Positions 1 to 64,000 of a stretch of 64,000 nucleotides of DNA are shown here, piece after piece. The notes under the pieces were generated by a model that worked only from the letters and a program-made list of their open reading frames with translations, did no database searches and was not told where the DNA came from. The translations under genes and the position numbers were made by a program. Numbering within the stretch: the stretch's first letter is position 1; the number at the start of each line of letters is the position of its first letter. The stretch is from the NCBI GenBank assembly GCA_022827625.1, contig JAJEIE010000012.1:1-64000 (forward strand), read 5' to 3'. The DNA is from Candidatus Poribacteria bacterium. Its GTDB lineage: Bacteria; Poribacteria; WGA-4E; WGA-3G.

Positions 1-1128
1 CGCCCTATAAAGTATATTTAAAGCCGCGTTGTGGTCGCGGTCGAGTTTGAGTCCACAGGATTTACAATGGAACAGACGTTCAGACAACTTCAGTGTAATA
101 GGCGATTTCTGACAACACTCCGAACAGGTTTGGCTCGTGTGCTGCGGTGGCACTTGATGGAAATGTTTGCCATCGCGCTTTGCCAGCCAGTTACACCAGT
201 CAAAGAACATCCCCCAAGACGCATCCGAAATAGACTTGGCAAGGTATCGGTTCTTGACCATGTTGCTTGGCTTCAGGTTCTCGGCGACGACCGCGTCAAA
301 GCCGTTGTGGTGAAAAAGTTTGTAGGCGGTTTTGGCGATAAAATCAAGACGTTGACAAGCAACAATATCTGCCTGTTTTGCCAACGCGTCTTTTGCCTTA
401 TACCATCTTCGACTTCGATACTGCTTACGCGACAACTCACGCTGAAGTTTCGCGAGTTTGCGTTCAGCTTGTCGATAAAAGCGAGGATTCGGGACTTTTT
501 CACCTTCAGAAGTCGTCAGAAAGTCGTGTGTGCCGACATCCACACCACAAGCGGAGTTTGGAACACATTTCAACGTGTCAGGCACTTCGCAAACGATAAA
601 GACATACCAACCCCGCGCCGTCTTTTTCAACGTGACCTCTTTCGGGTCTCCGATGAACCGACGGTGCTGACGGATTTTGACTTCACCGAGTTTCGGCACT
701 TTCAACAGGTTATACCGTCTGCCTGTTTCGCGAATCGGATTTTGACGGACACGTTCACCTGTTTTAAGCTTGTGTTTCCGCAAACTCCACGACACCGAGC
801 GGACGGAACGTTTATAGCGAGGGTAACCTTTTTTCTCCGAACTGCCTTTGCAGCGGCGTTGAAAATGCTCATGGGCTGCGTTAACTCTCTTAATCGTCGA
901 TACCTGCATATCTTGGGGATGTTCGGAATAGTGAGAAGTGGCAGCGCGCAGGTGCTTCAGATGGTTAATCTGGTCATAAAGCGATACAGAGATACGTCCA
1001 TAGTCCCACATCTGATTGCGCATCTGGAGCATATAGTTCTGCAACTGCTGCTGATGGCGCAACTCCGAAAAAAGCCAACTTTCCTGTGTTTTCGTCGGAT
1101 TCGCACGGTATTTAAACGTTTGTTTCAT
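1..1128 (-). CDS. tnpB: TnpB, IS200/IS605-family RNA-guided nuclease (3' end outside window)
   Basis: Reading the minus strand from the ATG at 1128-1126 gives 376 codons without a stop, running off the left edge. The protein begins MKQTFKYRANPTKTQES, as TnpB proteins do. It keeps the RuvC-like acidic residues: D197 in CGVDVGTHDF, E283 in VVAENLKPSNM, and D363/D365 in LDRDHNAALNI. A zinc ribbon of two CxxC pairs (TCSECC and HCKSCG) precedes the last motif. In this family the protein cuts DNA guided by an RNA made from the element's right end, which would lie beyond base 1. All visible catalytic residues are intact, so it looks functional. No tnpA is present on the visible side. The plus-strand open frame over the same bases is only its antisense shadow. 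Confidence 0.94.
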   Translation of the reverse strand, partial: MKQTFKYRANPTKTQESWLFSELRHQQQLQNYMLQMRNQMWDYGRISVSLYDQINHLKHLRAATSHYSEHPQDMQVSTIKRVNAAHEHFQRRCKGSSEKKGYPRYKRSVRSVSWSLRKHKLKTGERVRQNPIRETGRRYNLLKVPKLGEVKIRQHRRFIGDPKEVTLKKTARGWYVFIVCEVPDTLKCVPNSACGVDVGTHDFLTTSEGEKVPNPRFYRQAERKLAKLQRELSRKQYRSRRWYKAKDALAKQADIVACQRLDFIAKTAYKLFHHNGFDAVVAENLKPSNMVKNRYLAKSISDASWGMFFDWCNWLAKRDGKHFHQVPPQHTSQTCSECCQKSPITLKLSERLFHCKSCGLKLDRDHNAALNILYRA

Positions 1129-1138
1129 GGTCTATCAC

Positions 1139-1227
1139 GTATCACGCCTTTAACCCCTTCACAGTGGGTAGGAAACCGACACGTAACCTTGCGATTACGC
1201 TGTGAATGTCGGTTTCCAACGTGATAC
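1139..1227. repeat. Nested inverted repeats upstream of tnpB, candidate left end of the element
   Basis: An outer 8-bp pair (GTATCACG at 1139-1146, CGTGATAC at 1220-1227) encloses an inner 11-bp pair (GGAAACCGACA at 1171-1181, TGTCGGTTTCC at 1207-1217). IS200/IS605 ends carry imperfect hairpins recognised by the Y1 transposase, and this lies just upstream of the tnpB start, so a left-end role is likely. The exact cleavage site was not identified. Confidence 0.6.
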
Positions 1228-1481
1228 ATTTATTAAACCACAGTTTACTAAAAATGTCAAGTGTTTTTTCAAAAAACGCTTTGGTCTAACACACGAGGGC
1301 GGATTTTCCTCCCCACGCTAAAGCGAGAGGTTTCCAATACGTCAACTTTGATGAAAGGTAATTTATTATCGGTAGAGGTCTTGTAGCGTAAACTTTCAGT
1401 TTGCGACCTGAAGCAATGAAATCTCTAAAATTATTTCTATCAACGGATCTCTTGTATTCCCAAAACAGGAAAGAATTATCT
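1228..1481. other. Gap between tnpB and the Kelch gene
   Basis: With the palindromes before it this makes a gene-free stretch of about 350 bases. It holds an AT-rich run, a short hairpin-like word (CGCTAAAGCG near 1316-1325) next to GAGAGGTTTCC, and a small inverted repeat AAACT-TTC-AGTTT near 1391-1403. The CGCTAAAGCG segment could mark the true element end. No gene or RNA was recognised. Confidence 0.4.
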
Positions 1482-2561
1482 ATGTCAACTATGCTCAGTT
1501 CAAAAAAAGTTATCGCTATTGGACTCGCTATTTTCATCGCCTTGGTTATGCAAACAGAATCCTTTGCGGATCAAGATTGGGAAGTGAGAACGCAGCTCCC
1601 CACGAAGAGAATAGCTTGTGCGAGGGCTGTCGTGGGTCATAAGATTTATCTCATCGGTGGCTCCCTCTTTAAAAACATGAGGCGCGATAAAGGGGATCCG
1701 GGCCCCTATGGAATTTCAACTGTTGAAGTGTATGACACACAGACCAACACGTGGCAGCGAGGCGCAGATATGCCAACGCCACGCCATATTCCTAAAGCTG
1801 CGGTTGTTAAGGGGACCATTTATGTCTTCGGGGGGTGGAGTGGAGAAGTAAATCCTCTACATAGGAAATATCCAGTGAACGTAGAAGCATATAATCCTCG
1901 AACTGATACATGGATCCAGAAACAAGATATGCCGGTTTCTCGTGTACAGTTTGACCTTGGTGTGGTTGATGGAAAAATCTATGTCATCGGAGGTTCGATA
2001 CGCCTCAATGGAGAACGGATAAACCGTGTTGATGTCTATAATCCCGCCACCGATACGTGGGTGAAGGGTCGAGAAATGCCGACCCCACGTTCAAATTTAG
2101 GTGTAGCGGTTGTCGACAATCGTATTTATGCCATCGGCGGACGTGGATGGCCACGAGTTAACTTCGGTCCCCATCTTACGGTCATTGAGGAATATGACGC
2201 GACAAACCGTCAATGGCAGAAGAGGGGTGATATGTTAGACACCAGACTTTATTTTTGCCCAGTAGTTGTTAGGGATTCCATCTATCTGATTGGTGGGAGC
2301 ATTTCAAAAGGAGTCGGATTCGCCCCTGAGTATTTGGCGAGTGTGCATGTATACGATCCACAGAAAGATGCGTGGAGCGATATTCCATCAATGCCAACCC
2401 CCTTGGCTCCAGTTCAAGGTGCAGCGGTGGTCAATGGAAGGATTTATGTTTTCGGCGGCACCGGAGATGTTGGAAAAGGTTGGGATTTACTTCCAGATGT
2501 TGTGGTCTATGATACCGGTTTTCGTGCGGTCACGGCAAAGGGCAAACTGTCCACGCGTTAG
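1482..2561 (+). CDS. Secreted Kelch-repeat beta-propeller protein
   Basis: A 359-residue protein. An upstream in-frame ATG exists at 1401, but the ATG at 1482 follows an AGGAAAG ribosome site and begins a clear signal peptide (residues about 8-26, hydrophobic, ending TESFA). The rest is about six Kelch blades, each with a hydrophobic-GG turn such as KIYLIGG, TIYVFGG, KIYVIGG, RIYAIGG, SIYLIGG and RIYVFGG, plus YDTQTNTW-type strands. Such propellers usually bind ligands or partners outside the cytoplasm; the partner is not visible. The next gene encodes an ECF sigma factor carrying the same kind of propeller, so the two may be related by duplication or act together, which is an inference. Confidence 0.9.
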   Translation: MSTMLSSKKVIAIGLAIFIALVMQTESFADQDWEVRTQLPTKRIACARAVVGHKIYLIGGSLFKNMRRDKGDPGPYGISTVEVYDTQTNTWQRGADMPTPRHIPKAAVVKGTIYVFGGWSGEVNPLHRKYPVNVEAYNPRTDTWIQKQDMPVSRVQFDLGVVDGKIYVIGGSIRLNGERINRVDVYNPATDTWVKGREMPTPRSNLGVAVVDNRIYAIGGRGWPRVNFGPHLTVIEEYDATNRQWQKRGDMLDTRLYFCPVVVRDSIYLIGGSISKGVGFAPEYLASVHVYDPQKDAWSDIPSMPTPLAPVQGAAVVNGRIYVFGGTGDVGKGWDLLPDVVVYDTGFRAVTAKGKLSTR

Positions 2562-2714
2562 GGTAAACTGAAAGCAGAACCACAGAGACAACATCAAATC
2601 CCCTAACAACCGTCTACAGCTCCCTAAATCTAACTATTGTAAATTCTCTGTGAAATGGCTTACAATGGGGATGTGATCGCAACCAAATCTGTTCGCGTAT
2701 TATAGGAGATTGTC

Positions 2715-4664
2715 ATGGTGGAAAACGATGTTCAACTGATCCGCAGAATTTTGTCAGGCGACGATGAAGCCTTCAGTACGTTAGTCCAAAAGCACCAAAA
2801 GAGTGTCCATGCCCTTGTCTGGCGGAAAGTTAACGACTTTCACCATGCTGAGGAAATTACACAAGACACCTTCCTCCAAGCATACAAAAAACTCTCAACC
2901 CTCAAAAACCCTAACCAATTTGCAGGGTGGATCTATGTCATTGCCAATCGACGCTGTATTAACTGGCTCCAAAGACATAAACCTGCGATGCAATCACTGG
3001 AGGACACATCTGTGGCAGAAATAGAGGAATCTTCTTACATCCATTACGCCGCGGAACAGCGCGAAGCAGCAGACACCGAATATCGCTATGAAATCGTCCA
3101 AAAACTACTGTCTAAACTGCCAGAGAGTGAACGCACGGTCGTGACACTTTACTACCTCGGTGAAATGACGGCGAAGGAGATAAGCAAATTCTTGGGGGTC
3201 TCCGTAAACACAATTACCAGTCGGCTGCGGCGGGCACGAGAACGTTTACAGAAGGACCAAGAACGCATGGTCCAGGAAGTTCTCGGCGGCGTTCAGTTAC
3301 CGAACCACTTGACCGAGAACATCATGCGGCAGGTCACCGATATGAAACCGACACCGCCTCCGGTTGCAAAGCCACTACTCCCGTGGGGTGCCTTTGGCCT
3401 CGCGACCCTTTTGGTTGTCATGCTATTAGGCGCGGCTAACCAATATCTTGTCCGTTTTCAGAGACCCTATAGTTTTGAGGCAGTCTCCGAACCCACGATT
3501 GAAATCGTTGATGCCTTTATCGTTCTCGATGTCGATTCAAAACCCGATGTCCGCAGCCAGATCGGACGAGCAACTTCCGCGAATAAAAACATCGGAGCAG
3601 GACTGCAGGCTTCTGAAACCCCCTTGGTATCCAATGTACAAGAGAACTCTATCAGATTGTCTACGGCGCAGTGGACGCGAAAAGCAGACATGCCAACAGC
3701 CCGGTCTGACTTTTCTACCGCGGTTGTGAATGGAAAGATATTCGCGATCGGGGGCCAAACTCGGGTTGAAAAGGGCGAATTTGGGGACCTGGCTCTTTCA
3801 AAAGTGGAAATGTACGACCCGGAAACCGATACATGGGAGCGAAGGATGGATATGCCGACACCTCGATCTGCTATATCTACCTCAGTTGTAGATGGGAAAA
3901 TCTATACCATGGGTGGAGAACAAACCGAAAAAATTAAGCGATATACGGGATACGTGTACGAAATTAAAGTGCTTCCAACCGTAGAAATGTATGATCCATT
4001 AACGGACACATGGACGCAGAAAGCGGATATGCCGACACCTCGGTCTTACCTTTCTACCTCGGTTGTGGATGGGAAAATCTATGCCATAGGTGGAGTGCCA
4101 AGAACTCGTGAATTATCGCGTTTGGAAACCGTAGAGGTATATGATCCAGCAACGGACACGTGGGAAAAAACTGGAGATATAAACCAAGCACGCTCTTGTG
4201 CAGCAATCGGTGTTGTCAATGGAGAAATTTATGCTATGGGTGGGAGGGGACTGTCCGAGACTCCGTATCTTTCCAGTGTTGAAGCGTTCAATCCAAAAAC
4301 GAATCAATGGCAGGAAATAACAGAAATGCCCTCTCCGAAAACGAGTCACACGGCAAGCGTCATCGATGGAAAAATCTATGTCATAGGGGGTTACGTTCAG
4401 GAAGAGAAAAAATATAAGAACCTTGCCACGATTGAAATCTATGATCCCGCAACCGACCGTTGGACCCAAGAACCGGACATGCTGACTGGAAAATCGGGAC
4501 ATACGACTGAAGTCATAGATGGACAAATTTATATCTTTGGGGGTGCCAATAGTGCGGGTGGAGCTCCCTTGACGAGTGTCGAAGTTTACGACCCAAGCGC
4601 AGTTTCCCAGCGTGTCAATTCAATAGGTAGGCTCATGCAAACGGTGCGAACCAATTTAAAATAG
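2715..4664 (+). CDS. ECF sigma factor fused through a membrane helix to a Kelch propeller
   Basis: A 649-residue protein with three parts. Residues 1-185 are a sigma-70 family ECF factor: region 2 about 12-88 (DDEAFSTLVQKHQKSV, AEEITQDTFLQAYK, GWIYVIANRRCINWL) and region 4 about 130-182 (LPESERTVVTLYYLGEMTAKEISKFLGVS). Residues 224-246 are one membrane helix. Residues from about 312 to the end hold six Kelch blades (KIFAIGG to QIYIFGG). The start follows TAGGAG. Sigma domains work in the cytoplasm, so the propeller should lie outside the membrane, making this a membrane-tethered sigma with its own sensor or adhesion domain. ECF factors with C-terminal extensions are known; no separate anti-sigma gene is adjacent. 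Whether the sigma part is released by proteolysis cannot be seen. Confidence 0.9.
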   Translation: MVENDVQLIRRILSGDDEAFSTLVQKHQKSVHALVWRKVNDFHHAEEITQDTFLQAYKKLSTLKNPNQFAGWIYVIANRRCINWLQRHKPAMQSLEDTSVAEIEESSYIHYAAEQREAADTEYRYEIVQKLLSKLPESERTVVTLYYLGEMTAKEISKFLGVSVNTITSRLRRARERLQKDQERMVQEVLGGVQLPNHLTENIMRQVTDMKPTPPPVAKPLLPWGAFGLATLLVVMLLGAANQYLVRFQRPYSFEAVSEPTIEIVDAFIVLDVDSKPDVRSQIGRATSANKNIGAGLQASETPLVSNVQENSIRLSTAQWTRKADMPTARSDFSTAVVNGKIFAIGGQTRVEKGEFGDLALSKVEMYDPETDTWERRMDMPTPRSAISTSVVDGKIYTMGGEQTEKIKRYTGYVYEIKVLPTVEMYDPLTDTWTQKADMPTPRSYLSTSVVDGKIYAIGGVPRTRELSRLETVEVYDPATDTWEKTGDINQARSCAAIGVVNGEIYAMGGRGLSETPYLSSVEAFNPKTNQWQEITEMPSPKTSHTASVIDGKIYVIGGYVQEEKKYKNLATIEIYDPATDRWTQEPDMLTGKSGHTTEVIDGQIYIFGGANSAGGAPLTSVEVYDPSAVSQRVNSIGRLMQTVRTNLK

Positions 4665-4983
4665 GATTTACCCATTTCCCTCTAAAATCCCGCTATCAAA
4701 AACACCTCGCCTTTTCTGTTACGATCTCCCGATCGCGTCCCCCACGTTTCTCGTGAGAGGGGTTTGTAATCCCGACATCCTTCACGCTCCGATAAATAAT
4801 AGATAGATTAAAATTCGGATTTTTGACATTTTTTTAGATTATGCACCCTTTTCGACCTAAAATTGTGTCTTATGCATGGAAAAGAATCTTCAATGCGTCT
4901 ATAATTACGTGAAACTGTCTTGATTAAGCCTTTTGGAGGATGTGGATACGCCTCATCTCACCCATTCATTAGGAGGGAACTTT
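4665..4983. other. Gap before the TolB-like gene
   Basis: No gene seen in this 319-base gap. Its middle is AT-rich and holds an ECF-like promoter candidate (separate entry). Its 3' end holds the AGGAGGGA ribosome site at 4971-4978 that fixes the next start. Confidence 0.5.
4842..4870 (+). promoter_or_regulatory. Candidate ECF-type promoter, partner of the copy at 15072
   Basis: TGCACC, 17 bases, then GTGTCT. The segment matches 15072-15100 (TGCAAC, 17 bases, GTATCT) at most positions, including the spacer (CTTTT.G.CCT.A.ATT). Each copy follows an ECF-sigma fusion gene and lies upstream of a gene for an exported or membrane protein. It resembles an AAC-N16 spaced ECF promoter with a weak -10 box. 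Confidence 0.4.
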
Positions 4984-6012
4984 GTGAAAAAAGAAAATAA
5001 TATTCAAATGAAACTACTCGTTTTTGCCATAGTTAGCTTATTAGGACTGAATCTAAGCGTTTGTCCACTTTTCGCAAAAGCACCGACAACCTCCAAAATT
5101 CTGTTTACCTCCGCACGGGACGGCAATCGCGACGTCTACATTATGAATCCCGACGGCACGGAACAGGTGAACCTAACACGACACCGCGCAGATGACCAAC
5201 AAGCCGTTTGGTCCCCTACCGGTGAAAAGATTCTTTTCGTCTCCGATCGCGGGGGCGTGCGTGACCTGTACTTGATGGATCCCGATGGATCCAATGTCCG
5301 GCGCTACTTTAAGTTCAAGATAGAAGATTGGAGAACAGATCCAACTTGGTCACCCGATGGCACCCAGTTCGCTTACGAGCGCATAAACTGGGGGAAACTT
5401 TCGATCACGCTCCATATTGCGACCCTTGGAGAACAAGACGCTGAACCCCTTGGCGATGCCTCTTTTCCAGCATGGTCGCCAGATGGCATGGAAATCGCCT
5501 GTAGTATTGGTGGACGACTTACATTTATCAACGTCCGGACAGGTGCGCAAGAAAAACTCCTACCGAAAAAAGCAATGAATTGGCAACGCGATCCATCTTG
5601 GTCGGCTACGGGAGATAAACTCGCCTTTACTTGGAATACACATGAGATGCCGCCTGCCGAGGCGAAGCGACCTGTCTGGGACGCATGGCAGGCGAAACAG
5701 ACAATCTACATCGTCAATCGCGATGGCACTGGACTTCAGCAGCTTATCGAGGAAGACGGTCCATACGCCCAGTATCCAGCATTATCACCTAATGGGCAAG
5801 AAGTCCTTTACACACAAGAGACTAACGGACGGTTCCAAATCTTCAAACTTGATCTGATTAGTGGCGTTCGGACACAATTGACGGATACCGGAGGTCCGAT
5901 TCAAGCGAATGCCGGCGGGGATTGGTTTGATCCCGATTATACGTTGCCGGTCTCGCCGCAACCCCACCTGCTAACAACAACATGGGCAGAAGTCAAAAAG
6001 AAAAACGACTGA
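4984..6012 (+). CDS. Secreted TolB/WD40-like beta-propeller protein
   Basis: A 342-residue protein. The GTG at 4984 is chosen over an upstream ATG because a near-perfect AGGAGGGA lies seven bases before it and a signal peptide follows (MKLLVFAIVSLLGLNLSVCPLFA). The mature part has TolB-type PD40 repeats: KILFTSARDGNRDVYIMNPDGTE, AVWSPTGEKILFVSDRGG (read in parts), PTWSPDGTQFAYER, PAWSPDGMEIACS, PSWSATGDKLAFTW and PALSPNGQEVLYTQ. Proteins of this class are periplasmic or cell-surface scaffolds. No Pal or Tol genes are nearby, so it is not TolB itself. The molecular role is unknown. Confidence 0.88.
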   Translation: MKKENNIQMKLLVFAIVSLLGLNLSVCPLFAKAPTTSKILFTSARDGNRDVYIMNPDGTEQVNLTRHRADDQQAVWSPTGEKILFVSDRGGVRDLYLMDPDGSNVRRYFKFKIEDWRTDPTWSPDGTQFAYERINWGKLSITLHIATLGEQDAEPLGDASFPAWSPDGMEIACSIGGRLTFINVRTGAQEKLLPKKAMNWQRDPSWSATGDKLAFTWNTHEMPPAEAKRPVWDAWQAKQTIYIVNRDGTGLQQLIEEDGPYAQYPALSPNGQEVLYTQETNGRFQIFKLDLISGVRTQLTDTGGPIQANAGGDWFDPDYTLPVSPQPHLLTTTWAEVKKKND

Positions 6013-6141
6013 AAACTGAATGCCTCTGGTTCTCCCCTCTTTTTTCTCCAAAAAATGCAAACATTGTGATAAAATAGAAATAAATCATAAGCCCAAATAT
6101 AAAGAGGCATAGTCTCAAACCACATCTACAAAACCAAAATC

Positions 6142-7221
6142 ATGAAAATTACTGACGTTAAAACTTATAATTTACGCTATCCACTCATCGAATCCTTTGC
6201 CAACTCACGCGGCTGGACAAGCACGCGCACCGCCGTTGTCGTCGAAATCAGCACAGACGCAGGCATTACCGGTTGGGGTGAAGGTGTAAGTATCCCCTCC
6301 GCCTCGACAATCGAATCGCACCTCATTGGGCAATCACCTTTTGAAACGGAACGGATAGGCGAGGCAATGCGTGGCGATCTCGGTGCATTCAGCGGTGTAG
6401 ACATCGCACTCTGGGACATCATGGGCAAGGCACTGGATATGCCGATCTATCAACTCCTCGGCGGCGCGTTCCGCCTGAAGATTCCCGCCTACGCAAGCGG
6501 ACTTTTCAAGAAAGACAAACCCGACATAACCCAAGCGTTGATGGACGAAGCGAAAGGATACGTCGATGCAGGATTCCCCGCTGTCAAGATGAAAATCGGC
6601 TTTGGTGAGGCTTACGATGTGAAGAACGCCGCAGCAGTCCGACGCGCGATTGGGGACGACACCCTCTTCGCCGTTGATGCGAACTGTGGTTACGATGTCG
6701 GAACTGCGATTGATGTCGGGCAGAAGATTTTAGACAACGACCTCTTCTGGTATGAAGAACCGATCACGAGTGACGATGTTGACGGCTATCGGGAAATTCG
6801 ACACGCACTGAAGGTGAGAATCGCTGGCGGTGAGATGTTGAAAGGACGGTGGGCATTCCGCGACCTCATACAGAAACGCGGTTTGGATATTGTGCAACCC
6901 GATATAAGCATCGCTGGCGGTTTTACGGAATGCCGAAAAATCGCTGCCATGGCGAGTGCAAATTACGTCCGCGTCCTCCCCCACATGTGGGGCGGGAGTA
7001 TCCGCCTTGCCGCGACGCTCCACTGGCAAGCCACACTGCCAGATGCGCCGCAGGCACTCAATCCAATCCCTTCGCTCTTAGAGTTCGACATGACCGAGAA
7101 CCGTCTCCGCACGGCATTGGCACAAGAACCAATACAGGCTGTTGATGGATACGTTGACGTTCCGCAGGCACCAGGCTTGGGAATAGAGATTGACCGAGAC
7201 GTGCTGGCACAGTATGCGTGA
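6142..7221 (+). CDS. Enolase-superfamily enzyme, mandelate racemase/muconate lactonizing type
   Basis: A 359-residue protein, the full family length. It has the N-terminal capping domain, then the barrel with K149/K151 (VKMKIGF), metal ligands D179 (VDANCGYD), E205 (WYEEPI) and E231 (AGGEMLKGR), a DIVQPDISIAGG strand, and H281 in LPHMWGG as a likely second base. These enzymes abstract the proton alpha to a carboxylate, as in sugar-acid dehydratases, racemases and cycloisomerases. The substrate cannot be read from the sequence. The DUF547 gene follows closely, and an oxidoreductase of the type often found with sugar-acid metabolism lies a little further downstream. Confidence 0.93.
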   Translation: MKITDVKTYNLRYPLIESFANSRGWTSTRTAVVVEISTDAGITGWGEGVSIPSASTIESHLIGQSPFETERIGEAMRGDLGAFSGVDIALWDIMGKALDMPIYQLLGGAFRLKIPAYASGLFKKDKPDITQALMDEAKGYVDAGFPAVKMKIGFGEAYDVKNAAAVRRAIGDDTLFAVDANCGYDVGTAIDVGQKILDNDLFWYEEPITSDDVDGYREIRHALKVRIAGGEMLKGRWAFRDLIQKRGLDIVQPDISIAGGFTECRKIAAMASANYVRVLPHMWGGSIRLAATLHWQATLPDAPQALNPIPSLLEFDMTENRLRTALAQEPIQAVDGYVDVPQAPGLGIEIDRDVLAQYA

Positions 7222-7232
7222 GGCATTTCGCC

Positions 7233-8033
7233 ATGAAGAAACGTGTGTTCATTGTATGTCTCTTGCTCTTGGCGTTAGGTAGCGCGTTTTTCCTCTATCA
7301 CTTCCGTGTCGAGACGGATGTGCGAACCCAGCAGCCTGCGGAAGGTACTGTTTTCTCTCATGACCTATTCGATCAGGTTCTGCAAGAACACGTCGATGAA
7401 AACGGACGGGTTAACTACACAAAACTGAAGGTGAATCCTGAGAAACTGGAAGCGTATTTGGATCTATTGGCTGTCGCGAAACCTACGGAGTGGTCCTATA
7501 ACGAACAACTGACTTTTTGGATCAATGCCTATAACGCGATTGTCATTAAAGGGGTCATTGACCACTACCCGACAACCAGTGTCCGAAGGGTCAAACTTTT
7601 TAGAGGTTTTTTCTATAGGTTGAAGTTCCAAGTGGCGGGCAAAACCTATACACCGAATCAAATTGAGCACGGCATTCTCCGCGAAGAATTCCCGGATCCA
7701 CGGGTCCACTTTGCGATTGTGTGTGCTTCATTCAGCTGCCCACCTATCGGGAACCGCGCCTTCTCTGCTGAGACAATCGAGGAACGTCTTGAGACCCTAA
7801 CGTTCAATTTTATTAGCAATCCTGAGCAGGTTCGGATTGACCGTGCGAAACGCCGCCTCTACCTTTCAAAAATTTTCAAGTGGTATGACAACGATTTTAA
7901 GGAAGGCTACGAGGGTGTAGCAGATTTCCTCGCCGACTACCTCCCTCCCGAAGACGCAGAATTTTTGGAATCGGAGGAGGTCGAGTTCCAGTATTTGAAT
8001 TACGATTGGACATTGAACGATCAAAAACCATAG
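7233..8033 (+). CDS. DUF547 family membrane-anchored protein
   Basis: A 266-residue protein starting 11 bases after the enolase-superfamily stop; a GTG at 7218 would overlap that stop, but the ATG at 7233 opens directly onto a membrane or signal helix (KKRVFIVCLLLLALGSAFFLYHF). The body shows the DUF547 core: FWINAYNAIVIKGVIDHYP, KLFRGFFYR, HGILREEFPDPRVHFAIVCAS with FSCPPI, and a late LYLSKIFKWYDNDF. The family is widespread in bacteria and plants; a biochemical activity is not established to my knowledge. The cysteines in CASFSCPPIG are the most conserved-looking polar residues. The spacing suggests co-transcription with the upstream enzyme. Confidence 0.88.
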   Translation: MKKRVFIVCLLLLALGSAFFLYHFRVETDVRTQQPAEGTVFSHDLFDQVLQEHVDENGRVNYTKLKVNPEKLEAYLDLLAVAKPTEWSYNEQLTFWINAYNAIVIKGVIDHYPTTSVRRVKLFRGFFYRLKFQVAGKTYTPNQIEHGILREEFPDPRVHFAIVCASFSCPPIGNRAFSAETIEERLETLTFNFISNPEQVRIDRAKRRLYLSKIFKWYDNDFKEGYEGVADFLADYLPPEDAEFLESEEVEFQYLNYDWTLNDQKP

Positions 8034-8099
8034 AAGAGTTGGGGTTAGAAACCTTTACTACCGCTTTATCTGCTTTCAAATTAAAGGGAGATTCAGTTT

Positions 8100-8160
8100 G
8101 TAGTAGGGCAATTCATTGCCCGTTATTGAACTGCGAACGTGTGATAAATCTCACTACTAC
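8100..8160. repeat. REP-like palindrome
   Basis: The arms GTAGTAG (8100-8106) and CTACTAC (8154-8160) enclose an inner hairpin GGGCAA-TTCA-TTGCCC (8106-8121). The words TAGT, GCAATTCATTGC and ACTAC recur at 57487-57507, so this is one copy of a dispersed repeat. Confidence 0.6.
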
Positions 8161-8192
8161 GAACTTACACTTAATAAGGAGAATTCTTTTTC

Positions 8193-9227
8193 ATGGTAAA
8201 TACAGCCGTTATTGGTTACGGATATGCCGGACGCGCCTTTCATTCCTATCTTGTCGGTTTAGCAGATGGGTTAAACCTCTATGCCATCGCGACGCGCGAT
8301 ACGGAACGACGCGAAGCCGCTCGTCAGGCGTATCCAAATGTGAAGATGTATCAGACAATTGACGAAGTTATCGCAGACGATGCGGTCAATCTTGTTGTGT
8401 TAGCCACACCACACGACACCCACGCCGAACTCGCTATCAAAGCGATGGATGCCGGTAAGCACGTTGTAACAGACAAAATCATGGCGATGAACGCCGCCGA
8501 AGCCGATGCCATGATTGAAGCGAGTGAACGGAACAACGTCCTCCTCAGCGTCTTCCACAACCGTAGATGGGACTGGGATTATAATACCGTCAAAAAGATT
8601 ATCGACGATGGCTTGCTCGGAACCCCTTATCTCTATCAGGTGGCGATTATGCGCTATGGACCGCCTCGTGGTTGGCGGGGTGTCAAGAATCAAAGCGGCG
8701 GTATCCTTTACGATTGGCCCGCACACTTCGTCGATCAGGCACTGCAACTCGTAACGGCACCCGTTGCATCCGTGTTCTGTGACGTGCACTACGGCACAAC
8801 ATGGGACATCGACATCGGCAACTACGCCAATCTCATCATCAAGTTTGAAAACGATGTCCGATACCAGATTGAGATCGGCAATCTCTCCAAAGCGGAGAAA
8901 CCGAGATGGTATATCGTTGGGGACCTCGGTGGGTTGATTAAACACGGCTTGGACCCACAGGAGGGACCGATGGTAGCCGGTAACATTGATGCTGCACAAC
9001 AAGACCCCGCAAACTATGCGAAGGTCTGGACAGAAGCAGACGGCGAAAACCGTGAACTCGTCATCGAAAGCGTTCAGACGACATGGAAGTCTTACTACCA
9101 AAACATCGCAGATGTGCTGAACAAAGGTGCAGAGTTAGTCGTTAAACCTGAAGAGATGCAAAAACTGATGCGCGTCTATGATGCAGCGATGCAGTCTGCA
9201 GACACGGGAGAAACTGTGCGGATATAG
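8193..9227 (+). CDS. Gfo/Idh/MocA family NAD(P)-dependent oxidoreductase
   Basis: A 344-residue protein with an N-terminal Rossmann fold: AVIGYGYAGRAFH holds GxGxxG, followed by ATRD at the end of the second strand and VVLATPHDTHAELAIKAM. The family's lysine motif appears as HVVTDKIMAMNAAEAD instead of the usual EKP. The C-terminal half has the typical VFHNRRWDWDYNTVKKIIDDG and SGGILYDWPAHFVDQAL segments, where the GxLxDxGxH site reads GGILYDWPAHF. These enzymes oxidise or reduce sugars and related polyols. AAGGAG lies about a dozen bases before the ATG. The substrate is unknown. Confidence 0.93.
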   Translation: MVNTAVIGYGYAGRAFHSYLVGLADGLNLYAIATRDTERREAARQAYPNVKMYQTIDEVIADDAVNLVVLATPHDTHAELAIKAMDAGKHVVTDKIMAMNAAEADAMIEASERNNVLLSVFHNRRWDWDYNTVKKIIDDGLLGTPYLYQVAIMRYGPPRGWRGVKNQSGGILYDWPAHFVDQALQLVTAPVASVFCDVHYGTTWDIDIGNYANLIIKFENDVRYQIEIGNLSKAEKPRWYIVGDLGGLIKHGLDPQEGPMVAGNIDAAQQDPANYAKVWTEADGENRELVIESVQTTWKSYYQNIADVLNKGAELVVKPEEMQKLMRVYDAAMQSADTGETVRI

Positions 9228-9397
9228 CGCAACACTCCAAGTTTCAATGCCAAATTGTTCAAATTATGGACAGCCGTGTTCATTTTTTGACGCAATTATC
9301 CGCTGAATTCCAAGAATTTGCGCGAAAACCGGCTTTTCGGATTGGCATTGTATTTGCTATGTACCTTACAAACAAACTTGTCGAGAAGGGGAAAAAA

Positions 9398-10504
9398 ATG
9401 AAAACGCAATACGGACTCCTATTGGCACTGCTCCTCGTGTTTGCTGTTGTACAAAACGGTATCGCGGACAATCACGCGACAGAGGCATCGGCATACGAGG
9501 AATTGAACCAGCAGGTCGTCGCAAGCATTGACCAAGGGCTGGAATGGCTGAAAGGTCAACAAGCCGAAGATGGATTGTTCGGCAATCATCCGGGAATCAC
9601 GGCTCTCGTCCTTACCGCTTTTTTACGGCACCCAGAAAATAAATATCCCGAATCAGAACACCCATTTATCCAGAAGGGGCTTCAGCGGTTGGTCGAACTG
9701 CAGCAGCCCGATGGTGCTATCTACGATGTGAAAATGCAACCCGCCCTGCCGAATTACAATACCTCTATATCGGTGATGGCACTCTCATCAACCGGCAACT
9801 CGGCGTATGCCAATATTATTGAAAAGGCACAAGGTTTCTTGAAGGCATTACAAGTTACAGACGAGGAGAGCGTTTATTACGGCGGGATCGGCTACGGCAG
9901 CCGTCAAGAGGTGAAGGATCTGTCTAATCTAAACATCGCTATTCAGGCACTCAAGGAGAGCGGTTCCGATGATCAGGAGGTCTGGAACAAGGCGATTCAG
10001 TTCTTGGAACGCACACAGAATCGGAGCGAGAGCAATGACCAATCGTGGGCGGGCAATGATGGCGGTTTTATCTACTCGCCTGACGGTGAAAGCAAAGCTG
10101 GGACAGATGCTGCTGGGAGTCCACGTTCCTATGCCAGTATGACGTATGCCGGACTCTTAAGCTTCATCTACGCCAACGTTGATAAGGACGATGAACGCGT
10201 CCAAGCCGCTTTTAAGTGGATAAAGGAACACTTTACACTTGAAGAAAACTACGGCATGGGTTCACAAGGCTTATATTATAACTATCATACAATGGCAAAG
10301 GCATTACGGCTTTACGGTGAATCGACCTTTGTGGATGCGAAAGGTGTCTCACACGACTGGTACCGAGAATTCGCAGAAAAGATGATGGAACTCCAGAAAC
10401 CCGACGGATTTTGGCTCAACGAAGAAAGCCGCTGGATGGAAGCCGATCCGAGGCTCGTGACGGCTTATGTGATTCTCGGTCTTAATACCGCTTACCCGAA
10501 ATAA
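9398..10504 (+). CDS. Exported prenyltransferase/squalene-cyclase-like alpha-barrel repeat protein
   Basis: A 368-residue protein. The frame opens at 9266, but the ATG at 9398 follows GAGAAGGGG and begins a signal peptide (MKTQYGLLLALLLVFAVVQNGIA). The mature part has the helical repeats of the terpene cyclase/prenyltransferase alpha-alpha barrel: IDQGLEWLKGQQAEDGLFG, GLQRLVELQQPDGAIYD, KAIQFLERTQN, MTYAGLLSFIYANV and FAEKMMELQKPDGFWLN. The QxxDGxW-like QW motifs are present. It lacks an obvious DxDD or zinc-site motif, so I do not call it an active cyclase. Similar exported proteins are common in planctomycete-like genomes, with no known role. Confidence 0.85.
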   Translation: MKTQYGLLLALLLVFAVVQNGIADNHATEASAYEELNQQVVASIDQGLEWLKGQQAEDGLFGNHPGITALVLTAFLRHPENKYPESEHPFIQKGLQRLVELQQPDGAIYDVKMQPALPNYNTSISVMALSSTGNSAYANIIEKAQGFLKALQVTDEESVYYGGIGYGSRQEVKDLSNLNIAIQALKESGSDDQEVWNKAIQFLERTQNRSESNDQSWAGNDGGFIYSPDGESKAGTDAAGSPRSYASMTYAGLLSFIYANVDKDDERVQAAFKWIKEHFTLEENYGMGSQGLYYNYHTMAKALRLYGESTFVDAKGVSHDWYREFAEKMMELQKPDGFWLNEESRWMEADPRLVTAYVILGLNTAYPK

Positions 10505-10570
10505 GTTGTTGGTTGCTGTTAGCATCAGGATTACTGGTATCCTTGAGAAAAGTTGTTGATTTTGAATGTC

Positions 10571-10595
10571 GCGAGTGGGAGCTCGCTCCTACAGG
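10571..10595. repeat. Short REP-like hairpin
   Basis: GCGAG (10571-10575) and CTCGC (10582-10586) pair, followed by TCCTACAGG. The words GGAGC and CTCCTACAG are shared with the larger palindrome at 15166-15232. Nothing else was seen in the gap 10505-10641. Confidence 0.45.
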
Positions 10596-10641
10596 AAGAT
10601 TTAATAGCTCTGACAGAGCAGATAATAAAAGTTGTTGATTT

Positions 10642-11466
10642 ATGTATCGCTCAGTTAGCGTATCCGCTATTTCGTTAAAACCGACCAAATGGGATAAAGC
10701 CTCTAACGCTGAAAAGTTGGAGGCTTTCTTCGTTGAAGCCGCGAAGGACACCCCACAGTTAATTTTAGCAACCGAGGGTGTTTTGGAAGGTTACGTCGTC
10801 ATGGATGTCATCGAAGGCAAGGCAACACCAGAGGCGATGCTTGACATTGCAGAACCGCTTGACGGCGCGTATATCCGCCGGTTCCGTCGTCTGGCGAAGC
10901 AGCTCAAAACCTGCCTCTGCTTCGGTTTCGCTGAACGGCGCGGCACCGCTTCCGTCTATAATTCCGCCGTGTTTATCGACGAGAAAGGCGACATCCGCGG
11001 CACCTACCATAAAACGCAGTTCGCCGAAGGCACGCATCCGTCGTGGAACTTCAATTGTATCGGTGAAACAATCCGTGCGTTCGATACACCTTTCGGACGC
11101 GCCGGTATTTTAATCTGCAATGATCGGTGGAATCCTTTGATTGCCCGTACCCTTGTTTTAGACGGTGCGCAGTTCCTCCTCATTCCGTCGTATGGTTCAA
11201 AAGGTAAGTCGCAAAATCAAACCGTGCTTGCGAGAGCGCGCGAAAACGGCGTACCGATTGTAGAAGCAAACGTCGGCATGAACCTCATCATTAGCAAAGG
11301 TGAAATCGTCGCATACAAATGGGGTAACGATCAGATTAGCACGACATCTATTGATATCCCGGTCCCGCCTTCAACCGATGCAGCGCGCCGCTCAGAACAA
11401 GAATACCTGCAATCCCAAGGCCCCGAAATGGCAGCCCGTTACCAGAAAACCGTTTCTCGTCTCTGA
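10642..11466 (+). CDS. Carbon-nitrogen hydrolase (nitrilase superfamily)
   Basis: A 274-residue protein, normal length for the family. The catalytic triad is visible: E45 (LILATEGVLEG), K124 (TYHKTQFAEG) and C159 (ILICNDRWNP). These enzymes cleave amides or nitriles, releasing ammonia through a cysteine thioester. The ICNDRWNP context fits amidase-type branches better than true nitrilases, but the substrate cannot be assigned. A REP-like hairpin precedes the gene; a repeat-rich gap follows before the permease cluster. Confidence 0.92.
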   Translation: MYRSVSVSAISLKPTKWDKASNAEKLEAFFVEAAKDTPQLILATEGVLEGYVVMDVIEGKATPEAMLDIAEPLDGAYIRRFRRLAKQLKTCLCFGFAERRGTASVYNSAVFIDEKGDIRGTYHKTQFAEGTHPSWNFNCIGETIRAFDTPFGRAGILICNDRWNPLIARTLVLDGAQFLLIPSYGSKGKSQNQTVLARARENGVPIVEANVGMNLIISKGEIVAYKWGNDQISTTSIDIPVPPSTDAARRSEQEYLQSQGPEMAARYQKTVSRL

Positions 11467-11544
11467 TGACAAATTACACAGCGTAGCCAATCTCGCCTAA
11501 CCTCACCAACCCATAACCAACAACCCACAAACGAAACTTTTATA

Positions 11545-11570
11545 AACCTTTCTGCGTTAATCGCGTCAAA
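11545..11570 (+). promoter_or_regulatory. Candidate ECF-type promoter before permease 1
   Basis: AAC at 11545-11547, then 16 bases, then CGTC at 11564-11567 (TAAACCTTT ... CGCGTCAAAT), 75 bases before the permease start. The AAC-N16-CGTC form is the general ECF promoter pattern. Its AACCT and CGTC(A/T)AA flanks are like those at 16664. Confidence 0.4.
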
Positions 11571-11641
11571 TGCTCTTAGTGTTTTCAAGAATGTACAAAA
11601 AAACACACCAATAGACACGTTAAAACTCTTAGGAGGAAACC

Positions 11642-12943
11642 ATGCGCTTAATCGAAGGGCTGTCTATTGGGATCGCTGCAATGCGTGCGAACAAGATGCG
11701 TTCGTTACTGACGATGCTCGGAATTATCATCGGTATTGCGGCGGTCCTTGCAATGATAGCTATCGGAGATGGAGCTAAAGAAATTGTGATACAAGATGCC
11801 CAGAAAATGGGCGGGGCAACCCGAATTACATTGTATCAGACATCGTACAAACGAGAAAACAACAGGTGGGTCCGCATTCGTAGCAATGAATATATGGAAT
11901 ACGAGGATGTATTGGCAATCGAGGCAGAATGCCCATCCGTCAGTGCGGTCACACCGAGAATTGCGGACTGGCGAGGCGTACTGTTTCAAGGTCCGGGCGG
12001 CACTGAAGCCCGCGCAGGCTATAACGGCGTAAACGCCACCTATACAACCGCAATGGATTGGGACATTCAAGAGGGACGCTTTATTACAGATGAAGATGTC
12101 CAAAACGCAACAAAAATATGTGTGCTCGGAGACGAACTCGCAACCGAGCTATTTGGCAATAAATCACCCTTAGGACAAGAAATTAAAATCGCAAGAGACG
12201 TTCGATATTACGATCAATGGGGCAGAAGACGGCGAGATCGGTTGACCGAACGCCTCACCGTCGTTGGGACACTCGTGCCGAGAGGTACAAGCTTCCAGTT
12301 TGGCTGGAGTTACGATAACCTCGCCTTTATCCCAGTATCAACTGTCCAAGAACGCCTCACGGGTGACGACGGCGTCCACAATATTATGGTTTTCGCGAAT
12401 AGCATTGACGTTATTCCGAAAGCGATTGAAGAGGTGAGAACCGTCATCCGGAAAAGACATAACAACGAAGACGAATTCGTCAGAGTCTCTGAGATGCGCG
12501 CGGGTATGGCGCAATTAGAGAAGATTAGCAAAATGATCAAAATCGCTTTGGGGAGTATTGCAGGATTTTCGCTCCTCGTTGGTGGTATCGGCATTATGAA
12601 TATGATGCTCGTCTCTGTCAACGAGCGCATCCGCGAGATCGGTTTACGAAAGGCACTCGGTGCAAAACCGCTCGATATTCTGGCGCAATTCCTCATAGAA
12701 GCGATAGTCATGTGCGCCGTAGGCGGCGCGATCGGCGTTGGACTGGGTATCTTTGCTGGCGAAGGGATGGCGATGCTCGCTGTCAAAATCGCCAAGATTG
12801 TTCCCGAATGGCCCTCGGTTGTTTCTATGCAGTGGGTCCTGATTTCGGTATCATTCTCTGCCGCGATTGGTATCTCGTTCGGTATTTATCCTGCAATAAA
12901 AGCCGCTACCGTCCCACCTGTTGTGGCATTACGTAAAGATTAA
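11642..12943 (+). CDS. MacB/FtsX-type ABC transporter permease 1
   Basis: A 433-residue membrane protein starting at an ATG after TAGGAGG. One N-terminal helix (about 20-42, MLGIIIGIAAVLAMIAIGDGA) precedes a large periplasmic MacB-PCD-like domain (about 45-280). Three C-terminal helices carry the FtsX signature (GSIAGFSLLVGGIGIMNMML, REIGLRKALGAKPLDIL). In MacB the ATPase is N-terminal on the same chain; here it is missing, so a separate ATPase is needed. It is closely similar to the proteins at 15334 and 16830, which indicates duplication. It is likely part of an efflux or lipoprotein-type export system with the fusion protein at 19634. Confidence 0.93.
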   Translation: MRLIEGLSIGIAAMRANKMRSLLTMLGIIIGIAAVLAMIAIGDGAKEIVIQDAQKMGGATRITLYQTSYKRENNRWVRIRSNEYMEYEDVLAIEAECPSVSAVTPRIADWRGVLFQGPGGTEARAGYNGVNATYTTAMDWDIQEGRFITDEDVQNATKICVLGDELATELFGNKSPLGQEIKIARDVRYYDQWGRRRRDRLTERLTVVGTLVPRGTSFQFGWSYDNLAFIPVSTVQERLTGDDGVHNIMVFANSIDVIPKAIEEVRTVIRKRHNNEDEFVRVSEMRAGMAQLEKISKMIKIALGSIAGFSLLVGGIGIMNMMLVSVNERIREIGLRKALGAKPLDILAQFLIEAIVMCAVGGAIGVGLGIFAGEGMAMLAVKIAKIVPEWPSVVSMQWVLISVSFSAAIGISFGIYPAIKAATVPPVVALRKD

Positions 12944-12976
12944 AAATAGGCTATCCAGCCAGTATTTGTTATTGTA

Positions 12977-13011
12977 GGCGCGCTTTTTGAGCGCGCCTTC
13001 TCTATTTTTTT
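12977..13011 (+). terminator. Rho-independent terminator after permease 1
   Basis: An 8-bp GC-rich stem GGCGCGCT (12977-12984) and AGCGCGCC (12990-12997) with a five-base loop is followed by TTCTCTATTTTTTT. It separates permease 1 from the sigma-clamp gene. Confidence 0.85.
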
Positions 13012-13069
13012 AAACCCTTTCCTCAAAAGTTTCCCTCTTTACAAGCGAAATCTAATTGGGAATCTGTTT

Positions 13070-14803
13070 ATGCGATACACTTCGTCAATGTACACCGACC
13101 TGACAGATGAAGAGCTCATTGAACTCACACAAGACGGCAACGAAATAGCATTCGGACAACTCGCGTCCCGTCATAGCTTCCGAATCTGGCAGTTAGTCGT
13201 CCTAAACTCGCGTCAGACCCGCGATGCTGAAGAAATCTTTCAAGATATTTGGATAGCGGTCTGGGAAAACATCGGTGGCTTACGCAAAGTCAGCAGTTTC
13301 GGTGCATGGCTTCAAAAAATAGCGTACACGGCTTGTAGACGTTACTACACCACCAAGCGTCACGCGCGTGGTGAAATCCTTCAGAGTGCTGATCAACTCT
13401 TTGAAACTATGGATCAGGACGCATTTGCTCGCTTTCGAGAGACGGAACTTCAAGAGGCAGTGACAGAAGCCGTGCATCATCTGCCAGAAAAAGTCCGTTC
13501 TGTCGCAGTGTTGTACTATTTAGAAAGATCAACTGTTAAAGAAATTGCCGAGGAACTCAATTTAGCAGTCGGCACTATCAAGACCAGGCTCAGAGAGATT
13601 CGGACGCGCCTACGCACGGAATTTGGTGTTGAAGAAGCTAAAAGCCGAAGAACGCCAAAAGCACCTGAACAGGAAGCACCGAAACCCGCAAGCAGTAAAA
13701 TTAAGGAGGCTTTTGAAATGGAATTAACTTTTGAACGGGATAACATTTTGCGCGCCTTGCAAGGACTGCAAAATGTCACGACTGGACAGGACGTCCGACC
13801 TATTCTCTCGAATGTCCTCATCCGCACGGAAGAGGGCGCGATCAATTTAGAAGTTAGCGTCAGAATGAAGGTCGAAGGGACAGTTAAAACGAAGGGGACG
13901 CTTACGGTTCCTGCCCAGAAATTGATAGATACGCTTAAAACGTTACCAGCGGATACACCGATAGATTTGGTAACAGCAGCCAACGACACCGCCGAAATTA
14001 GGTGTGGTGAAGGTATCTACAAAATCACCGGTATGTCTGATAAAACCGTTTCACAACCGTTTGCCGATGAAGGTGAAACATTTGCGATGCGTGGGGAGAT
14101 GCTGCGCGATGCCGTTCGGAAGACCCAATTCGCAGCATCTACAGAAAGCACTCGCCTCTTCCTAAACGGCGTGTACTTTAATTTCCTTGAAGATAGAACA
14201 GAAGTAGCTGCGACAGATGGCAAGCGTCTCGCGCTCGCATACTACGATCCGCTCAAACAAAAACGGAAAACGCATGGATTTATCGTCCCGCTCAAAGCGG
14301 TTCGAGAGATCCCGAGCGCCTTCCGGGAATCCGTTGAAGTGGACATCTCCGTTTTTGGAAATCAAATCCGATTTACCGATGGAAATGCCACTTTGACAAC
14401 CGAACTTGTGGAGAGAGAATACCCAAACTACCAACGGATCATTCCGAAGGACTATGAGAGCAGAACCATCGTTTCAACGGCGGAGCTGCTGCGCGTGACA
14501 CAGCACATCGGACAGTTGTCGAACACTAAAGAGCATAAGATCCGTTTGGAAATTGATACGGAACGCATTCGCGTCTCCACAAAGACCTCGGAATCAGAGG
14601 AAGCACACGAGACAGTACCCGTGGAATCCGGGACCGAATGTATACTGATTGGCTTTGATGCACGCTTATTGACAGATGCGTTAGCACATATTGAAACCGA
14701 GTTCGTTTCGATTGAATTCTCACGAGAACTGAATCCTGTTCTCATTAAGCCGACGGGCGATGATCGGTATATTTCGCTCATCATGCCGATGCTCTTGGAT
14801 TAA
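13070..14803 (+). CDS. ECF sigma factor fused to DNA polymerase III beta sliding clamp
   Basis: One 577-residue frame. Residues about 13-185 are an ECF sigma factor: region 2 (NEIAFGQLASRHSFRIW, AEEIFQDIWIAVWENI, FGAWLQKIAYTACRRYY) and region 4 (LPEKVRSVAVLYYLERS, VKEIAEELNLAVGTIKTRL). A 30-residue charged and Pro/Ala-rich linker follows. Residues 217-577 (361, full DnaN length) are a beta clamp: MELTFERDNILRALQGL, RPILSNVLIRTEEG, LTVPAQKLIDTLKTLP, EVAATDGKRLALAYY, TTELVEREYPNYQRIIP and a C-terminal YISLIMPMLLD matching the MPMRL end. Domain I seems to lack a few residues of the TATDLE segment. The clamp normally encircles DNA and tethers polymerases. I know of no described fusion like this. 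A second ATG at 13088 is an alternative start. Confidence 0.92.
   Translation: MRYTSSMYTDLTDEELIELTQDGNEIAFGQLASRHSFRIWQLVVLNSRQTRDAEEIFQDIWIAVWENIGGLRKVSSFGAWLQKIAYTACRRYYTTKRHARGEILQSADQLFETMDQDAFARFRETELQEAVTEAVHHLPEKVRSVAVLYYLERSTVKEIAEELNLAVGTIKTRLREIRTRLRTEFGVEEAKSRRTPKAPEQEAPKPASSKIKEAFEMELTFERDNILRALQGLQNVTTGQDVRPILSNVLIRTEEGAINLEVSVRMKVEGTVKTKGTLTVPAQKLIDTLKTLPADTPIDLVTAANDTAEIRCGEGIYKITGMSDKTVSQPFADEGETFAMRGEMLRDAVRKTQFAASTESTRLFLNGVYFNFLEDRTEVAATDGKRLALAYYDPLKQKRKTHGFIVPLKAVREIPSAFRESVEVDISVFGNQIRFTDGNATLTTELVEREYPNYQRIIPKDYESRTIVSTAELLRVTQHIGQLSNTKEHKIRLEIDTERIRVSTKTSESEEAHETVPVESGTECILIGFDARLLTDALAHIETEFVSIEFSRELNPVLIKPTGDDRYISLIMPMLLD
13703..13720 (+). promoter_or_regulatory. 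Internal ribosome binding site and ATG inside the sigma-clamp gene
   Basis: AAGGAGG at 13703-13709, eight bases before an in-frame ATG at 13718. That ATG is exactly residue 1 of the clamp by comparison with DnaN. It is stronger than the ribosome site of the full gene (only a weak GGGA near 13051). It may produce a free 361-residue clamp besides the fusion. Confidence 0.6.
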
Positions 14804-15071
14804 GTTTTGGCGTGTTTGAATAGAACGCTAACCCGGTAGGGTTTTTGCTGGGGTGTTTCTTCACGGTTTTTAACCGCGTCAGTACCGAGTGTGCACGTTT
14901 CGAGAAAAACTGAAGTTTTCTGTGTCAAAAAGGTTTAATCGATTATTGGAAATCCTCCTACAGGGCACTGGCGCGGTTTTGCGGCGTAAAGACCCACGGA
15001 ATGCCACACGCGCATTCTGTGTTGATTCATGCGACGTGCATTCCAACCGCGCCTATTCATTTTTAAAATTA

Positions 15072-15100
15072 TGCAACCTTTTTGTCCTCAGATTGTATCT
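15072..15100 (+). promoter_or_regulatory. Candidate ECF-type promoter before permease 2
   Basis: TGCAAC (15072-15077), 17 bases, GTATCT (15095-15100), then ATAATAG. It nearly repeats the segment at 4842-4870, in sequence and spacing, although 10 kb apart and next to unrelated genes. It lies about 230 bases upstream of permease 2 and downstream of the sigma-clamp gene. Confidence 0.45.
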
Positions 15101-15165
15101 ATAATAGTTGAGTCGTAAGTGTTCCGTTTTTTATAGTAAATTATGTAAATAAGTTTACATATATT

Positions 15166-15232
15166 CTGTAGGAGCGATCTCCGAATCGCGACCCAACCGC
15201 TGGGAGTCGGGAAGCGGAGTTCCCTCCTACAG
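15166..15232. repeat. REP-like palindrome
   Basis: The arms CTGTAGGAG (15166-15174) and CTCCTACAG (15224-15232) enclose GCGATCTCCGAATCGC and GGGAAGCGGAGTTCCC-type sub-hairpins. CTCCTACAG also occurs at 10586-10594. Confidence 0.6.
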
Positions 15233-15333
15233 TTCAGATGGAAAGCTAATTGTAGAATCCACTATAACAGACAACAACCAAAATTTAATCGAGAATCCTG
15301 TAACAAAAATTTCACTATAATTTGGAGGATAAA

Positions 15334-16635
15334 ATGCGTATTGTTGAGGGGCTATCCGTCGGTGTTTCTGCGATCCGTAGCAACAAAATGCGTTCGTTGC
15401 TGACGATGCTCGGTATCATCATCGGTGTCGCGGCAGTACTCGCAATGATAGCTATCGGTGACGGTGCGAAAGAAATTGTGAAACAAGATGTCCAGAAATT
15501 AGGCGGTGCGAATCAGGTCATTATGTACCGCACGTGGTACAAACGCGTCAATAACCGTTGGGTCCGCAATCGTAGTAGCGAATACCTGAAATATGGAGAT
15601 ATATTGGCAATTGAGGCAGAATGTCCCTCCATCAAGGCAGTTACTCCACAAGAATGGAACTGGGGAGGCGTACTTATCCAGGCACCGGGAGGGACTGAAA
15701 CCCGTGCCGGCTGGAACGGGGTAGATACCACCTATAAAACCGCAATGGATTGGAAACTTAAAGAGGGACGTTTTATCACAGATGGAGATGTGGAGAACGC
15801 AACGAAAGTTTGTGTATTGGGAGATGAGGTTGCAACCGCTTTGTTCGGTGACAAATCGCCTCTCGGACAAGAAATCAAAATTGCTCGCGGTAGCGGCCAT
15901 TACGATAAGTGGGGCCGCAAAGATCGTAGACGTTCTACGGAGCGTTTCACCGTCGTCGGAACGTTGATGCCCAGGGGCAGAAGTCTCCGGTTTGGGTGGA
16001 GTTTCGACAATCTCGCTTTTATGCCTATATCTACTGTACAAGAACGTTTTACTGGCAATGATCATATTGGGTACATCTCGCTCTATGCCCACACTGTCAA
16101 CGATGTTCCGAAGGCGATTGAAGAAGTAAAAACTGTCATCAGAAAAAGACACAGAAATCAAGACGATTTCATCGACTTCTTTGAGATGCGAAAAGGTATG
16201 GCACAACTTGAAAAAATTAGTAAGGTCATTAAAATCACCTTAGGGAGTATCGCCGGTTTCTCGCTTCTGGTCGGCGGTATCGGCATTATGAATATGATGC
16301 TCGTCGCTGTAACGGAACGGACGCGCGAGATTGGTTTACGAAAAGCACTCGGGGCAAAACGTTTGGACATTCTGCTGCAGTTCCTAATAGAGGCAGTAAT
16401 AATATGTAGCGTCGGCGGTGCAATTGGTATTGCGTTGGGTATCTTAGCAGGGGAAGGGATGGCGATGCTCGCCGTCAAGATTGTTAAAATTGTTCCCGAA
16501 TGGCCCGCTGTCATCTCCATGCAATGGATCCTGATTTCGGTATCGTTCTCGACGATAATCGGCATTGCATTCGGATTGTATCCGGCAATAAAGGCATCAC
16601 TACTCCCACCAATTGAGGCACTCCGGACGGATTAA
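15334..16635 (+). CDS. MacB/FtsX-type ABC transporter permease 2
   Basis: A 433-residue protein. The start is the ATG at 15334, five bases after TTGGAGGAT and aligned with the starts of the paralogues (MRIVEGLSVGVSAIRSNKMRS). The layout is one N-terminal helix, a periplasmic domain, then three helices with GSIAGFSLLVGGIGIMNMML and REIGLRKALGAKRLDIL. It is highly similar to permeases 1 and 3, with differences spread over the periplasmic domain (for example ITPQEW-like versus TPRIADW). This fits duplication followed by change in the substrate-sensing part, which is an inference. No ATPase domain is present. Confidence 0.93.
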   Translation: MRIVEGLSVGVSAIRSNKMRSLLTMLGIIIGVAAVLAMIAIGDGAKEIVKQDVQKLGGANQVIMYRTWYKRVNNRWVRNRSSEYLKYGDILAIEAECPSIKAVTPQEWNWGGVLIQAPGGTETRAGWNGVDTTYKTAMDWKLKEGRFITDGDVENATKVCVLGDEVATALFGDKSPLGQEIKIARGSGHYDKWGRKDRRRSTERFTVVGTLMPRGRSLRFGWSFDNLAFMPISTVQERFTGNDHIGYISLYAHTVNDVPKAIEEVKTVIRKRHRNQDDFIDFFEMRKGMAQLEKISKVIKITLGSIAGFSLLVGGIGIMNMMLVAVTERTREIGLRKALGAKRLDILLQFLIEAVIICSVGGAIGIALGILAGEGMAMLAVKIVKIVPEWPAVISMQWILISVSFSTIIGIAFGLYPAIKASLLPPIEALRTD

Positions 16636-16663
16636 TCACTCCCGTTTTAGACCGAAAACACTA

Positions 16664-16691
16664 AACCTATTATCCCTAATTGCGTCTAATT
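16664..16691 (+). promoter_or_regulatory. Candidate ECF-type promoters before permease 3
   Basis: AAC (16664-16666), 16 bases, CGTC (16683-16686), then TAATTAG. A second weaker box, GAACC at 16761-16765 with TGTC at 16782-16785 (17-base spacing), lies closer to the gene. The first matches the form before permease 1 (AACCT ... CGTC). Confidence 0.4.
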
Positions 16692-16829
16692 AGGATACAC
16701 CAGAAATTGTGAACATTAGGATGTAGCGCGCGTTCAGATAAAAAATCTTTACAAAAAAACGAACCTTATTAACATCTTCTTTGTCTAACACATTAAATTG
16801 TAAAATTATATTTAATTTGGAGGCATGAG

Positions 16830-18134
16830 ATGCGTATATTTGAGGGGTTATCTGTTGGCATTGCCGCCATTCGTGCGAACAAAATGCGCTCCTTGCTCAC
16901 AATGCTCGGGATTATTATCGGCGTCGCCTCAGTGCTTGCCATGATCGCTATTGGCGACGGTGCGAAGGCGATCGTGCTACAAGACGCTCAGAAATTGGGC
17001 GGTGTGAACCAGTTTACGATGTATCGAAGTAGTCATAAGCGGGTGAATAACCGATGGATACCGAACCGGAGCAATGAGTATTTTGAGTACGAGGACGTGT
17101 TAGCCATTGAAGCGGAGTGTCCGTCTGTTGAGTTAGTTGTACCGCGGATTCCCGAATGGCGCGGTGTCCTCGCTCAAGCCGCTGGAGGAACAGAACATCG
17201 GACAGGCTATAACGGTGTAAACTCATCCTTTGCGGAAGCGATGGACTGGAACATTCAGACAGGGCGTTTTATTTCGGACGAAGATATTAACAATGAAGCC
17301 AAAGTTTGTGTGATTGGTTCTGAGGTAGTTGCCGCGCTGTTTGGCAACACATCACCGTTAGGCAAAGAAATTAAAATCGCTAAAGGTGCAGGCGGACGCA
17401 GAGACCGATTTGGCAGGAGAGACCAGAAACGGATAACGGAGCGGTTCACTGTTGTCGGTACAATGGAAACTCGCGGCCGAAGTCTTCGATTTGGTTGGAA
17501 TTTAGATGACATGATCTTCTTACCACTGACAACGGCGCAGGAACGCTTCACTGGAAACGATAGGATTGTCATGCTTTCTGTCCACGCACACACTGTTGAG
17601 GAAGTCCCGCAAGCCATCGAAGAGGTGAAAGCGGTTCTCCGAAAGACACATAACGGCGAAGATGATTTCTTTTCTATCTGGGATATGCGGGAAGGCATGG
17701 CACAGTTAGATAAGATTAGCAAGGTGATTAAAATCGCCTTAGGGAGTATCGCCGGATTCTCGCTACTTGTCGGTGGCATCGGGATTATGAACATGATGCT
17801 CGTCGCTGTAACCGAGCGTACCCGCGAAATCGGATTGCGGAAAGCAGTCGGCGCGAAACGTCACGACATTCTGTTGCAGTTCTTAATAGAAGCCGTGGCG
17901 ATGTGCAGTGTAGGGGGTGCGTTGGGTGTGATCGTAGGTCTCTTCGCTGGCGAAGGGATGGCAATGCTTGCCGTCAACATCGTCAAAATTGTGCCTGAGT
18001 GGCCCTCGGTTATCTCAACAGAATGGATATTAATTTCTGTATCCTTCTCAGCAATAATCGGTATCTCTTTCGGACTGTATCCAGCGATAAAAGCGTCCGC
18101 ACTCACGCCGATTGAAGCACTCCGTATCGATTAG
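16830..18134 (+). CDS. MacB/FtsX-type ABC transporter permease 3
   Basis: A 434-residue protein starting after TTGGAGG. It has the same architecture as permeases 1 and 2 and a near-identical C-terminal FtsX region (KVIKIALGSIAGFSLL, GGIGIMNMMLVAVTERT, EIGLRKAVGAKRHDIL). Its periplasmic part contains a glycine/arginine-rich loop (GAGGRRDRFGRRDQKR) corresponding to similar basic loops in the paralogues. It is followed after 12 bases by permease 4, with GGAGGG between, so the two are co-transcribed and may form a heterodimer. Confidence 0.93.
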   Translation: MRIFEGLSVGIAAIRANKMRSLLTMLGIIIGVASVLAMIAIGDGAKAIVLQDAQKLGGVNQFTMYRSSHKRVNNRWIPNRSNEYFEYEDVLAIEAECPSVELVVPRIPEWRGVLAQAAGGTEHRTGYNGVNSSFAEAMDWNIQTGRFISDEDINNEAKVCVIGSEVVAALFGNTSPLGKEIKIAKGAGGRRDRFGRRDQKRITERFTVVGTMETRGRSLRFGWNLDDMIFLPLTTAQERFTGNDRIVMLSVHAHTVEEVPQAIEEVKAVLRKTHNGEDDFFSIWDMREGMAQLDKISKVIKIALGSIAGFSLLVGGIGIMNMMLVAVTERTREIGLRKAVGAKRHDILLQFLIEAVAMCSVGGALGVIVGLFAGEGMAMLAVNIVKIVPEWPSVISTEWILISVSFSAIIGISFGLYPAIKASALTPIEALRID

Positions 18135-18146
18135 GAGGGAATTTAA

Positions 18147-19466
18147 GTGAATCTACTTGAATGTATCATTTTAGGGATTTCCAGTTTGCGGCGAAATCCA
18201 CTCCGCTCCGCCCTGACAATTTTAGGGATCATCGTCGGTGTCGCCTCCGTCGTGAGTATGGTATCCGTCGGGGACGGGTCAAGCGCGATGGTCTTGCGAG
18301 AAATTGAGCGGACAGGCGGCACGAAAATGATTGAAGTCTATAAGGACGATTGGGATAAACAGTCGGGTACGTTAAGCCGTGCAGCCGGGTCTGCCGTGCG
18401 TGGCAGAGGACGATGGCAAAGAAACCGTGCGGAGGATCTGGAGACCGAGGATGCCTTTGAGATTCTCAAGCATGCCCGCGGTGTCGTGAACGTTGTTGCT
18501 GAAGACGATATGCCGGGATGGACAGTGAATTATAACGGGCGTACAAAGGAATCCCGTATTGTTGCATCCACCGCAGGATACGACCAGTCGCATAACTGGT
18601 ACCCATCAAGTGGTCGGTTCTTCAGTGCTGAAGAGGTAGAAGCGGCAAGTAGCGTCGCTGTGATCGGTTCTAAAGTTGCTGAAGAGGTCTTTCTTGAAGA
18701 AGACCCAGTTGGCAAAGAGATTAAAGCCTCGCGGCAATCATCCCGTTGGAGAAGCAGAAGTGGACTTTATGAGGTCCGCCTCAAAGTCATCGGTGTGATG
18801 GAAGAGAAAGGCGACGCAATGGACACCTCCGGCTGGGACGACCGGTTCATCATTCCGATCACCACGCTTCAGCAGCGGTTCAAAGGCCGCGAAGACGTTG
18901 AACGCATCCGTATTGAGGCATCGGATGTCAGCACAATTCCGATCGCAATCGCTGATGCCAAGCAGGTCTTAGGAAGACAGCACAATAACACAGGTGAAGA
19001 ATACAACTACTGGACAGCTACCGAGGAATTAGCAACCGCAAACAAGGTCGGCTTAGTGATGAAAGCCTTGATGGGCGGAATCGCCGGAATCGCCTTAATG
19101 GTTGCTGGCATCGGGGTCATGAATATCATGCTCGTCTCTGTCACCGACCGGACGAAAGAAATAGGATTGCGGAAAGCACTCGGCGCAACACGTGCCGATA
19201 TTCTGGCACAGTTCCTCATTGAGGCAGCCGTGCTGACGCTCTCCGGTGGTATCCTCGGCGCTATCTTAGGTATCTTTATGGGCCGCGGCACCGCCGCACT
19301 CATTTCGAGGTTCGTCTGGGAAGGTAGCAATTGGCCCTCAGTGATTTCGTTCGGTACAATGGTAATCGCTTTACTGGTTTCAGTCGCTATCGGTGTTTTC
19401 TTCGGACTGTATCCAGCCAATAAGGCAGCGAAACTTACACCTGTTGAAGCACTCCGCTCAGATTAA
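18147..19466 (+). CDS. MacB/FtsX-type ABC transporter permease 4 (divergent copy)
   Basis: A 439-residue protein with GTG start after GGAGGGAATTTAA. It is the most divergent of the four: MNLLECIILGISSLRRNPLRS at the N terminus, a periplasmic domain with an SRAAGSAVRGRGRWQRN loop, and the FtsX end GGIAGIALMVAGIGVMNIML and EIGLRKALGATRADIL. The tight coupling to permease 3 and the adaptor gene downstream suggest permeases 3 and 4 plus the adaptor are one export unit. No nucleotide-binding domain is present. Confidence 0.93.
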   Translation: MNLLECIILGISSLRRNPLRSALTILGIIVGVASVVSMVSVGDGSSAMVLREIERTGGTKMIEVYKDDWDKQSGTLSRAAGSAVRGRGRWQRNRAEDLETEDAFEILKHARGVVNVVAEDDMPGWTVNYNGRTKESRIVASTAGYDQSHNWYPSSGRFFSAEEVEAASSVAVIGSKVAEEVFLEEDPVGKEIKASRQSSRWRSRSGLYEVRLKVIGVMEEKGDAMDTSGWDDRFIIPITTLQQRFKGREDVERIRIEASDVSTIPIAIADAKQVLGRQHNNTGEEYNYWTATEELATANKVGLVMKALMGGIAGIALMVAGIGVMNIMLVSVTDRTKEIGLRKALGATRADILAQFLIEAAVLTLSGGILGAILGIFMGRGTAALISRFVWEGSNWPSVISFGTMVIALLVSVAIGVFFGLYPANKAAKLTPVEALRSD

Positions 19467-19476
19467 TTTTTTAATC

Positions 19477-19614
19477 GCTGTCAGTTATCGGCTGTCAACC
19501 GTCGGTTAAGGGTGCTTGTAACAATCAGACCCTATTTGGAGGAGTCCAGCGGGTCGTAGATTGTTTGTTCCAGGAAACCTCTTAACCAACAACTGATAAC
19601 TGACGACTGACAGC
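19477..19614. repeat. MITE-like inverted-repeat element A
   Basis: The left arm 19477-19510 (GCTGTCAGTTATCGGCTG...) and right arm 19581-19614 (...CTGACGACTGACAGC) are imperfect 34-base inverted repeats, about three quarters matching. The centre has TTGTAACAATC and GATTGTT words shared with the element at 51993. It fills the gap before the adaptor gene. Confidence 0.65.
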
Positions 19615-19633
19615 CACTTAGGAGGAATTAGCC

Positions 19634-21520
19634 TTGAGAAATCTAATTATTACTGTTGCCGTTGTTTTGGTGCTTGTCGTCGCTATCGGCTGGGTTGTAC
19701 TCGGACGTGGGAAGAACGGAACCGACCCGGCACTCGCTCAGAGAATTGAGGTTGTCAAACGCGACGATTTCCAAATGCGCATCAGTGCAACCGGCAACTT
19801 AGAACCACTCATTGATGTAGAAGTCAAATCCAACGTAGAAGGCGAGATCGTCGAACTGCTCGTTAAGAATAGCGATAGGGTTGAGAAAGATCAAGTCCTG
19901 ATGCGGCTCGATCCTGAACTCTATCAAGAAGGTGTTTCACAGGCAAAAGCGGATGTCCGGGCTGCCCAGGCACAACTCACGCAAGCACAACTAAACATTG
20001 AGCTTAAAAATGAACGGCTTGAAAGTCAACTGACGCAGGCGGACGCAGACTTGAAAATCGCACAAGCGAATCTTGAGACCGTTAAAGCCACGACTATAAC
20101 ACAAATCAGCCAAGCAGAGACAGACATCCAGACGACACAAAACTCGCTCGACCAAGACAAAATAGCCTTAGAACAAGCCAAAATCGCGTTCGAACAGGCA
20201 AAAATTACGCTGGCAGAGCAAGAAACCTCCATGAAATCCGCCAAGATTTCGTTGGATAACGCCAAGTCTGAACTCGAGCGAAATACGGAACTCTTTGAAA
20301 AAGGGCTGGTCTCCAAAAAAGCCTTGGAAGATGCCCAGGCACAACACGCGAATGCAGACGCCCAGTATGAGACTTCTCAGAAACGGGTCGAATCACAGAA
20401 CCAGACCATCGTTTCCCAAGAACGAACCATTACAGTCCGCGAAAGTTCCATAGCAAATCGTCAGGCGACCCTGGACCTCCAGCAGCTGAATCTGGAAAAC
20501 TTGAAAAAGATGCGTAAAAAAAGCGAGGAAGAGGCACAACTCCGGGTTGACAACTCTGAAACGCAGTTGCAAGAACTCATGCTGACTTACGATAATGAAA
20601 AATCCTTGACGGAGCAATCCAAAGTCAGTGCCGAAGCAAATAAACTGCGCAGGGAAAGTAGTCTGAAGAACGAAACGGAACGGCTTGAGTGGACGACGAT
20701 CCGAGCACCGATGGCGGGCATCGTTACGCTCCTCGAACTCGAAGAGGGAGAGATTGTGACCTCCGGCCGCTCCGCCTTCTCGCAAAGTCCACCCCTTATG
20801 ACCATCGTCGATCCATCTAAAATGGTTGTCAAAACCTTTATTAACGAGGTCGATATGGAACGCCTACGCCTGGATCAAAGAGCAGAAATCGTTGTCGATG
20901 CCTTCCAAAACAAAACTTATGAAGGTAGAGTCTACGAGATTTCACCCAGTGGACAAGAACAAGATAATATCATCTCCTTTGAGGTGATGATAGAAGTTGT
21001 TGGGTCTCCTGAAGAACTCCGTCCAGGTATGAGCGCGGATGTTGACATTATTACCTACGAAGAGAAGAATGTGCTGATTGCACCGATCGACGCTGTTATC
21101 AGCGAGAAGGGCGCGATTGTCAACGCACAGGTGGGTAATACATCGCCATTCAAGCCGAATCGCCCCATTACGATGCAAACAGTCAGCGAAAAGACCTTCA
21201 ATGGTACGATTGAGAGTGCCGGAAACGGGACTGTTACCTTCCGTTTAGATGGCTCGCAGCGCGGTATTATGCCGGGGCCAGCGACTGTATCGCTTCTCAT
21301 CAACGGACAAAAGAAGGCTGACGGGGTCAGTGCACAAGTGAACCTCTTAAAAGGAAAGTCTGTCATGTTAGATGATAGCAGTGGTAGAGGCAAGAGAACG
21401 CCTATTGAGACCGGTATGCAGAACGCAACGGAGGTCGTCATCAAAAGTGGTGTAACCGACGGTGATCGGGTTATTCTACAACAACGGAAACCGCCGCAAG
21501 GTGGTGGGTTTGGTCAATAA
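19634..21520 (+). CDS. MacA/HlyD-type periplasmic membrane-fusion protein with long coiled coil
   Basis: A 628-residue protein; the TTG at 19634 is set by TAGGAGGAATTAGCC just before it. One N-terminal anchor helix (about 4-24) is followed by a biotinyl-lipoyl-like half (GNLEPLIDVEVKSNVEGEIV), then about 250 residues of coiled coil rich in Q, A and E (for example ADVRAAQAQLTQAQLNIELK). The second lipoyl half and beta-barrel follow (LEWTTIRAPMAGIVTLLELE, VVKTFINEVDMERLRL, LRPGMSADVDI). The coiled coil is much longer than in typical MacA, suggesting a long reach across the periplasm. It ends in a Gly-rich GGGFGQ tail. It is probably the adaptor for the upstream permeases. Confidence 0.92.
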   Translation: MRNLIITVAVVLVLVVAIGWVVLGRGKNGTDPALAQRIEVVKRDDFQMRISATGNLEPLIDVEVKSNVEGEIVELLVKNSDRVEKDQVLMRLDPELYQEGVSQAKADVRAAQAQLTQAQLNIELKNERLESQLTQADADLKIAQANLETVKATTITQISQAETDIQTTQNSLDQDKIALEQAKIAFEQAKITLAEQETSMKSAKISLDNAKSELERNTELFEKGLVSKKALEDAQAQHANADAQYETSQKRVESQNQTIVSQERTITVRESSIANRQATLDLQQLNLENLKKMRKKSEEEAQLRVDNSETQLQELMLTYDNEKSLTEQSKVSAEANKLRRESSLKNETERLEWTTIRAPMAGIVTLLELEEGEIVTSGRSAFSQSPPLMTIVDPSKMVVKTFINEVDMERLRLDQRAEIVVDAFQNKTYEGRVYEISPSGQEQDNIISFEVMIEVVGSPEELRPGMSADVDIITYEEKNVLIAPIDAVISEKGAIVNAQVGNTSPFKPNRPITMQTVSEKTFNGTIESAGNGTVTFRLDGSQRGIMPGPATVSLLINGQKKADGVSAQVNLLKGKSVMLDDSSGRGKRTPIETGMQNATEVVIKSGVTDGDRVILQQRKPPQGGGFGQ

Positions 21521-21580
21521 AGAAAGCCGCTGTTGCCTCGATCTAAGTGAAGGTTAAGAATTTAAATCGGTATTTTTTTT

Positions 21581-21710
21581 GGATGCCCGGATTTAGTCTG
21601 GGGAGAGACTAAATCCGTAGCGCAAGTCGCGTGTGGACTTGCGGGACAATATATTACATTCTTGTTGGGGACGCATCCGAGCGAAACCCCCCGAACAAGT
21701 TCGGGCATCC
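21581..21710. repeat. Structured 130-base inverted-repeat element
   Basis: The outer arms GGATGCCCG (21581-21589) and CGGGCATCC (21702-21710) enclose three hairpins: GGATTTAGTC/GACTAAATCC (21589-21616), CGCAAGTC/GACTTGCG (21621-21643), and CTTGTT/AACAAG (21661-21699). It lies between two convergent genes and could be a mobile mini-element or a bidirectional terminator. Confidence 0.6.
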
Positions 21711-21724
21711 AAGATGCTGGAATA

Positions 21725-22528
21725 TTATTGGAGCTGGATAACCTGCCCATCATAGGCAAGATAGGCATTGTCGGGGAGTTCAACCTCTACCTCTTCGCAC
21801 TGCTCCGGGAAATACCGATGATCCAGTCGATGCATGATATGGGTAAAATAGGTCTCCTTCGTTTTCAGTGCCTCACTAATCTCAACGGCTTCGCCAACTG
21901 ACAAATGTGTCGGATGTCTCGGATTAAAGCTGAGCGCATCAATCACAAGCACCTCAATGCCGTTTAGCAGGTCCTGCGAGGCTTGTGGCAGTCTTTTAAC
22001 ATCCGGTAAATACCCAAAGTTATCGATTCGGTAGCCGTAAGTGGGCACGTTTCCGTGTTCGACTGGAATCGACAGAATCTCGAATCCGTGCAACGCCAAT
22101 TTTTCCTTTTCTTCAACCACGTTCGGCAGTAGATGCCCGACCCCACCGCCTTGGAACGTCTCCTTTGTGAACATATAATCGAAGTTGCGTTGTAAGATAC
22201 CCATTGTCTGTTCGGGACCGTAGACAGGCATATCCATCTGCTGTTTCCGGCACGGCATCACAATATCGTTCGTTCCGCTGACGTGGTCGGCGTGGGAGTG
22301 TGTAAAGATGACAGCATCTATCCAATCAATTCGGTTTCGGACAATCTGATCCATGAAATTGGGTCCTAAGTCGAATTGAAGGTGCTTGCCGTCTTTCTCG
22401 ATATGGATTGACGAACGGGTTCGATAGTTTTTTGAATTAACGTCCCGTGCATCTTCGCAAGTTTCGCAGTCACATTTATATTCAGGAACACCTGTTGAGG
22501 TGCCTGAACCCAAAATCGTAATCTCCAT
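21725..22528 (-). CDS. PhnP-like metallo-beta-lactamase-fold phosphodiesterase
   Basis: A 267-residue protein starting MEITILGSGTSTGVPEYKC. It has the MBL-fold metal site FTHSHADHVSG (HxHxDH), a later VEHGNVPTYG histidine, and a terminal THIMHRLDH. The CDCETCEDAR segment with paired cysteines near the N terminus matches PhnP-type enzymes, which cleave cyclic phosphodiesters of ribose and use an extra zinc. No phosphonate (phn) genes are nearby, so the substrate is open. No ribosome site is obvious before the ATG, which is preceded by an AT-rich run. Confidence 0.9.
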   Translation of the reverse strand: MEITILGSGTSTGVPEYKCDCETCEDARDVNSKNYRTRSSIHIEKDGKHLQFDLGPNFMDQIVRNRIDWIDAVIFTHSHADHVSGTNDIVMPCRKQQMDMPVYGPEQTMGILQRNFDYMFTKETFQGGGVGHLLPNVVEEKEKLALHGFEILSIPVEHGNVPTYGYRIDNFGYLPDVKRLPQASQDLLNGIEVLVIDALSFNPRHPTHLSVGEAVEISEALKTKETYFTHIMHRLDHRYFPEQCEEVEVELPDNAYLAYDGQVIQLQ

Positions 22529-22611
22529 TTTTTTAAATATTAAATCTGGTCACCGTTCCACTTCGTTTCACGGTGGTTTTCGGTTAATTCCAACCGTTTT
22601 TGGGTTATGAA

Positions 22612-22725
22612 AGGTTTCTTAATGGCTATCAACTATCAGTAAAACATATAGCAGTTGAGAACGATTGCAATATCTACAACGAGTTACTGACAACCGACAA
22701 CTAATAACTGACAACTATTACGACA
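22612..22725. repeat. MITE-like inverted-repeat element B
   Basis: Contains GGCTATCAACTATCAG on the left and TTACTGACAACCGACAACTAATAACTGACAACTATT on the right (read in parts), with GATTGCAATATC in the centre. It is the same word family as element A, in the divergent promoter region between the PhnP-like gene and the acetyltransferase gene. Confidence 0.55.
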
Positions 22726-22734
22726 ACTATTACA

Positions 22735-23496
22735 ATGACTAAACTTACGTCCCAAGAATGTCTCACGCTGGCTGAGGTCATTGGTGATACACCGATGACG
22801 GTTATCTCCGCATCCCGCCTACAGCAGGGAATGTGCGATGCTTACATCGCTGGTACACTGTCGAAGGTTACAGCAGCCCTTGTTTTTGATGCGTACTGTC
22901 CGGACGAACCCTGCGGTTTCGGTAGTGATGCCGACGCATTATGGCAACTGCTGGAAGCCACTGACGGTTGGGGGTGTATCAACGTAGATGCGGTGTGCGC
23001 TGAACCTCTCGGTGCACGCATTGAAGCAGATACAGGAACACCTGTCCGTTATTACGGCGATGTCTGCCATGCGCTCTTAGCACCTGTCCACAACTATCCA
23101 AACAAAACAGTTCGTCTTTTGACATTAGAAGATGTTGAACGTCTATCGAAAGCCCCTGCGGAAGTCCAAGGCAACGGTTACAAAACACACGCAGCAATGA
23201 TAACAGAAGGCATCGCCGCTGGAGCCGTTGTAGACGGTAACCTCGTTGCCATCGCTCATACTTACGCCGAGACCAACCTACATGCCGACATCGGGGTCTC
23301 TACACTGGAAGCGTGGCGGAAAAAAGGATTTTCCACGGCTGCCGCCTCTCTCGTCGCGCAAGAGATTCAAGCGAAAGGCAAAGTACCGGCTTGGAGTTGC
23401 GGTGAAGACAACCACGCTTCGCTCCGTGTCGCGCAAAAACTCGGTTTCACTGAAATCGGTCGGCGCACCTACGTTATCCCGAACCCACCGGAATAG
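22735..23496 (+). CDS. GNAT-family N-acetyltransferase
   Basis: A 253-residue protein. The C-terminal half has the GNAT fold: AAGAVVDGNLVAIAHTY, then motif A as DIGVSTLEAWRKKGFSTAAA (acetyl-CoA pyrophosphate loop in the RKKGFST part) and motif B as NHASLRVAQKLGFTEIGRR. The N-terminal 120 residues resemble no domain I recognise, but two-part proteins of this kind are frequent in GNAT subfamilies. The substrate is unknown. It converges on the aminotransferase gene with only eight bases between. Confidence 0.88.
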   Translation: MTKLTSQECLTLAEVIGDTPMTVISASRLQQGMCDAYIAGTLSKVTAALVFDAYCPDEPCGFGSDADALWQLLEATDGWGCINVDAVCAEPLGARIEADTGTPVRYYGDVCHALLAPVHNYPNKTVRLLTLEDVERLSKAPAEVQGNGYKTHAAMITEGIAAGAVVDGNLVAIAHTYAETNLHADIGVSTLEAWRKKGFSTAAASLVAQEIQAKGKVPAWSCGEDNHASLRVAQKLGFTEIGRRTYVIPNPPE

Positions 23497-23504
23497 GTGC
23501 CTCA

Positions 23505-24764
23505 CTATCCAAGTACATCGTCCACCTTATTGATAGCGGCTGCCATCAGTCGGGCGTGCTCTTCCTGCATGTTGACGTTGAATCCGAACCGTAGCGCACG
23601 GCCGAGGATGGATAGCGTCTGCGGACACATATCTCGTGAATACTCGACATCGCCTTTGTAGCGCGGATCTTTCCATGGATATCCTGATGCATCCGGTGAA
23701 TGTTTAAATAGAATTGAATCCCAATAGGTATAAATATGGCGATCCGGGAAGCCTTCATTGTAAGCAGTGCCGGCATTGAGTCCCTCCGTCTTGAGCGCGT
23801 CTGCGTACTTTTTGGCAAGTTCCACATCTCTCACGATAATCGCAGCACTGATACCGCACTCGCCACTCGGATCATCGACATGTTGTCGGATGTAGCCTTT
23901 CGGGGTCTCGGCGAGTTCGGCAATGAACGCCTTTTTGAGGCGGCGTGTATGTGCCAAGATGTCTTCCAACTTTGAGAGTTGTACACGTGCAATCGCGCCT
24001 AATATTTCGCTGGTTCGGTAGCACTGTCGCGAGAACGGTTTGTTCTGCCACTCAGCATCACTCATCCACATCGGCAGCCCGGGTTCCGCCGCGAACGCCG
24101 CCCGTTCATAGACATCGTAGTCGTCGGTAAAGACGAGACCGCCTTCTCCGCAAGAGATGACCTTGTAGTAATTAAGGCTCCAGGCCCCCGCCTGTCCCCA
24201 CATGCCTGCGTATTTTCCCTTATACTGTCCGCCAACGCATTGACAACAATCCTCAACGACCAAGAGGTTATGCTGTTTTGCGAGTTCGACAATCGCCTCA
24301 AGCCGACAGGGTACACCTTGCATGTGTACCGGTAAAATGGCTTTGGTATGCGGCGTAATTTTTCGTTCCACATCAGCGGGGTCCAAGCCAAGCGAATCGT
24401 CAATTTCCGCGATCACCGGAATTGCACCCACGCCAACAATAGCAGCAGCAGTTGCGATAAAGGTATAGCCCGGCAGAATCACCTCATCCCCCGGTCCGAT
24501 ACCGACACCGGTGAGTGCGCAGATGATTGCCGAGGTGCCTGAGTTCACCATCAAGGCGTGTTTGGCACCGAGGTGTACCGCTGCTTCCTTCTCAAAACTC
24601 GCTACATTTGAATCCTCAACGAACCGAAAAAGCTTCCCACTTCGCAAGACTTCGGTCACAGCATCAATCTCACGCTGATCTAAGACGCTCGGACCGTGCA
24701 TCCCGCCGGGTATCGGTTCCGCGATAACGGGTGTTCCACCCTCTATTGCTAAACGTTCTGCCAT
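23505..24764 (-). CDS. DegT/DnrJ/EryC1/StrS-family PLP aminotransferase
   Basis: A 419-residue protein after GGAGGAGAAGTA. It has the family's layout: VNSGTSAIICALTGVGIGPG (cofactor phosphate binding), EVILPGYTFIATAAAI, VVEDCCQCVGGQYKG (aspartate on the pyridine nitrogen), and the Schiff-base lysine K201 in SLNYYKVISCGEGG. Family members make amino-sugars, or in some cases are dehydratases or sensory forms. No nucleotide-sugar genes are adjacent. The CQC triplet after the aspartate replaces the more usual AHA-type sequence. Substrate not assigned. Confidence 0.92.
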   Translation of the reverse strand: MAERLAIEGGTPVIAEPIPGGMHGPSVLDQREIDAVTEVLRSGKLFRFVEDSNVASFEKEAAVHLGAKHALMVNSGTSAIICALTGVGIGPGDEVILPGYTFIATAAAIVGVGAIPVIAEIDDSLGLDPADVERKITPHTKAILPVHMQGVPCRLEAIVELAKQHNLLVVEDCCQCVGGQYKGKYAGMWGQAGAWSLNYYKVISCGEGGLVFTDDYDVYERAAFAAEPGLPMWMSDAEWQNKPFSRQCYRTSEILGAIARVQLSKLEDILAHTRRLKKAFIAELAETPKGYIRQHVDDPSGECGISAAIIVRDVELAKKYADALKTEGLNAGTAYNEGFPDRHIYTYWDSILFKHSPDASGYPWKDPRYKGDVEYSRDMCPQTLSILGRALRFGFNVNMQEEHARLMAAAINKVDDVLG

Positions 24765-24866
24765 TACTTCTCCTCCACAAATCTTCAGGCATCATTTAGA
24801 AACCCACTTAGAAAAAACCTGAAACATAGTGATACTTTACCAGATGCATCCATTTTTGTCAATCTA

Positions 24867-25814
24867 CTACCTACGCCACCACGGTTTTTTGCCTTGATAC
24901 GCCGAGAGGAGTTTTGAAATCTCTCTCGCTCTTTTGTTCAGCCCCAAAACCGCCTCACACGCTTCAATCACCTTTTGTTTCGCCGACTCATCTTGGGTCG
25001 TCTGATAGACATGATGATAACTCTGCGCGACAGCAGTGTAGTATGCCTCAAGGTCCACGCCATCTGGCACTTCATCAGGCAGCTGCGCAAGCACTTCGAC
25101 CGCTGCCTCCCACGCCTCTGTCTCGGCATGACAGATAATTTGTTGGTAGCGCAACTGCTGTTGCGACGGATCGAGCCAAAGTGCCTGTTCATAACACAGT
25201 ATCGCCGCTGTATAATCCACATTGTCAACGTGCAACTCGGCAAGTGCGGAATAAAAGGCGTACAGTCCACGCTCCGCTATTGTGTAAAGCGACACGCCAG
25301 TGCTAACAAGCCACTCTCGCTCCAATAGGAAATCAATCGCTGAGTTTCGTTCTTCTTCAGTAATCTGGATGTCAGTGAGGAGATGCTTAGCGACAGCAGC
25401 ATTTGGAAAGATTTTGGTACGGCTTTTTAGCAATGGATAGGCTTGGACGGGTTTATCCATTGATATGAGTTTAATGCCGGTAGCGATTCGGAAGAGGGAT
25501 ACAATCTGATCGCTGTTTTTGCGGGTCATTTCATCCGCAATCACTTCCCGATTTTCCGAAAAATGCAGATTGAGTTCCTCAATTGCGTCTCGGATATCTG
25601 TGTCACTTGGGGCGAGTTGATGTGCTTTTGCTAAAAACCGCTGTGCCGTGAAGAGTTCCCGCCACGTCCGATAGATGGTCCCAAGTCTAAAGTTAGCGAG
25701 CGCGAGGGTATATGCTTCATCGGTTGTGTTAAGAATGCTATCGTAAGCCTGAACGGCTTCGTTTAAGTCGCCTTCGGCTTCTAAGGCTTGAGCATGGGTA
25801 ATTGAATTTGACAT
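24867..25814 (-). CDS. TPR-like helical repeat protein
   Basis: A 315-residue protein without signal peptide or membrane helices. TPR-like pairs are visible: ITHAQALEAEGDLNEAVQAYDSIL, ALANFRLGTIYRTWREL with AQRFLAKAHQLAP, and VDYTAAILCYEQALWLDPSQ. It ends in basic KKPWWRR. TPR proteins mediate protein contacts, and no partner is evident. It may be co-transcribed with the small gene upstream on the same strand (25854-26066). The ribosome site is weak. Confidence 0.82.
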   Translation of the reverse strand: MSNSITHAQALEAEGDLNEAVQAYDSILNTTDEAYTLALANFRLGTIYRTWRELFTAQRFLAKAHQLAPSDTDIRDAIEELNLHFSENREVIADEMTRKNSDQIVSLFRIATGIKLISMDKPVQAYPLLKSRTKIFPNAAVAKHLLTDIQITEEERNSAIDFLLEREWLVSTGVSLYTIAERGLYAFYSALAELHVDNVDYTAAILCYEQALWLDPSQQQLRYQQIICHAETEAWEAAVEVLAQLPDEVPDGVDLEAYYTAVAQSYHHVYQTTQDESAKQKVIEACEAVLGLNKRAREISKLLSAYQGKKPWWRR

Positions 25815-25853
25815 GAGATATATTCGTTCAAGAACTGAAAATGAACATCCCTC

Positions 25854-26066
25854 CTATAGCGACTCCTCCGAAACCCAATCCTCTGTCGCTGCTTTAAATT
25901 CCTCCGATAACTCATCAGAAACAGTCTGTTCCAAGAGTTGAATTATGTCCTCACGGAATTTAGTCCAATCGTCCCCGCGGCGGGTAAACCGATATCTATC
26001 CCCAATTTCAATAAACATCGTGTCGTTCGGTTCGGACATGGACTCAAAATAACGCCTAATGTTCAT
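25854..26066 (-). CDS. Small acidic protein of unknown function
   Basis: A 70-residue protein. The ATG at 26066 is preceded by AAAGGAG at a spacing of about eight bases, which supports expression. The sequence MNIRRYFESMSEPNDTMFIE and the following segment are rich in acidic and aromatic residues with no recognised domain. Located 39 bases upstream of the TPR-like gene, probably in one transcript. Confidence 0.7.
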   Translation of the reverse strand: MNIRRYFESMSEPNDTMFIEIGDRYRFTRRGDDWTKFREDIIQLLEQTVSDELSEEFKAATEDWVSEESL

Positions 26067-26086
26067 AGATGTTCTCCTTTTTTAAT

Positions 26087-26210
26087 GGTTGTTGGTTGTC
26101 AGTTGTCGGCTTTCAGACCCTCGTTTGTGAGGGTTAGGACGTTTGTAATATCCACAGTGTCTTGCTGACTGCTGAAAGCGCAGCGACCTGACCGCTGATA
26201 GCCGTTACAG
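26087..26210. repeat. MITE-like inverted-repeat element C
   Basis: The left side GGTTGTTGGTTGTCAGTTGTC and right side GACTGCTGAAAGC, CCGCTGATAGCC carry the same words as elements A and B, with an inner CCCTCGTTTGTGAGGG hairpin and GTTTGTAATATCC centre. It overlaps the last codons of the HAD gene by a few bases. Confidence 0.5.
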
Positions 26211-26885
26211 CCATTCATGCAGCTCCCAACCAGAGTCAAGTGCCTTCTGGCGGAGCGTTTTTCCTGGGTTTACGACGACGGGATTCCCGACGCATTCCAG
26301 CATCGGCAAATCCGATTGGCTGTCGCCGTAAGCATAACTGTCTTTTAGTGAAATTTCGTGTTGTTCCGCGAAAACCTGCATCGCTTCCGCTTTGCGTTCT
26401 CCAATGAGCGGGGCAGTCGTGAGTTTGCCTGTAAACCGTCCATTTTCTTCACGGAGCCGCGGTGCCAATACAGCGTCAACATCGAGATAATCAGCAATGG
26501 GTTGGACGATAAAATCGAGCGATCCGGTTACGAGGACTATCGTCATACCCTGTTGCTTGTGTTCCTGAATTTCCGATACCGCTTCCGAGAAGATTTTCGG
26601 ACGAAGGTAGGTCTCAAACATCTCTACCGATGACGTTTTTATCTCAGCAGCATCCATCCCGCGATAGTTCCGATAGAACACTTCATTGAAACGGGTTCGG
26701 CTTATCCTGTCTAAAATCAGGTAGTAGGCGATTTTTGGCAGAAACCCAATGAGCCATATCAGTCTGAGGAGGCGCGGAATTTTAGCAGTACGTATCCAGA
26801 TGTAGTAATGCACAATCGTAGACTTCAACAAAGTGCCATCTACATCAAAAAATGCACATGTGTTTTCCGTGTTTGGATCCGACAT
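26205..26885 (-). CDS. HAD-superfamily phosphatase, IB/SerB-like
   Basis: A 226-residue protein. A TTG at 26900 overlaps the upstream stop, but the ATG at 26885 has AAAGG six bases before it and fits the fold better. Motif I is FFDVDGTLL (D14, D16), motif II TIVLVTGSLDF, motif III a KAEAMQVF lysine, and motif IV YGDSQSDLPMLE. Subclass IB HAD enzymes include phosphoserine phosphatases and lyso-lipid phosphatases. Its start lies 11 bases after the acyltransferase megaprotein, with which PlsC-type enzymes commonly pair. Dephosphorylation of the lipid product is therefore a plausible role. Confidence 0.88.
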   Translation of the reverse strand: MSDPNTENTCAFFDVDGTLLKSTIVHYYIWIRTAKIPRLLRLIWLIGFLPKIAYYLILDRISRTRFNEVFYRNYRGMDAAEIKTSSVEMFETYLRPKIFSEAVSEIQEHKQQGMTIVLVTGSLDFIVQPIADYLDVDAVLAPRLREENGRFTGKLTTAPLIGERKAEAMQVFAEQHEISLKDSYAYGDSQSDLPMLECVGNPVVVNPGKTLRQKALDSGWELHEWL

Positions 26886-26896
26886 GATTAACCTTT

Positions 26897-29800
26897 TCAA
26901 GGACCTTTCTGCTGTTTTAATGTTGCCCCAAGCGCTGCGACGCGATGCTCTGCCAATTCCAAGAACTCCTGATAGGTGTCCGGATCAGTCGGTATTTTGC
27001 CGCGCTCGCCCCAATTCTCCCGTGGGAAGATGAGCGGTTCCCCAAAAATGATGCGCACCGGGTGTTTCTTCGGTAAGTTCTGACCTTTCGGCAGCGCGTG
27101 ATAGGTGCCTTCAATATACGCCGGTATAATCGGGACATTAGGACCATAAATGAGCAGACTGAGGATACCCGGCTGGAACGGCTGAAGCTTGCCATCAAGT
27201 GAGCGTGTACCTTCAGGAAAGATTAGCAGACCGTTATGTTGCGCCATCACCTCGTTCGCTGTCCTGAGATCCTGTAGAAATTCGGTAAAATTGCCTTCCC
27301 GCTCTATCGGAAGCGCGTTGAGGCACGTCCGAGCGAACCAACCCTGGAGACGCGTAGCGAACCAGTAGTCCCGCGCAGCGAGCACCCAGAGTTGGTACGC
27401 CCTTTTTCCAAGCGCAGTGATGACCGTCAATGTATCAAGGTGACTCGTGTGATTTGGCATAATAATATAGGGTTTGCCTTGCGGGATATGCTCAAGTCCA
27501 TAGCACTTCAGCGAGAAATAGTTCCTATAGATGCCAGTCATCACAGCACGGAAGGCACGTGCGTACCATCGCGGCACCTGCCGCAATTCCGTTTTCTCGT
27601 TTTCGGTGTGTGGATCTGTTAGTCTTGTAGCCTCAGACTGAAACGTCTCAATGAGTTTGACGACATCCCCGACTGCCTCCAAGTCCGCGAGTAAGGCATC
27701 GGGAATCGTTTCGCCGAGTTTCGTTTCAAGCACCAACAACAAGTCAAGTCGTGTGAGAGAATCGAGCCCTAAATCCACATCTAACCGACTCTCCAAGTGA
27801 ATTTGATGTGCTGGCATGCGTGCCAATCGTGAGAGCGTAGAGAGTACATCCTGTGGTATATCCGTCCTTGGTGCAGCGGATTCCGGGTCCATCGCCGCTG
27901 CTTCGGGGGTCTCATGAAGGCGCGTTGTATTTTCAATATGTGTTTGCAAACTACCTTTTAGAAGCTGCCGATCTATGGCACCGTTCTGAGTTTTGGGGAG
28001 TGGGTCATCCCAGAAATGGAACTTGTGAAATTGTTGGTAACTCGGCAGCGCCTTTGCCCGCGTTTGAAGATGGTGTTGAATCGTCTTTTTCGTTGTTTCA
28101 TCCGGCGATGTTGGCACAATTACGGCATGGATTGCCGTATCGGATCCATCTTCATAAGGAAGACCGACGACACAAATTTCAGAGATAGCAGGACTGTCTC
28201 GATAGAGTGCTTCCAATTCGACCGGATAGACATTCTTGCCAGAGGCAGGAACGATAACGTCTTTGCAGTGCCCCGTAAGATAGAGGTAACCATCAGCGTC
28301 CATATAACCGAGATCGCCTGTGTAGAGCCAGCCGTTCTGGATAGCCGCTGCAGTAGCAGCGGGGTTCTGATAGTATGCCTTCATTGTACTCGGTCCCTTC
28401 GCAACAATCTCGCCAACGCCATCGGCGTCCGGATTTTCAATCCTGAGCTCGACCCCTTCTACTGCGGGTCCGACAGAGTCGCGCTTACTTTTTTCGTAAG
28501 GGTTGACAGTCAACACAGGGGCAGTCTCGGTCATACCGTAGCCTTGGTAGATTGTCATACCGAATTTCTGAAACCCGTCATAAATCGCCTCAGAGAGCGA
28601 GGCACCGCCGCTCACGAGGACGCGAATTTCACCGCCCATAACAGCCTTCGCCTTTTCCGCCAAAGTTTCACCCGGTGTTTCCGCTCGCGCTGCCTGTCGT
28701 TCAATCGTGCTTTGGAGTAACTGAAAGAGGCGTGGCACACCGATAAAGGCAGTTGTTTTCGCCTCGCGCATCGTCTTCAGAAGCGTCGTCGGACGCAGCG
28801 CATTGACGTAGGTTGCAGTCGTCCCACTGTAGAGAGCCATCAACAAACTGCACGAAAAACTCAAAGCGTGATAGAGTGGCAATGCCGATAAGATACGTTC
28901 TGTGTCTGTTGGTGGAAGTGCTTTTGCGACTGCTTGTACGTTAGAGAGGAAACCACCATGTGTGAGCATCGCACCTTTAGCGTCAACAGTGGTCCCCATC
29001 GTGAAGATAATAGAGGCAACGGTATCAGGGGATATTTCCACATTCGGAAAATCGTCAGGAATGTCAGGGGTTAGTGTCCGATTCTCAGAAGGTTCGGAAC
29101 CGACAATCTCACAACCGTTATTGATGTTCTGTAACATCGTCTCCGCTTCCGCTAAAACCGCACTGGACTTTTCCAAAACGGCATCAGAGACTAAAATCGA
29201 TTTTGCGGTGGTGAACGCCGCGATTGCTAAGATTTCGTGGGCAGGGGTCTGGGCATCAAGTGGAACTACGGCAATGCCAATCTGGGTAGCTGCAAGGTAG
29301 GCGATACACCATCCCGGCTGATTTTCCGAGACTAACACGACCCGATCGCCTTTACGTAAACCGCTCTCCCATAACCGCCATGCGACTTCTCGTGAGCGCG
29401 TATAAGTTTCGGCGTAGGTATACTCTTCCCATTCACCCTCATTTACCATCTGCAGCGCGATCCTATTAGGAATTCGTGATGCCTGGGTCTTAATCAGGTC
29501 TACAATGGTTTTGGGATAGATATGTTCAGCGAGTGTAACAGACTCCTCCGATTCCTCTTGTGCGTCCACCTTACTCGGTTTTGTTTCCGAGTCGCCTGCT
29601 GTACCATCTTCAATTTTCAAGACATGCCGTTTGATGCCGGGGATATGAATCTCTTGAAAATACCGCTTCCAGTGGATTTTCGAGACATCGAAGTTAAAAC
29701 GCTGCTGTTCTGTGGGTGAGAGTGCCGTGTAAAGCCCTTGCATCTTCTTAGTCTCAAACTCAAAGTTCGTCCGAGTGTAGGGGGCATAAATTCTGATGTA

Positions 29801-31195
29801 ATGCAGAAGTGCTTTGACCCCGCTCTGCTTCAGGACAAGTTGACGGCGTTTCCGTTTCGCAGCACGTATTGGCAGCCGTCCGAGCACCGCTGTGACAAAA
29901 TCAATGAGGCGCATACGGCTGTCCAACTTCTGTTGGAATTCTTCTAAACTTGGATACTTCCAGATAGGCACAGCGATCGGCTTTCCATCTTCGAGCATAG
30001 GGTTTTTGATGAAGTAGTCGTAAGTCGCCTCAAAGATACCTCGAAAGTAGAGCGGGTTCTGCGTTCCGGTTGCCACATGATACACCTCAATGCCACCCCG
30101 TCTTGCCGTCGCCTCGGCAGCTGCCAAGGTCGCATTGACAACAAAGTCAACAGGAATAATATCCAGAATTATGTCTGGGTCTGCCGGGAAATCTGGCAGT
30201 CGTCCCTTCCCAAAACCGACAATTAGCGGTTCCGACATCCGAAACTTCCCGAGCCAACCAGGCACAGGTTCATCAAAACTACTCTCAATAATCGAGGGGC
30301 GCACAATAGCCGTTGGGAGGTCGCCGCGCAATTCCATCACCATCTGCTCGGCAAGGAATTTCATGTAGGTATAGGTATCGTTCCATCCACGCGAGCGTGC
30401 GTGTTCCAGTCCTGCCTCAACCAACCGATTCTCAAGCCATTCCGATTTCAATTCTTCGACCTGCGCTTCCAGCCTTTTCCGAGTCCCTTTTATCAACTCT
30501 TCAGCCATCTGCTCGAAACGTTCAAGGTTCTCAGGGGCATCGGCTTCAGCATGAATAGCAGTACTGAGAGATAGCAGTCCTTCGATCTCTTCGGAAAGCA
30601 CCTGTGGAATAACCATCCCGGTTTTTTCCTGATGCTCCGCTGCGTATTGTTGATATGGTGGCGGTAATTCCTCAGGCACCCGTCCGGCTTCGCTTCCCCG
30701 AACGTACGCCGTCGAAATATGCAGGAATACAGTATCTTGGCAGCCTTTTGCGAAGTTAACCACATGCTTAGCAGCAAGAGCGTTCCCCCACAAAGAATCA
30801 TCAAAAGGTGGATCGAAATCCACAAGTCCCGCAATGTTAATAAATACCTGTACTTCGTTCTGGAGGCGTTGGTATTCGGCATCGCTGAATCCGAGGCGTT
30901 CGTGAGTCAGTTCACCTTCAACAGCAATCAACTTCTGTTGTGCCCATTCATCAAAATTTTCGCCGTGCAAGCGTCGGAGAGAAGCAAAAACATCGGAGGC
31001 GAGGAGTTCATTTTCCAAGCGCTCTTGCGCGGAGGCCCGTTTTCCTGTTTTATCAGTGCGGCTTCGGATGAGAAGATAAATCTTTTCGACATCGGGGAGT
31101 GCGGTCAAAATCTTCGCCACCATCGGTTGACCTAAAAACGCCGTGCCACCCGTGATCAGCAGAACTTTCCCTCGAAAAAAATCAGTTATTGACAT
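26897..31195 (-). CDS. Four-domain reductase-acyl ligase-ACP-acyltransferase
   Basis: A 1432-residue protein after AAGGGAATT. Residues 1 to about 430: NAD(P)-dependent acyl reductase of the fatty acyl-CoA reductase type (VLLITGGTAFLGQPM Rossmann loop, YTYMKFLAEQ with the Tyr-x3-Lys pair, TAIVRPSIIESS). About 545-1090: AMP-forming acyl ligase (IIFTMGTTVDAKGAMLTHGG, YQGYGMTETAPVL, YTGDLGYMDADGYLYLTG). About 1115-1190: acyl carrier protein with phosphopantetheine serine S1146 (DLGLDSLTRLD). About 1210-1432: PlsC acyltransferase (H1249-x4-D1254 in NHTSHLDTL; FPEGTRS). It should activate a fatty acid, hold it on the ACP, and either reduce it or transfer it to a glycerol-type acceptor. Products could be ether or wax-type lipids, an inference. 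Confidence 0.9.
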   Translation of the reverse strand: MSITDFFRGKVLLITGGTAFLGQPMVAKILTALPDVEKIYLLIRSRTDKTGKRASAQERLENELLASDVFASLRRLHGENFDEWAQQKLIAVEGELTHERLGFSDAEYQRLQNEVQVFINIAGLVDFDPPFDDSLWGNALAAKHVVNFAKGCQDTVFLHISTAYVRGSEAGRVPEELPPPYQQYAAEHQEKTGMVIPQVLSEEIEGLLSLSTAIHAEADAPENLERFEQMAEELIKGTRKRLEAQVEELKSEWLENRLVEAGLEHARSRGWNDTYTYMKFLAEQMVMELRGDLPTAIVRPSIIESSFDEPVPGWLGKFRMSEPLIVGFGKGRLPDFPADPDIILDIIPVDFVVNATLAAAEATARRGGIEVYHVATGTQNPLYFRGIFEATYDYFIKNPMLEDGKPIAVPIWKYPSLEEFQQKLDSRMRLIDFVTAVLGRLPIRAAKRKRRQLVLKQSGVKALLHYIRIYAPYTRTNFEFETKKMQGLYTALSPTEQQRFNFDVSKIHWKRYFQEIHIPGIKRHVLKIEDGTAGDSETKPSKVDAQEESEESVTLAEHIYPKTIVDLIKTQASRIPNRIALQMVNEGEWEEYTYAETYTRSREVAWRLWESGLRKGDRVVLVSENQPGWCIAYLAATQIGIAVVPLDAQTPAHEILAIAAFTTAKSILVSDAVLEKSSAVLAEAETMLQNINNGCEIVGSEPSENRTLTPDIPDDFPNVEISPDTVASIIFTMGTTVDAKGAMLTHGGFLSNVQAVAKALPPTDTERILSALPLYHALSFSCSLLMALYSGTTATYVNALRPTTLLKTMREAKTTAFIGVPRLFQLLQSTIERQAARAETPGETLAEKAKAVMGGEIRVLVSGGASLSEAIYDGFQKFGMTIYQGYGMTETAPVLTVNPYEKSKRDSVGPAVEGVELRIENPDADGVGEIVAKGPSTMKAYYQNPAATAAAIQNGWLYTGDLGYMDADGYLYLTGHCKDVIVPASGKNVYPVELEALYRDSPAISEICVVGLPYEDGSDTAIHAVIVPTSPDETTKKTIQHHLQTRAKALPSYQQFHKFHFWDDPLPKTQNGAIDRQLLKGSLQTHIENTTRLHETPEAAAMDPESAAPRTDIPQDVLSTLSRLARMPAHQIHLESRLDVDLGLDSLTRLDLLLVLETKLGETIPDALLADLEAVGDVVKLIETFQSEATRLTDPHTENEKTELRQVPRWYARAFRAVMTGIYRNYFSLKCYGLEHIPQGKPYIIMPNHTSHLDTLTVITALGKRAYQLWVLAARDYWFATRLQGWFARTCLNALPIEREGNFTEFLQDLRTANEVMAQHNGLLIFPEGTRSLDGKLQPFQPGILSLLIYGPNVPIIPAYIEGTYHALPKGQNLPKKHPVRIIFGEPLIFPRENWGERGKIPTDPDTYQEFLELAEHRVAALGATLKQQKGP

Positions 31196-31266
31196 AATTC
31201 CCTTTTTAGTGTCATGATAGATACTTAAACGTATCGCACGAGGCTGCAGTCTCTCACATTGCCTTC

Positions 31267-31292
31267 AACTTATATTTACAAACTTCGTCTAA
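31267..31292 (+). promoter_or_regulatory. Candidate ECF-type promoter
   Basis: AAC (31267-31269), 16 bases, CGTC (31286-31289), then TAAT. It lies 113 bases upstream of the phosphatase gene, with the same spacing and CGTCTAAT end as at 16683. This gap also holds part of a TCAGTTATC-type repeat (about 31301-31345). Confidence 0.35.
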
Positions 31293-31401
31293 TCTTTTAG
31301 TGAGCAGCTATCCGCTAAACTGACTGCTGACTGCCATCACGCGGTAAAAGTTGCCCACATTTTAACACATTTTCTACAAAAAGTCAAAGGTTCAATAGAT
31401 A

Positions 31402-32601
31402 ATGTTAGCAGAAGCAGACAAGTTACAATTCTTACAAAAAACGGAACTTTTCGCGGAAATTCCAGAAACTGAGCTGAAATCGATTTCTCAGATTGCAAAC
31501 GAAGTCACTTATCCCGCGGATTCACTGCTATTTGAGGAGGGCGACGACGGCGACTCACTTTATCTTATAGTTGAAGGCAAAGTTAGTATTATCAAGGCAG
31601 GCACGGAGGTCTTGTTCTTTGATGAGAAAGGTTACTGTCTCGGCGAAATCGCCCTGATTGACAACAAACCCCGAAGCGCTACTGTCAAAACTGTGAAACC
31701 GACCCAATTCCTGCGTATCACCCGAAACGACTTCTTCAACGCTATGGCACGTGAACCACGAATCGGGCTCGGTCTGTTTCGGGTTCTAAACGACAAGATC
31801 CGACGCGATCTTGAGATTCAGATGAGTGCTGTCCGTAAAGAGATCGCACAAGAAGAATCGATGCGTTTCGCCGCTGAAGTCCAACAGTCCCTGCTCCCGA
31901 ATCAAGAAATTTCGCATCCGTGTGTGCATACCGCTGGCTATTGCCAACCGGCGAATAGTGTCGGTGGCGACTATTACGATTACATGGAACTTTCTGAAAA
32001 CCGAGTCGCTATTTTTATCGGTGATGTTATGGGGCACGGTTACCACTCAGCGATGGTAGCCGCGATGACGAAAAGTTGTCTGGAAACACAGATTCGCTTT
32101 GACGCTTCCGTACCGGAAGTCATGAAGGCGATTACCCGCGTCATAGAAGAAGACTCGCAAGCCTTTATCTATATAACCTGCTGCTATCTGATTATTCATC
32201 CAGACAATCGATTGGAATACACCAACGCGGGCCATCCGGAGATGCTCCTGTATCGTGCCGAACCGAATAGGGGAAACAGCGAAGCCGAGGAACCCCTTGA
32301 ATTAGAATCTGCATTCCTGCCGGTCGGTATTTCATTTTTCCCGGGACCATCGGAATACCACAGTATAGAGGTGGCGTGGCATCCGGGCGATCTGCTTGTC
32401 CTTTATTCAGATGGTATCACGGAAGCGTTCAACCCGAACTTGGAAATGTATGGACTGGAGCGTCTCAAATCTCTGATCTCCAAAAAACGTCATCTGTCTC
32501 CCGAAGAGATTAAAAATGAGATTCTGTCAGACCTCCGCGTACATCAGCAAGGCGAAAATACGAACGACGACATCACCCTGGTTGTCGCGAAGTTTACGTA
32601 G
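31402..32601 (+). CDS. Cyclic-nucleotide-binding domain plus SpoIIE/RsbU-type PP2C phosphatase
   Basis: A 399-residue protein. Residues about 10-130 are a cNMP-binding fold (FAEIPETELKSISQIANEV, LFEEGDDGDSLYLIVEGKVS, GYCLGEIALIDNKPRSATV), where GEIALIDNKPRSA is the phosphate-binding cassette. A helical linker precedes the PP2C-like domain (about 160-399): AAEVQQSLLP, SVGGDYYDYMEL, FIGDVMGHGYHSAMVAAM, LLVLYSDGITEAFNP and TNDDITLVVAKF. The metal-binding aspartates are present. Enzymes of this type dephosphorylate anti-sigma-factor antagonists in partner-switching cascades; no partner genes are in the window. A role in nucleotide-controlled stress signalling is an inference. Confidence 0.92.
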   Translation: MLAEADKLQFLQKTELFAEIPETELKSISQIANEVTYPADSLLFEEGDDGDSLYLIVEGKVSIIKAGTEVLFFDEKGYCLGEIALIDNKPRSATVKTVKPTQFLRITRNDFFNAMAREPRIGLGLFRVLNDKIRRDLEIQMSAVRKEIAQEESMRFAAEVQQSLLPNQEISHPCVHTAGYCQPANSVGGDYYDYMELSENRVAIFIGDVMGHGYHSAMVAAMTKSCLETQIRFDASVPEVMKAITRVIEEDSQAFIYITCCYLIIHPDNRLEYTNAGHPEMLLYRAEPNRGNSEAEEPLELESAFLPVGISFFPGPSEYHSIEVAWHPGDLLVLYSDGITEAFNPNLEMYGLERLKSLISKKRHLSPEEIKNEILSDLRVHQQGENTNDDITLVVAKFT

Positions 32602-32633
32602 AGCTGCGAAAATCAGACGCTCCAAAATCGGTG

Positions 32634-33830
32634 TTACTTGATTTGGCTGACCACATAGTGCATAATATTCTCTATGAGTTTTTTGTTCATCGCAGTTGTA
32701 TACTGGCTATCGTTGCGAAGGCTGGTGATGACATACATCCCCTTGCCATATCGCCTTGCCCCGACAACTAACTCTTTTTTATCTTCAGTGGTCGCAAAAA
32801 TTTCATCGCTGCGATGCCAGTCCGTCCACGCATCATCAATAAAGATTTTGCCTGACTCAATTTTGTTGGGTGTGGAGAAGAGAGATTTGCCTTTTTCAGT
32901 AACGACAAACTTCTGGGTTGGTGGGCTTTCAATACCTTTCAATTTCCCTTGTAACCACCCGGTTTCGCACGGTTTTTCGTCACTGCTGTCCTGCCCCGCG
33001 ACAACGACGATACCGCCGTTTTTCACAAACGCCTTAATCTTTTTCTCCGTCTCACGCGAAAGGAGGTAGTGTCCATAACTTGAGATCTCTTCGTAACCGA
33101 TCCACAACACATCAGCGTTTTCTAATTGTGGGAGTGCGTGTGCTCTGGTGAGTTCATGTGCAACGCCACGTTTTCCCACCTTTTTCAGGGACCTTAGTGC
33201 CTGATACTCATAAGTTGCTGTGTTGGTGTAAACAGGTGTCTGGCTCCATGTCGGATGTGTGCTGTTTGCGGTCAAAACTAAGACTTTTATCGCATCTTTC
33301 GGCGCGCCAACCCACATTTTACCGGCTAACATGTCGTTCACAATCTTTTGGAACGCCTTCGTTTTGCCATTAAACGTGCGTGACATCATCGGGTCAATGT
33401 GTGTAAATGTCCACCAAGAACCGCTGTAGCCGCTGCGATAGGCGCGCATCTGAAACCATGTATTATCAATAAAACACATACTATCGATACCGTAATGTTC
33501 ACGGTAGAAAACGATAATAGGCATTTTGGGTTTGAGCAAACCCACCATCTTTTCTGGCGAAGTGCTTTGCTTGTAATGCCCTGTAGCGAAGTTCATCTTA
33601 ATCTCTTTGAGATTACTTTTCCCTTTGACATCTTTTTTGACGGTAATAACGCCCCGCAACCGTCTTTTGTCAACACTTTCTACTTCGCCGAAGACGATGT
33701 TCGTGCAGGCATCAACGACTTCGCGAATTGTATATTCTCGCTCAATAAACGCAGAGGCAGATGGTGTGAAAAGCAAACCTACAAGACTCAACACCAGAAG
33801 TGATGCAAGGAATTTAGATGTAAAGCGCAT
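32634..33830 (-). CDS. Secreted protein with a glutamine-amidotransferase-like (ThuA/DUF4159-like) domain
   Basis: A 398-residue protein after AAGGGGATTTC. The signal peptide is ASLLVLSLVGLLFTPSASA. The first part (about 30-165) resembles small beta-rich modules found in proteins annotated as unknown (TNIVFGEVESVDKRRLRG). The second part has an amidotransferase-like fold: KVLVLTANSTHPTWSQ, ENADVLWIGYEEISSYG, FVKNGGIVVVAGQDSS and YGKGMYVITSL. There is no catalytic Cys-His pair of true amidotransferases, so a binding role is more likely. Its function is not recognised. Confidence 0.78.
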   Translation of the reverse strand: MRFTSKFLASLLVLSLVGLLFTPSASAFIEREYTIREVVDACTNIVFGEVESVDKRRLRGVITVKKDVKGKSNLKEIKMNFATGHYKQSTSPEKMVGLLKPKMPIIVFYREHYGIDSMCFIDNTWFQMRAYRSGYSGSWWTFTHIDPMMSRTFNGKTKAFQKIVNDMLAGKMWVGAPKDAIKVLVLTANSTHPTWSQTPVYTNTATYEYQALRSLKKVGKRGVAHELTRAHALPQLENADVLWIGYEEISSYGHYLLSRETEKKIKAFVKNGGIVVVAGQDSSDEKPCETGWLQGKLKGIESPPTQKFVVTEKGKSLFSTPNKIESGKIFIDDAWTDWHRSDEIFATTEDKKELVVGARRYGKGMYVITSLRNDSQYTTAMNKKLIENIMHYVVSQIK

Positions 33831-33966
33831 GACGAAATCCCCTTTAAGTGTTACAAACGCAGTTAATGAACCACGCTCTCTTTTAGATATGTTCGGATTT
33901 TCTAAGTAACAATATTGTATTACATCTCAACGAATTTTCCAACACCTTTTTACTTTCTCTGCCCTT

Positions 33967-35628
33967 ATGTCAGAACTGAAATCTCCGTTCCCTTCACAGT
34001 GGACATCGGCAAAAGTTTTTAATACCGCAACCTATATTGGACTCTTAGTCTTTGTTTTAGCACTTCCCTTCGGTTATTCGACGGCGTTCCTTAACATCGG
34101 ACTCTCACTGGTGCTATTCGGATGGGTCGGACGCGTCATCTCGGAACGGAAACTCGGCTGGCGACGGACACCGCTTGACCTTCCCATTGCGTTATTTTTG
34201 GGATTAGCACTCATAGCATCGCTCTTTGCACCGCACCCTTCGACGAGTAGCCTCGGCTACTTTTGGAAATTCCTTCGAGCGATCCTACTCTTCTATGCTG
34301 TTGTTCACAGTCGCTTAGGAACCCGATGGCGACATATCGTCATCGCCTTTATCGCTGCAGCAAGTATATCTTCTACACTCGGGCTCTGGTATTACGTAAA
34401 CGATACCCGCTTAGCACTCGACTTTATGGGGCGAATTGGGTTGCAATTTCAGGAGGAATTTACTGTAGCAGAGGGATTCTCGGACGAATTACGTGCTGAA
34501 CTGCGTACATGCCGTGTCCCGCTCTCGGAAACGGCTGTCCACGTAACGGACAGAAAACCGTCAGCGCAACCCGACACATGGCGTATTGACGATCCGGCGA
34601 GGGACAGACGCTACACAGTCCGTAAAGGTGATACACACCTTATGGTGTATATGATTGAACAACGTCTTACGGGGACGTTCAAGATGCCCAATGACCTCGG
34701 TGCATACCTCGCGCTCAGCCTTCCATTTGTCATAGGCTACTTTGTGGCAGGTTTAATAGCCATCAGCAGTCAGCAATTAGCAGTCGGGGAAACAACGGTC
34801 GGAAACCATCAGCAATTAGTAATCAGCAAAAATCCCTCTTTACCGAAAGCCAATAGCCGAAAGCCAATAGCCGAAAACCGAAAACTGATAACTATAACCC
34901 TAATATTGGGAATAATCTTAGTTTTGATGGGCACAAATCTCGTTTTGACCTTGACGCGTGCGGCGTGGGTGAGTGTCATCCTTGCAGTCATCTTCAGTGT
35001 CTTTTATCTTCTTATCAGCACACTACCCACAACGCTTTCGTGGAAGCGAGGCTTATTGGGATTGGCTTTAATGAGCATTGTGTGCTGTGTGTTCCTTCTG
35101 AATACAAACGCTCGGCAGACACTCATTGATATGGTGCCGCGGCATATTAAGTCCCGTTTTCAGACAATGATTACACATCCCGCAGGCTTCATGAGTGAAC
35201 GTCCGCAGTGGTGGCGCATGTCCGTACAATTCATTCAGCAGTATCCGTTCACCGGAATTGGGCCCGGTAGATTTCGCTACGAGTACCAACGAAACGGACC
35301 ACCTGAACAATACGACACGCCTTATCACGCCCATAACATCTATCTGCACATCGCTGCCGAGCAGGGGATTCCATCGCTTTTGGTGTTTTTGTGGATGGTA
35401 GCGATCCTCTGCCAATCCATATTTGCCATGCGGCAGGCAACAGATTTTTGGGGGATGGGTACCTTTATCGGCGCGAGCGGATTCCTCATTTCCGCGCTTG
35501 TTTACGGACTCGCAGATAACATCCTACATCAACGCACAGTGTTGCTTTTCTGGTTTATCATCGGCATAATTTTTTATTTACAACTATCAGAGGACCCAAG
35601 ATATGAAAAAAGACCGAACGCCGGTTGA
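33967..35628 (+). CDS. O-antigen ligase/polymerase-like membrane protein with an in-frame repeat insertion
   Basis: A 553-residue, multi-helix membrane protein (about 10-12 helices). The conserved Wzy_C-type segment GIGPGRFRYEYQRNG with HAHNIYLHIAAEQGIPSLL identifies the O-antigen ligase family, which joins or polymerises glycan chains outside the inner membrane. A large loop after the fifth helix has FQEEFTVAEGF and CRVPLSETAVHVTDRKPSAQ. Residues about 265-311 (ISSQQLAVGETTVG... ENRKLITI) are encoded by a MITE-like repeat (34758-34898) inserted between two helices without breaking the frame. It overlaps the next gene's start by 26 bases. Confidence 0.88.
   Translation: MSELKSPFPSQWTSAKVFNTATYIGLLVFVLALPFGYSTAFLNIGLSLVLFGWVGRVISERKLGWRRTPLDLPIALFLGLALIASLFAPHPSTSSLGYFWKFLRAILLFYAVVHSRLGTRWRHIVIAFIAAASISSTLGLWYYVNDTRLALDFMGRIGLQFQEEFTVAEGFSDELRAELRTCRVPLSETAVHVTDRKPSAQPDTWRIDDPARDRRYTVRKGDTHLMVYMIEQRLTGTFKMPNDLGAYLALSLPFVIGYFVAGLIAISSQQLAVGETTVGNHQQLVISKNPSLPKANSRKPIAENRKLITITLILGIILVLMGTNLVLTLTRAAWVSVILAVIFSVFYLLISTLPTTLSWKRGLLGLALMSIVCCVFLLNTNARQTLIDMVPRHIKSRFQTMITHPAGFMSERPQWWRMSVQFIQQYPFTGIGPGRFRYEYQRNGPPEQYDTPYHAHNIYLHIAAEQGIPSLLVFLWMVAILCQSIFAMRQATDFWGMGTFIGASGFLISALVYGLADNILHQRTVLLFWFIIGIIFYLQLSEDPRYEKRPNAG
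34758..34898. repeat. MITE-like inverted-repeat element D, inside a coding sequence
   Basis: About 141 bases (47 codons). It contains AGCCATCAGCAGTCAGCAATTAG-like and CGAAAACTGATAACTATAA-like words (given in parts) and central GCCAATAGCCGAAAGCC repeats. It matches the words of the intergenic elements A-C. The frame of the host gene is kept. Confidence 0.6.
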
Positions 35629-36550
35629 CCTGTCTTCCGTGACGACCTATCCACTCAAGGAGCGTATCAACAAAGTCTCGGTTCACGATTTTGCGAGGCT
35701 GCCAGAATCAGAGGCGGATATCTCAGCATTTTTAGCGAGTCTCCCGAAAATTCTCAAAGGATCAGATTTCTTAGCACTCGTTGACGCTATCGTCACAGCG
35801 TATCAGAACAAGAAACCGGTTATCGTGATGATGGGTGGGCATGTCATCAAATGCGGATTGAGTCCGCTCCTCATCGCTTTGGTGAAACGCGGTGTGATTA
35901 CCGGGTTCGCCTTTAACGGCGCCAGCAGTATCCACGATTTCGAGATTGCCCTTATTGGGGAAACCTCTGAGGATGTCTCCGCGTATCTCCAGACCGGACA
36001 ATTCGGGATGTGGGAGGAGACTGGACACTTGATGAACACGGCAATTCAGCACGCCGCGGATACTGGCATTGGGATGGGTGAAGCGTTGGGTAAGCAGCTC
36101 GTAGAGATGAACGCGCCTTATAACACGTCCAGCCTCCTTGCTACCGGTGTCCAATACGACATCCCAATTACGGTGCATGTCGCTATCGGCACAGACATTA
36201 TCCATCAACATCCGGCGACGAACGGTGCCGCTATCGGTGAAGCAAGTTTTACCGATTTTCGTTTGTTGACAGGGTTAGTAGAAGAACTGGAAGGCGGTGG
36301 AGTCGTCCTCAATTTGGGTTCAGCTGTGATTCTGCCGGAGGTTTTTTTGAAGGCACTAACAATTGCGCGAAATTTGGGGCATACGGTATCCCACTTCACA
36401 ACTGCCAATTTCGATATGAACCAGCAATACCGTCCCGTAGAGAATGTCGTCAAACGCCCGACGGAGATGGGAGGGAAAGGCTATACGTTCACGGGACATC
36501 ATGAGTTGATGATCCCGCTACTGGTGCAGGCAATTATGACCCGCCTATAA
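35603..36550 (+). CDS. Conserved protein, deoxyhypusine-synthase-like fold (tentative)
   Basis: A 315-residue soluble protein. The ATG at 35603 lies inside the end of the ligase gene with AGAGG before it, so translation is coupled. It has a striking glycine-rich and histidine-rich core: VIVMMGGHVIKCGLSPLLIAL, FAFNGASSIHDFEIALIGET, QFGMWEETGHLMNTAI, ITVHVAIGTDIIHQHP and VVLNLGSAVILPEVFL. This suggests a Rossmann-like nucleotide- or NAD-binding enzyme, as in deoxyhypusine-synthase relatives, but the active-site lysine of true deoxyhypusine synthase was not identified. The reaction is unknown. Confidence 0.8.
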   Translation: MKKDRTPVDLSSVTTYPLKERINKVSVHDFARLPESEADISAFLASLPKILKGSDFLALVDAIVTAYQNKKPVIVMMGGHVIKCGLSPLLIALVKRGVITGFAFNGASSIHDFEIALIGETSEDVSAYLQTGQFGMWEETGHLMNTAIQHAADTGIGMGEALGKQLVEMNAPYNTSSLLATGVQYDIPITVHVAIGTDIIHQHPATNGAAIGEASFTDFRLLTGLVEELEGGGVVLNLGSAVILPEVFLKALTIARNLGHTVSHFTTANFDMNQQYRPVENVVKRPTEMGGKGYTFTGHHELMIPLLVQAIMTRL

Positions 36551-36775
36551 GGTGTCAATAAAATCCTCTCGCTCCTCTTCTGTCATGGTGTCCCAATTCA
36601 ATCCTCGGGATGTACAGAGTTGTCGAACCTGCGACTCAGCGTATTTCATTCGTTCCTCTTCACCCACACTGGTTCTTTCTGCAAGCGCAATCAGGACTGC
36701 ACGCTTCTCTTTAGGGGGCATCTGCTGGATAAAATCAATAAGCTGCTCGGTTGTTAACTCAATAGTTGCATTCAT
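36545..36775 (-). CDS. Small helical protein, antitoxin-like (no toxin seen)
   Basis: A 76-residue protein starting at the ATG at 36775 after AAAGGAGAA. MNATIELTTEQLIDFIQQMP with KEKRAVLIALAER resembles the short N-terminal addiction-module type proteins that regulate a partner. No toxin gene lies next to it. It overlaps tail-to-tail by six bases with the gene on the plus strand. Function not assigned. Confidence 0.7.
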   Translation of the reverse strand: MNATIELTTEQLIDFIQQMPPKEKRAVLIALAERTSVGEEERMKYAESQVRQLCTSRGLNWDTMTEEEREDFIDTL

Positions 36776-36844
36776 TCTACAATTTCTCCTTTGCCAGAAC
36801 AAAATTGAAAATTACCGACTAACACTTACAACACAAACCATACA

Positions 36845-37042
36845 CTATCTCCCTTCTGGAAAACGCCTGCTTGCACCATTTCTGCGCTTTGATGCCGCTT
36901 TCAGTTCTGCCAAATAGGATCGGATAGCGCGCAGCTTCGGTAGTGACGGAATGTGTAAGTAAATCCTCAGAAGTTGTCCTCGCTTGGCACTATCCATATT
37001 TTTGTAGGTCTCCAAAATCTTTTGATATATTGAACCGTCCAT
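36845..37042 (-). CDS. Small basic protein of unknown function
   Basis: A 65-residue protein. GGAGGG precedes the ATG at 37042 by six bases, supporting translation. It is helical and basic at its C terminus (KAASKRRNGASRRFPEGR). No domain recognised. It lies between the 76-residue gene and the CYTH gene on the same strand. Confidence 0.65.
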   Translation of the reverse strand: MDGSIYQKILETYKNMDSAKRGQLLRIYLHIPSLPKLRAIRSYLAELKAASKRRNGASRRFPEGR

Positions 37043-37086
37043 CTCAAATCCCTCCGATTTCTATGAGATAGTATCTCCCAAATCAG

Positions 37087-37635
37087 TCACGACTTCCGCA
37101 TAATGAGATCGCTGTAGGAAACAGCAATCGGCTCGGTAGTGTCTAAGCGTAGTGTGGTTTTAACGTGTTGATGTTCGTCTACGGCTTCGGTCTCGGCCTG
37201 TCCTTGAAACACTGTCTCCAATTCAACAAATTGCCCTAAATCAGCAACCCTATCAAGATGGATACGCGTGTGATTGAACATCCAAACCTCTCGATGTTTG
37301 CGGACAATTGTCTTGATACCGAATGCGGCGGTTAGCAGCGTTTTCAAGGCTGTAGGATCGTTAATCTTGCAGAGTTGATACTGACTGTAACGGGACGCGT
37401 CCTGGTTCGGACGCTCATAGTAGATGAGCCATGCCTCTGTCATTCCGTCAATCTCGCGTAGTTTAAAACGCGGTTCACACGCTTCCGATTTTGTCCGGCA
37501 CTTTTCCGCCGCCATATAAAAATACGTATCAATTTGATGCACAGTTTCATGATGCGTCGCATTTAAGTCAGCCAATCTTGGATAGAAACTATCAAGCGCC
37601 TGACACTGTGCCTTGAACTCTAAATTTGTTGCCAT
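37087..37635 (-). CDS. CYTH-domain protein (CyaB/ThTPase-like)
   Basis: A 182-residue protein. The open frame goes back to 37758, but the fold starts at the ATG at 37635 (MATNLEFKAQCQALDSFYPR), where N-L-E-F-K replaces the ExExK motif, as in CyaB proteins. The remaining pieces fit a CYTH tunnel: YFYMAAEKCRTKSEACEPRFKLREID, IYYERPNQDASRYSQY, VRKHREVWMFNHTRIHLDRV and FVELETVF. CYTH enzymes act on triphosphates with divalent metals, including triphosphatases and class IV adenylyl cyclases. With this start the gene follows the receiver-like gene by 28 bases and no longer overlaps it. Confidence 0.82.
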   Translation of the reverse strand: MATNLEFKAQCQALDSFYPRLADLNATHHETVHQIDTYFYMAAEKCRTKSEACEPRFKLREIDGMTEAWLIYYERPNQDASRYSQYQLCKINDPTALKTLLTAAFGIKTIVRKHREVWMFNHTRIHLDRVADLGQFVELETVFQGQAETEAVDEHQHVKTTLRLDTTEPIAVSYSDLIMRKS

Positions 37636-37663
37636 ATCTTGATCGGATGTGAGCTGAGGTTCT

Positions 37664-38263
37664 TCATTCAAGGTCTCTAATGTCTTCACCAGACTCGAAA
37701 CCGTCGATACACGAGCGATTGCAGCGTTCCCCATGCGCCAACAACCAACAAACCTCATGCCGTAACTGAAGTGAACTCATCAGACAGGTACGCAATTGAT
37801 CTGGATCGAAATCGCGTCCTAATAGAAAACTGTAGCTACCCAAACGCATCACGTGTCGTCCGGCACTGTTATTACGGACAATAGGAACAATTTTCACGTG
37901 GGGTTGATACCTCTCAACATATTCAAAGAGTCTCGACCGCGAGCGACGCAAACAGTCAGGGATTATCATCTGATATCTTGCCACCTTCAGCATACCGATA
38001 GCTTCTCCAGTGCGTTCTGGAATATCGCATCCGTAGCCTGCAGAATGGACGAGGTCTCTGACTTTATCATGTAGATCTTCGTTCCTTGAGAGGAACATCA
38101 CATCACCTTGTAATTCAGAGATGCCGAAATCCTCTTGAATATCAAGCGGAATACGTGCTTCCCGAGTTCGCCAATCCAAGGTTCGACGCGCCCGCCTCAC
38201 CCGTTCATTGACATCATTGAGCCGCTCTTCTAAATCTGGGAGTGGTTTAAAAACTTTCTGCAT
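37664..38263 (-). CDS. Receiver-domain-like protein, degenerate
   Basis: A 199-residue protein. After a basic helical region (residues 1-45) comes a receiver-like alpha/beta fold: VMFLSRNEDLHDKVRDLVHSAG, EAIGMLKVARYQMIIPDCLRRS, VKIVPIVRNNSAG and SYSFLLGRDFDPDQLRTCL. The acidic pocket at the end of the first strand is mostly lost (SRNED), and the phosphorylatable aspartate would be the one in IIPDC. Phosphorylation is doubtful. It is in one unit with the CYTH gene, suggesting a signalling pair, an inference. Confidence 0.72.
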   Translation of the reverse strand: MQKVFKPLPDLEERLNDVNERVRRARRTLDWRTREARIPLDIQEDFGISELQGDVMFLSRNEDLHDKVRDLVHSAGYGCDIPERTGEAIGMLKVARYQMIIPDCLRRSRSRLFEYVERYQPHVKIVPIVRNNSAGRHVMRLGSYSFLLGRDFDPDQLRTCLMSSLQLRHEVCWLLAHGERCNRSCIDGFESGEDIRDLE

Positions 38264-38350
38264 TCTGTTTGTGCAAACACTTTGATGAAAAATAGGAACC
38301 GGTTACTGCTCTCTATTGTAGCACACCTTTTTGACGTACATCAAGCAATT

Positions 38351-38380
38351 TTGTTGATAAAAACCGCGACATGCTATAAA
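38351..38380 (+). promoter_or_regulatory. Candidate sigma-70 promoter
   Basis: TTGTTG (38351-38356), 18 bases, TATAAA (38375-38380), 78 bases before the LamG gene. The -10 box is good and the -35 fair. Confidence 0.5.
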
Positions 38381-38458
38381 ATGTAGGCATTCAGGGATCA
38401 ACTCTTTCCGACTGCTGAAAATGTCAACTGCTGATAGCCAATACATGGAGGATTCAAC

Positions 38459-39226
38459 ATGAAATACTTGCGAGTCAGCGCTGTCCTGCTCTTCTGCCTC
38501 TTCTTAATTCCATTATCAAGTTCTGCAGAAATTGATCCAGCAACCATTGTTGCAGGATGGCTTTTTGACGACGGAAATGGCGATACCTTGTCGGATTTCT
38601 CAGGCAATGGACATGACGGCGAAATTCAGGGCGCACCGAAATGGGTAGATGGTAAGTTTGGAAAGGCACTTGAGTTCGACGGTGCCAAGGATTGGGTAGA
38701 GGTTCCAGAGATTGGTACTTTTGAAGAGATCACAGCATGTGTCTGGGCACAGTACACCGGTAGAGTCGGACAATTCCGAGTCATTTTTGACAATAACGGT
38801 TGGGCCGCAGGGGATGTCCACCATCAGATCCGACCGGCGAACGAACTCGTTTGGGCAATTAATGGCAACGGCGGACACCTATTCTCTACAATTTTTTTTA
38901 CCGACAAAGAGATAGACAAATGGCATCACTTCGCAACCGTCTATAGCACAAAGGAAAAAATTAGACGCTACTACATCAACGGTGAAGAGAACAAGGAAGA
39001 TGACCAAGCCGCCATTCCGGGGAAACTGGGGCCCGCAAGAATCGGCGATTGGGATGGCGGTGACAGATTTTGGATGGGGTACCTTGACGAGTTGGTTTTC
39101 TTTAACGTTGCTTTGACACAAGAAGAGGTTGTCCAAATCATGGAAGAAGGCTTCGAGAAAGTGCTGTCCGTTCAACCGCAAGGAAAACTGGCGACAAAAT
39201 GGGGTGTGTTGAAAACCATTAATTGA
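38459..39226 (+). CDS. Secreted LamG/concanavalin-fold domain protein
   Basis: A 255-residue protein after GGAGG. The signal peptide MKYLRVSAVLLFCLFLIPLSSSA is cleaved before EIDP. One LamG-like jelly-roll domain follows: AGWLFDDGNGDTLSDFSGNGH, GKFGKALEFDGAKDWVEVP, DKWHHFATVYSTKEKIRRYYINGEE (read in parts) and GYLDELVFFNVALTQEEV. These domains bind carbohydrates or proteins on the outside. It stands alone in its own promoter region. The C-terminal tail (VLKTIN) has no anchor seen. Confidence 0.9.
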   Translation: MKYLRVSAVLLFCLFLIPLSSSAEIDPATIVAGWLFDDGNGDTLSDFSGNGHDGEIQGAPKWVDGKFGKALEFDGAKDWVEVPEIGTFEEITACVWAQYTGRVGQFRVIFDNNGWAAGDVHHQIRPANELVWAINGNGGHLFSTIFFTDKEIDKWHHFATVYSTKEKIRRYYINGEENKEDDQAAIPGKLGPARIGDWDGGDRFWMGYLDELVFFNVALTQEEVVQIMEEGFEKVLSVQPQGKLATKWGVLKTIN

Positions 39227-39262
39227 GAGAACTAATATTTGCAGCGAAGTAGGAGCATCACT

Positions 39263-40300
39263 ATGTCTACACCCCAACTTCCACTTCCGCCACATTTCGA
39301 TGCAGATCGGGTAGACAAAGTTTGGCGGATTCCCTACCAAGAGCGCCAGCGTGAAGCACAGGAATGGGCAGAGAAACATGCAGTTTGTCCAGCATCCGAA
39401 GATGATTTTAGGACCTGCTTGTTACTCGTCGATGTTCAAAATACGTTCTGCATTCCAGATTACGAACTTTTCGTTGGCGGAAGATCCGGGAACGGTGCCG
39501 TAGAGGATAACATTCGCTTGTGTCAATTCATCTATCGCAATCTACCAAATATCAGCAAAATCGCCTGCACAATGGATACACACACAGCGATGCAGATATT
39601 TCACGAAGTTTTCTGGATCAATGATATCGGTGAACACCCAATCCCCCTACAGACCCTGATTACACAAGAAGACATCGAAACAGGTAAATGGCGCGTCAAT
39701 CCTGCGGTTGCGGAAAGCCTGATGGGAGACCAAAATCGGTACGAGTGGCTAAAGGCTTATGGTGAACACTATGTCAAAGTGCTGACAGCAGAAGGGAAAT
39801 ACCCGCTTGCGATATGGCCCTACCATGCAATGCTCGGTGGGATTGGGCATGCTGTTGTCTCTGCTGTTGATGAAGCCTGCTTTTTTCATACAATCGCACG
39901 TAAGGCACAGATACATTACGAAATCAAAGGACAGAATCCGTTGACGGAAAACTATTCCGTCTTGCGCCCGGAAGTTCTTAACGATGCCGATGGAAAACCG
40001 ATCGCTGAAAGAAACAGTGCCTTCCTACAAATGCTCCTCGAATACGATCGCGTGATTATCGCTGGACAGGCAAAAAGCCACTGCGTCGCCTGGACGGTTA
40101 GCGACTTGCTCGAAGAGATTCAGAAAATCGATATTGCGTTGGCGAAGAAAATCTATCTCGTGGATGATCTAACTTCACCCGTTGTTGTGCCAGGTATAGT
40201 GGACTTCACAGAACCCGCAGACGCTCTTTTTGCCAAAGTTTCGGATGCCGGGATGCATGTGGTGCAGTCAACAGCACCGATTGCGCAGTGGGCTGAGTAG
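39263..40300 (+). CDS. Isochorismatase-like cysteine hydrolase
   Basis: A 345-residue protein; the ATG at 39263 follows AGGAG and is preferred over one at 39239. The fold's core is visible: LLVDVQNTFCIPDYELF (catalytic Asp), KIACTMDTHTAMQIFH, and the nucleophile Cys in AGQAKSHCVAWTVSDLL. The family includes isochorismatase, nicotinamidase and N-carbamoyl hydrolases. At 345 residues it is longer than the usual 180-250, with an N-terminal lead of about 45 residues and an inserted middle section (about 130-230) containing GKYPLAIWPYHAML. Substrate unknown. The transporter gene follows 90 bases downstream. Confidence 0.85.
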   Translation: MSTPQLPLPPHFDADRVDKVWRIPYQERQREAQEWAEKHAVCPASEDDFRTCLLLVDVQNTFCIPDYELFVGGRSGNGAVEDNIRLCQFIYRNLPNISKIACTMDTHTAMQIFHEVFWINDIGEHPIPLQTLITQEDIETGKWRVNPAVAESLMGDQNRYEWLKAYGEHYVKVLTAEGKYPLAIWPYHAMLGGIGHAVVSAVDEACFFHTIARKAQIHYEIKGQNPLTENYSVLRPEVLNDADGKPIAERNSAFLQMLLEYDRVIIAGQAKSHCVAWTVSDLLEEIQKIDIALAKKIYLVDDLTSPVVVPGIVDFTEPADALFAKVSDAGMHVVQSTAPIAQWAE

Positions 40301-40390
40301 CAACTTAGGTCATTATTGAAAAACGCGTAGGATGATCGAAAACCTGTCCGAAACGAAGTGGCGGACAATCGAGGAGTAAAAAATTAAAAA

Positions 40391-41716
40391 ATGGAAAATA
40401 GACAAACAGGATTTGGAACTTACGTCCGCTTGTCTGGGATGATGTTTCTCCAGTTCGCTATATGGGGGGCATGGGCGGTGCTTATTGCCGGACACATGCA
40501 AAACCTCGGATTCACCGGCAAACAGATTAGTTACGTCTTTGGTACCACCGCCATCGGTTCAATGATTTCTCCGATCATCGCAGGTTGGATTGCCGACCGA
40601 TTAATGCCTGCTCAGGTGTTCGCAGCAATTTCGCACCTACTCGGCGGTGTCTGTCTGCTTTTCGCATGGAAACAGACAAGTTTCCCGATGATGTGGGGCG
40701 CGATTTTCCTGCATGCCGTCCTCTACATGCCCACGATCGCCCTGACAAACGCCATCGCCTTCCACCACATGGGACAATCGGACAAATTTGGTAATATCCG
40801 CGTCTTCGGAACGTTTGGCTGGATTGCGATTAATTGGGCACTGAGTCTGTATCTACGGTACTGCGAAGGACAAGCGATAAACCTTTCATTCATTTCTGAC
40901 TGGTTCTCCTTCTTAGGGAATGCTGTTTCTTTTCTCACCAATCACCTTCTTGATGGAGGTGTTTCCGACTGCCTCTTCTTCGGTGCTATCCTCTCCTTTA
41001 TTATGGGTGCCTACTGTCTGACACTCCCCAACACACCGCCAAGCAAAGAGGCAAAGAACCCTTATGCGTTCCTTGAAGCGTTCTCTCTCGTCTCAAACCG
41101 AAATTTCGCTGTGCTTCTGATTATCTCCTTCGTCGTTGCGATCGAACTTCCGTTCTATTACAACTTGACTTATCTCTTTCTGACCGAAGCAGAACACGGT
41201 GTTGGACTTGCAGGGAGTAGCGCTAACTTCGCAATGAGCCTTGGACAAGTTGCCGAAGTGGCACTCATGCTCCTGCTATTCCCGTGTCTACGATGGTTTG
41301 GGATGCGGTTTACAATCTTCTTAGGTATCCTCGCGTGGCCCGTCCGGTACGCTATTTTCGCCATAGGTCAACCCGTGTGGTTGGTCATTGGGGCACAAAC
41401 CTTGCACGGGATTTGTTACTCGTTCTTCTTCGTGGGTGGAATGATTGCTGTAGAGCGGTTGAGCCCACAAGATATCCGAGCGAGCTCTCAATCCTTGCTC
41501 CTTTTTGTTACCAACGGGTTTGGGATGTTAGTCGGACATATCATCAGCGGACGCGTCCACGACTTTTTCGCTTACGCCGAGGGTGGACACGCATGGGCAA
41601 AAATCTTCATGATCCCCATTGTTGTAACAATCGTTGCCGCAATTGCCTTCATTGCGTTATTCGATGAAAAGAAATACCAAGCAGACGCAGAAGCAATGGG
41701 ACGAAATTCTACATAG
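40391..41716 (+). CDS. MFS transporter of the nucleoside:proton symporter (NupG-like) family
   Basis: A 441-residue integral membrane protein with about 12 helices. The N terminus SGMMFLQFAIWGAWAVLIAG resembles NHS-family members such as NupG. Helix-rich segments include YVFGTTAIGSMISPIIAGWI, AIFLHAVLYMPTIALTNAIA, FGTFGWIAINWALSLYL and MPFTNGFGML-like ends. Proteins of this family import nucleosides or sugars driven by the proton gradient. In planctomycete-like genomes they often sit near hydrolases; here an isochorismatase-like enzyme is adjacent. Substrate not proven. Confidence 0.85.
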   Translation: MENRQTGFGTYVRLSGMMFLQFAIWGAWAVLIAGHMQNLGFTGKQISYVFGTTAIGSMISPIIAGWIADRLMPAQVFAAISHLLGGVCLLFAWKQTSFPMMWGAIFLHAVLYMPTIALTNAIAFHHMGQSDKFGNIRVFGTFGWIAINWALSLYLRYCEGQAINLSFISDWFSFLGNAVSFLTNHLLDGGVSDCLFFGAILSFIMGAYCLTLPNTPPSKEAKNPYAFLEAFSLVSNRNFAVLLIISFVVAIELPFYYNLTYLFLTEAEHGVGLAGSSANFAMSLGQVAEVALMLLLFPCLRWFGMRFTIFLGILAWPVRYAIFAIGQPVWLVIGAQTLHGICYSFFFVGGMIAVERLSPQDIRASSQSLLLFVTNGFGMLVGHIISGRVHDFFAYAEGGHAWAKIFMIPIVVTIVAAIAFIALFDEKKYQADAEAMGRNST

Positions 41717-41744
41717 CGGAGAATCGTTAAGGTGGTGGTTACGC

Positions 41745-41862
41745 TACCGCTCAGCCTTCAGTTAAACCTTGTGGCAGTTGCCGAATACTTCCTGACACGA
41801 ACCGCTCTTTACTGGCTGCTGAAGGTTTCCTACGCAGTAGGCGACCTGACGGCTAACGGCTA
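41745..41862. repeat. MITE-like inverted-repeat element E (diverged)
   Basis: Contains GCTCAGCCTTCAGTTAAACC on the left and GGTTTCCTACGCAGTAGGCG plus CTGACGGCTAACGGCT on the right, with words typical of elements A-D. It ends eight bases before the next start. Confidence 0.45.
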
Positions 41863-41869
41863 AAATATT

Positions 41870-44617
41870 ATGTTTGATTTCCGCGCGCCTCTGTTCTTAA
41901 TTCTCCTTGCTGCAATCCCGGTGCTAATCTTTGTGCAACGACGGGCACACCGCGGCACAGCAAAATGGCGGAAAAGCGCGATCCTCTTCCTCCGAGGCAC
42001 CGCGCTTTTATGCGCGATCCTCGCCTTAGCCGATCTGCACCGGACCCACAACCAACAACGTCTGGCAGTCGTTTTCCTGATTGATACCTCCGAAAGCATC
42101 CCATCTACACAGCACGAGAAGGCACTCAGAGAGATAAACGCCGCTGTCGCGGGATTAAAACCTACTGACCGGTTCGGTGTTATCAGTTTCGCGACAGAGA
42201 CCGCGATCCTACGAGAAATCCGTCCCAAACAAGACTTACCGACGGTAGGTTCACTGGCGATGTCAGTGGAAGCACTCCCAGAACAGACGTTTCAGCGAGA
42301 CGGGACAGACATCCTCACGGTACTCAAACGCGCAATTGCTCTCTTGCCAGACCATTATCATCGACGGATCGTACTGTTCAGCGACGGCATACATAACGTT
42401 GGCGGAACACCCATCAAAGACTACCTACCCCTGCTCTCGGCAAGTGATGTCGAAATATTAACGATCCCACTCGAAACTATCAAGGATGCCGTTCAAGTGG
42501 TGCAGCTGCAACTCCCCACCGAAGTCCGAAAAGAACAACACTTCGGAATCAACGCAGTGATTGAGACTGACGGGAGTATCCCAAACCTGAATGCCACTCT
42601 CTATCGCGAAGACACCCTGATTGATGAATTTGAATGGACACTACCAAGCGGGAGACACGTACGACCTCTACGCACAGAACAGATTTCAGAAGAAGGGAGT
42701 CATACATATCGGCTGAAGTTGAATGTAACCGATGAAATCCCAGAAAACAATCAGGCGGATGCCGTTGTGCGAATTCAGGACCAACCCCAGGTTACCGTAT
42801 ACGCGGAAGGGGATTTGGCAGACACTGTCCCATTTAAAACCGTTCTTGAGGAAAATGGCTTCAGTGTGGAGGTAATGTCCCCAACGGAGATGCCGACGGA
42901 ACTTGTAACGCTCCAACGCAGCGATGTTCTGATACTGAACAACATCCCTGCAGATGCGCTTTCGGTGGAACAACAACGACACATCGAAAATTACGTCCGC
43001 GACCTCGGACACGGATTGGTTGTTATCGGTGGAAGGCGTGCCTATGGACCTGGAGGCTACACCGATACGGCGTTGGAACGGACGCTTCCGGTAGAGATGA
43101 CTCCACGTGAACGCAAGGATGCTGTCGCTATTGTCTTTGTGCTGGATACATCGGGGAGTATGGCGAACTACATCGGGGCGCGACAGAAAATCCAACTTGC
43201 CATTGAAGGGGTCCGCACGGGTATCCGTAACCTTGACGAAGAAGATATGGCTGGCATCCTCGGCTTCAATACCGATGTCCATCGCATTTCTGACCTGACT
43301 TCCGACCAAAATGCGCTGATCTTCGCCGTGAGCAAACTCCGTCCAACGGGGGGTACCACAAAGATAAAAGACGCTACTGAGAAGGCGTACGAGATGCTCA
43401 AAGCAAATGCGGCAAAACGGAAGCACATCGTCCTCCTATCCGACGGTAAGTCCGATGGGGCGGAATCTGCTTTTCTTGAACTCGCAGCGCAGATCGCTGA
43501 GGCACGCATCCGTCTCACAACGATAGCGATAGGCGATGCCAATAGACAACTCCTTACGAAAGTCGCAGAAATAGGGGATGGACAGCCTGTTTTTGTTGAA
43601 AATATCCAGCAACTGCCGGAGGTCTTAACAGAAGCCGTCCGAGAAACGCGGCGTTACATCGTTCAGGAACCCTTTCAACCTGTTATTGCTGTGCCAAACG
43701 CACCGATTGTCTCAGGCATCGGTACACCACCGGAACTCCAGGGTTACGTCTCAACAACAGAAAAGGAAGCCTCCCAAGTTTTCATCCACTCTCACAAAGA
43801 CGAATCGATCCTTGCGGGTTGGAATTTCGGATTGGGAAAATCGGTCGCGTGGACATCAGACGTTCAACCCGTATGGGCGAAAGCGTGGATTCCGTGGGAA
43901 AATTTTGGGAAGTTTTGGGGGCAGGCTATCAATTGGGTACTCCCAGCAACAGATACAGAGGTCGATTTCGACCTCTCGGTATCACTTCAGCACGGTGTGG
44001 CACAAGCCAATATTGATACACGAACAGCGTCACAAGCATCGTATAAACTTCACGTTGTAACTCCCGATGGGACAAGCGGATCGGTTGAAATGCAACAGCA
44101 GACACCGACGCGTTATAGCGGTACATTTCAGATGTCCAACAGTGGTGCCTATATTGTCACCGCCCAGCGTGACGGCGATGCACACAAGCGCACCGAAGTC
44201 TTGTCGCTCTCTTATCCAGCAGAATACGCCGAATTTGAGGTTGATACGGCTCTGCTAAAGATGCTTGCTGCTCGGACTGCCGGTATTTATGAACCGACAC
44301 CAACCCAAATAACGAGACCGGCAGGCACACCCGTTGAGAAGGAGGTTCCACTGGCGCGAGCCTTGTTAGTTGCTGCGGTTCTCTTGTTCGTATTAGAGAT
44401 GATTCTCCGGCGTTTCAGCATAACGAATAGGTATCTAACTGCACTCCTTGAACGACTCACTGGGAAACCTGTAGACCGAACTATAGAACCCCAAACGATG
44501 CGTACACTTGTGAGCACCCCGCCTTTGGACGAACGTATCACAGCAGCCCCAACATCTCCACAGCCTGTAGAAGCACCCATGACTCGACTATTAGCCGCTA
44601 AAAAGCGGGTACGTTGA
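41870..44617 (+). CDS. Membrane protein with two von Willebrand A domains and a glutamine-amidotransferase-like domain
   Basis: A 915-residue protein. N-terminal helices (about 7-23 and 38-55) are followed by a first VWA domain with MIDAS D72-x-S74-x-S76 (VFLIDTSESIP). A middle region (about 290-400) has an amidotransferase-like fold (VLILNNIPADALSVEQQ, VVIGGRRAYGPGGY). A second VWA domain carries D426-x-S428-x-S430 (VLDTSGSMANY), with a later GGTTKIKDA. A last helix precedes a cytoplasmic tail (about 825-843). Related proteins occur in Bat/CoxD-like and aerotolerance-type operons, where they form surface complexes through metal-dependent adhesion sites. No MoxR ATPase is adjacent. Function inferred only as scaffold. 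Confidence 0.88.
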   Translation: MFDFRAPLFLILLAAIPVLIFVQRRAHRGTAKWRKSAILFLRGTALLCAILALADLHRTHNQQRLAVVFLIDTSESIPSTQHEKALREINAAVAGLKPTDRFGVISFATETAILREIRPKQDLPTVGSLAMSVEALPEQTFQRDGTDILTVLKRAIALLPDHYHRRIVLFSDGIHNVGGTPIKDYLPLLSASDVEILTIPLETIKDAVQVVQLQLPTEVRKEQHFGINAVIETDGSIPNLNATLYREDTLIDEFEWTLPSGRHVRPLRTEQISEEGSHTYRLKLNVTDEIPENNQADAVVRIQDQPQVTVYAEGDLADTVPFKTVLEENGFSVEVMSPTEMPTELVTLQRSDVLILNNIPADALSVEQQRHIENYVRDLGHGLVVIGGRRAYGPGGYTDTALERTLPVEMTPRERKDAVAIVFVLDTSGSMANYIGARQKIQLAIEGVRTGIRNLDEEDMAGILGFNTDVHRISDLTSDQNALIFAVSKLRPTGGTTKIKDATEKAYEMLKANAAKRKHIVLLSDGKSDGAESAFLELAAQIAEARIRLTTIAIGDANRQLLTKVAEIGDGQPVFVENIQQLPEVLTEAVRETRRYIVQEPFQPVIAVPNAPIVSGIGTPPELQGYVSTTEKEASQVFIHSHKDESILAGWNFGLGKSVAWTSDVQPVWAKAWIPWENFGKFWGQAINWVLPATDTEVDFDLSVSLQHGVAQANIDTRTASQASYKLHVVTPDGTSGSVEMQQQTPTRYSGTFQMSNSGAYIVTAQRDGDAHKRTEVLSLSYPAEYAEFEVDTALLKMLAARTAGIYEPTPTQITRPAGTPVEKEVPLARALLVAAVLLFVLEMILRRFSITNRYLTALLERLTGKPVDRTIEPQTMRTLVSTPPLDERITAAPTSPQPVEAPMTRLLAAKKRVR

Positions 44618-44687
44618 TGCATTTATCACTTTCGTTAAGAAGGTTGAGATGTAGGTTGGGATACTGAACTAGCACACGGATCGGTTT

Positions 44688-45428
44688 TTAGGATGTGGTC
44701 TCTGCCGAATTGAATTTGACGATTTCTTCCCAAAGTATGTTACCATCGGTATCGCAAAATTTTCCGATGAATTCAGCAGTAAACCTATTGATGGTTTTAT
44801 CATACTCTTCCCTAAACTGTTCTTTTTTTTCTTTTGCTTGGTGTCCTAATGGTTCAATGATGTCAGTGTACAGGTCGCTATCACCTGATATGAATTCCCA
44901 GAATTTTTGTCCGCATAACTTTAAGTAGTCACCCATATCTGGTTTTCTGGTCTTTCCATAACAGCAACCGTTAATAGCAACAACATTTATTGCCGATACA
45001 TTCGTACCGAGGATTCGTTTAGCTTTCCTGAAGTTGTCCTTTAGTTTTGTTATTTGGCTACTATTCCCCCAATTCGGTCCAGATTTGATCGATACAATGT
45101 ATCTTATACCATCCTTTTCAAACTCTAAATCAATCCCCTCCGCTGCAGATTTTTGACCACCGTATACTTGTGAACAGATAAAAATAGCAAGTTCCTCCAA
45201 AAACTTACCAAAAATTGTTTCTTCTTGCGAAGATAGATGAGCATCCAAAATAGTCTTTACAAACTCTGATACTGTGCTAATGTTTTTCGTTTTAAACAGA
45301 TAGGGATTTTTTCGCTTGACGACATCCATTAACTTCAATTTTTGGAGTCTATCGAACCTTCTCTGGTGAAAGTCCTGAATGTTCGTCGTAATGTAATCAA
45401 CGATCCGTTGTTGTGTAATGGGTTTCAT
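44688..45428 (-). CDS. Type II restriction endonuclease (PmeII-like)
   Basis: A 246-residue protein. The frame extends to 45515, but the ATG at 45428 with GAAGAAG before it is better. The start lies inside the methylase end (32-base overlap). The nuclease core is AEGIDLEFEKDG with IRYIVSIKSGPNWGNSSQ, giving D100 and S113-x-K115, a PD-(D/E)xK-type site with the acidic residue in the last strand replaced by Ser. The full-length resemblance to PmeII-type enzymes comes from recalled family patterns. It cuts DNA at the sequence protected by the adjacent methylase; the recognition site is not known from sequence. Confidence 0.82.
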   Translation of the reverse strand: MKPITQQRIVDYITTNIQDFHQRRFDRLQKLKLMDVVKRKNPYLFKTKNISTVSEFVKTILDAHLSSQEETIFGKFLEELAIFICSQVYGGQKSAAEGIDLEFEKDGIRYIVSIKSGPNWGNSSQITKLKDNFRKAKRILGTNVSAINVVAINGCCYGKTRKPDMGDYLKLCGQKFWEFISGDSDLYTDIIEPLGHQAKEKKEQFREEYDKTINRFTAEFIGKFCDTDGNILWEEIVKFNSAETTS

Positions 45429-46266
45429 ATTGAGCTTCTTCAAATAACAAACATTGTGCCGAATTGATATTCTCCCGTGCCAATTGATAATACTCAGGCA
45501 AAATTTCAATACCAACAGAATTTCTTAATAACGTCTGAGCCACCTGACAAGTCGTCCCCGAACCTGCAAACGGATCCAGCACCCAATCATTTTCTTTCGT
45601 AAACAACTTGATAAACCATTCCGGTAATGCCTTCGGGAAAACGGCACTATGTTTTCGATTTCCCGTTTCCGTTGCTAAGTGCAAAACGTTCGTCGGATAC
45701 GCCATCTTTCGGTCTAACCAATTTGAAACGTTCTTACCAAACCCACTCCCGACTTTCGATGTATCCCGACTCTGATCCGTCTCGCTAAGATTCTTTAACC
45801 TTTTCTCTGCCCAATCTCCCATCGGCACCATAACTGCCTCTTGGTACATGTCGAACTTTCTGGTCTTATTAAATTGCAAACACCTTTCCCAAGCGTCCCT
45901 GAATCGGTTTGGCCATTTGCCCGGATAGCAGTTTTTCTTATGCCAGACAAATTCCTCTGTCCACAACCATCCTTGTTTCTTCATCTCAAGTATCAATTCA
46001 ATAACATAAGTATGCCGTTCTCCATCAACCGCTTGCTCCTTGATGTTTAAAATGAAGGTGCCAGACGGTTTAAGGACCCTTAAAAATTCTTCAGCGCGAG
46101 GCATAAACCAATCAACATATTCATCGGGTTTAATCCCGCCGTATGTCTTGGATCGGCGATCAGCATACGGCGGAGAGGTTATAATGAGGTCGAACGAATC
46201 GGCATCAAAATTGGCGAGTACCTCTAAGCAATCCCCAAGATAAAGGTCTGTTTTTGTTTTTGCCAT
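45397..46266 (-). CDS. DNA methyltransferase of the type II restriction-modification pair
   Basis: A 289-residue protein. The catalytic motif TSPPY is at residues 30-34 (FDLIITSPPYADRRSK), and the S-adenosylmethionine site DPFAGSGTTCQVA is near the C terminus. This order is the beta class, and an SPPY motif favours N4-cytosine (possibly N6-adenine) methylation. A DIxxP-like IEILPEYYQLARE follows. The endonuclease gene overlaps its 3' end, ensuring coupled translation, with the methylase first, as needed to protect the host. Confidence 0.92.
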   Translation of the reverse strand: MAKTKTDLYLGDCLEVLANFDADSFDLIITSPPYADRRSKTYGGIKPDEYVDWFMPRAEEFLRVLKPSGTFILNIKEQAVDGERHTYVIELILEMKKQGWLWTEEFVWHKKNCYPGKWPNRFRDAWERCLQFNKTRKFDMYQEAVMVPMGDWAEKRLKNLSETDQSRDTSKVGSGFGKNVSNWLDRKMAYPTNVLHLATETGNRKHSAVFPKALPEWFIKLFTKENDWVLDPFAGSGTTCQVAQTLLRNSVGIEILPEYYQLARENINSAQCLLFEEAQYETHYTTTDR

Positions 46267-46664
46267 TGAATGATTGGTCCTTACGCGATGGATATCAAGT
46301 TTTATGCTATAAATAAAGGATTTTGGTTAAAAATCGCTATTGCAGTACGGAAATCCCTTCAATCCCCCTGCTGTGATTAATTAGATGATACAATACTTAC
46401 CCCAAAAAATCAAGTAAAAAGATTAGGTCTTGCCGCTACGTTTCGCAGCAGTATCAGCGATGTCAGAGGGGTATGAAGTAGTTTGGATGGATAGCAAGCA
46501 AACCTTGATTGATCCGAATAAGGGACTACGTTTCAGCGAGGTTATTAGATAGATAGGCACCCAAGCGAACCCAACACTCCAATCCAATTTAGAAGTGTTG
46601 GGTTCATTCATCTTCGGGAAGATTCAATTAATCGCTTAATCGCTAAGAGATGGACGGGGTAGCA
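46267..46664. other. 398-base gap between methylase and PhoX-like genes
   Basis: Contains a 12-bp inverted repeat, GAACCCAACACT (46566-46577) and AGTGTTGGGTTC (46592-46603), of the same GGTTGGGTT word family as at 58271; it may terminate or be a REP hairpin. A 41-codon open stretch at 46427-46552 lacks a start and ribosome site. Promoter elements for the minus-strand methylase gene probably lie at 46290-46330 but are not clear. Confidence 0.45.
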
Positions 46665-48128
46665 TTATGTCAGAGGGCGTTGCCGAATCTCGTGCCAAGG
46701 CCCGGTGATCGCCAATGTAATCCCGTGGCTTTGGATGTTCACAAAGAGCGTCGTGCCGTCAGGCGAGAACGTCGCACCCGCAAGTTCGGACATATTACCT
46801 GCATTCCGAGCAAACTTATAAAGATGCCCCTCAGGCGTCACACCAACCAAGAACTCTTCTTCGGGACCGTCTTCACAGATGATGAGATCGCCCCACGGCG
46901 TGACCGTCAGGTTATCAGCGTTTTCCATGAGGTTTCTGTCATTCGGTTCAATGAAGAGTTGAAGCGTCCCTGGCTCTTGTGCCTCACGACTTGTCCCTTC
47001 ATAAGCGCTCGGTATATACTTCCAGATTTGCCCCTTGTACGCAATACCACCATTTGTGCAAGCGATATAAAATTCCCCGGTTTCAGATCCACTTCCATAC
47101 CATATCCCTTCACCGCGTGCAAACTTCGCTGCCCCTTTATCTTCGTTTCCTTGTATACGGAGGTCATCCTCCGGCGAGTCTATATTCTCAACATCCACCC
47201 ATTCGACCGCGAGTGTTTCTCCAACTGGAATTGGATTATACGTCCACCGAAAAACCTTCTGCACTCGACTCCGCCAGTTCCGAGTATCCGCACTTTTGAG
47301 GTCCCGGATTTTCAGTGCCTGCAGCTTACCACCTGCAGCGAGTTCACCGGGTGTATTGGGAATAAATCGATAGATTAAACTATCACCTCTGTCTTCCGTT
47401 TGGTAAACAATTCCGGTCTTCGGGTCAACAGCAACGGCTTCATGATTGAAACGTCCCATCGCTTTCAGCGGAATTGGATCTGCTAATTTTATGTCAGTCG
47501 TAACAGGGACTTCAAAATTATACCCGTGATCTGCTTCATAAGTCAGTTCTGGGTCCACCTTTTGCACAGTCTCTTCACACGTTATCCATGTATTCCAAGG
47601 GGTCAGACCCCCAGCACAATTCCGGATTGTCCCTGTCAGACTCAAGAAATGCTTTTCCAGTGTCTGTGTTTTCGTGTCATAGACAAGCGTTGTTGTACCA
47701 CCGAGGCACGGTAGTTCACCCGATCCAGCGTCGTAGAATTTATCAATGGCAGCGCGTTCAATTTTCTCGTTATTCCATCCGAACGCGCCAACTGATTTGC
47801 TGGTCGGCTGCAATTCATGATTACGAATGAGTATAGTTTTGCCGTTAGGACCTGGGTAAGCTGCCATGCCGTCGTGTGCGCCTGGCACCCAAAGTCCATC
47901 GTCCATTTTTTCCCCCGTTCTCGAAAAGGCGTGAGCAGTAAACCCTTCTGGAAGATCAAGGAGACGATTTGGACTCGGTTTGAATTCATAGGGCGGCGGT
48001 GGCCCGAAACCCGGCACCTTTTGAATTAGTGCCCGGCTACACCCTAAAAATCCGAGGCTGACTGCTACAGATGCTGTGGCGAGCGTGCTGGAACGTAGAA
48101 ACTGTCGTCGAGATAGTCTATTTTTCAT
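46665..48128 (-). CDS. PhoX-like (DUF839) Tat-exported phosphatase
   Basis: A 487-residue protein after GGAGGAAAATTT. The N-terminal SRRQFLRSSTLATA is a twin-arginine signal, with VSLGFLGCS as hydrophobic core and possible lipidation Cys. The mature part matches the PhoX/DUF839 propeller: LPEGFTAHAFSRTGEKM, VPGAHDGMAAYPGPNGKTIL (read in parts), IRNHELQPTS, TGIVYQTEDRGDSLIY and DNLTVTPWGDLIICEDG. PhoX enzymes are calcium- and iron-dependent alkaline phosphatases that release phosphate from organic esters outside the cytoplasm. No Pho box was seen. Confidence 0.9.
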   Translation of the reverse strand: MKNRLSRRQFLRSSTLATASVAVSLGFLGCSRALIQKVPGFGPPPPYEFKPSPNRLLDLPEGFTAHAFSRTGEKMDDGLWVPGAHDGMAAYPGPNGKTILIRNHELQPTSKSVGAFGWNNEKIERAAIDKFYDAGSGELPCLGGTTTLVYDTKTQTLEKHFLSLTGTIRNCAGGLTPWNTWITCEETVQKVDPELTYEADHGYNFEVPVTTDIKLADPIPLKAMGRFNHEAVAVDPKTGIVYQTEDRGDSLIYRFIPNTPGELAAGGKLQALKIRDLKSADTRNWRSRVQKVFRWTYNPIPVGETLAVEWVDVENIDSPEDDLRIQGNEDKGAAKFARGEGIWYGSGSETGEFYIACTNGGIAYKGQIWKYIPSAYEGTSREAQEPGTLQLFIEPNDRNLMENADNLTVTPWGDLIICEDGPEEEFLVGVTPEGHLYKFARNAGNMSELAGATFSPDGTTLFVNIQSHGITLAITGPWHEIRQRPLT

Positions 48129-48287
48129 AAATTTTCCTCCGTCAAGGCACTAAAGCGGTATCAAAGGCTCCCGTATTTAGGACATTTTTATCTGTAAAGT
48201 ATAACTTTACTATTTTACAATATTTTTAATATTTTTTCAAAAGTTTATGACAGAAAACTGAATGCCCTGATTCCTGAAAAAAAATGC

Positions 48288-48316
48288 TTGACACGCTTTA
48301 ATGAATTGCATAGAAT
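48288..48316 (+). promoter_or_regulatory. Strong sigma-70 promoter for a short structured transcript
   Basis: TTGACA (48288-48293), exactly 17 bases, TAGAAT (48311-48316). Transcription would start near 48322. The next structure downstream is terminator-like, not a gene. The rest of the gap 48129-48484 is AT-rich, with nothing else seen. Confidence 0.7.
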
Positions 48317-48321
48317 TTCAG

Positions 48322-48420
48322 TTATTGGCAGCAGCCCTGATGGAACAATCTATGAAACATATAAAGCTCTTTATACAATCCTTAATACTTATTAAGCCAA
48401 TCGTCTTTATATGTTTTTTT
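48322..48420 (+). ncRNA. Putative small RNA or leader attenuator of about 100 bases
   Basis: From the promoter at 48288 an RNA would run through a 12-bp stem AAACATATAAAG (48355-48366) with CTTTATATGTTT (48405-48416), followed by TTTT. The loop contains CTTAA/TTAAG at 48381-48396. An alternative pair, ATTGGC (48323-48328) with GCCAAT (48396-48401), cannot form together with the first stem without a pseudoknot. This may be a stand-alone RNA or an attenuator for the 96-residue gene at 48485. No family recognised. Confidence 0.45.
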
Positions 48421-48484
48421 AAATTTAATTCATACCTTGCTTCACTGACAACTTAGGTTATTTATATCACAAAGGAGAGTTTCT

Positions 48485-48775
48485 GTGTTTATTGAAATTA
48501 TCAACCCAAAGGGTAGGCATCAAACATCCTACAAAGGGATGGTAAATATTACTTATATCCAACAGGTTAAAATAATTAGAGGAAAAAATGATTCTTACAA
48601 GATACATATTAATTTAGTCGACTCACCCAGCATAGAGTTACTCGGTACGAAAGCAGAATGCAAGGAAACCTACAAGATGCTGCAGCGAATATTGGAAAAA
48701 CATGAAATGTCCATAGGCAAAAAGATTGTTTTCCCGCCACCATCAAAACTGTTAGATCAGGAGAGAGAAAAATAA
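48485..48775 (+). CDS. Small protein of unknown function
   Basis: A 96-residue protein. GTG at 48485 follows AAAGGAGAGTTTCT. MFIEIINPKGRHQTSYKGMV is followed by a beta-rich middle and a KETYKMLQRILEKHEMSIGK helix. No known domain recognised. Preceded by the putative attenuator. Confidence 0.72.
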   Translation: MFIEIINPKGRHQTSYKGMVNITYIQQVKIIRGKNDSYKIHINLVDSPSIELLGTKAECKETYKMLQRILEKHEMSIGKKIVFPPPSKLLDQEREK

Positions 48776-48935
48776 AACGCCTGAAAATACAGACGCTTTA
48801 CGCTTTCGCAATCCACAGTCGCACGAAAGGATAACGCGCAGGGTTGTTTGAAACCAAACCCGTCACTCTAACGTTTCTACCGTGAGAATATCTTCTGTCA
48901 GATGTGCGATAAACGACTATACAAGGAGAAGCATA

Positions 48936-49136
48936 ATGATTTCAGAAGTGCACTGGAAAGTGCTACAGAAAACAAACCGTATGCTGACCCTGAATTGGGA
49001 AACGCTTGTCAAAGCGCGCATTGAAGGCAATCAGAAACGGATAAAGTTGGCTGAGATGAGTTATTTTCAGTCGTTACGGAGCGTTCTCTCTGCTACGCAA
49101 AACGCGGTCATAACAGAGCAAGCGCGGATAACATAG
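48936..49136 (+). CDS. Small helical protein of unknown function
   Basis: A 66-residue protein; the ATG at 48936 has AAGGAG before it, so the upstream ATG at 48882 is unlikely. MISEVHWKVLQKTNRMLTLN and SYFQSLRSVLSATQNAVITE predict two helices. Not recognised. Confidence 0.6.
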   Translation: MISEVHWKVLQKTNRMLTLNWETLVKARIEGNQKRIKLAEMSYFQSLRSVLSATQNAVITEQARIT

Positions 49137-49222
49137 TGTAAATCTGGAATATTAGGTATTTATTGACGGACAACCGCTGGCGGGGTTCTCCAATCACGCC
49201 TTTTCCCCTTTAAGATTCGGTA

Positions 49223-49250
49223 GGCGAGGTTCGCGGACCTCGCCTTTTTC
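49223..49250 (+). terminator. Rho-independent terminator
   Basis: GGCGAGGT (49223-49230), TCGCGG, ACCTCGCC (49237-49244), then TTTTTC. Closes the small-gene transcript and precedes leuS. Confidence 0.85.
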
Positions 49251-49359
49251 CTTTTTCACCTCTCGCCAAAACCCGAAAAATCTGCGTCATCCGAGATTCA
49301 GACAACTTATAACTTATAACTGGCAACCCATAACCAATGAAGGGAGAAATGACTCTATC

Positions 49360-49388
49360 TTGACAATCAAGCGTGGTTGTGGTAGAAT
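49360..49388 (+). promoter_or_regulatory. Sigma-70 promoter of leuS
   Basis: TTGACA (49360-49365), 17 bases, TAGAAT (49383-49388), 51 bases before the start. The same boxes and spacing occur at 48288. Confidence 0.75.
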
Positions 49389-49438
49389 TTATAGCATCAA
49401 GCCAATATCAAAAGGTTGAAAAAGGAGAAGGACGCAAA

Positions 49439-51991
49439 ATGGAGAATCATCCTTATGCCCCGGCGAAAATAGAGCCTCACTGGCAAGCCGAGTGGAAAAA
49501 AAAAGAAGCATTTAAAATTCCAAACGATATTGAAACACTGAAAACCAAGCCCAAATTTTATGTGCTTGGAATGTTCCCTTATACCTCCGGTGCCGGACTC
49601 CACATGGGACACGCAAAAAACTATGTACCGACCGATGTCATCGCAAACTTCCGGCGAATGCAAGGTTATCATGTCATGCACCCAATGGGATGGGATGCGT
49701 TTGGGCTCCCGACAGAACGTTACGCCGTACGTGAAAATGAACATCCTGCAGACATTACCAAACGAAACACCGAAACTTTCCAGCAGCAGATCCAACGCAT
49801 CGGTCTCTCCTACGACTGGTCCCGTAAAATTGACACCTCCTTGCCGGAATACTACAGATGGACGCAGTGGATTTTTCTCCGACTCTATGAAAAAGGTCTC
49901 GCATATCTCGCCGAGGTCCCCGTCAACTGGTGTCCAGCACTGGGCACTGTCCTCTCAAACGAAGAGATAAAGGACGGAAAATATGTTGAAACTGGCGATC
50001 CCATTGAACGCCGCCTCATGCATCAGTGGATGCTCAAAATTACGGCTTACGCCGATCGGTTGTTAGACGATTTGGATTTATTGGATTGGCCCGATGGACT
50101 CAAAGAGATGCAACGCCACTGGATCGGCAAATCGGAAGGCGCAGATATCACCTTCGATATCAAAGATCACGACAAAACGTTCACAGTTTTTACGACGCGC
50201 CCGGATACGCTTTTCGGTGCAACCTATTGCGTGCTGGCACCCGAACATCCGCTTGTTTCTGAAATAACACATCCCGACGCAGCACCGACAGTTAGTGCTT
50301 ACGTTGAGGAGGCTATCAACAAATCCGATCTTCAACGGACAGACCTCGCTACTGAAAAGACGGGGGTGTTCACTGGGGCTTACGCTATCAATCCATGTAA
50401 CGATACGCCTATTCCGATCTGGGTTGCGGATTACGTCCTCATGACTTATGGCACGGGTGCCATTATGGCAGTCCCCGGACACGATGAACGCGATCATGAA
50501 TTCGCTTCAACTTTTGGTATCCCTATTGTTGAGGTCATTAAAGGTGGTGAAAAACCGATTGAAGAGGCACCTTTTGAAGGTGATGGTGTTTGTGTTAATT
50601 CCGGGTTCCTCAACGGCTTGCAGGTTGACGCAGCGAAGCAGAAAATGATCCAATGGCTCGAAAGTGAACAGAGAGGCTCAGGTCAGGTTCAATATCGTTT
50701 ACGCGACTGGCTCTTCGCGCGACAGCGGTATTGGGGTGAACCCTTCCCGCTTGCACATCTTGAAGATGGCACTATTGTTCAACTGCCAGATGAGGAATTA
50801 CCCGTTGAACTGCCATCTATTGATGCCTACAAACCTACAGAAGACGGTAGACCGCCACTTGCCCGCGCCGACGAAGCGTGGTTGAAGGTAACACTCCCTG
50901 ATGGCAGAACTGCCACACGGGAAATGAACATTATGCCACAGTGGGCAGGTTCCTGTTGGTACTACCTTCGCTTCCTCGATGCACACAATACCGAGGCACC
51001 TTTCAGGACGGATCTTGAACGCTATTGGATGCCGGTCGATCTCTACATGGGCGGTGCCGAGCACGCTGTCTTGCACTTACTTTATGCGCGTTTCTGGCAT
51101 AAAGTACTTTACGATTCCGGATTAGTCTCCACGCAAGAGCCGTTCCAAGGTCTACTCAACCAAGGCACAATTCTCGCGGACTCCTACCAAGATACTGCGG
51201 GCAAATACTATTATTCGCACGAGGTTGAGCAGAACAACGGAAAAGCGGTTGCAAAAGCCTCTGGCGTTCCGCTCCATATACAAATGGAGAAGATGTCTAA
51301 ATCCCGCTTTAACGTCATCAACCCAAACGATGTGATTGACAAATACGGTGCCGATGCACTTCGGCTCTATCTTCTGTTTATCGGACCCGTCACAGCCAGT
51401 ACACCGTGGCAAGATGCCGGTGTAGAAGGGGTTTATCGATTCCTGCAACGCGTCTGGCGACTCGTTATTAATGAAGAGAACGGCAAACTCAGTGAGAAAC
51501 TAACCGACGCTGCGGGTTCAACGGAATCCGAACTCTGGCGCGAGCTCCATCAGACGATCAAACAGGTAACGGAAGACACCGAATCCATCGATAAAATGAA
51601 CACAGCGATTAGCCAGATGATGATTTTTGTTAACGCTGCGACACAGGCGAAAGCGTTGCCGAAAGAAACCTTGAAGGCGTTCTTGCATCTGCTCTCACCT
51701 TACGCGCCGCACATCGCACAAGAGTTGTGGCACCGCCTCGGTGAAACAGGATTCATTGCGCATGAACAGTGGCCCACGCACGACGAGTCAGTCCTGATAA
51801 GTGCGACTGTAACCATAATCGTCCAAGTCAACGGAAAACTCCGTAACCGGCTCCAACTGCCTGCTGATGCAACTGATGAAGAGATTGAAGCAGCAGCACT
51901 CACAGATGAGCGAGTTCAGCGGTTTACTGACGGAAAACCGATCCGGAAGGTCATCGTCGTACCAAACCGTCTTATCAATATCGTTGTTTAA
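49439..51991 (+). CDS. leuS: Leucyl-tRNA synthetase
   Basis: An 850-residue protein. The ATG at 49439 (after GAAGGA) begins MENHPYAPAKIEPHWQAEW; earlier codons to 49373 overlap the promoter -10 box and are rejected. The class I signatures are HMGH at 55-58 (GAGLHMGHAKNY) and KMSKS at 618-622. The CP1 editing domain is present (VFTTRPDTLFGATYCVLAPEHPL read in parts; YGTGAIMAVPGHDERD). The C-terminal anticodon-binding and leucine-specific parts end KVIVVPNRLINIVV. It attaches leucine to tRNA-Leu and edits mischarged tRNA. It stands apart from leuC/leuD further downstream. Confidence 0.97.
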   Translation: MENHPYAPAKIEPHWQAEWKKKEAFKIPNDIETLKTKPKFYVLGMFPYTSGAGLHMGHAKNYVPTDVIANFRRMQGYHVMHPMGWDAFGLPTERYAVRENEHPADITKRNTETFQQQIQRIGLSYDWSRKIDTSLPEYYRWTQWIFLRLYEKGLAYLAEVPVNWCPALGTVLSNEEIKDGKYVETGDPIERRLMHQWMLKITAYADRLLDDLDLLDWPDGLKEMQRHWIGKSEGADITFDIKDHDKTFTVFTTRPDTLFGATYCVLAPEHPLVSEITHPDAAPTVSAYVEEAINKSDLQRTDLATEKTGVFTGAYAINPCNDTPIPIWVADYVLMTYGTGAIMAVPGHDERDHEFASTFGIPIVEVIKGGEKPIEEAPFEGDGVCVNSGFLNGLQVDAAKQKMIQWLESEQRGSGQVQYRLRDWLFARQRYWGEPFPLAHLEDGTIVQLPDEELPVELPSIDAYKPTEDGRPPLARADEAWLKVTLPDGRTATREMNIMPQWAGSCWYYLRFLDAHNTEAPFRTDLERYWMPVDLYMGGAEHAVLHLLYARFWHKVLYDSGLVSTQEPFQGLLNQGTILADSYQDTAGKYYYSHEVEQNNGKAVAKASGVPLHIQMEKMSKSRFNVINPNDVIDKYGADALRLYLLFIGPVTASTPWQDAGVEGVYRFLQRVWRLVINEENGKLSEKLTDAAGSTESELWRELHQTIKQVTEDTESIDKMNTAISQMMIFVNAATQAKALPKETLKAFLHLLSPYAPHIAQELWHRLGETGFIAHEQWPTHDESVLISATVTIIVQVNGKLRNRLQLPADATDEEIEAAALTDERVQRFTDGKPIRKVIVVPNRLINIVV

Positions 51992-51992
51992 T

Positions 51993-52139
51993 AGTTGTTA
52001 GTTGTCGGTTATCAGTTATCGGTGAAGAGGAGTTTGTAACAATCTTCTCATCTCTGGAGACTCCAGGAATAGGCGAATTGTTGAAAACCTCTTAACTGAC
52101 GACTGACGACTGACGACTGATAACCGATAACTGAAAACT
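51993..52139. repeat. MITE-like inverted-repeat element F
   Basis: Fills the gap between leuS and the RNase J gene. The left arm GTTAGTTGTCGGTTATCAGT and right arm ACTGACGACTGACGACTGAC/GATAACCGATAACTG are imperfect inverted repeats. The inner AAGAGGAGTTTGTAACAATC pairs with GAATTGTTGAAAACCTCTT, the same core as element A. Confidence 0.65.
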
Positions 52140-52145
52140 ATTTAT

Positions 52146-53888
52146 ATGACAAAAAATCTTGAAGATATAACTGAAGCGAATGTTTCTATTATCCCATTGG
52201 GAGGCTTAGGTGAATTTGGGCTTAACATGATGGTGTATGAAACCGAAGATGATCTTATCGTCATCGATACCGGTTTTATGCTCCCTAATTCAGACATGCC
52301 CGGCGTTGACCTGATATTCCCGGATATTCATTACCTCGTTGAACGGCAGGAGAAGGTTCGCGGAATCCTTCTGACCCACGGACACGAAGACCATATCGGT
52401 GCGTTAGCCTATGTCCTACGGCAATTAGATGTGCCGGTTTACGGCACGCAGCTCACGCTCGCAATCGCGAGTGGCAGGCTCCGTGAATACGGCGTACTCG
52501 GCAAGGCACAACTCAACACAATTGCCCCGGGCGATACCGTTGAATTGGGGGATTTTTCCGCTGAATTCATCCACGTTACACACAGCATTCCGGACAGTGT
52601 CGCAATCGCGCTTCGCACGCCGGTCGGCGTTATCGTTCATACGGGCGATTTCAAGTTTGATATGACCCCCGTCGATCGCAAGTTAAGCGATGTTCAGACG
52701 CTCGCCCGTTTAGGTGCGGAAGGTGTCCTGATGCTCATCTCCGACAGCACAAACGCAGAACGCCCCGGGCAGACACCCTCTGAACGCAGTATCTATGGGT
52801 CGATAGACAATATCTTTCAGAAGACGGAGCAGAAACTGTTCCTGTGTACCTTTTCCTCAAGCCTACACCGTATTCAGCAATTCATCGACCTCGCAAATAT
52901 TCATCGGCGCCTTGTTGCTGTCACCGGACGTTCTCTCATAAACAATGTCCGCACGGCTTCTGAGCTCGGCTACCTCAATGTGAATCCTGATTATCTTATC
53001 GATGCCCGCGATGCGTCTCTGTTTAAACCGCATGAGGTTGTAATTTTAACGACCGGCAGCCAAGGCGAACCGCGTTCGGCACTGGCATTGATGGCACTTG
53101 ATGATCACGCATTTCTAAAGGTGGAGCCGGGCGATACCGTGGTCATGTCGGCACGTATCATTCCGGGCAACGAAAAGTCAATAGGGAATGTGGTGAACCA
53201 TTTGCTTAGGCGTGGCGCGAAGATATACCATGAACGCAACGCCGATGTCCACGTCTCCGGTCACGGGTCGAGTGAAGATTTGAAGTTAATGCTCAATCTC
53301 CTGCAACCTAAATTCTTTATGCCGATGCACGGTGAATACCAAAACCTGATGCGGCACGCTGAACTCGCTGAATCTGTCGGGGTGCCGAGTGAAAACATCA
53401 AAGTGGCTGAAGATGGCGAGCTGATCCGCCTCACACCCGAAACGTGTGAAGTCTTTGGGCGCGAGGGCCGCTCTGGACGGGTCCTTGTTGATGGCAAGCC
53501 AGAGATCGAACTTGAGGATATTGTCCTGCGTGACCGTATCCAACTTTCCGAAGACGGCATCCTCGTGCCCATTATTGTCCTACAGAGCGACACCGGTAAT
53601 GGCAAGCAACAAGAGGATATTTCTGCTGATAGCGAAGTGCTAACCAAAACGGGATTGAACGCAGGACAGATAGAAATTATCTCACGTGGGTTTGTCTATA
53701 TGGATGAATCAGAGGAACTCATAGAAGAAGCGAAAGAAATTACCCGACGCGTCATCGAAAACTTGAACGATGAGCAGAAACACGAAACGGAGATAGTCCA
53801 AGATGAGATACGCGGCGCGCTCCGCCGATTTTTTTCAAAACAGATGCAACGGACACCGCTGATTTTCCCAGTTGTTATGCGGGTTTAG
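52146..53888 (+). CDS. rnj: Ribonuclease J
   Basis: A 580-residue protein. The MBL-fold zinc site is H78-x-H80-x-D82-H83 (LLTHGHEDHIGAL), with VIVHTGDFKFDMTP, LISDSTNAERPGQTPSE and GRSLINNVRTASELGYL. The beta-CASP part has VVMSARIIPGNEK and NADVHVSGHGSSEDLKLML. RNase J is a 5'-to-3' exo- and endonuclease that matures rRNA and degrades mRNA. The first methionine has no strong ribosome site because the MITE-like element runs up to it, which could affect expression. Confidence 0.95.
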   Translation: MTKNLEDITEANVSIIPLGGLGEFGLNMMVYETEDDLIVIDTGFMLPNSDMPGVDLIFPDIHYLVERQEKVRGILLTHGHEDHIGALAYVLRQLDVPVYGTQLTLAIASGRLREYGVLGKAQLNTIAPGDTVELGDFSAEFIHVTHSIPDSVAIALRTPVGVIVHTGDFKFDMTPVDRKLSDVQTLARLGAEGVLMLISDSTNAERPGQTPSERSIYGSIDNIFQKTEQKLFLCTFSSSLHRIQQFIDLANIHRRLVAVTGRSLINNVRTASELGYLNVNPDYLIDARDASLFKPHEVVILTTGSQGEPRSALALMALDDHAFLKVEPGDTVVMSARIIPGNEKSIGNVVNHLLRRGAKIYHERNADVHVSGHGSSEDLKLMLNLLQPKFFMPMHGEYQNLMRHAELAESVGVPSENIKVAEDGELIRLTPETCEVFGREGRSGRVLVDGKPEIELEDIVLRDRIQLSEDGILVPIIVLQSDTGNGKQQEDISADSEVLTKTGLNAGQIEIISRGFVYMDESEELIEEAKEITRRVIENLNDEQKHETEIVQDEIRGALRRFFSKQMQRTPLIFPVVMRV

Positions 53889-53966
53889 AAGGTAGTTCAA
53901 ACAACTACACCTGATAGATCAGAACGGTGAATTCGATTTTTTCTCGCATTCACGAGGAGTATAACG

Positions 53967-54566
53967 ATGAAACGCTTAAACTGGATCACACGAGTGAAAT
54001 GCTTAATCTTTTTGAGTATACTCTTAGTTCCCGGTTGCGCGATATTGAATCAACCCCCCGCAACAGAGATACCTGCTGCTGAACTGCGGTGCGAGGATTA
54101 TCCGCGGCTGATTGACGGTAACATGGGTACATCCAGCATTCTGAAGGTAAAGGGTTCTATTGAAAAGGAGTACAGGGACGCATTCATACGTCCACCAAGA
54201 TATCAGGACTCTATTCAAGGAACAAATAAGGTACGCGCCTTGATTCAACTTAATTCCCGAAAGTATGTGACCTACATTGAAATTCATCCGGTATCAAATA
54301 TTCCGAGTCTCACAGTAGAAACGGCAATAGTAGAAGTAGTACAAGGTCAAGGAGACCCTTTCACACGTATTCCCGACAATCGTCGAGCAAAATCTGAAAA
54401 TGCTTCCGTGATACGCGTTAACATTGAAAGAGAGGTTCTGTTTCTTCGACTCACTGTTTCATCTGAGCGAGACAGAGCCAAATCGACACGAGAACCGTCA
54501 ACAGATAAAATCAAAATTCCTTTCAAAGACATTGTGATTCGAGAAATTAAGTTCTATGGAAAATAA
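53967..54566 (+). CDS. Lipoprotein of unknown function
   Basis: A 199-residue protein after GAGGAGTATAACG. The lipobox LLVPGC follows a short hydrophobic core (CLIFLSILLVPGCAIL), so it is likely lipid-anchored. The rest is beta-rich (VRALIQLNSRKYVTYIEIHP, VIRVNIEREVLFLRLTVSSE) with discoidin-like character (deviation-from-mean strands), but I do not assign a domain. It lies 29 bases before the binding-protein gene and may share its transcript. Confidence 0.75.
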   Translation: MKRLNWITRVKCLIFLSILLVPGCAILNQPPATEIPAAELRCEDYPRLIDGNMGTSSILKVKGSIEKEYRDAFIRPPRYQDSIQGTNKVRALIQLNSRKYVTYIEIHPVSNIPSLTVETAIVEVVQGQGDPFTRIPDNRRAKSENASVIRVNIEREVLFLRLTVSSERDRAKSTREPSTDKIKIPFKDIVIREIKFYGK

Positions 54567-54595
54567 AGCAAAAATCTAATAAGGAGCAAATTGAA

Positions 54596-55744
54596 TTGAA
54601 ATTATTTACATCTATCGTGCTAATCGTCACCCTGATAGTAGGCTTTTCTGCCTGTGAGCGAATGTCCGAAGTCATTCAACCTACCACATCCCAGACAGGG
54701 GATGAAAGTAGCGAGATGTCCATCGGAATCGCCTTACCCTTGACAGGTCCATTAGCCCCTGCTGGTACACTCATGAAACAAGGCTTTACCCTTGCTATTG
54801 ATGAAATCAACAAAGCAGATGCCACCGATCTAAACCTCAAGTTCATTTTCGAGGATGATGCTGGGACGGCAGATGGGGCAGTTAAAGCCTTTAATACACT
54901 TATTGATATCGAAGGCGTATCTGTTATTCTCGGGCCTGCGTCCTCAAGCGCGACGGAGGCGGCTTTTCCCATTGCCAAAGAAAATCAGATCGTCGCAATT
55001 AGCCCGACAGCCGGTGCTCGTGGACTCACTGCCATCAGTGATTTTGTCTTCCGTATTCCGCTCACATCAGACGTTGTGGTTTCTAAAGGTATCGAGGTAA
55101 CGCATACAAAGCTCGGCTATCAACGGGTGGTCACGATGTATGATGAAACCGATCTCTTCTCTACCGACCGAGATGCGACATTGCAGGAAGCGTTCACTGC
55201 GCGTGGTGTTGAGGTACTCACCACGGAAACCTTTGAGAGTGGCGATACCGACTTCTCGGCGCAATTAACCCGAATACAGGCGCTGAATCCCGATGCCATT
55301 TTTGTTTCGGCATTGCCCCCTGAAAAACCAGGGATCCTGATTCAAGCGGATCAACTCGGTATATCGGTTCCCTTTATTGTGAGTTCATTAACCGATGTTG
55401 AGGTAGAAGCCGCGGGTGCCGCAGCCGAAGGCGCGATAACTTTTACAGGGTGGCTCCCCACGGATGACACACCGGGAAATCAGGCTTTTGTTCAGAATTA
55501 CAGCGCGACTTTCGGCATGGAACCAAACGCCTTCGCTGCCTCATCGTATGCTGCTGTCTATATTTTAGCGGAAGCAATTAAGAACGCTCAATCCACGGAT
55601 TCAATTGCAATTCGAGACGCGCTGACGGCTATCAGAGATTTTGATACAGTGTTGGGCAAGTTCTCTTTTGATGCCAATGGAGACGCTGTTTACGATCCTA
55701 AAGTCCTGATAGTGAAAGATGGTAGATTGCAAGCCTTTGAGTAA
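54596..55744 (+). CDS. ABC transporter substrate-binding lipoprotein, branched-chain amino acid (LivJ) type
   Basis: A 382-residue protein; the TTG at 54596 is set by AAGGAG. The lipobox is VGFSAC (C20). Periplasmic-binding-protein type I fold: SIGIALPLTGPLAPAGTLMK, GFTLAIDEINKAD, VSVILGPASSSATEAAFPIA and SPTAGARGLT. Relatives bind leucine, amides or other small compounds. No permease or ATPase genes follow, so it is an orphan binding protein, though it sits upstream of leuC and leuD. Ligand not proven. Confidence 0.9.
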   Translation: MKLFTSIVLIVTLIVGFSACERMSEVIQPTTSQTGDESSEMSIGIALPLTGPLAPAGTLMKQGFTLAIDEINKADATDLNLKFIFEDDAGTADGAVKAFNTLIDIEGVSVILGPASSSATEAAFPIAKENQIVAISPTAGARGLTAISDFVFRIPLTSDVVVSKGIEVTHTKLGYQRVVTMYDETDLFSTDRDATLQEAFTARGVEVLTTETFESGDTDFSAQLTRIQALNPDAIFVSALPPEKPGILIQADQLGISVPFIVSSLTDVEVEAAGAAAEGAITFTGWLPTDDTPGNQAFVQNYSATFGMEPNAFAASSYAAVYILAEAIKNAQSTDSIAIRDALTAIRDFDTVLGKFSFDANGDAVYDPKVLIVKDGRLQAFE

Positions 55745-55786
55745 TCGTGTTTAATTGTCTTTGAGATGACACTAAGGAAGAAAAAT

Positions 55787-57187
55787 ATGAAAAAAACAAT
55801 GTATGAAAAGATATGGGAGGCGCATCTCGTTCGCGCTTCCGCAGACGAGGTGCCGATTCTCTATATAGACACGCACCTCGTTCATGAAGTCACCTCCCCA
55901 CAAGCGTTTGAAGGGTTGCGGCTCAATAACCGAAAGGTCCGCCGTCCTGACCTGACATTCGCGACGATGGATCACAACGTCCCGACAACGGATAGGTCGC
56001 TACCGATTACTGATCTGATTGCCGCGAAACAGATGGAAACACTGGCGGAAAACTGCGCTGAGTTTGACATCCCGCTCTACGACATCGACAGTCCCGAACA
56101 AGGCATCGTTCACGTCATCGGCCCCGAACTCGGCATCACGTTGCCCGGCAAAACCATCGTCTGCGGTGATAGCCACACCTCAACGCACGGCGCACTCGGT
56201 GCCCTCGCTTTCGGTATCGGTACGAGTGAGATTGAGCATGTCCTCGCCACACAGTGCCTCTTGCAACAGAAATCGGAGACCTTTGAGATTCGGATTGACG
56301 GCACACTGCCCTACGGTGTCACCGCAAAAGATATTATTCTCGCGATTATCGGACACATCGGTATTGATGGCGGCAACGGTGCTGTTGTTGAATATACGGG
56401 TTCTGCCATCCGCGCCCTTAGCATCGAGGAACGGATGACGGTTTGTAATATGTCGATTGAGGCAGGCGCACGCGCCGGTATGATTGCGCCTGACGAGACC
56501 ACCTATGAATACATCGCTGGTAGACGTTTCGCACCGAAAGATGAAGAATTTGATGCAGCAGTTGAACACTGGAAACAGCTCCCGACGGACGAAGGGGCAA
56601 CCTATGATCGGACCCTGCTACTCGATGCAGCGGATATTGCACCACAGGTGACGTGGGGGACAAATCCGGGTATGGTAACCGATGTAACAGGTCGTGTACC
56701 GGATCCCGCAGATATGACGACAGCCGATGAAAAGACCGCCACTGAACACGCCTTGGCGTACATGGACCTCCAACCCGGCACTCCAATGACTGAGATTGCC
56801 GTGGATAGGGTGTTCATCGGTAGTTGCACCAACTCCCGTATCAGCGATTTACGGGCTGCCGCTGAGGTTGCGAAGGGCAGGAAAGTCGCAGACACCGTCA
56901 GTGCGATGGTCGTTCCGGGTTCCCAAGCCGTCAAACGCCAAGCGGAAGCGGAAGGGCTTGATGAGATTTTCCGTGCCGCGGGTTTTGAGTGGCGCGAAGC
57001 GGGTTGCAGCATGTGTCTCGGTATGAACCCGGATACTCTGAGCCCAGGTCAACGCTGCGCCAGCACGTCGAATCGAAACTTTGAAGGTAGACAGGGTAAA
57101 GGCGGACGCACGCACCTCGTCAGTCCACAGATGGCTGCTGCGACTGCAGTAACGGGACACTTTGTGGATATCCGAAAGTTTCAGTAG
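55787..57187 (+). CDS. leuC: 3-isopropylmalate dehydratase large subunit
   Basis: A 466-residue protein; the ATG at 55787 after AAGGAAGAAAAAT is used rather than that at 55766. It opens [20 protein letters not shown] and has [40 protein letters not shown] (read in parts), and the cluster cysteines in [13 protein letters not shown] and [12 protein letters not shown]. With LeuD it isomerises 2-isopropylmalate to 3-isopropylmalate through a [4Fe-4S] cluster in leucine synthesis. leuD lies 371 bases away, separated by a DUF2281 gene. Confidence 0.96.
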
Positions 57188-57259
57188 AAAGCGTGGAAGA
57201 CTGGAAGATTGGAAGGCGGATATTTTTTCACCTCAAGTATAAGGAATATGGAGGTAACA

Positions 57260-57466
57260 ATGGAATCTATCATTGTTGAAAAAATCAGGCAGCTTCCCCC
57301 TGAGCTCCAGGAAGAAGCCTTGAGTTTTATTGATTTCCTGCTAACGAAAAAAAATCCAAAACGGAAGAAAAAACCAAATCTGGAATGGGTTGGCGGATTA
57401 AAAGCGTATCGTGACCAGTACACGGCTCTTGAACTTCAGAAAAAAGCATCTGATTGGAGGGATTAG
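57260..57466 (+). CDS. DUF2281 family small protein between leuC and leuD
   Basis: A 68-residue protein. GGAGG precedes the ATG at 57260. MESIIVEKIRQLPPELQEEA with LSFIDFLLTKKNPKRKKKP is the DUF2281 pattern, usually annotated as an antitoxin-like partner of PIN-type toxins. No toxin gene follows; instead leuD comes next. It interrupts the normally tight leuC-leuD pair, suggesting recent insertion. Confidence 0.8.
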   Translation: MESIIVEKIRQLPPELQEEALSFIDFLLTKKNPKRKKKPNLEWVGGLKAYRDQYTALELQKKASDWRD

Positions 57467-57486
57467 TTTACCTCGCGGATACCAGA

Positions 57487-57507
57487 GTGCAATGAATTGC
57501 ACTACTA
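57487..57507. repeat. REP-like hairpin
   Basis: GTGCAAT (57487-57493) pairs with ATTGCAC (57496-57502), followed by TACTAC. The same words occur at 8100-8160. Confidence 0.5.
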
Positions 57508-57558
57508 CAAATCAGTATTAATTTCACGATAGATAAAACACTTAAGGGGAGAATAAAA

Positions 57559-58149
57559 ATGGAAGCATTCACAGAACACGTTGGACGTGTCGTCCCACTC
57601 GACAGAATTAATGTTGACACCGACCAGATTATTCCGAAGCAATTCCTGAAACGGATTGAACGGACGGGTTTCGGTGAATTTCTCTTTAACGATTGGCGTT
57701 ACCTCGAAAACGGCGAACCGAATCCAGAGTTTGTGCTGAACTTTCCGCGCTACGCTGATGCGAGTATCCTTATCGCTGGTGCGAATTTCGGTTGTGGGAG
57801 CTCCCGTGAACACGCCCCATGGGCACTCCAGCAGTACGGTTTCAAGGCGATTCTCGCCCCCTCGTTTGCCGACATCTTCCGCAACAACTGCTACAAAAAC
57901 GGCATCCTTCCGATAGCCTTACCAGCAGACGTTATCGCCTCACTCAGTCAAACAGCACACGATACCGAAGGATACCAATTGATGATAGACTTAGAGGAAC
58001 AGTCAGTCATCTGTCCTGACGGCACTGCACACGCTTTTGAGATTGGCGATTTTGAGAAGTACTGCCTGTTGAACGGACTCGATGAAATCGGTTGGACGTT
58101 GCAGTTTGAAGCGGACATTGCTGCTTATGAAAATCAGAGCCGCTTATAG
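57559..58149 (+). CDS. leuD: 3-isopropylmalate dehydratase small subunit
   Basis: A 196-residue protein after AAGGGGAGAATAAAA. It has the swivel-domain features [39 protein letters not shown] and [21 protein letters not shown]. It completes the LeuC active site. The coupling to leuC is broken by the DUF2281 gene and a REP-like hairpin. Confidence 0.96.
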
Positions 58150-58229
58150 GGACTACTCTCATCTGTTCACAAGTCAATTTAACGCGTTGGGCAGGATCCC
58201 ACAATCCGATCAACTTCTCCGATTAGGTA

Positions 58230-58302
58230 GGTGCGGTTTCCTAACCGCACCGAATCTGATTGTAGTGAATAGGTTGGGTTTCACTATGTTCAACCCAACC
58301 TA
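58230..58302. repeat. Two REP-like hairpins
   Basis: GGTGCGGTT (58230-58238) pairs with AACCGCACC (58243-58251). TAGGTTGGGTT (58270-58280) pairs with AACCCAACCTA (58292-58302). The GGTTGGGTT word also occurs at 46566-46603. Situated between leuD and the HAD gene. Confidence 0.6.
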
Positions 58303-58423
58303 CGAAACGTCCATCTGCCCTTTAAACAAATCCTAAAAAACTTGAAGAAGCCAGAAGGTTGTGGATTAACCATAATAATATTTATCCTCATCTTAACGTT
58401 CAAATTTTACCATAAGGAGCAAA

Positions 58424-59122
58424 ATGCTCTACAAAGCCGTCATATTCGATCTATATGGCACATTGGTCGACAATTTCAGTAGTCAAGCGTACGACAAAGT
58501 CCAAGAACAGATGGCAAAAGCTCTCAATATTCCATACCCAAAATTCCGGCAAGTCATGTTGGAAACAATCAACGATAAATCTTCAGGCGGTTATCATGCC
58601 GTTGAAGATAATATACTTGAGATATGTCGCCGCTTAAGTATTAAAGCGGGCACAACCCAAATTGAGCAGGTCGTTACTCTACATTATGAATTCTCAGAAA
58701 GCACGCTCATGGTTGAGGTCAAAGTATTAAAAGCATTAGGGACACTAAAAAGTAACGACTTACTTTTAGGACTTATCACCAATTGCAGACCACCTATTCC
58801 ATCTGCTTTCTTGGATTCTCCATTGGCTCAATACATTGATAATCCCGTTTTTTCCTGCGAAGAACGTATCAAGAAACCAGCACCTCGTATCTATCAGATA
58901 GCATGTGAAAGGTTGAAGGTCAAACCACAGGAATGCCTTTACGTAGGAGACGGAAGCGGTGAAGAATTGACGGGTGCAGCGGCGGTTGGAATGCTACCCG
59001 TACTGAAACGGACCGATCTAACGGATGTCTATGACCCCCACCGACCAGAAGTAGAAAATTGGCACGGCATCGCTATTGATGAAATCTCGGAGTTGCGCTC
59101 TATCGTTTCCGAATTGGCGTAA
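58424..59122 (+). CDS. HAD-superfamily hydrolase, subfamily IA
   Basis: A 232-residue protein after AAGGAGCAAA. Motif I VIFDLYGTLVDNFS has the D-x-D replaced by D-x-Y-G-T, where the second Asp is Tyr, unusual for a phosphatase. Motif II is LLLGLITNCRPP, the lysine is in RIKKPAPRIYQIA, and motif IV is CLYVGDGSGEELTGA. Typical members dephosphorylate small metabolites or are haloacid dehalogenases; with DLYGT the second Asp normally needed for phosphatase chemistry is missing. Substrate unknown. Confidence 0.87.
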   Translation: MLYKAVIFDLYGTLVDNFSSQAYDKVQEQMAKALNIPYPKFRQVMLETINDKSSGGYHAVEDNILEICRRLSIKAGTTQIEQVVTLHYEFSESTLMVEVKVLKALGTLKSNDLLLGLITNCRPPIPSAFLDSPLAQYIDNPVFSCEERIKKPAPRIYQIACERLKVKPQECLYVGDGSGEELTGAAAVGMLPVLKRTDLTDVYDPHRPEVENWHGIAIDEISELRSIVSELA

Positions 59123-59243
59123 TTAAGGGTTGATTCAAAGCGAGAATCTCAAAAGGATTAGGCTACTATTTGTTTGGCGAAATTTGATGTAACTATTAAT
59201 TTACAGAATTGCTTTCTTGTTTTTCTACCAGGAGGACTGAACA

Positions 59244-60743
59244 ATGGCTCACTTTTTTTCTCAAGCAAGCCGGACTTTCAGTGAATACTTGCTTTTACCT
59301 AACTTAACGACGAAGGATTGTATCCCTGAAAACGTTATCCTGAGAACCCCGCTGGTGAAGTTTAAAGTCGGACAACAACCCTCTCTGGAAGTAAATATCC
59401 CGTTTGCTTCTGCGATCATGCAAGCCGTTTCGGATCACAATCTGGCAATTGCACTCGCAAGACAGGGAGGGATATCCTTTATTTACGGGTCCCAAAGTAT
59501 TGAAGAGCAGGTGGCAATGGTCCGTACGGTTAAAAATCACAAAGCGGGTTTCGTTGTCAGCGACTCAAATTTAAAGTGTGATAGCACAATAGAAGATGTC
59601 GTGAAACTCACCGAAGAAACAGGACACTCGACGATTGCTATAACCCATGATGGTTCGTCTTCAGGTGAACTACTTGGACTGATAACGGATAAAGATTATA
59701 GATTGAGTCGCGTGGATTTAAAGGCGAAAGTCAGCGAATTCATGACCCCGTTTCCCGAACTCATTGTGGGTCAAAAGGGAATTACAATTGAAGCCGCCAA
59801 CGACCTCATTTGGGACCACAAGATAAATTGTCTGCCGATTGTTGATGAAAATCGTAAACTGGTACATTTGGTTTTCAGGAAAGATTACGATGACCACAAG
59901 AAAAATCCGCTTGAATCCGTAGATTCCCAGAAAAGACTTGTCGTCGGTGCTGGCATTAATACCAGAGATTACAAGGAGAGAGTACCCGCACTGGTCGCAG
60001 CAGGGGTCGATATTATTTGCGTTGATTCCTCCGAAGGATATACAGAATGGCAATCAGCCACGATTCAATTTATAAAAAATAAGTACAATGGGACTGTGAA
60101 AGTAGGCGGCGGGAATGTCGTTCACGGAGATGCATTTACGTATTTGGTAGAAGCCGGTGCTGATTTTATAAAAGTAGGTATCGGTGGAGGGGCTATTTGT
60201 ATAACACGGGAACAGAAAGGCATTGGTCGTGGGCAAGCGACTGCCGTCATTGAAGTCGCTCAGCAAAGGGATCAGCACTTGAAAGAAACCGGCGTTTACG
60301 TGCCAATTTGCTCAGATGGTGGTATCTTCCAAGATTATCATATCGGTTTGGCTCTTGCGATGGGTGCTGATTTCGTGATGATGGGTAGATATTTTGCGAG
60401 ATTCGACGAAAGTCCCAGTAAGATAAGAAAATTGGGTATGAATACAGTGAAAGAATATTGGGGTGAAGGGACAAAGCGCGCCTCTAATTGGCAACGCTAT
60501 CACGAGGGCGGCGGTCCAGAATTATTGTTCGAGGAGGGTGCTGACGCTTATGTACCTTACGCAGGAAAGATGAACGATAATTTGAAAACGACCCTCGCAA
60601 AAATTCGATCGCTCATGTGTAATTGTGGGGCGATATCCTTACCGGAATTTCGTCAAAAAGCGAGATTCGTGTTAGTCTCTTCAGCAAGCATCCGCGAAGG
60701 CGGTGTTCACGATATTATTCCAAGAACGACACAGGATGGATAA
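59244..60743 (+). CDS. guaB: IMP dehydrogenase of the Tritrichomonas foetus type
   Basis: A 499-residue protein after AGGAGGACTGAACA. A catalytic barrel with inserted CBS pair (about 95-220). The active-site loop is [20 protein letters not shown], with the catalytic cysteine at C319. The flap contains WQRYHEGG (Arg-Tyr pair), and the C terminus has [10 protein letters not shown] and [11 protein letters not shown]. It oxidises IMP to XMP with NAD, the committed step to GMP. Segments such as [14 protein letters not shown] match the T. foetus enzyme, a known mycophenolate-resistant form with bacterial relatives. The two selenoprotein genes follow, the first only four bases away. Confidence 0.95.
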
Positions 60744-60747
60744 AAAA

Positions 60748-62400
60748 ATGAAAACAGCCAACAACAAAATCACGCTCAGCCTTGATGGTAACGCAGAAGT
60801 GACTGTCAAAGGCTTCATTGCTCCGATTGAGCATACCGCAGGCAATTTTCATAAGAGATGGGATGCGTTGGCGAATCTACGGGCTGCGGCACCAGAAAAG
60901 CGGTATACTGCTTCCGTTTTTCGTGATTTTCTTCCATCAGAAGCCGTTTCGGTGGGTGAGTGTTGGAAAATTAAAGAAGCCAGTGTCGAGGAATTGCTGA
61001 AACAACTGCATCCCAATCCGTCATTGGAGATGCGTGTAGGGATGTACGGCATAGAAGAGGCAAAAGGTCTTCGGGCATGTCTGCGGGCGTACAACGATCA
61101 ATTGGTTCACATCGTGTTTCGCATCCATGCGGAATTTGCCTTAGAGGACGGTTGGTTCACACCTTCGCAGTTCGCTGGACATCTCGTTATGGATCGTAAC
61201 CAAAAGACTGTCGTTTTCTTTCAGATGCACGTCCCTCCAAGCACACTAAATTTTGATGTCCATTGGGAAACGACATTAGAAGGTTGGAACGCTCCCAGAT
61301 GGATTACAGATGGCGGTTACTGCTCACAAATGGAACTCCGTGCCGGTTCAGAAGATGTTTTAAAGGACACCGAATTCACAACAGCAATCACAGAAAAAGA
61401 AGCAGAACGTCTCCTAATCCTGCAATTCTACGAATCGCAGCAAATTAACTGGGTATCGTTAGAGGAAGCATTGGAAATGACCCAGGTACAACAGAAGCCC
61501 GTTCATGTCATTTCACTTGATGGTCCGCTCTTTGATGAGGCATGCTGAGGGAGCGGCAAAAGTTTGAGGGCAGGTGCTCTCGCTCATGAACGCGTCATCA
61601 AATTCTTGAATGAAAATTTTATCAACACATGGGTTTCTAATTTTGAATTTGGCAGGAAGCCAAGCGCGCGAGAATATCTTGCCAAAAGATACGCGAATGA
61701 ATCTAAATCGTTTGACACTACACACGCTTTAGCACAAGCAATCAAGAAGGGTTGGCAGGAGCGCTCGCCTGTGGATTGTCTCGTTATATCCCCTGATTTT
61801 GAATTGAAAGGTAAACTCGCTTTGAATAAATACCTCTCCGGCGGTCACGGCTTAGAGGGGGGCAGAACAGCAGCAGAAAATTACCGACTGTTCCTCATTG
61901 AAGCCTTAGAAGGGAAATACCCCGGATTCAGTCCTGATAACGCTTTCGCTTATCTATTAGGCGAGGAAGAGGGTACCCCTGAACAGGAAAGCCCTTTCAA
62001 ACCTTTCTTAACAGACTTGGAGGTTGTGCTCAACCCTACACAGCCTACGTTGGAAGTATTGGATGTTATTCGGACGCAGGAGTCTACTATCGTGAGAATT
62101 GATGCTACTGCCTTTGAAAAGGGTGGGATACTCACCATTGATATACGTGTCGGGAGTGCCCAACTTGCTGGCTCTTTCTATTTGTATGAAAGTAACATCG
62201 AATTCCCGACAGAACGTGGGCAACGTTACTATCACTCGTTTGCCAATGCGATGGACACTCTACCCGATGGAACGGCACAAATCACGTATCTTTTTTACCA
62301 AGGTCAAGTTTTTAAACTCGTAATTACAGCCTCCGAACGGGTGGATAACAAAACGTCTGTCAATGCTTTCCAAGCAAGGATTTCCGTAGCGGAGCATTAA
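60748..62400 (+). CDS. Predicted selenoprotein 1, thioredoxin-like domain (Sec at codon 267)
   Basis: Read as one 550-residue protein: 266 residues, TGA at 61546-61548 as selenocysteine, then 283 more in the same frame to TAA. The N-terminal part (KITLSLDGNAEVTVKGFIAP to FNFDV-like) is of unknown function. From about 235 the sequence is thioredoxin-like: QINWVSLEEALEM, KPVHVISLDGPLFDEAC, then U-GSGKSLRAGALAHERVIKFL and NENFINTWVSNFEF. The TGA splits this fold between its second strand and helix, so neither half alone would fold. A SECIS-like hairpin lies 17 bases after the TGA. The start is ATG 60748, four bases after guaB. Alternatively two genes, the second from TTG at 61564, but that TTG lies inside the hairpin context and has no ribosome site. 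Confidence 0.8.
61546..61581 (+). promoter_or_regulatory. SECIS-like selenocysteine insertion element 1
   Basis: TGA at 61546-61548, 17 bases, then stem GAGGGC (61566-61571), loop AGGU (61572-61575), stem GCUCUC (61576-61581), six pairs including one G-U. Bacterial SECIS hairpins lie within about 16-37 bases of the UGA and have a GG in the apical loop, recognised by SelB. Both features are met. Confidence 0.75.
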
Positions 62401-62401
62401 A

Positions 62402-63967
62402 GTGAAAACATTGCAAAATAAAATCCCGCTCAGCCTTGATGGTAACGCAAAAGTGACCGTTAAAGGCTTCATCGCACCGATTGAATATACACAATATGAC
62501 TTCCATGTAAAATGGGACGCTTTAGCAAATCTGCGTGTTGCTGAAGAAAAAAAACATTATCCGGCATCAATTTTCTCCGACTTTCTCCCTAAAGAAGCCA
62601 TCTCTGTGGGTACGCTTTGGGAGATTGAACACGAAGGTGTGCTGAAATTGCTGAAGCAACTCCACGCCAAACCGAATCTGGATATGCATATCAATTCAGG
62701 AGACTCGCGTGGATTATGGGCATGCTTGCGCGCTTACAATGATGAATTCGCTGACATCGTGTTCCGTATCCATGCGGAATTTGCTTTAACGGACGGTTGG
62801 TTCACGCCTTCTCAATTTACTGGACATCTTCTGATTGACCGAATTAAAGAAAAGATCGTGTTTTTCCACATGTACGTTCCTCAAGGGGTCCTGAATTTTG
62901 ATGTCAACTGGAAGAAGGACAAAGACCAACCCGATGTGATTACAGATATCGGCTTTTGTCCGCAAATGGAACTCCGCGCTGGAGTAGAAGGCGTTGTGCA
63001 AGATACCGATTTTTCGGAATCTATAACAAAAAAAGAAGCCTCCCAGAAATTAATACGCTGTTTCTACAAATCGCAACAAATTAACTGGGTATCCCTTGAA
63101 GAGGCGTTGAAGATGGCACCCGCACAACAGAAACCGATCCACGCTATTTCCATAAATGGACCGCTTTTCGATGAATCCTGCTGAGGGAGTGGCAAAGGCT
63201 TGAGGGCAGGTGTCCTCTCTAAAGATGAAATTATTGAATTCTCGAATGAACACTTCATTAATACATGGGTCCCCAATTCTGAGTTAGGACGTATCCGTAG
63301 TTTGCGGGAACCGATTGCCAAAAGACGCGAGCGTGAAGGCAAGACGTTTGACATAACACACCCTTTGGCACAAGCAATTATTAAGGGCTGGAAAACCGGA
63401 GCAAAGAAAGGTTCACCGGTAGATTGCTTCGTTATATCGCCAGATTTTGAATTGATGGGCAGACAACTTGTCAATGAACTTGGGAAAGACAGTAAGCGTA
63501 GAGGCCTTTCAGGGTACGGGTATTATCTCACATTTCTTAAGGAAGCCTTGGAAGACAAACAGCCCGGATTGGGCAATCTTATCCTCACCAGCGAACACCC
63601 TTCGCAAGAGGTCCTGGACATTTTCCGAACTCCAATAGGCGGTCATCAGAATTACACCATCGTCGTGATTGATGCAAGAGCCTTTGAAAACGGTGGCACG
63701 CTCACCATTGATATTGAAGTCGGCAGAGAAGATAGTGATGGGACGTTTTATCTTCTCAAGGGCGATACGGAATTCCCCACAGAAGGAGGGGTACTGTATG
63801 AAGACGTACTTGCTGCGGTATGGAATGAACCCGGCGAGACAGGACAAATTACGTATCGTTTCGACCGAGGTCAATTTTTTAAGTTGGGTGCTATTGGATA
63901 CTCGCACGAAGCGGAAGAATCCCTCAACGCGTTTCATGCGAAAATTTCTGTAGAAGTAGCAAATTGA
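62402..63967 (+). CDS. Predicted selenoprotein 2, tandem paralogue (Sec at codon 261)
   Basis: A 521-residue paralogue of the gene before it: 260 residues, TGA at 63182-63184, then 260 to the stop. The GTG start is one base after the upstream stop, so translation is coupled (GGAG before it). The same blocks occur: IPLSLDGNAKVTVKGFIAP, RIHAEFALTDGWFTPSQF, QINWVSLEEALKM, KPIHAISINGPLFDESC, then U-GSGKGLRAGVLSKDEIIEFS and NEHFINTWVPNSEL. The C-U dipeptide and the five codons after it are preserved though the flanks have diverged, which argues for a functional TGA. The second part (about 265-520) differs more between copies. Confidence 0.8.
63182..63217 (+). promoter_or_regulatory. SECIS-like selenocysteine insertion element 2
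   Basis: TGA at 63182-63184, 17 bases, stem GAGGGC (63202-63207), loop AGGU (63208-63211), stem GUCCUC (63212-63217). Compared with copy 1 the 3' arm changes at two positions (GCUCUC to GUCCUC), swapping G-C and G-U pairs so that all six pairs remain. Spacing and loop are identical. Confidence 0.75.
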
Positions 63968-64000
63968 CGAAAAATTATCAGTTCTAATTACCAATTACCT

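Follow-up and report, generated by a model that had tools for sequence, protein, structure and literature searches.

The window analyzed (a whole stretch of 64,000 nucleotides from Candidatus Poribacteria contig JAJEIE010000012.1; host genome of 5.0 Mb in 41 contigs) contains at positions 13070-14803 (+) a single stop-free frame of 577 codons joining an ECF sigma factor to a DNA sliding clamp. The one-frame fusion described in the initial annotation was borne out, the 577-amino-acid open reading frame spanning exactly these positions and all five Pfam domains lying above the curated cut-offs, namely Sigma70_r2 (residues 48-97) and Sigma70_r4_2 (129-181) followed by DNA_pol3_beta (217-323), beta_2 (342-453), and beta_3 (456-574). 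The sigma part (residues 1-185; 13070..13624, +) was assigned by Pfam to the Sigma70_ECF family, with r2 and r4/r4_2 above cut-off and region 3 absent, and is followed by a linker (residues 186-216; 13625..13717, +) and the clamp part (residues 217-577; 13718..14803, +), which is also a candidate separate product of 361 amino acids from the ATG at 13718. This clamp had been called complete, which holds for the three domains by profile, but five residues are deleted around the domain I ATDLE motif and several residues that are invariant in standalone Poribacteria clamps are altered. An assembly or frame artefact was ruled out because the same frame is open in several independent MAGs as well as in the single-contig genomes G079 and G083. 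As to the second, normal dnaN that had been proposed as a check, the host carries two clamp genes that stand alone, G000:C26:358222 with a frame of 371 amino acids and G000:C19:69935 with one of 427, and it also encodes standalone FtsZ and standalone DnaE.

A MacB-like ABC permease (11642..12943, +; Pfam MacB_PCD and FtsX) ends 126 bases upstream of the fusion and three more MacB-like permeases, starting at 15334, 16830, and 18147, follow it (15334..19466, +; Pfam). At loci L004 and L005, too, the fusion is preceded by a MacB-like gene at a distance of no more than about 150 bases, and such genes were identified near the window-type fusion in G000, G068, G055, G056, and G083 while being absent from the 7-12 kb read in G070, G077, and G079. 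MacB permeases as constant neighbors were rejected, being present at seven of 50 sigma-A loci of at least 6 kb.

Distribution of the fusion and exchange of partners

A scan of genome contigs recovered 21 loci, 20 of them from Poribacteria, and five (L004-L008) carry a sigma-clamp fusion with a best-segment identity of 55-89%, one without clamp domain I. The presence of the same fusion in related genomes, also proposed as a check in the initial annotation, was confirmed in eight of 38 genus genomes (class A: the host G000 and orthologous fusions in seven further genomes, G055, G056, G068, G070, G077, G079, and G083), with the C-terminal domain conserved and open in the same frame in all eight and clamp domain I missing in G077. 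Class B comprises 29 genes in 26 genomes, i.e., 26 of the 30 genus genomes without class A, with frames of 575-606 amino acids, a clamp of 46-52% identity, and at the N-terminus a different ECF sigma that is distant from that of the window (37-56 bits vs. >300 in class A). Class C genes are truncated, with a sigma and approximately 235 clamp residues, and were identified in G054, G070 (additional to its class A gene), G071, and G081. The truncated sigma-clamp genes at L242, L243, L244, and L245 (461-466 amino acids) end within clamp domain II and have the same Shine-Dalgarno (SD) plus ATG joint.

Full-length class A and B genes occur together in none of the 38 genomes and neither is present in four. 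Functional replacement as the meaning of this mutual exclusion was set aside; on the tree of standalone clamps, from which G055 is absent, the class A genomes group together in a single clade, so the exclusion perhaps reflects one event. At least two joining events took place, since the class A and B sigmas belong to different ECF groups, and a clamp copy may have been passed on between them. On the clamp tree, class A is a fast-evolving clade adjoining standalone dnaN2 and class B is separate, both with full support. This fully supported split speaks against a common origin of both clamp classes, but a single fused-clamp clade was not rejected by the AU test (p 0.094); the two joining events are therefore claimed from the sigma side, and the clamps may still share an origin. 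With regard to a phage origin, none of 50,697 phage records covers 80% of the fusion; 114 records match it, all below 60% identity, and the five matches listed cover the clamp part only. No relative is encoded on a viral contig. Tandem standalone dnaN pairs occur in many genus genomes (L276, L266, L277, L279, L280, L259), and the cleft motif TDGxRL is often altered in the dnaN1 clade, e.g., to TDSRWL.

The window's sigma group was identified in 56 of the 84 Poribacteria genomes searched, all within one family. Its 85 distinct genes readable from the fetched loci carry FtsZ (34, including three loci that end before the frame does), FtsZ plus DnaE (20), WD40 (20), a clamp (8), PurC (1), DnaE (1), or an unassigned extension (1), and no bare sigma was found among them. 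On the sigma tree (SH-aLRT support only, with many open forks), clamp fusions are interspersed with FtsZ, FtsZ-DnaE, and PurC fusions, indicating that the sigma group has changed partner. The frame at L014:6001-10269 (1423 amino acids) comprises sigma, FtsZ (tubulin and FtsZ_C), PHP, polymerase III alpha, finger, and HHH domains by Pfam. Similar single frames of about 1430 amino acids at L012, L013, L016, and L117 join the ECF sigma to an entire FtsZ and the greater part of DNA polymerase III alpha, and frames of this type stop just past the HHH motif, before the region where standalone DnaE continues. The same sigma module is joined to SAICAR synthetase (PurC) at L011:5816-7303 (= L107), beside a sigma-FtsZ fusion in the same genome, and the second sigma-group gene of the host (G000:C15:47171-48268; L058:7058-8290) encodes the sigma and an FtsZ ending after the GTPase domain. 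In genus g3, two or more sigma-WD40 genes of this group cluster inside 20 kb (L094, L095, L122, L123, L128).

The attached parts could be tolerated passengers, i.e., the sigma would work alone, recombination at ribosome-binding sites would have trapped copied genes downstream of it, and these C-terminal copies would decay slowly and matter little. Such an origin fits the diversity of partners and their truncation, the T7 catalytic loop being absent from 21 of 21 short-type FtsZ fusions, DnaE lost from some frames, domain I missing from one clamp, and class C clamps cut short. It fits less well with the lack of any bare sigma among the 85 genes, with frames that are open throughout all eight class A and 29 class B genes, and with the joining of clamps to two different sigma groups.

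Upstream element and fusion junction

An ECF-type promoter-like element, TTAAACC-N17-CCTCTTTA, is located at 13010..13041 (+) and, judging from exact motif matches, is probably recognized by the sigma encoded downstream. The pattern TTAAACC-N16..18-CCTCTTTA has exactly two exact matches in its own genome (13010-13041 and C15:48296-48327), one directly upstream of each of the host's two sigma-group genes, and genus-wide 73 sites were found in 38 genomes vs. two for the reversed pattern. The next gene downstream of the motif is a sigma fusion at 20 of the 30 loci read, and MacB-like permeases (by eye) follow it at five of the ten remaining loci, in several sister genomes. No exact motif precedes the MacB-like permeases at 15334, 16830, and 18147. 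Allowing one to two mismatches gave 14 sites in the own genome, including the exact ones, vs. 23 in the control, and this unenriched pattern was dropped; a looser scan of the window added one site with three mismatches, at chance level. Many class B genes (L221-L254) have a recurring AATTGATAGRGTGCYTCTTT-like stretch approximately 60-100 bases upstream that is perhaps their own promoter.

The linker of the window gene includes an internal Shine-Dalgarno sequence, AAGGAGG (13703..13709, +; duplex energy -12.1 kcal/mol), eight bases 5' of the in-frame ATG. The junction sequence, AAGGAGGCTTTTGAAATGGAATTAACTTTTGAA, resembles the leader of the standalone clamp gene on C19, TTTGGAGGCTTGGAATGGAATTAACTTTTGAA, and since standalone dnaN copies have a similar leader, the dnaN ribosome-binding site probably came along with the clamp and now codes. 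Defined as an in-frame ATG with an anti-SD duplex energy of -6 kcal/mol or better, such a start was present at all 41 sigma-clamp junctions of classes A, B, and C vs. 20 of 410 windows taken from other parts of these frames. Across all fusion types it was found at 101 of 118 junctions vs. 98 of 1631 equal-width windows elsewhere in the same frames, a comparison in which the P values overstate independence as the 118 genes are mutually related. Only six of 20 WD40 junction windows passed, and we think that the window, placed by where the WD40 match begins, missed an earlier joint. The starts at sigma-clamp junctions suggest a second product, a possible short clamp-fold protein besides the fusion.

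Such a product would be central if the fusion were an expression device, in effect two cistrons whose stop codon is gone, with the sigma driving its own promoter, the internal start making the partner alone, and the full-length fusion being a by-product or second form. The strong SD and in-frame ATG at every sigma-clamp junction point in this direction, as does the class A lineage, in which the clamp (dnaN)-type start is kept while the older FtsZ-type start (AAGAGGGGAACAACTATG in relatives) has decayed. Within class A, the linker has a high dN in most comparisons (Nei-Gojobori) and a dS that is often low and below that of the flanking parts, and this low synonymous change would also fit. However, the parts would be expected to have become separated by a stop codon or a frameshift in some lineage, and no such case was found among the 118 fusion genes, which were collected as open frames, and the clamp so produced would be a poor clamp. 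This reading is considered decidedly unlikely.

Divergence of the fused clamps

Residues are numbered here after the P. aeruginosa chain from the PDB matches, whose numbers exceed those of E. coli by one near the C-terminus, and its Ile273 is presumably equivalent to E. coli Ile272. In the E. coli clamp, we take Arg24 and Tyr153 to be DNA contacts, Ile272-Leu273 to be the dimer interface, and positions 155, 172, 177, and 362 to form the cleft. A search of the PDB with the clamp matched 55 distinct chain sequences at E ≤0.001, every one named a clamp or clamp fusion. At the dimer interface, the Ile273- and Leu274-equivalents are hydrophobic in 56 of 56 standalone clamps; the former is Gln or Glu in five of eight class A members, and the latter is Arg in two of eight class A and 15 of 29 class B members. 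The DNA-channel Tyr153 is present in all 56 standalone clamps, none of the eight class A, and five of the 29 class B clamps, and Arg24 in 52 of 56 standalone clamps, no class A member (Gln in seven, a gap in one), and 11 of 29 in class B. The cleft positions 155, 172, 177, 363, and 364 are kept in all eight class A clamps, with Arg366 replaced by Leu in seven and retained in one. The class B cleft is kept in part (Thr172 in 16 of 29 and Met363 in 11 of 29), so a reading based on the cleft cannot be the rule for both classes.

Standalone clamps agree at 144 columns with at most one exception each. Most members have lost 35 of these conserved columns in class A (seven rows, excluding G077, which lacks domain I) and 29 in class B, and 14 columns were lost in both classes vs. 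approximately seven expected (P 0.0014); Leu27, Tyr153, and Arg366 are among the lost columns. Pairwise Nei-Gojobori dN/dS in class A was about 0.1 for the sigma, 0.3-0.5 for clamp domain I, which is relaxed, and mostly 0.1-0.3 for domains II and III; class B gave 0.18 for the sigma vs. 0.23 for the clamp. When scaled to whole-clamp dS, the medians for domains I/II/III were 0.28/0.21/0.24 in class A and 0.25/0.20/0.35 in class B, and 0.04/0.07/0.09 in standalone dnaN2 and 0.07/0.11/0.18 in standalone dnaN1. The fused clamps thus evolve several times faster than the standalone ones and are still under purifying selection. This several-fold elevation is what tolerated passengers would show, but dN/dS lies well under 1 in all three clamp domains; the constraint on the clamp part is modest and fits a passenger too. 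Overall, we rate that explanation as rather doubtful. An AlphaFold2 model of the fusion from a 15-row alignment was poor (mean pLDDT 54, pTM 0.28) and carries no information on docking.

In phage T4, the sigma-like factor and the clamp are separate proteins and the clamp is a working, loaded one. The initial annotation had drawn on this system, and a T4-like coupling would have the clamp part loaded on DNA, alone or with a normal subunit, carrying the sigma to promoters during replication. It would be in line with all three clamp domains being found by Pfam and with the activation of T4 late transcription by gp45 together with gp55 and gp33 (PMC7892883, PMC2988020). The likeness extends to a sigma-family factor and a sliding clamp acting jointly in transcription; unlike T4, the Poribacteria protein is one polypeptide and its clamp part is without the ring and DNA-contact residues. 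Since Tyr153 and dimer-interface residues have been lost in both classes, such a clamp-loaded sigma is unlikely; moreover, domain I is under relaxed constraint in class A, and one member lacks it entirely. A sigma riding on loaded clamps is accordingly not upheld, as loss of the ring interface, named beforehand as a refuting observation, was seen at the residue level and Tyr153 is lost from all eight class A clamps. Overall, T4-like coupling is highly improbable. The sequence evidence speaks against a self-closed ring, and a mixed ring with a normal subunit would be compatible with it. The broader proposal of a replication-linked sigma survives insofar as the fusion is real, conserved, and under purifying selection and ECF-clamp joining occurred in two sigma groups, which indicates that the tie of this sigma to a replication protein did not arise as an isolated accident. 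The other option in the initial annotation, a clamp competitor that senses replication, may hold. The exchange of partners with FtsZ, DnaE, WD40, and PurC, the internal start, and the self-directed promoter go beyond that annotation.

A proposed regulatory extension derived from a clamp

The best explanation, for which the chances appear about evenly balanced, is that the protein is an ECF sigma that regulates its own gene and carries at its C-terminus a regulatory extension derived from a duplicated clamp. In these sponge-associated Poribacteria, the attached clamp is probably a control handle on the sigma and not a working clamp, as suggested by its residue pattern; with the ring and DNA residues lost and purifying selection persisting, it probably now serves to bind proteins instead of being loaded as a ring. 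The sequences show that a gene of the dnaN2 type, together with its ribosome-binding site, was joined behind a sigma module that in relatives carries FtsZ or FtsZ-DnaE, and that the frame across sigma and clamp has stayed open. The sigma has remained strongly conserved, and the clamp has lost ring-closure and DNA-contact residues but is still under purifying selection. The ECF-like promoter, present by exact match in the own genome ahead of only this gene and its paralogue, would let the sigma activate its own gene, and the clamp module would hold or release the sigma by binding another protein. For class A, the first candidate ligand would be a replisome protein docking in the clamp cleft. 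The internal start may also yield the clamp module alone, and this product could set a threshold by competing for that ligand. Beyond these genes, the regulon is probably of limited size, and in sister species MacB-type exporters may belong to it.

This autoregulated sigma could also be part of a cell-cycle-reading network in this family of Poribacteria, in which each ECF sigma would be wired to a repurposed copy of one replication or division protein (clamp, polymerase III alpha, or FtsZ) such that promoter firing would report the state of the replisome or divisome. The internal start would make a competing sensor domain, and the lineage without a full-length sigma-B-clamp would have the sigma-A-clamp instead. 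A network of this extent is regarded as unlikely.

ECF sigmas with regulatory extensions are a known kind, and the available text of one review puts at 26 or more the number of ECF groups whose N- or C-terminal extensions are predicted to have a regulatory role (PMC8999054). The extensions it describes are SnoaL-like, TPR, WD40, cysteine-rich, carbohydrate-binding, and anti-sigma-like, with ECF42 (TPR) and ECF57 (WD40) as protein-interaction types (PMC8999054). As far as this text goes, the Poribacteria fusions share with these proteins a single chain in which a C-terminal domain comes after sigma regions 2 and 4, and differ in having a clamp, FtsZ, DnaE, or PurC as the extension and an internal start at the joint. 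None of these four was found as an ECF extension in the excerpts of the open-access literature searched. A WD40 extension occurs in ECF57 (PMC8999054) and also in relatives of the window's sigma. Assignment of the window's sigma to ECF57 was rejected; two conserved cysteines are thought to link sigma regions 2 and 4 in that group, according to the same text (PMC8999054), and residues 1-185 of the window protein hold one, Cys89. With respect to the bacterial beta clamp (DnaN), the likeness lies in the three Pfam clamp domains, whereas class A is fast-evolving and has altered interface and channel residues.

One bacterial phylum has repeatedly turned copies of essential replication and division proteins into sigma-attached parts. 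If these parts control the sigmas, they would offer transcription a direct route to read replication or division within one polypeptide. The natural swaps of clamp, FtsZ, FtsZ-DnaE, PurC, and WD40 on one sigma type constitute a ready series for studying how sigma extensions work, and the fusion junctions a clean test of internal translation starts within fused genes. In the host genome, 25 of 39 ECF sigma matches sit in frames of at least 400 amino acids and the extensions in ten of these include LRR, Kelch, Sortilin/BNR, peptidase M61, and AhpC/TSA domains by Pfam. One of the 25 lies in the window (2715-4664) and displays Kelch-like repeats by eye.

Follow-up and report, generated by a model that had tools for sequence, protein, structure and literature searches.

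Two adjacent genes of a sponge-associated Poribacterium are, judging from their sequences, almost certainly tandem paralogues that encode selenocysteine (Sec)-containing bacterial homologues of selenoprotein N (SelN). They are located in the window, i.e. the whole stretch of 64,000 nucleotides that was analysed, whose host belongs to Candidatus Poribacteria according to named records. The two genes are separated by 1 bp, and gene 1 follows a gene of the IMP dehydrogenase family at a distance of 4 bp on the same strand. The features are listed below with their positions in the window.

59244..60743, + strand: IMP dehydrogenase-family gene (Pfam IMPDH, 8.7e-105), given as context only
60748..62400, + strand: gene 1, predicted selenoprotein N homologue 1 (550 aa, ATG start, Sec267, stop TAA; translated with TGA as U)
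60748..61359, + strand: predicted SelN-specific N-terminal domain of gene 1 (residues 1-204, mostly beta; from the SELENON alignment and an AlphaFold2 model with pLDDT mostly >90)
61360..61899, + strand: predicted thioredoxin-like domain of gene 1 (residues 205-384, with Cys266-Sec267; pLDDT 83.8 and PDB fold matches)
61546..61548, + strand: putative Sec codon TGA of gene 1, aligned with human Sec462
61566..61581, + strand: predicted bSECIS stem-loop of gene 1, GAGGGC-AGGU-GCUCUC (fit to the published bSECIS model, stem conservation and codon bias)
62014..62397, + strand: predicted C-terminal beta-sandwich of gene 1 (residues 423-550; from the model, PDB matches and its sharing with sigma factors)
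62402..63967, + strand: gene 2, predicted selenoprotein N homologue 2 (521 aa, GTG start, Sec261, terminal stop TGA; translated with TGA as U)
63182..63184, + strand: putative Sec codon TGA of gene 2 (from the translation and the alignment to human SELENON, Sec462)
63202..63217, + strand: predicted bSECIS stem-loop of gene 2, GAGGGC-AGGU-GUCCUC (same three grounds as for gene 1)

Re-reading of the sequence returned both frames as the initial annotation had described them. Each gene has a single in-frame TGA, at a homologous point in both, flanked by DEAC-TGA-GSGKS in gene 1 and DESC-TGA-GSGKG in gene 2, and the frame remains open for 283 and 260 codons, respectively, 3' of this codon. Of 146 related genomes, 65 have homologues, commonly several each, and nearly every homologue has exactly one TGA. 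Read from the fetched loci, the Sec codon is TGA in 191 of the 192 distinct homologues and TCA (Ser) in the remaining one, and the family alignment shows conserved protein sequence directly on either side of it. A gene 1 orthologue from a genome of the same genus, 86% identical, also keeps the TGA. If this codon were a true stop, the genes would be nonsense-mutated pseudogenes or would each encode two proteins, the second restarting at a TTG; a TTG-started frame does follow each TGA, and one paralogue has Ser at the Sec position. Such a reading is very improbable given that the TGA is kept in nearly all of these diverged copies with conserved residues immediately flanking it, that the predicted thioredoxin-like domain requires both halves, and that no relative was seen in which the halves are encoded apart.

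Besides conservation of the codon, translation of TGA as Sec is strongly supported by a predicted recoding hairpin. According to the published bSECIS model, a stem-loop lies 16-37 nt after the UGA, with a G in the first two loop positions, a stem of 4-16 bp and an MFE at or below -7.5 (PMC13188914). Such a hairpin, satisfying all these features, occurs in 158 of 176 sequences, including both window genes, versus 0-2% of control windows taken from the same genes. Furthermore, of 170 distinct sequences, 168 form a stem of at least 5 bp with an apical loop about 22-25 nt after the UGA, whereas 17% of the synonymous shuffles do so. The folding energy along the message reaches its minimum at the UGA, with about -13.5 kcal/mol per 50 nt, as compared with about -4 to -10.5 away from it. 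The Arg codon of the stem is AGR in 187/187 sequences (22% elsewhere) and the Leu codon is CTC in 181/187 (16% elsewhere); the predicted hairpin is kept by biased synonymous codons. The Rfam scan of the region returned no SECIS family and a single match, at chance level. The invariant AGR codon of the bacterial stem corresponds to human R469, a residue with patient mutations (PMC3541580). This makes it attractive to regard a signal in human SEPN1, its selenocysteine redefinition element, as a candidate relic of a bacterial SECIS.

The host also has the machinery for Sec insertion. The genes pointed to in the initial annotation, selA, selB, selC and selD, are all present in the genome: the tRNA-Sec (78.1 bits, above the Rfam cut-off) adjoins selB (347.7 bits), while selA and selD score 595.4 and 362.4 bits, and selD is itself of the Sec type, with its own in-frame TGA. 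Across the phylum, 75 of 85 genomes have a tRNA-Sec that scores above the cut-off. Frames that are open across TGA could also be expected if this codon had been reassigned in the lineage as a sense codon (e.g. Trp or Gly), the proteins then being ordinary ones. However, each gene has one TGA, always at the same position, the Sec machinery is complete, and the SECIS-like hairpin is found at the Sec TGA but not in the control windows elsewhere in these genes. Moreover, since 23 of 83 members, including gene 2, also end in TGA at a conserved C-terminus, this codon has not simply been reassigned, and we regard reassignment as scarcely credible. The proposal of one selenoprotein per gene is thus supported by TGA conservation, the predicted SECIS and the Sec machinery, and it withstood those of the initial annotation's own refuting tests that were feasible.

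Nearly all selenoproteins have Cys homologues (PMC13188914), and Cys (TGC/TGT) at the TGA position had been proposed as a check. Its outcome is negative: the 192 members include no Cys form, and a single one, with Ser, lacks Sec. The Ser-encoding paralogue (L055:7863-9479) has TCA in place of the Sec codon, the rest of its frame being intact. Conservation, SECIS and machinery carry the selenoprotein conclusion even without a Cys homologue.

The initial annotation had left the N-terminal domain unrecognised and considered the protein type possibly undescribed. This does not hold, since the N-terminal and thioredoxin-like domains are those of eukaryotic SelN. BLASTP against human SELENON gave E=1e-36 for gene 1 and E=8e-37 for gene 2, with about 30% identity over 254-316 columns and the TGA placed on Sec462; at 316 columns, the similarity spans both domains. 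The human query was not a database copy; it has 590 residues with Sec at position 462 and shows the correct residue at every variant position checked. G273E, H293R, N340I and W453S are among the SELENON variants considered. The other human variants used in this check come from published work (PMC12839072, PMC8967691, PMC7853070, PMC3541580). Across 30 diverse members from bacteria, there is no variation in the columns of human G273, R291, H293, G315, C461 and R469; the N340 column has Asn in 29 of these 30 rows and the R466 column has Lys in 29 and Arg in one, while W453 is not generally conserved among them.

The bacterial proteins have the SCUG-type Cys-Sec motif, as [SA]C-U-GSGK within a thioredoxin-like fold. 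An origin as a separate Sec-containing thioredoxin-like family that converged on SelN only around this motif might be invoked from the level of identity, the different C-terminus and the lack of an EF-hand. It is nevertheless highly unlikely, for the homologous region includes an N-terminal domain that is not thioredoxin-like, with the motifs FRIHAEF, QFxGH and LNxD in common with SelN, at the E-value given above, and residues mutated in human disease are invariant. Sequence searches of Pfam, NCBIfam and PDB with the whole proteins and with profiles gave no significant family match. The window proteins have no EF-hand loop, and Pfam finds none; neither do they have the hydrophobic N-terminus that corresponds to the type II topology of animal SelN. 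They are hence to be viewed as homologues of SelN, not as demonstrated functional equivalents, and calcium sensing is not transferable from the animal protein because the EF-hand is absent.

The fold around the Sec residue is confidently predicted to be thioredoxin-like. As the fold search with the whole model was swamped by the C-terminal beta-sandwich, the thioredoxin-like domain of gene 1 was modelled separately, and its matches in PDB are DsbH, AGR3, a UAS domain and TXNDC12. This supports the initial placement of the TGA at the redox site of such a domain, the nearest solved folds being DsbH, AGR3 and UAS domains. The C-terminal domain, which human SelN lacks but which recurs in membrane-anchored ECF sigma factors, matches PliG, collagenase binding domains and pre-peptidase C-terminal domains.

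The family is expanded in Poribacteria. A degenerate pattern around the TGA was found in 65 of 85 genomes of the phylum, with about 380 sites in sum and none for the reversed control pattern, which is much more than chance could produce; one poribacterial genome reaches 15 pattern sites and the window's own genome has five. In the tree, a compact SelN-like poribacterial clade, most members of which are devoid of the extra domain, is distinct from a second poribacterial clade that is strongly expanded and includes the window genes. The window's own genome also has a compact SelN paralogue without the C-terminal domain (L054:5279-7192, - strand; GALDDESCUGTGK), which is nearest to animal SelN around the motif and 33-34% identical to the window proteins. 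Outside Poribacteria, SelN was found in 5 of 398 genomes of the Fimbriiglobus class (Planctomycetes), with TGA in all of them; selB is above the cut-off in three of these five genomes and only below it in two. The genome-wide scan, limited to two short peptide patterns of which one demands TGY at the Sec codon, gave only one Planctomycetes locus, whereas the class-level search gave the five genomes. SelN had no match among plasmid records. The branch of human SelN in the tree (2.0) is too long for placement, so that any transfer between bacteria and eukaryotes might have run either way.

Other candidate selenoproteins were observed in Planctomycetes. Two of them (L148, frame from 1294, and L157, frame from 985) have a Sec-type thioredoxin domain with RCUGGATNL followed by a region resembling the N-terminus of SelN; these proteins of permuted order are possibly a further SelN-related family. 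Two others (L145 and L156) are thioredoxin-like with the motif LDxxFCUTNARL.

Some SelN genes are associated with ECF sigma factors. In 20 of 91 loci, the surroundings of the SelN genes include a gene with Pfam Sigma70_r2 and r4. These neighbouring sigma factors carry a hydrophobic membrane helix and a C-terminal beta-domain of the type found in the window proteins (for instance L052:3983-5371, L053:5410-6825 and L057:14353-15690), those of L052 and L053 being next to SelN copies that belong to the same genome as the window but lie in other places. Furthermore, three genomes encode, in a single frame, a sigma factor, a membrane helix and a full SelN (L078:4904-7030, L080:5044-7128 and L081:5035-7140), and the only TGA of each fusion frame is the Sec codon. 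A signal-like N-terminus is found in at least 24 members, and a hydrophobic N-terminus also occurs in Fimbriiglobus. The window pair has neither a signal peptide nor an adjacent sigma factor.

In the mechanism that we propose on these sequence grounds, the UGA would be read as Sec by the standard bacterial route, the downstream hairpin recruiting SelB with Sec-tRNA-Sec. The product would be a thioredoxin-like oxidoreductase whose active site, on the predicted fold, is the adjacent Cys-Sec pair C266-U267 of gene 1, similar to the SCUG site of animal SelN. This pair may form a selenenylsulfide/selenol-thiol centre that works on another protein, most likely by reducing or isomerising it through thiol/selenol chemistry. 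A thiol-redox action of the SelN homologues is likely, and the role of the window pair is probably cytosolic thiol redox, cytosolic because it lacks both a signal peptide and an adjacent sigma factor. Since other members are exported, located beside ECF sigma factors with the same C-terminal domain or fused to such a sigma factor, at least part of the bacterial family may be a redox input to transcription, in the way that animal SelN passes a redox signal to a calcium pump. Less surely, an ECF sigma factor might be informed of the redox state outside the cytoplasm by the Cys-Sec centre of exported and fused members. Within a single chain, a periplasmic SelN domain bearing Sec would directly control the sigma factor to which it is fused; where the two are separate proteins, exported SelN would be paired with sigma factors through their common beta-sandwich domain. 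Signalling through sigma factors by part of the family is a tentative proposal, slightly short of an even chance, and we put forward with the same reserve the idea that Poribacteria employ the expanded SelN-type selenoproteins as receptors of redox state whose signal crosses the membrane and reaches ECF sigma factors.

SelN is known from animals; the apparently new part is its bacterial branch, the copy number and the sigma-factor fusions. Our analysis extends to two bacterial phyla a protein that is known, in the literature searched, from eukaryotes alone, and adds a large SelN family among whose members no Cys form turned up. Loss of SelN causes a congenital muscle disease (myopathy) in humans, and its biochemistry is poorly understood. 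Bacterial SelN proteins, which often have no membrane segment or EF-hand, could provide soluble models for structure determination and redox assays. In addition, judging from the fusions with sigma factors, selenocysteine may be able to take part in relaying signals to transcription. By standard gene calling, each of the hundreds of genes of this family would be broken up into two hypothetical ones. A search for Poribacteria together with selenoprotein in open-access full text returned nothing.

SelN is missing from the 119 prokaryotic selenoprotein families and subfamilies that were inventoried in May 2026 (PMC13188914). Like the selenoproteins inventoried there, the predicted poribacterial proteins have Sec at the redox site of a thioredoxin-like fold and a bSECIS just after the UGA; unlike them, they belong to a SelN-type family and have no Cys homologue among those found. 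As in Escherichia coli fdhF, the hairpin closely follows the UGA, and the apex of the Planctomycetes SelN hairpin (GAGAGC-AGGUCU-GCUCUC) has the identical GCAGGUCUGC; the poribacterial apex, in contrast, is mostly AGGU or AGUU and is located about 6 nt farther from the UGA than that of fdhF. Like known ECF sigma factors with an extension, the neighbours of SelN have a membrane helix and an extension in addition to sigma regions 2 and 4, but what extends them is either the beta-domain associated with SelN or an entire SelN selenoprotein; a text search of the cited sigma-factor review finds no mention of thioredoxin. Finally, the bacterial proteins resemble animal SELENON/SEPN1 in having an N-terminal domain followed by a thioredoxin-like one, Cys-Sec followed by GSG[KR]xLR with the TGA at Sec462, and invariance of most of the human disease residues checked; moreover, some have an N-terminal signal or anchor, as does human SelN. 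They differ from it by the lack of an EF-hand and by a predicted bacterial SECIS located in the coding region instead of a SECIS in the 3'-UTR. The window copies differ further in being predicted to be cytosolic and in having the extra C-terminal beta-sandwich, and the bacterial family as a whole differs by its multi-copy tandem arrays and its fusions with ECF sigma factors.
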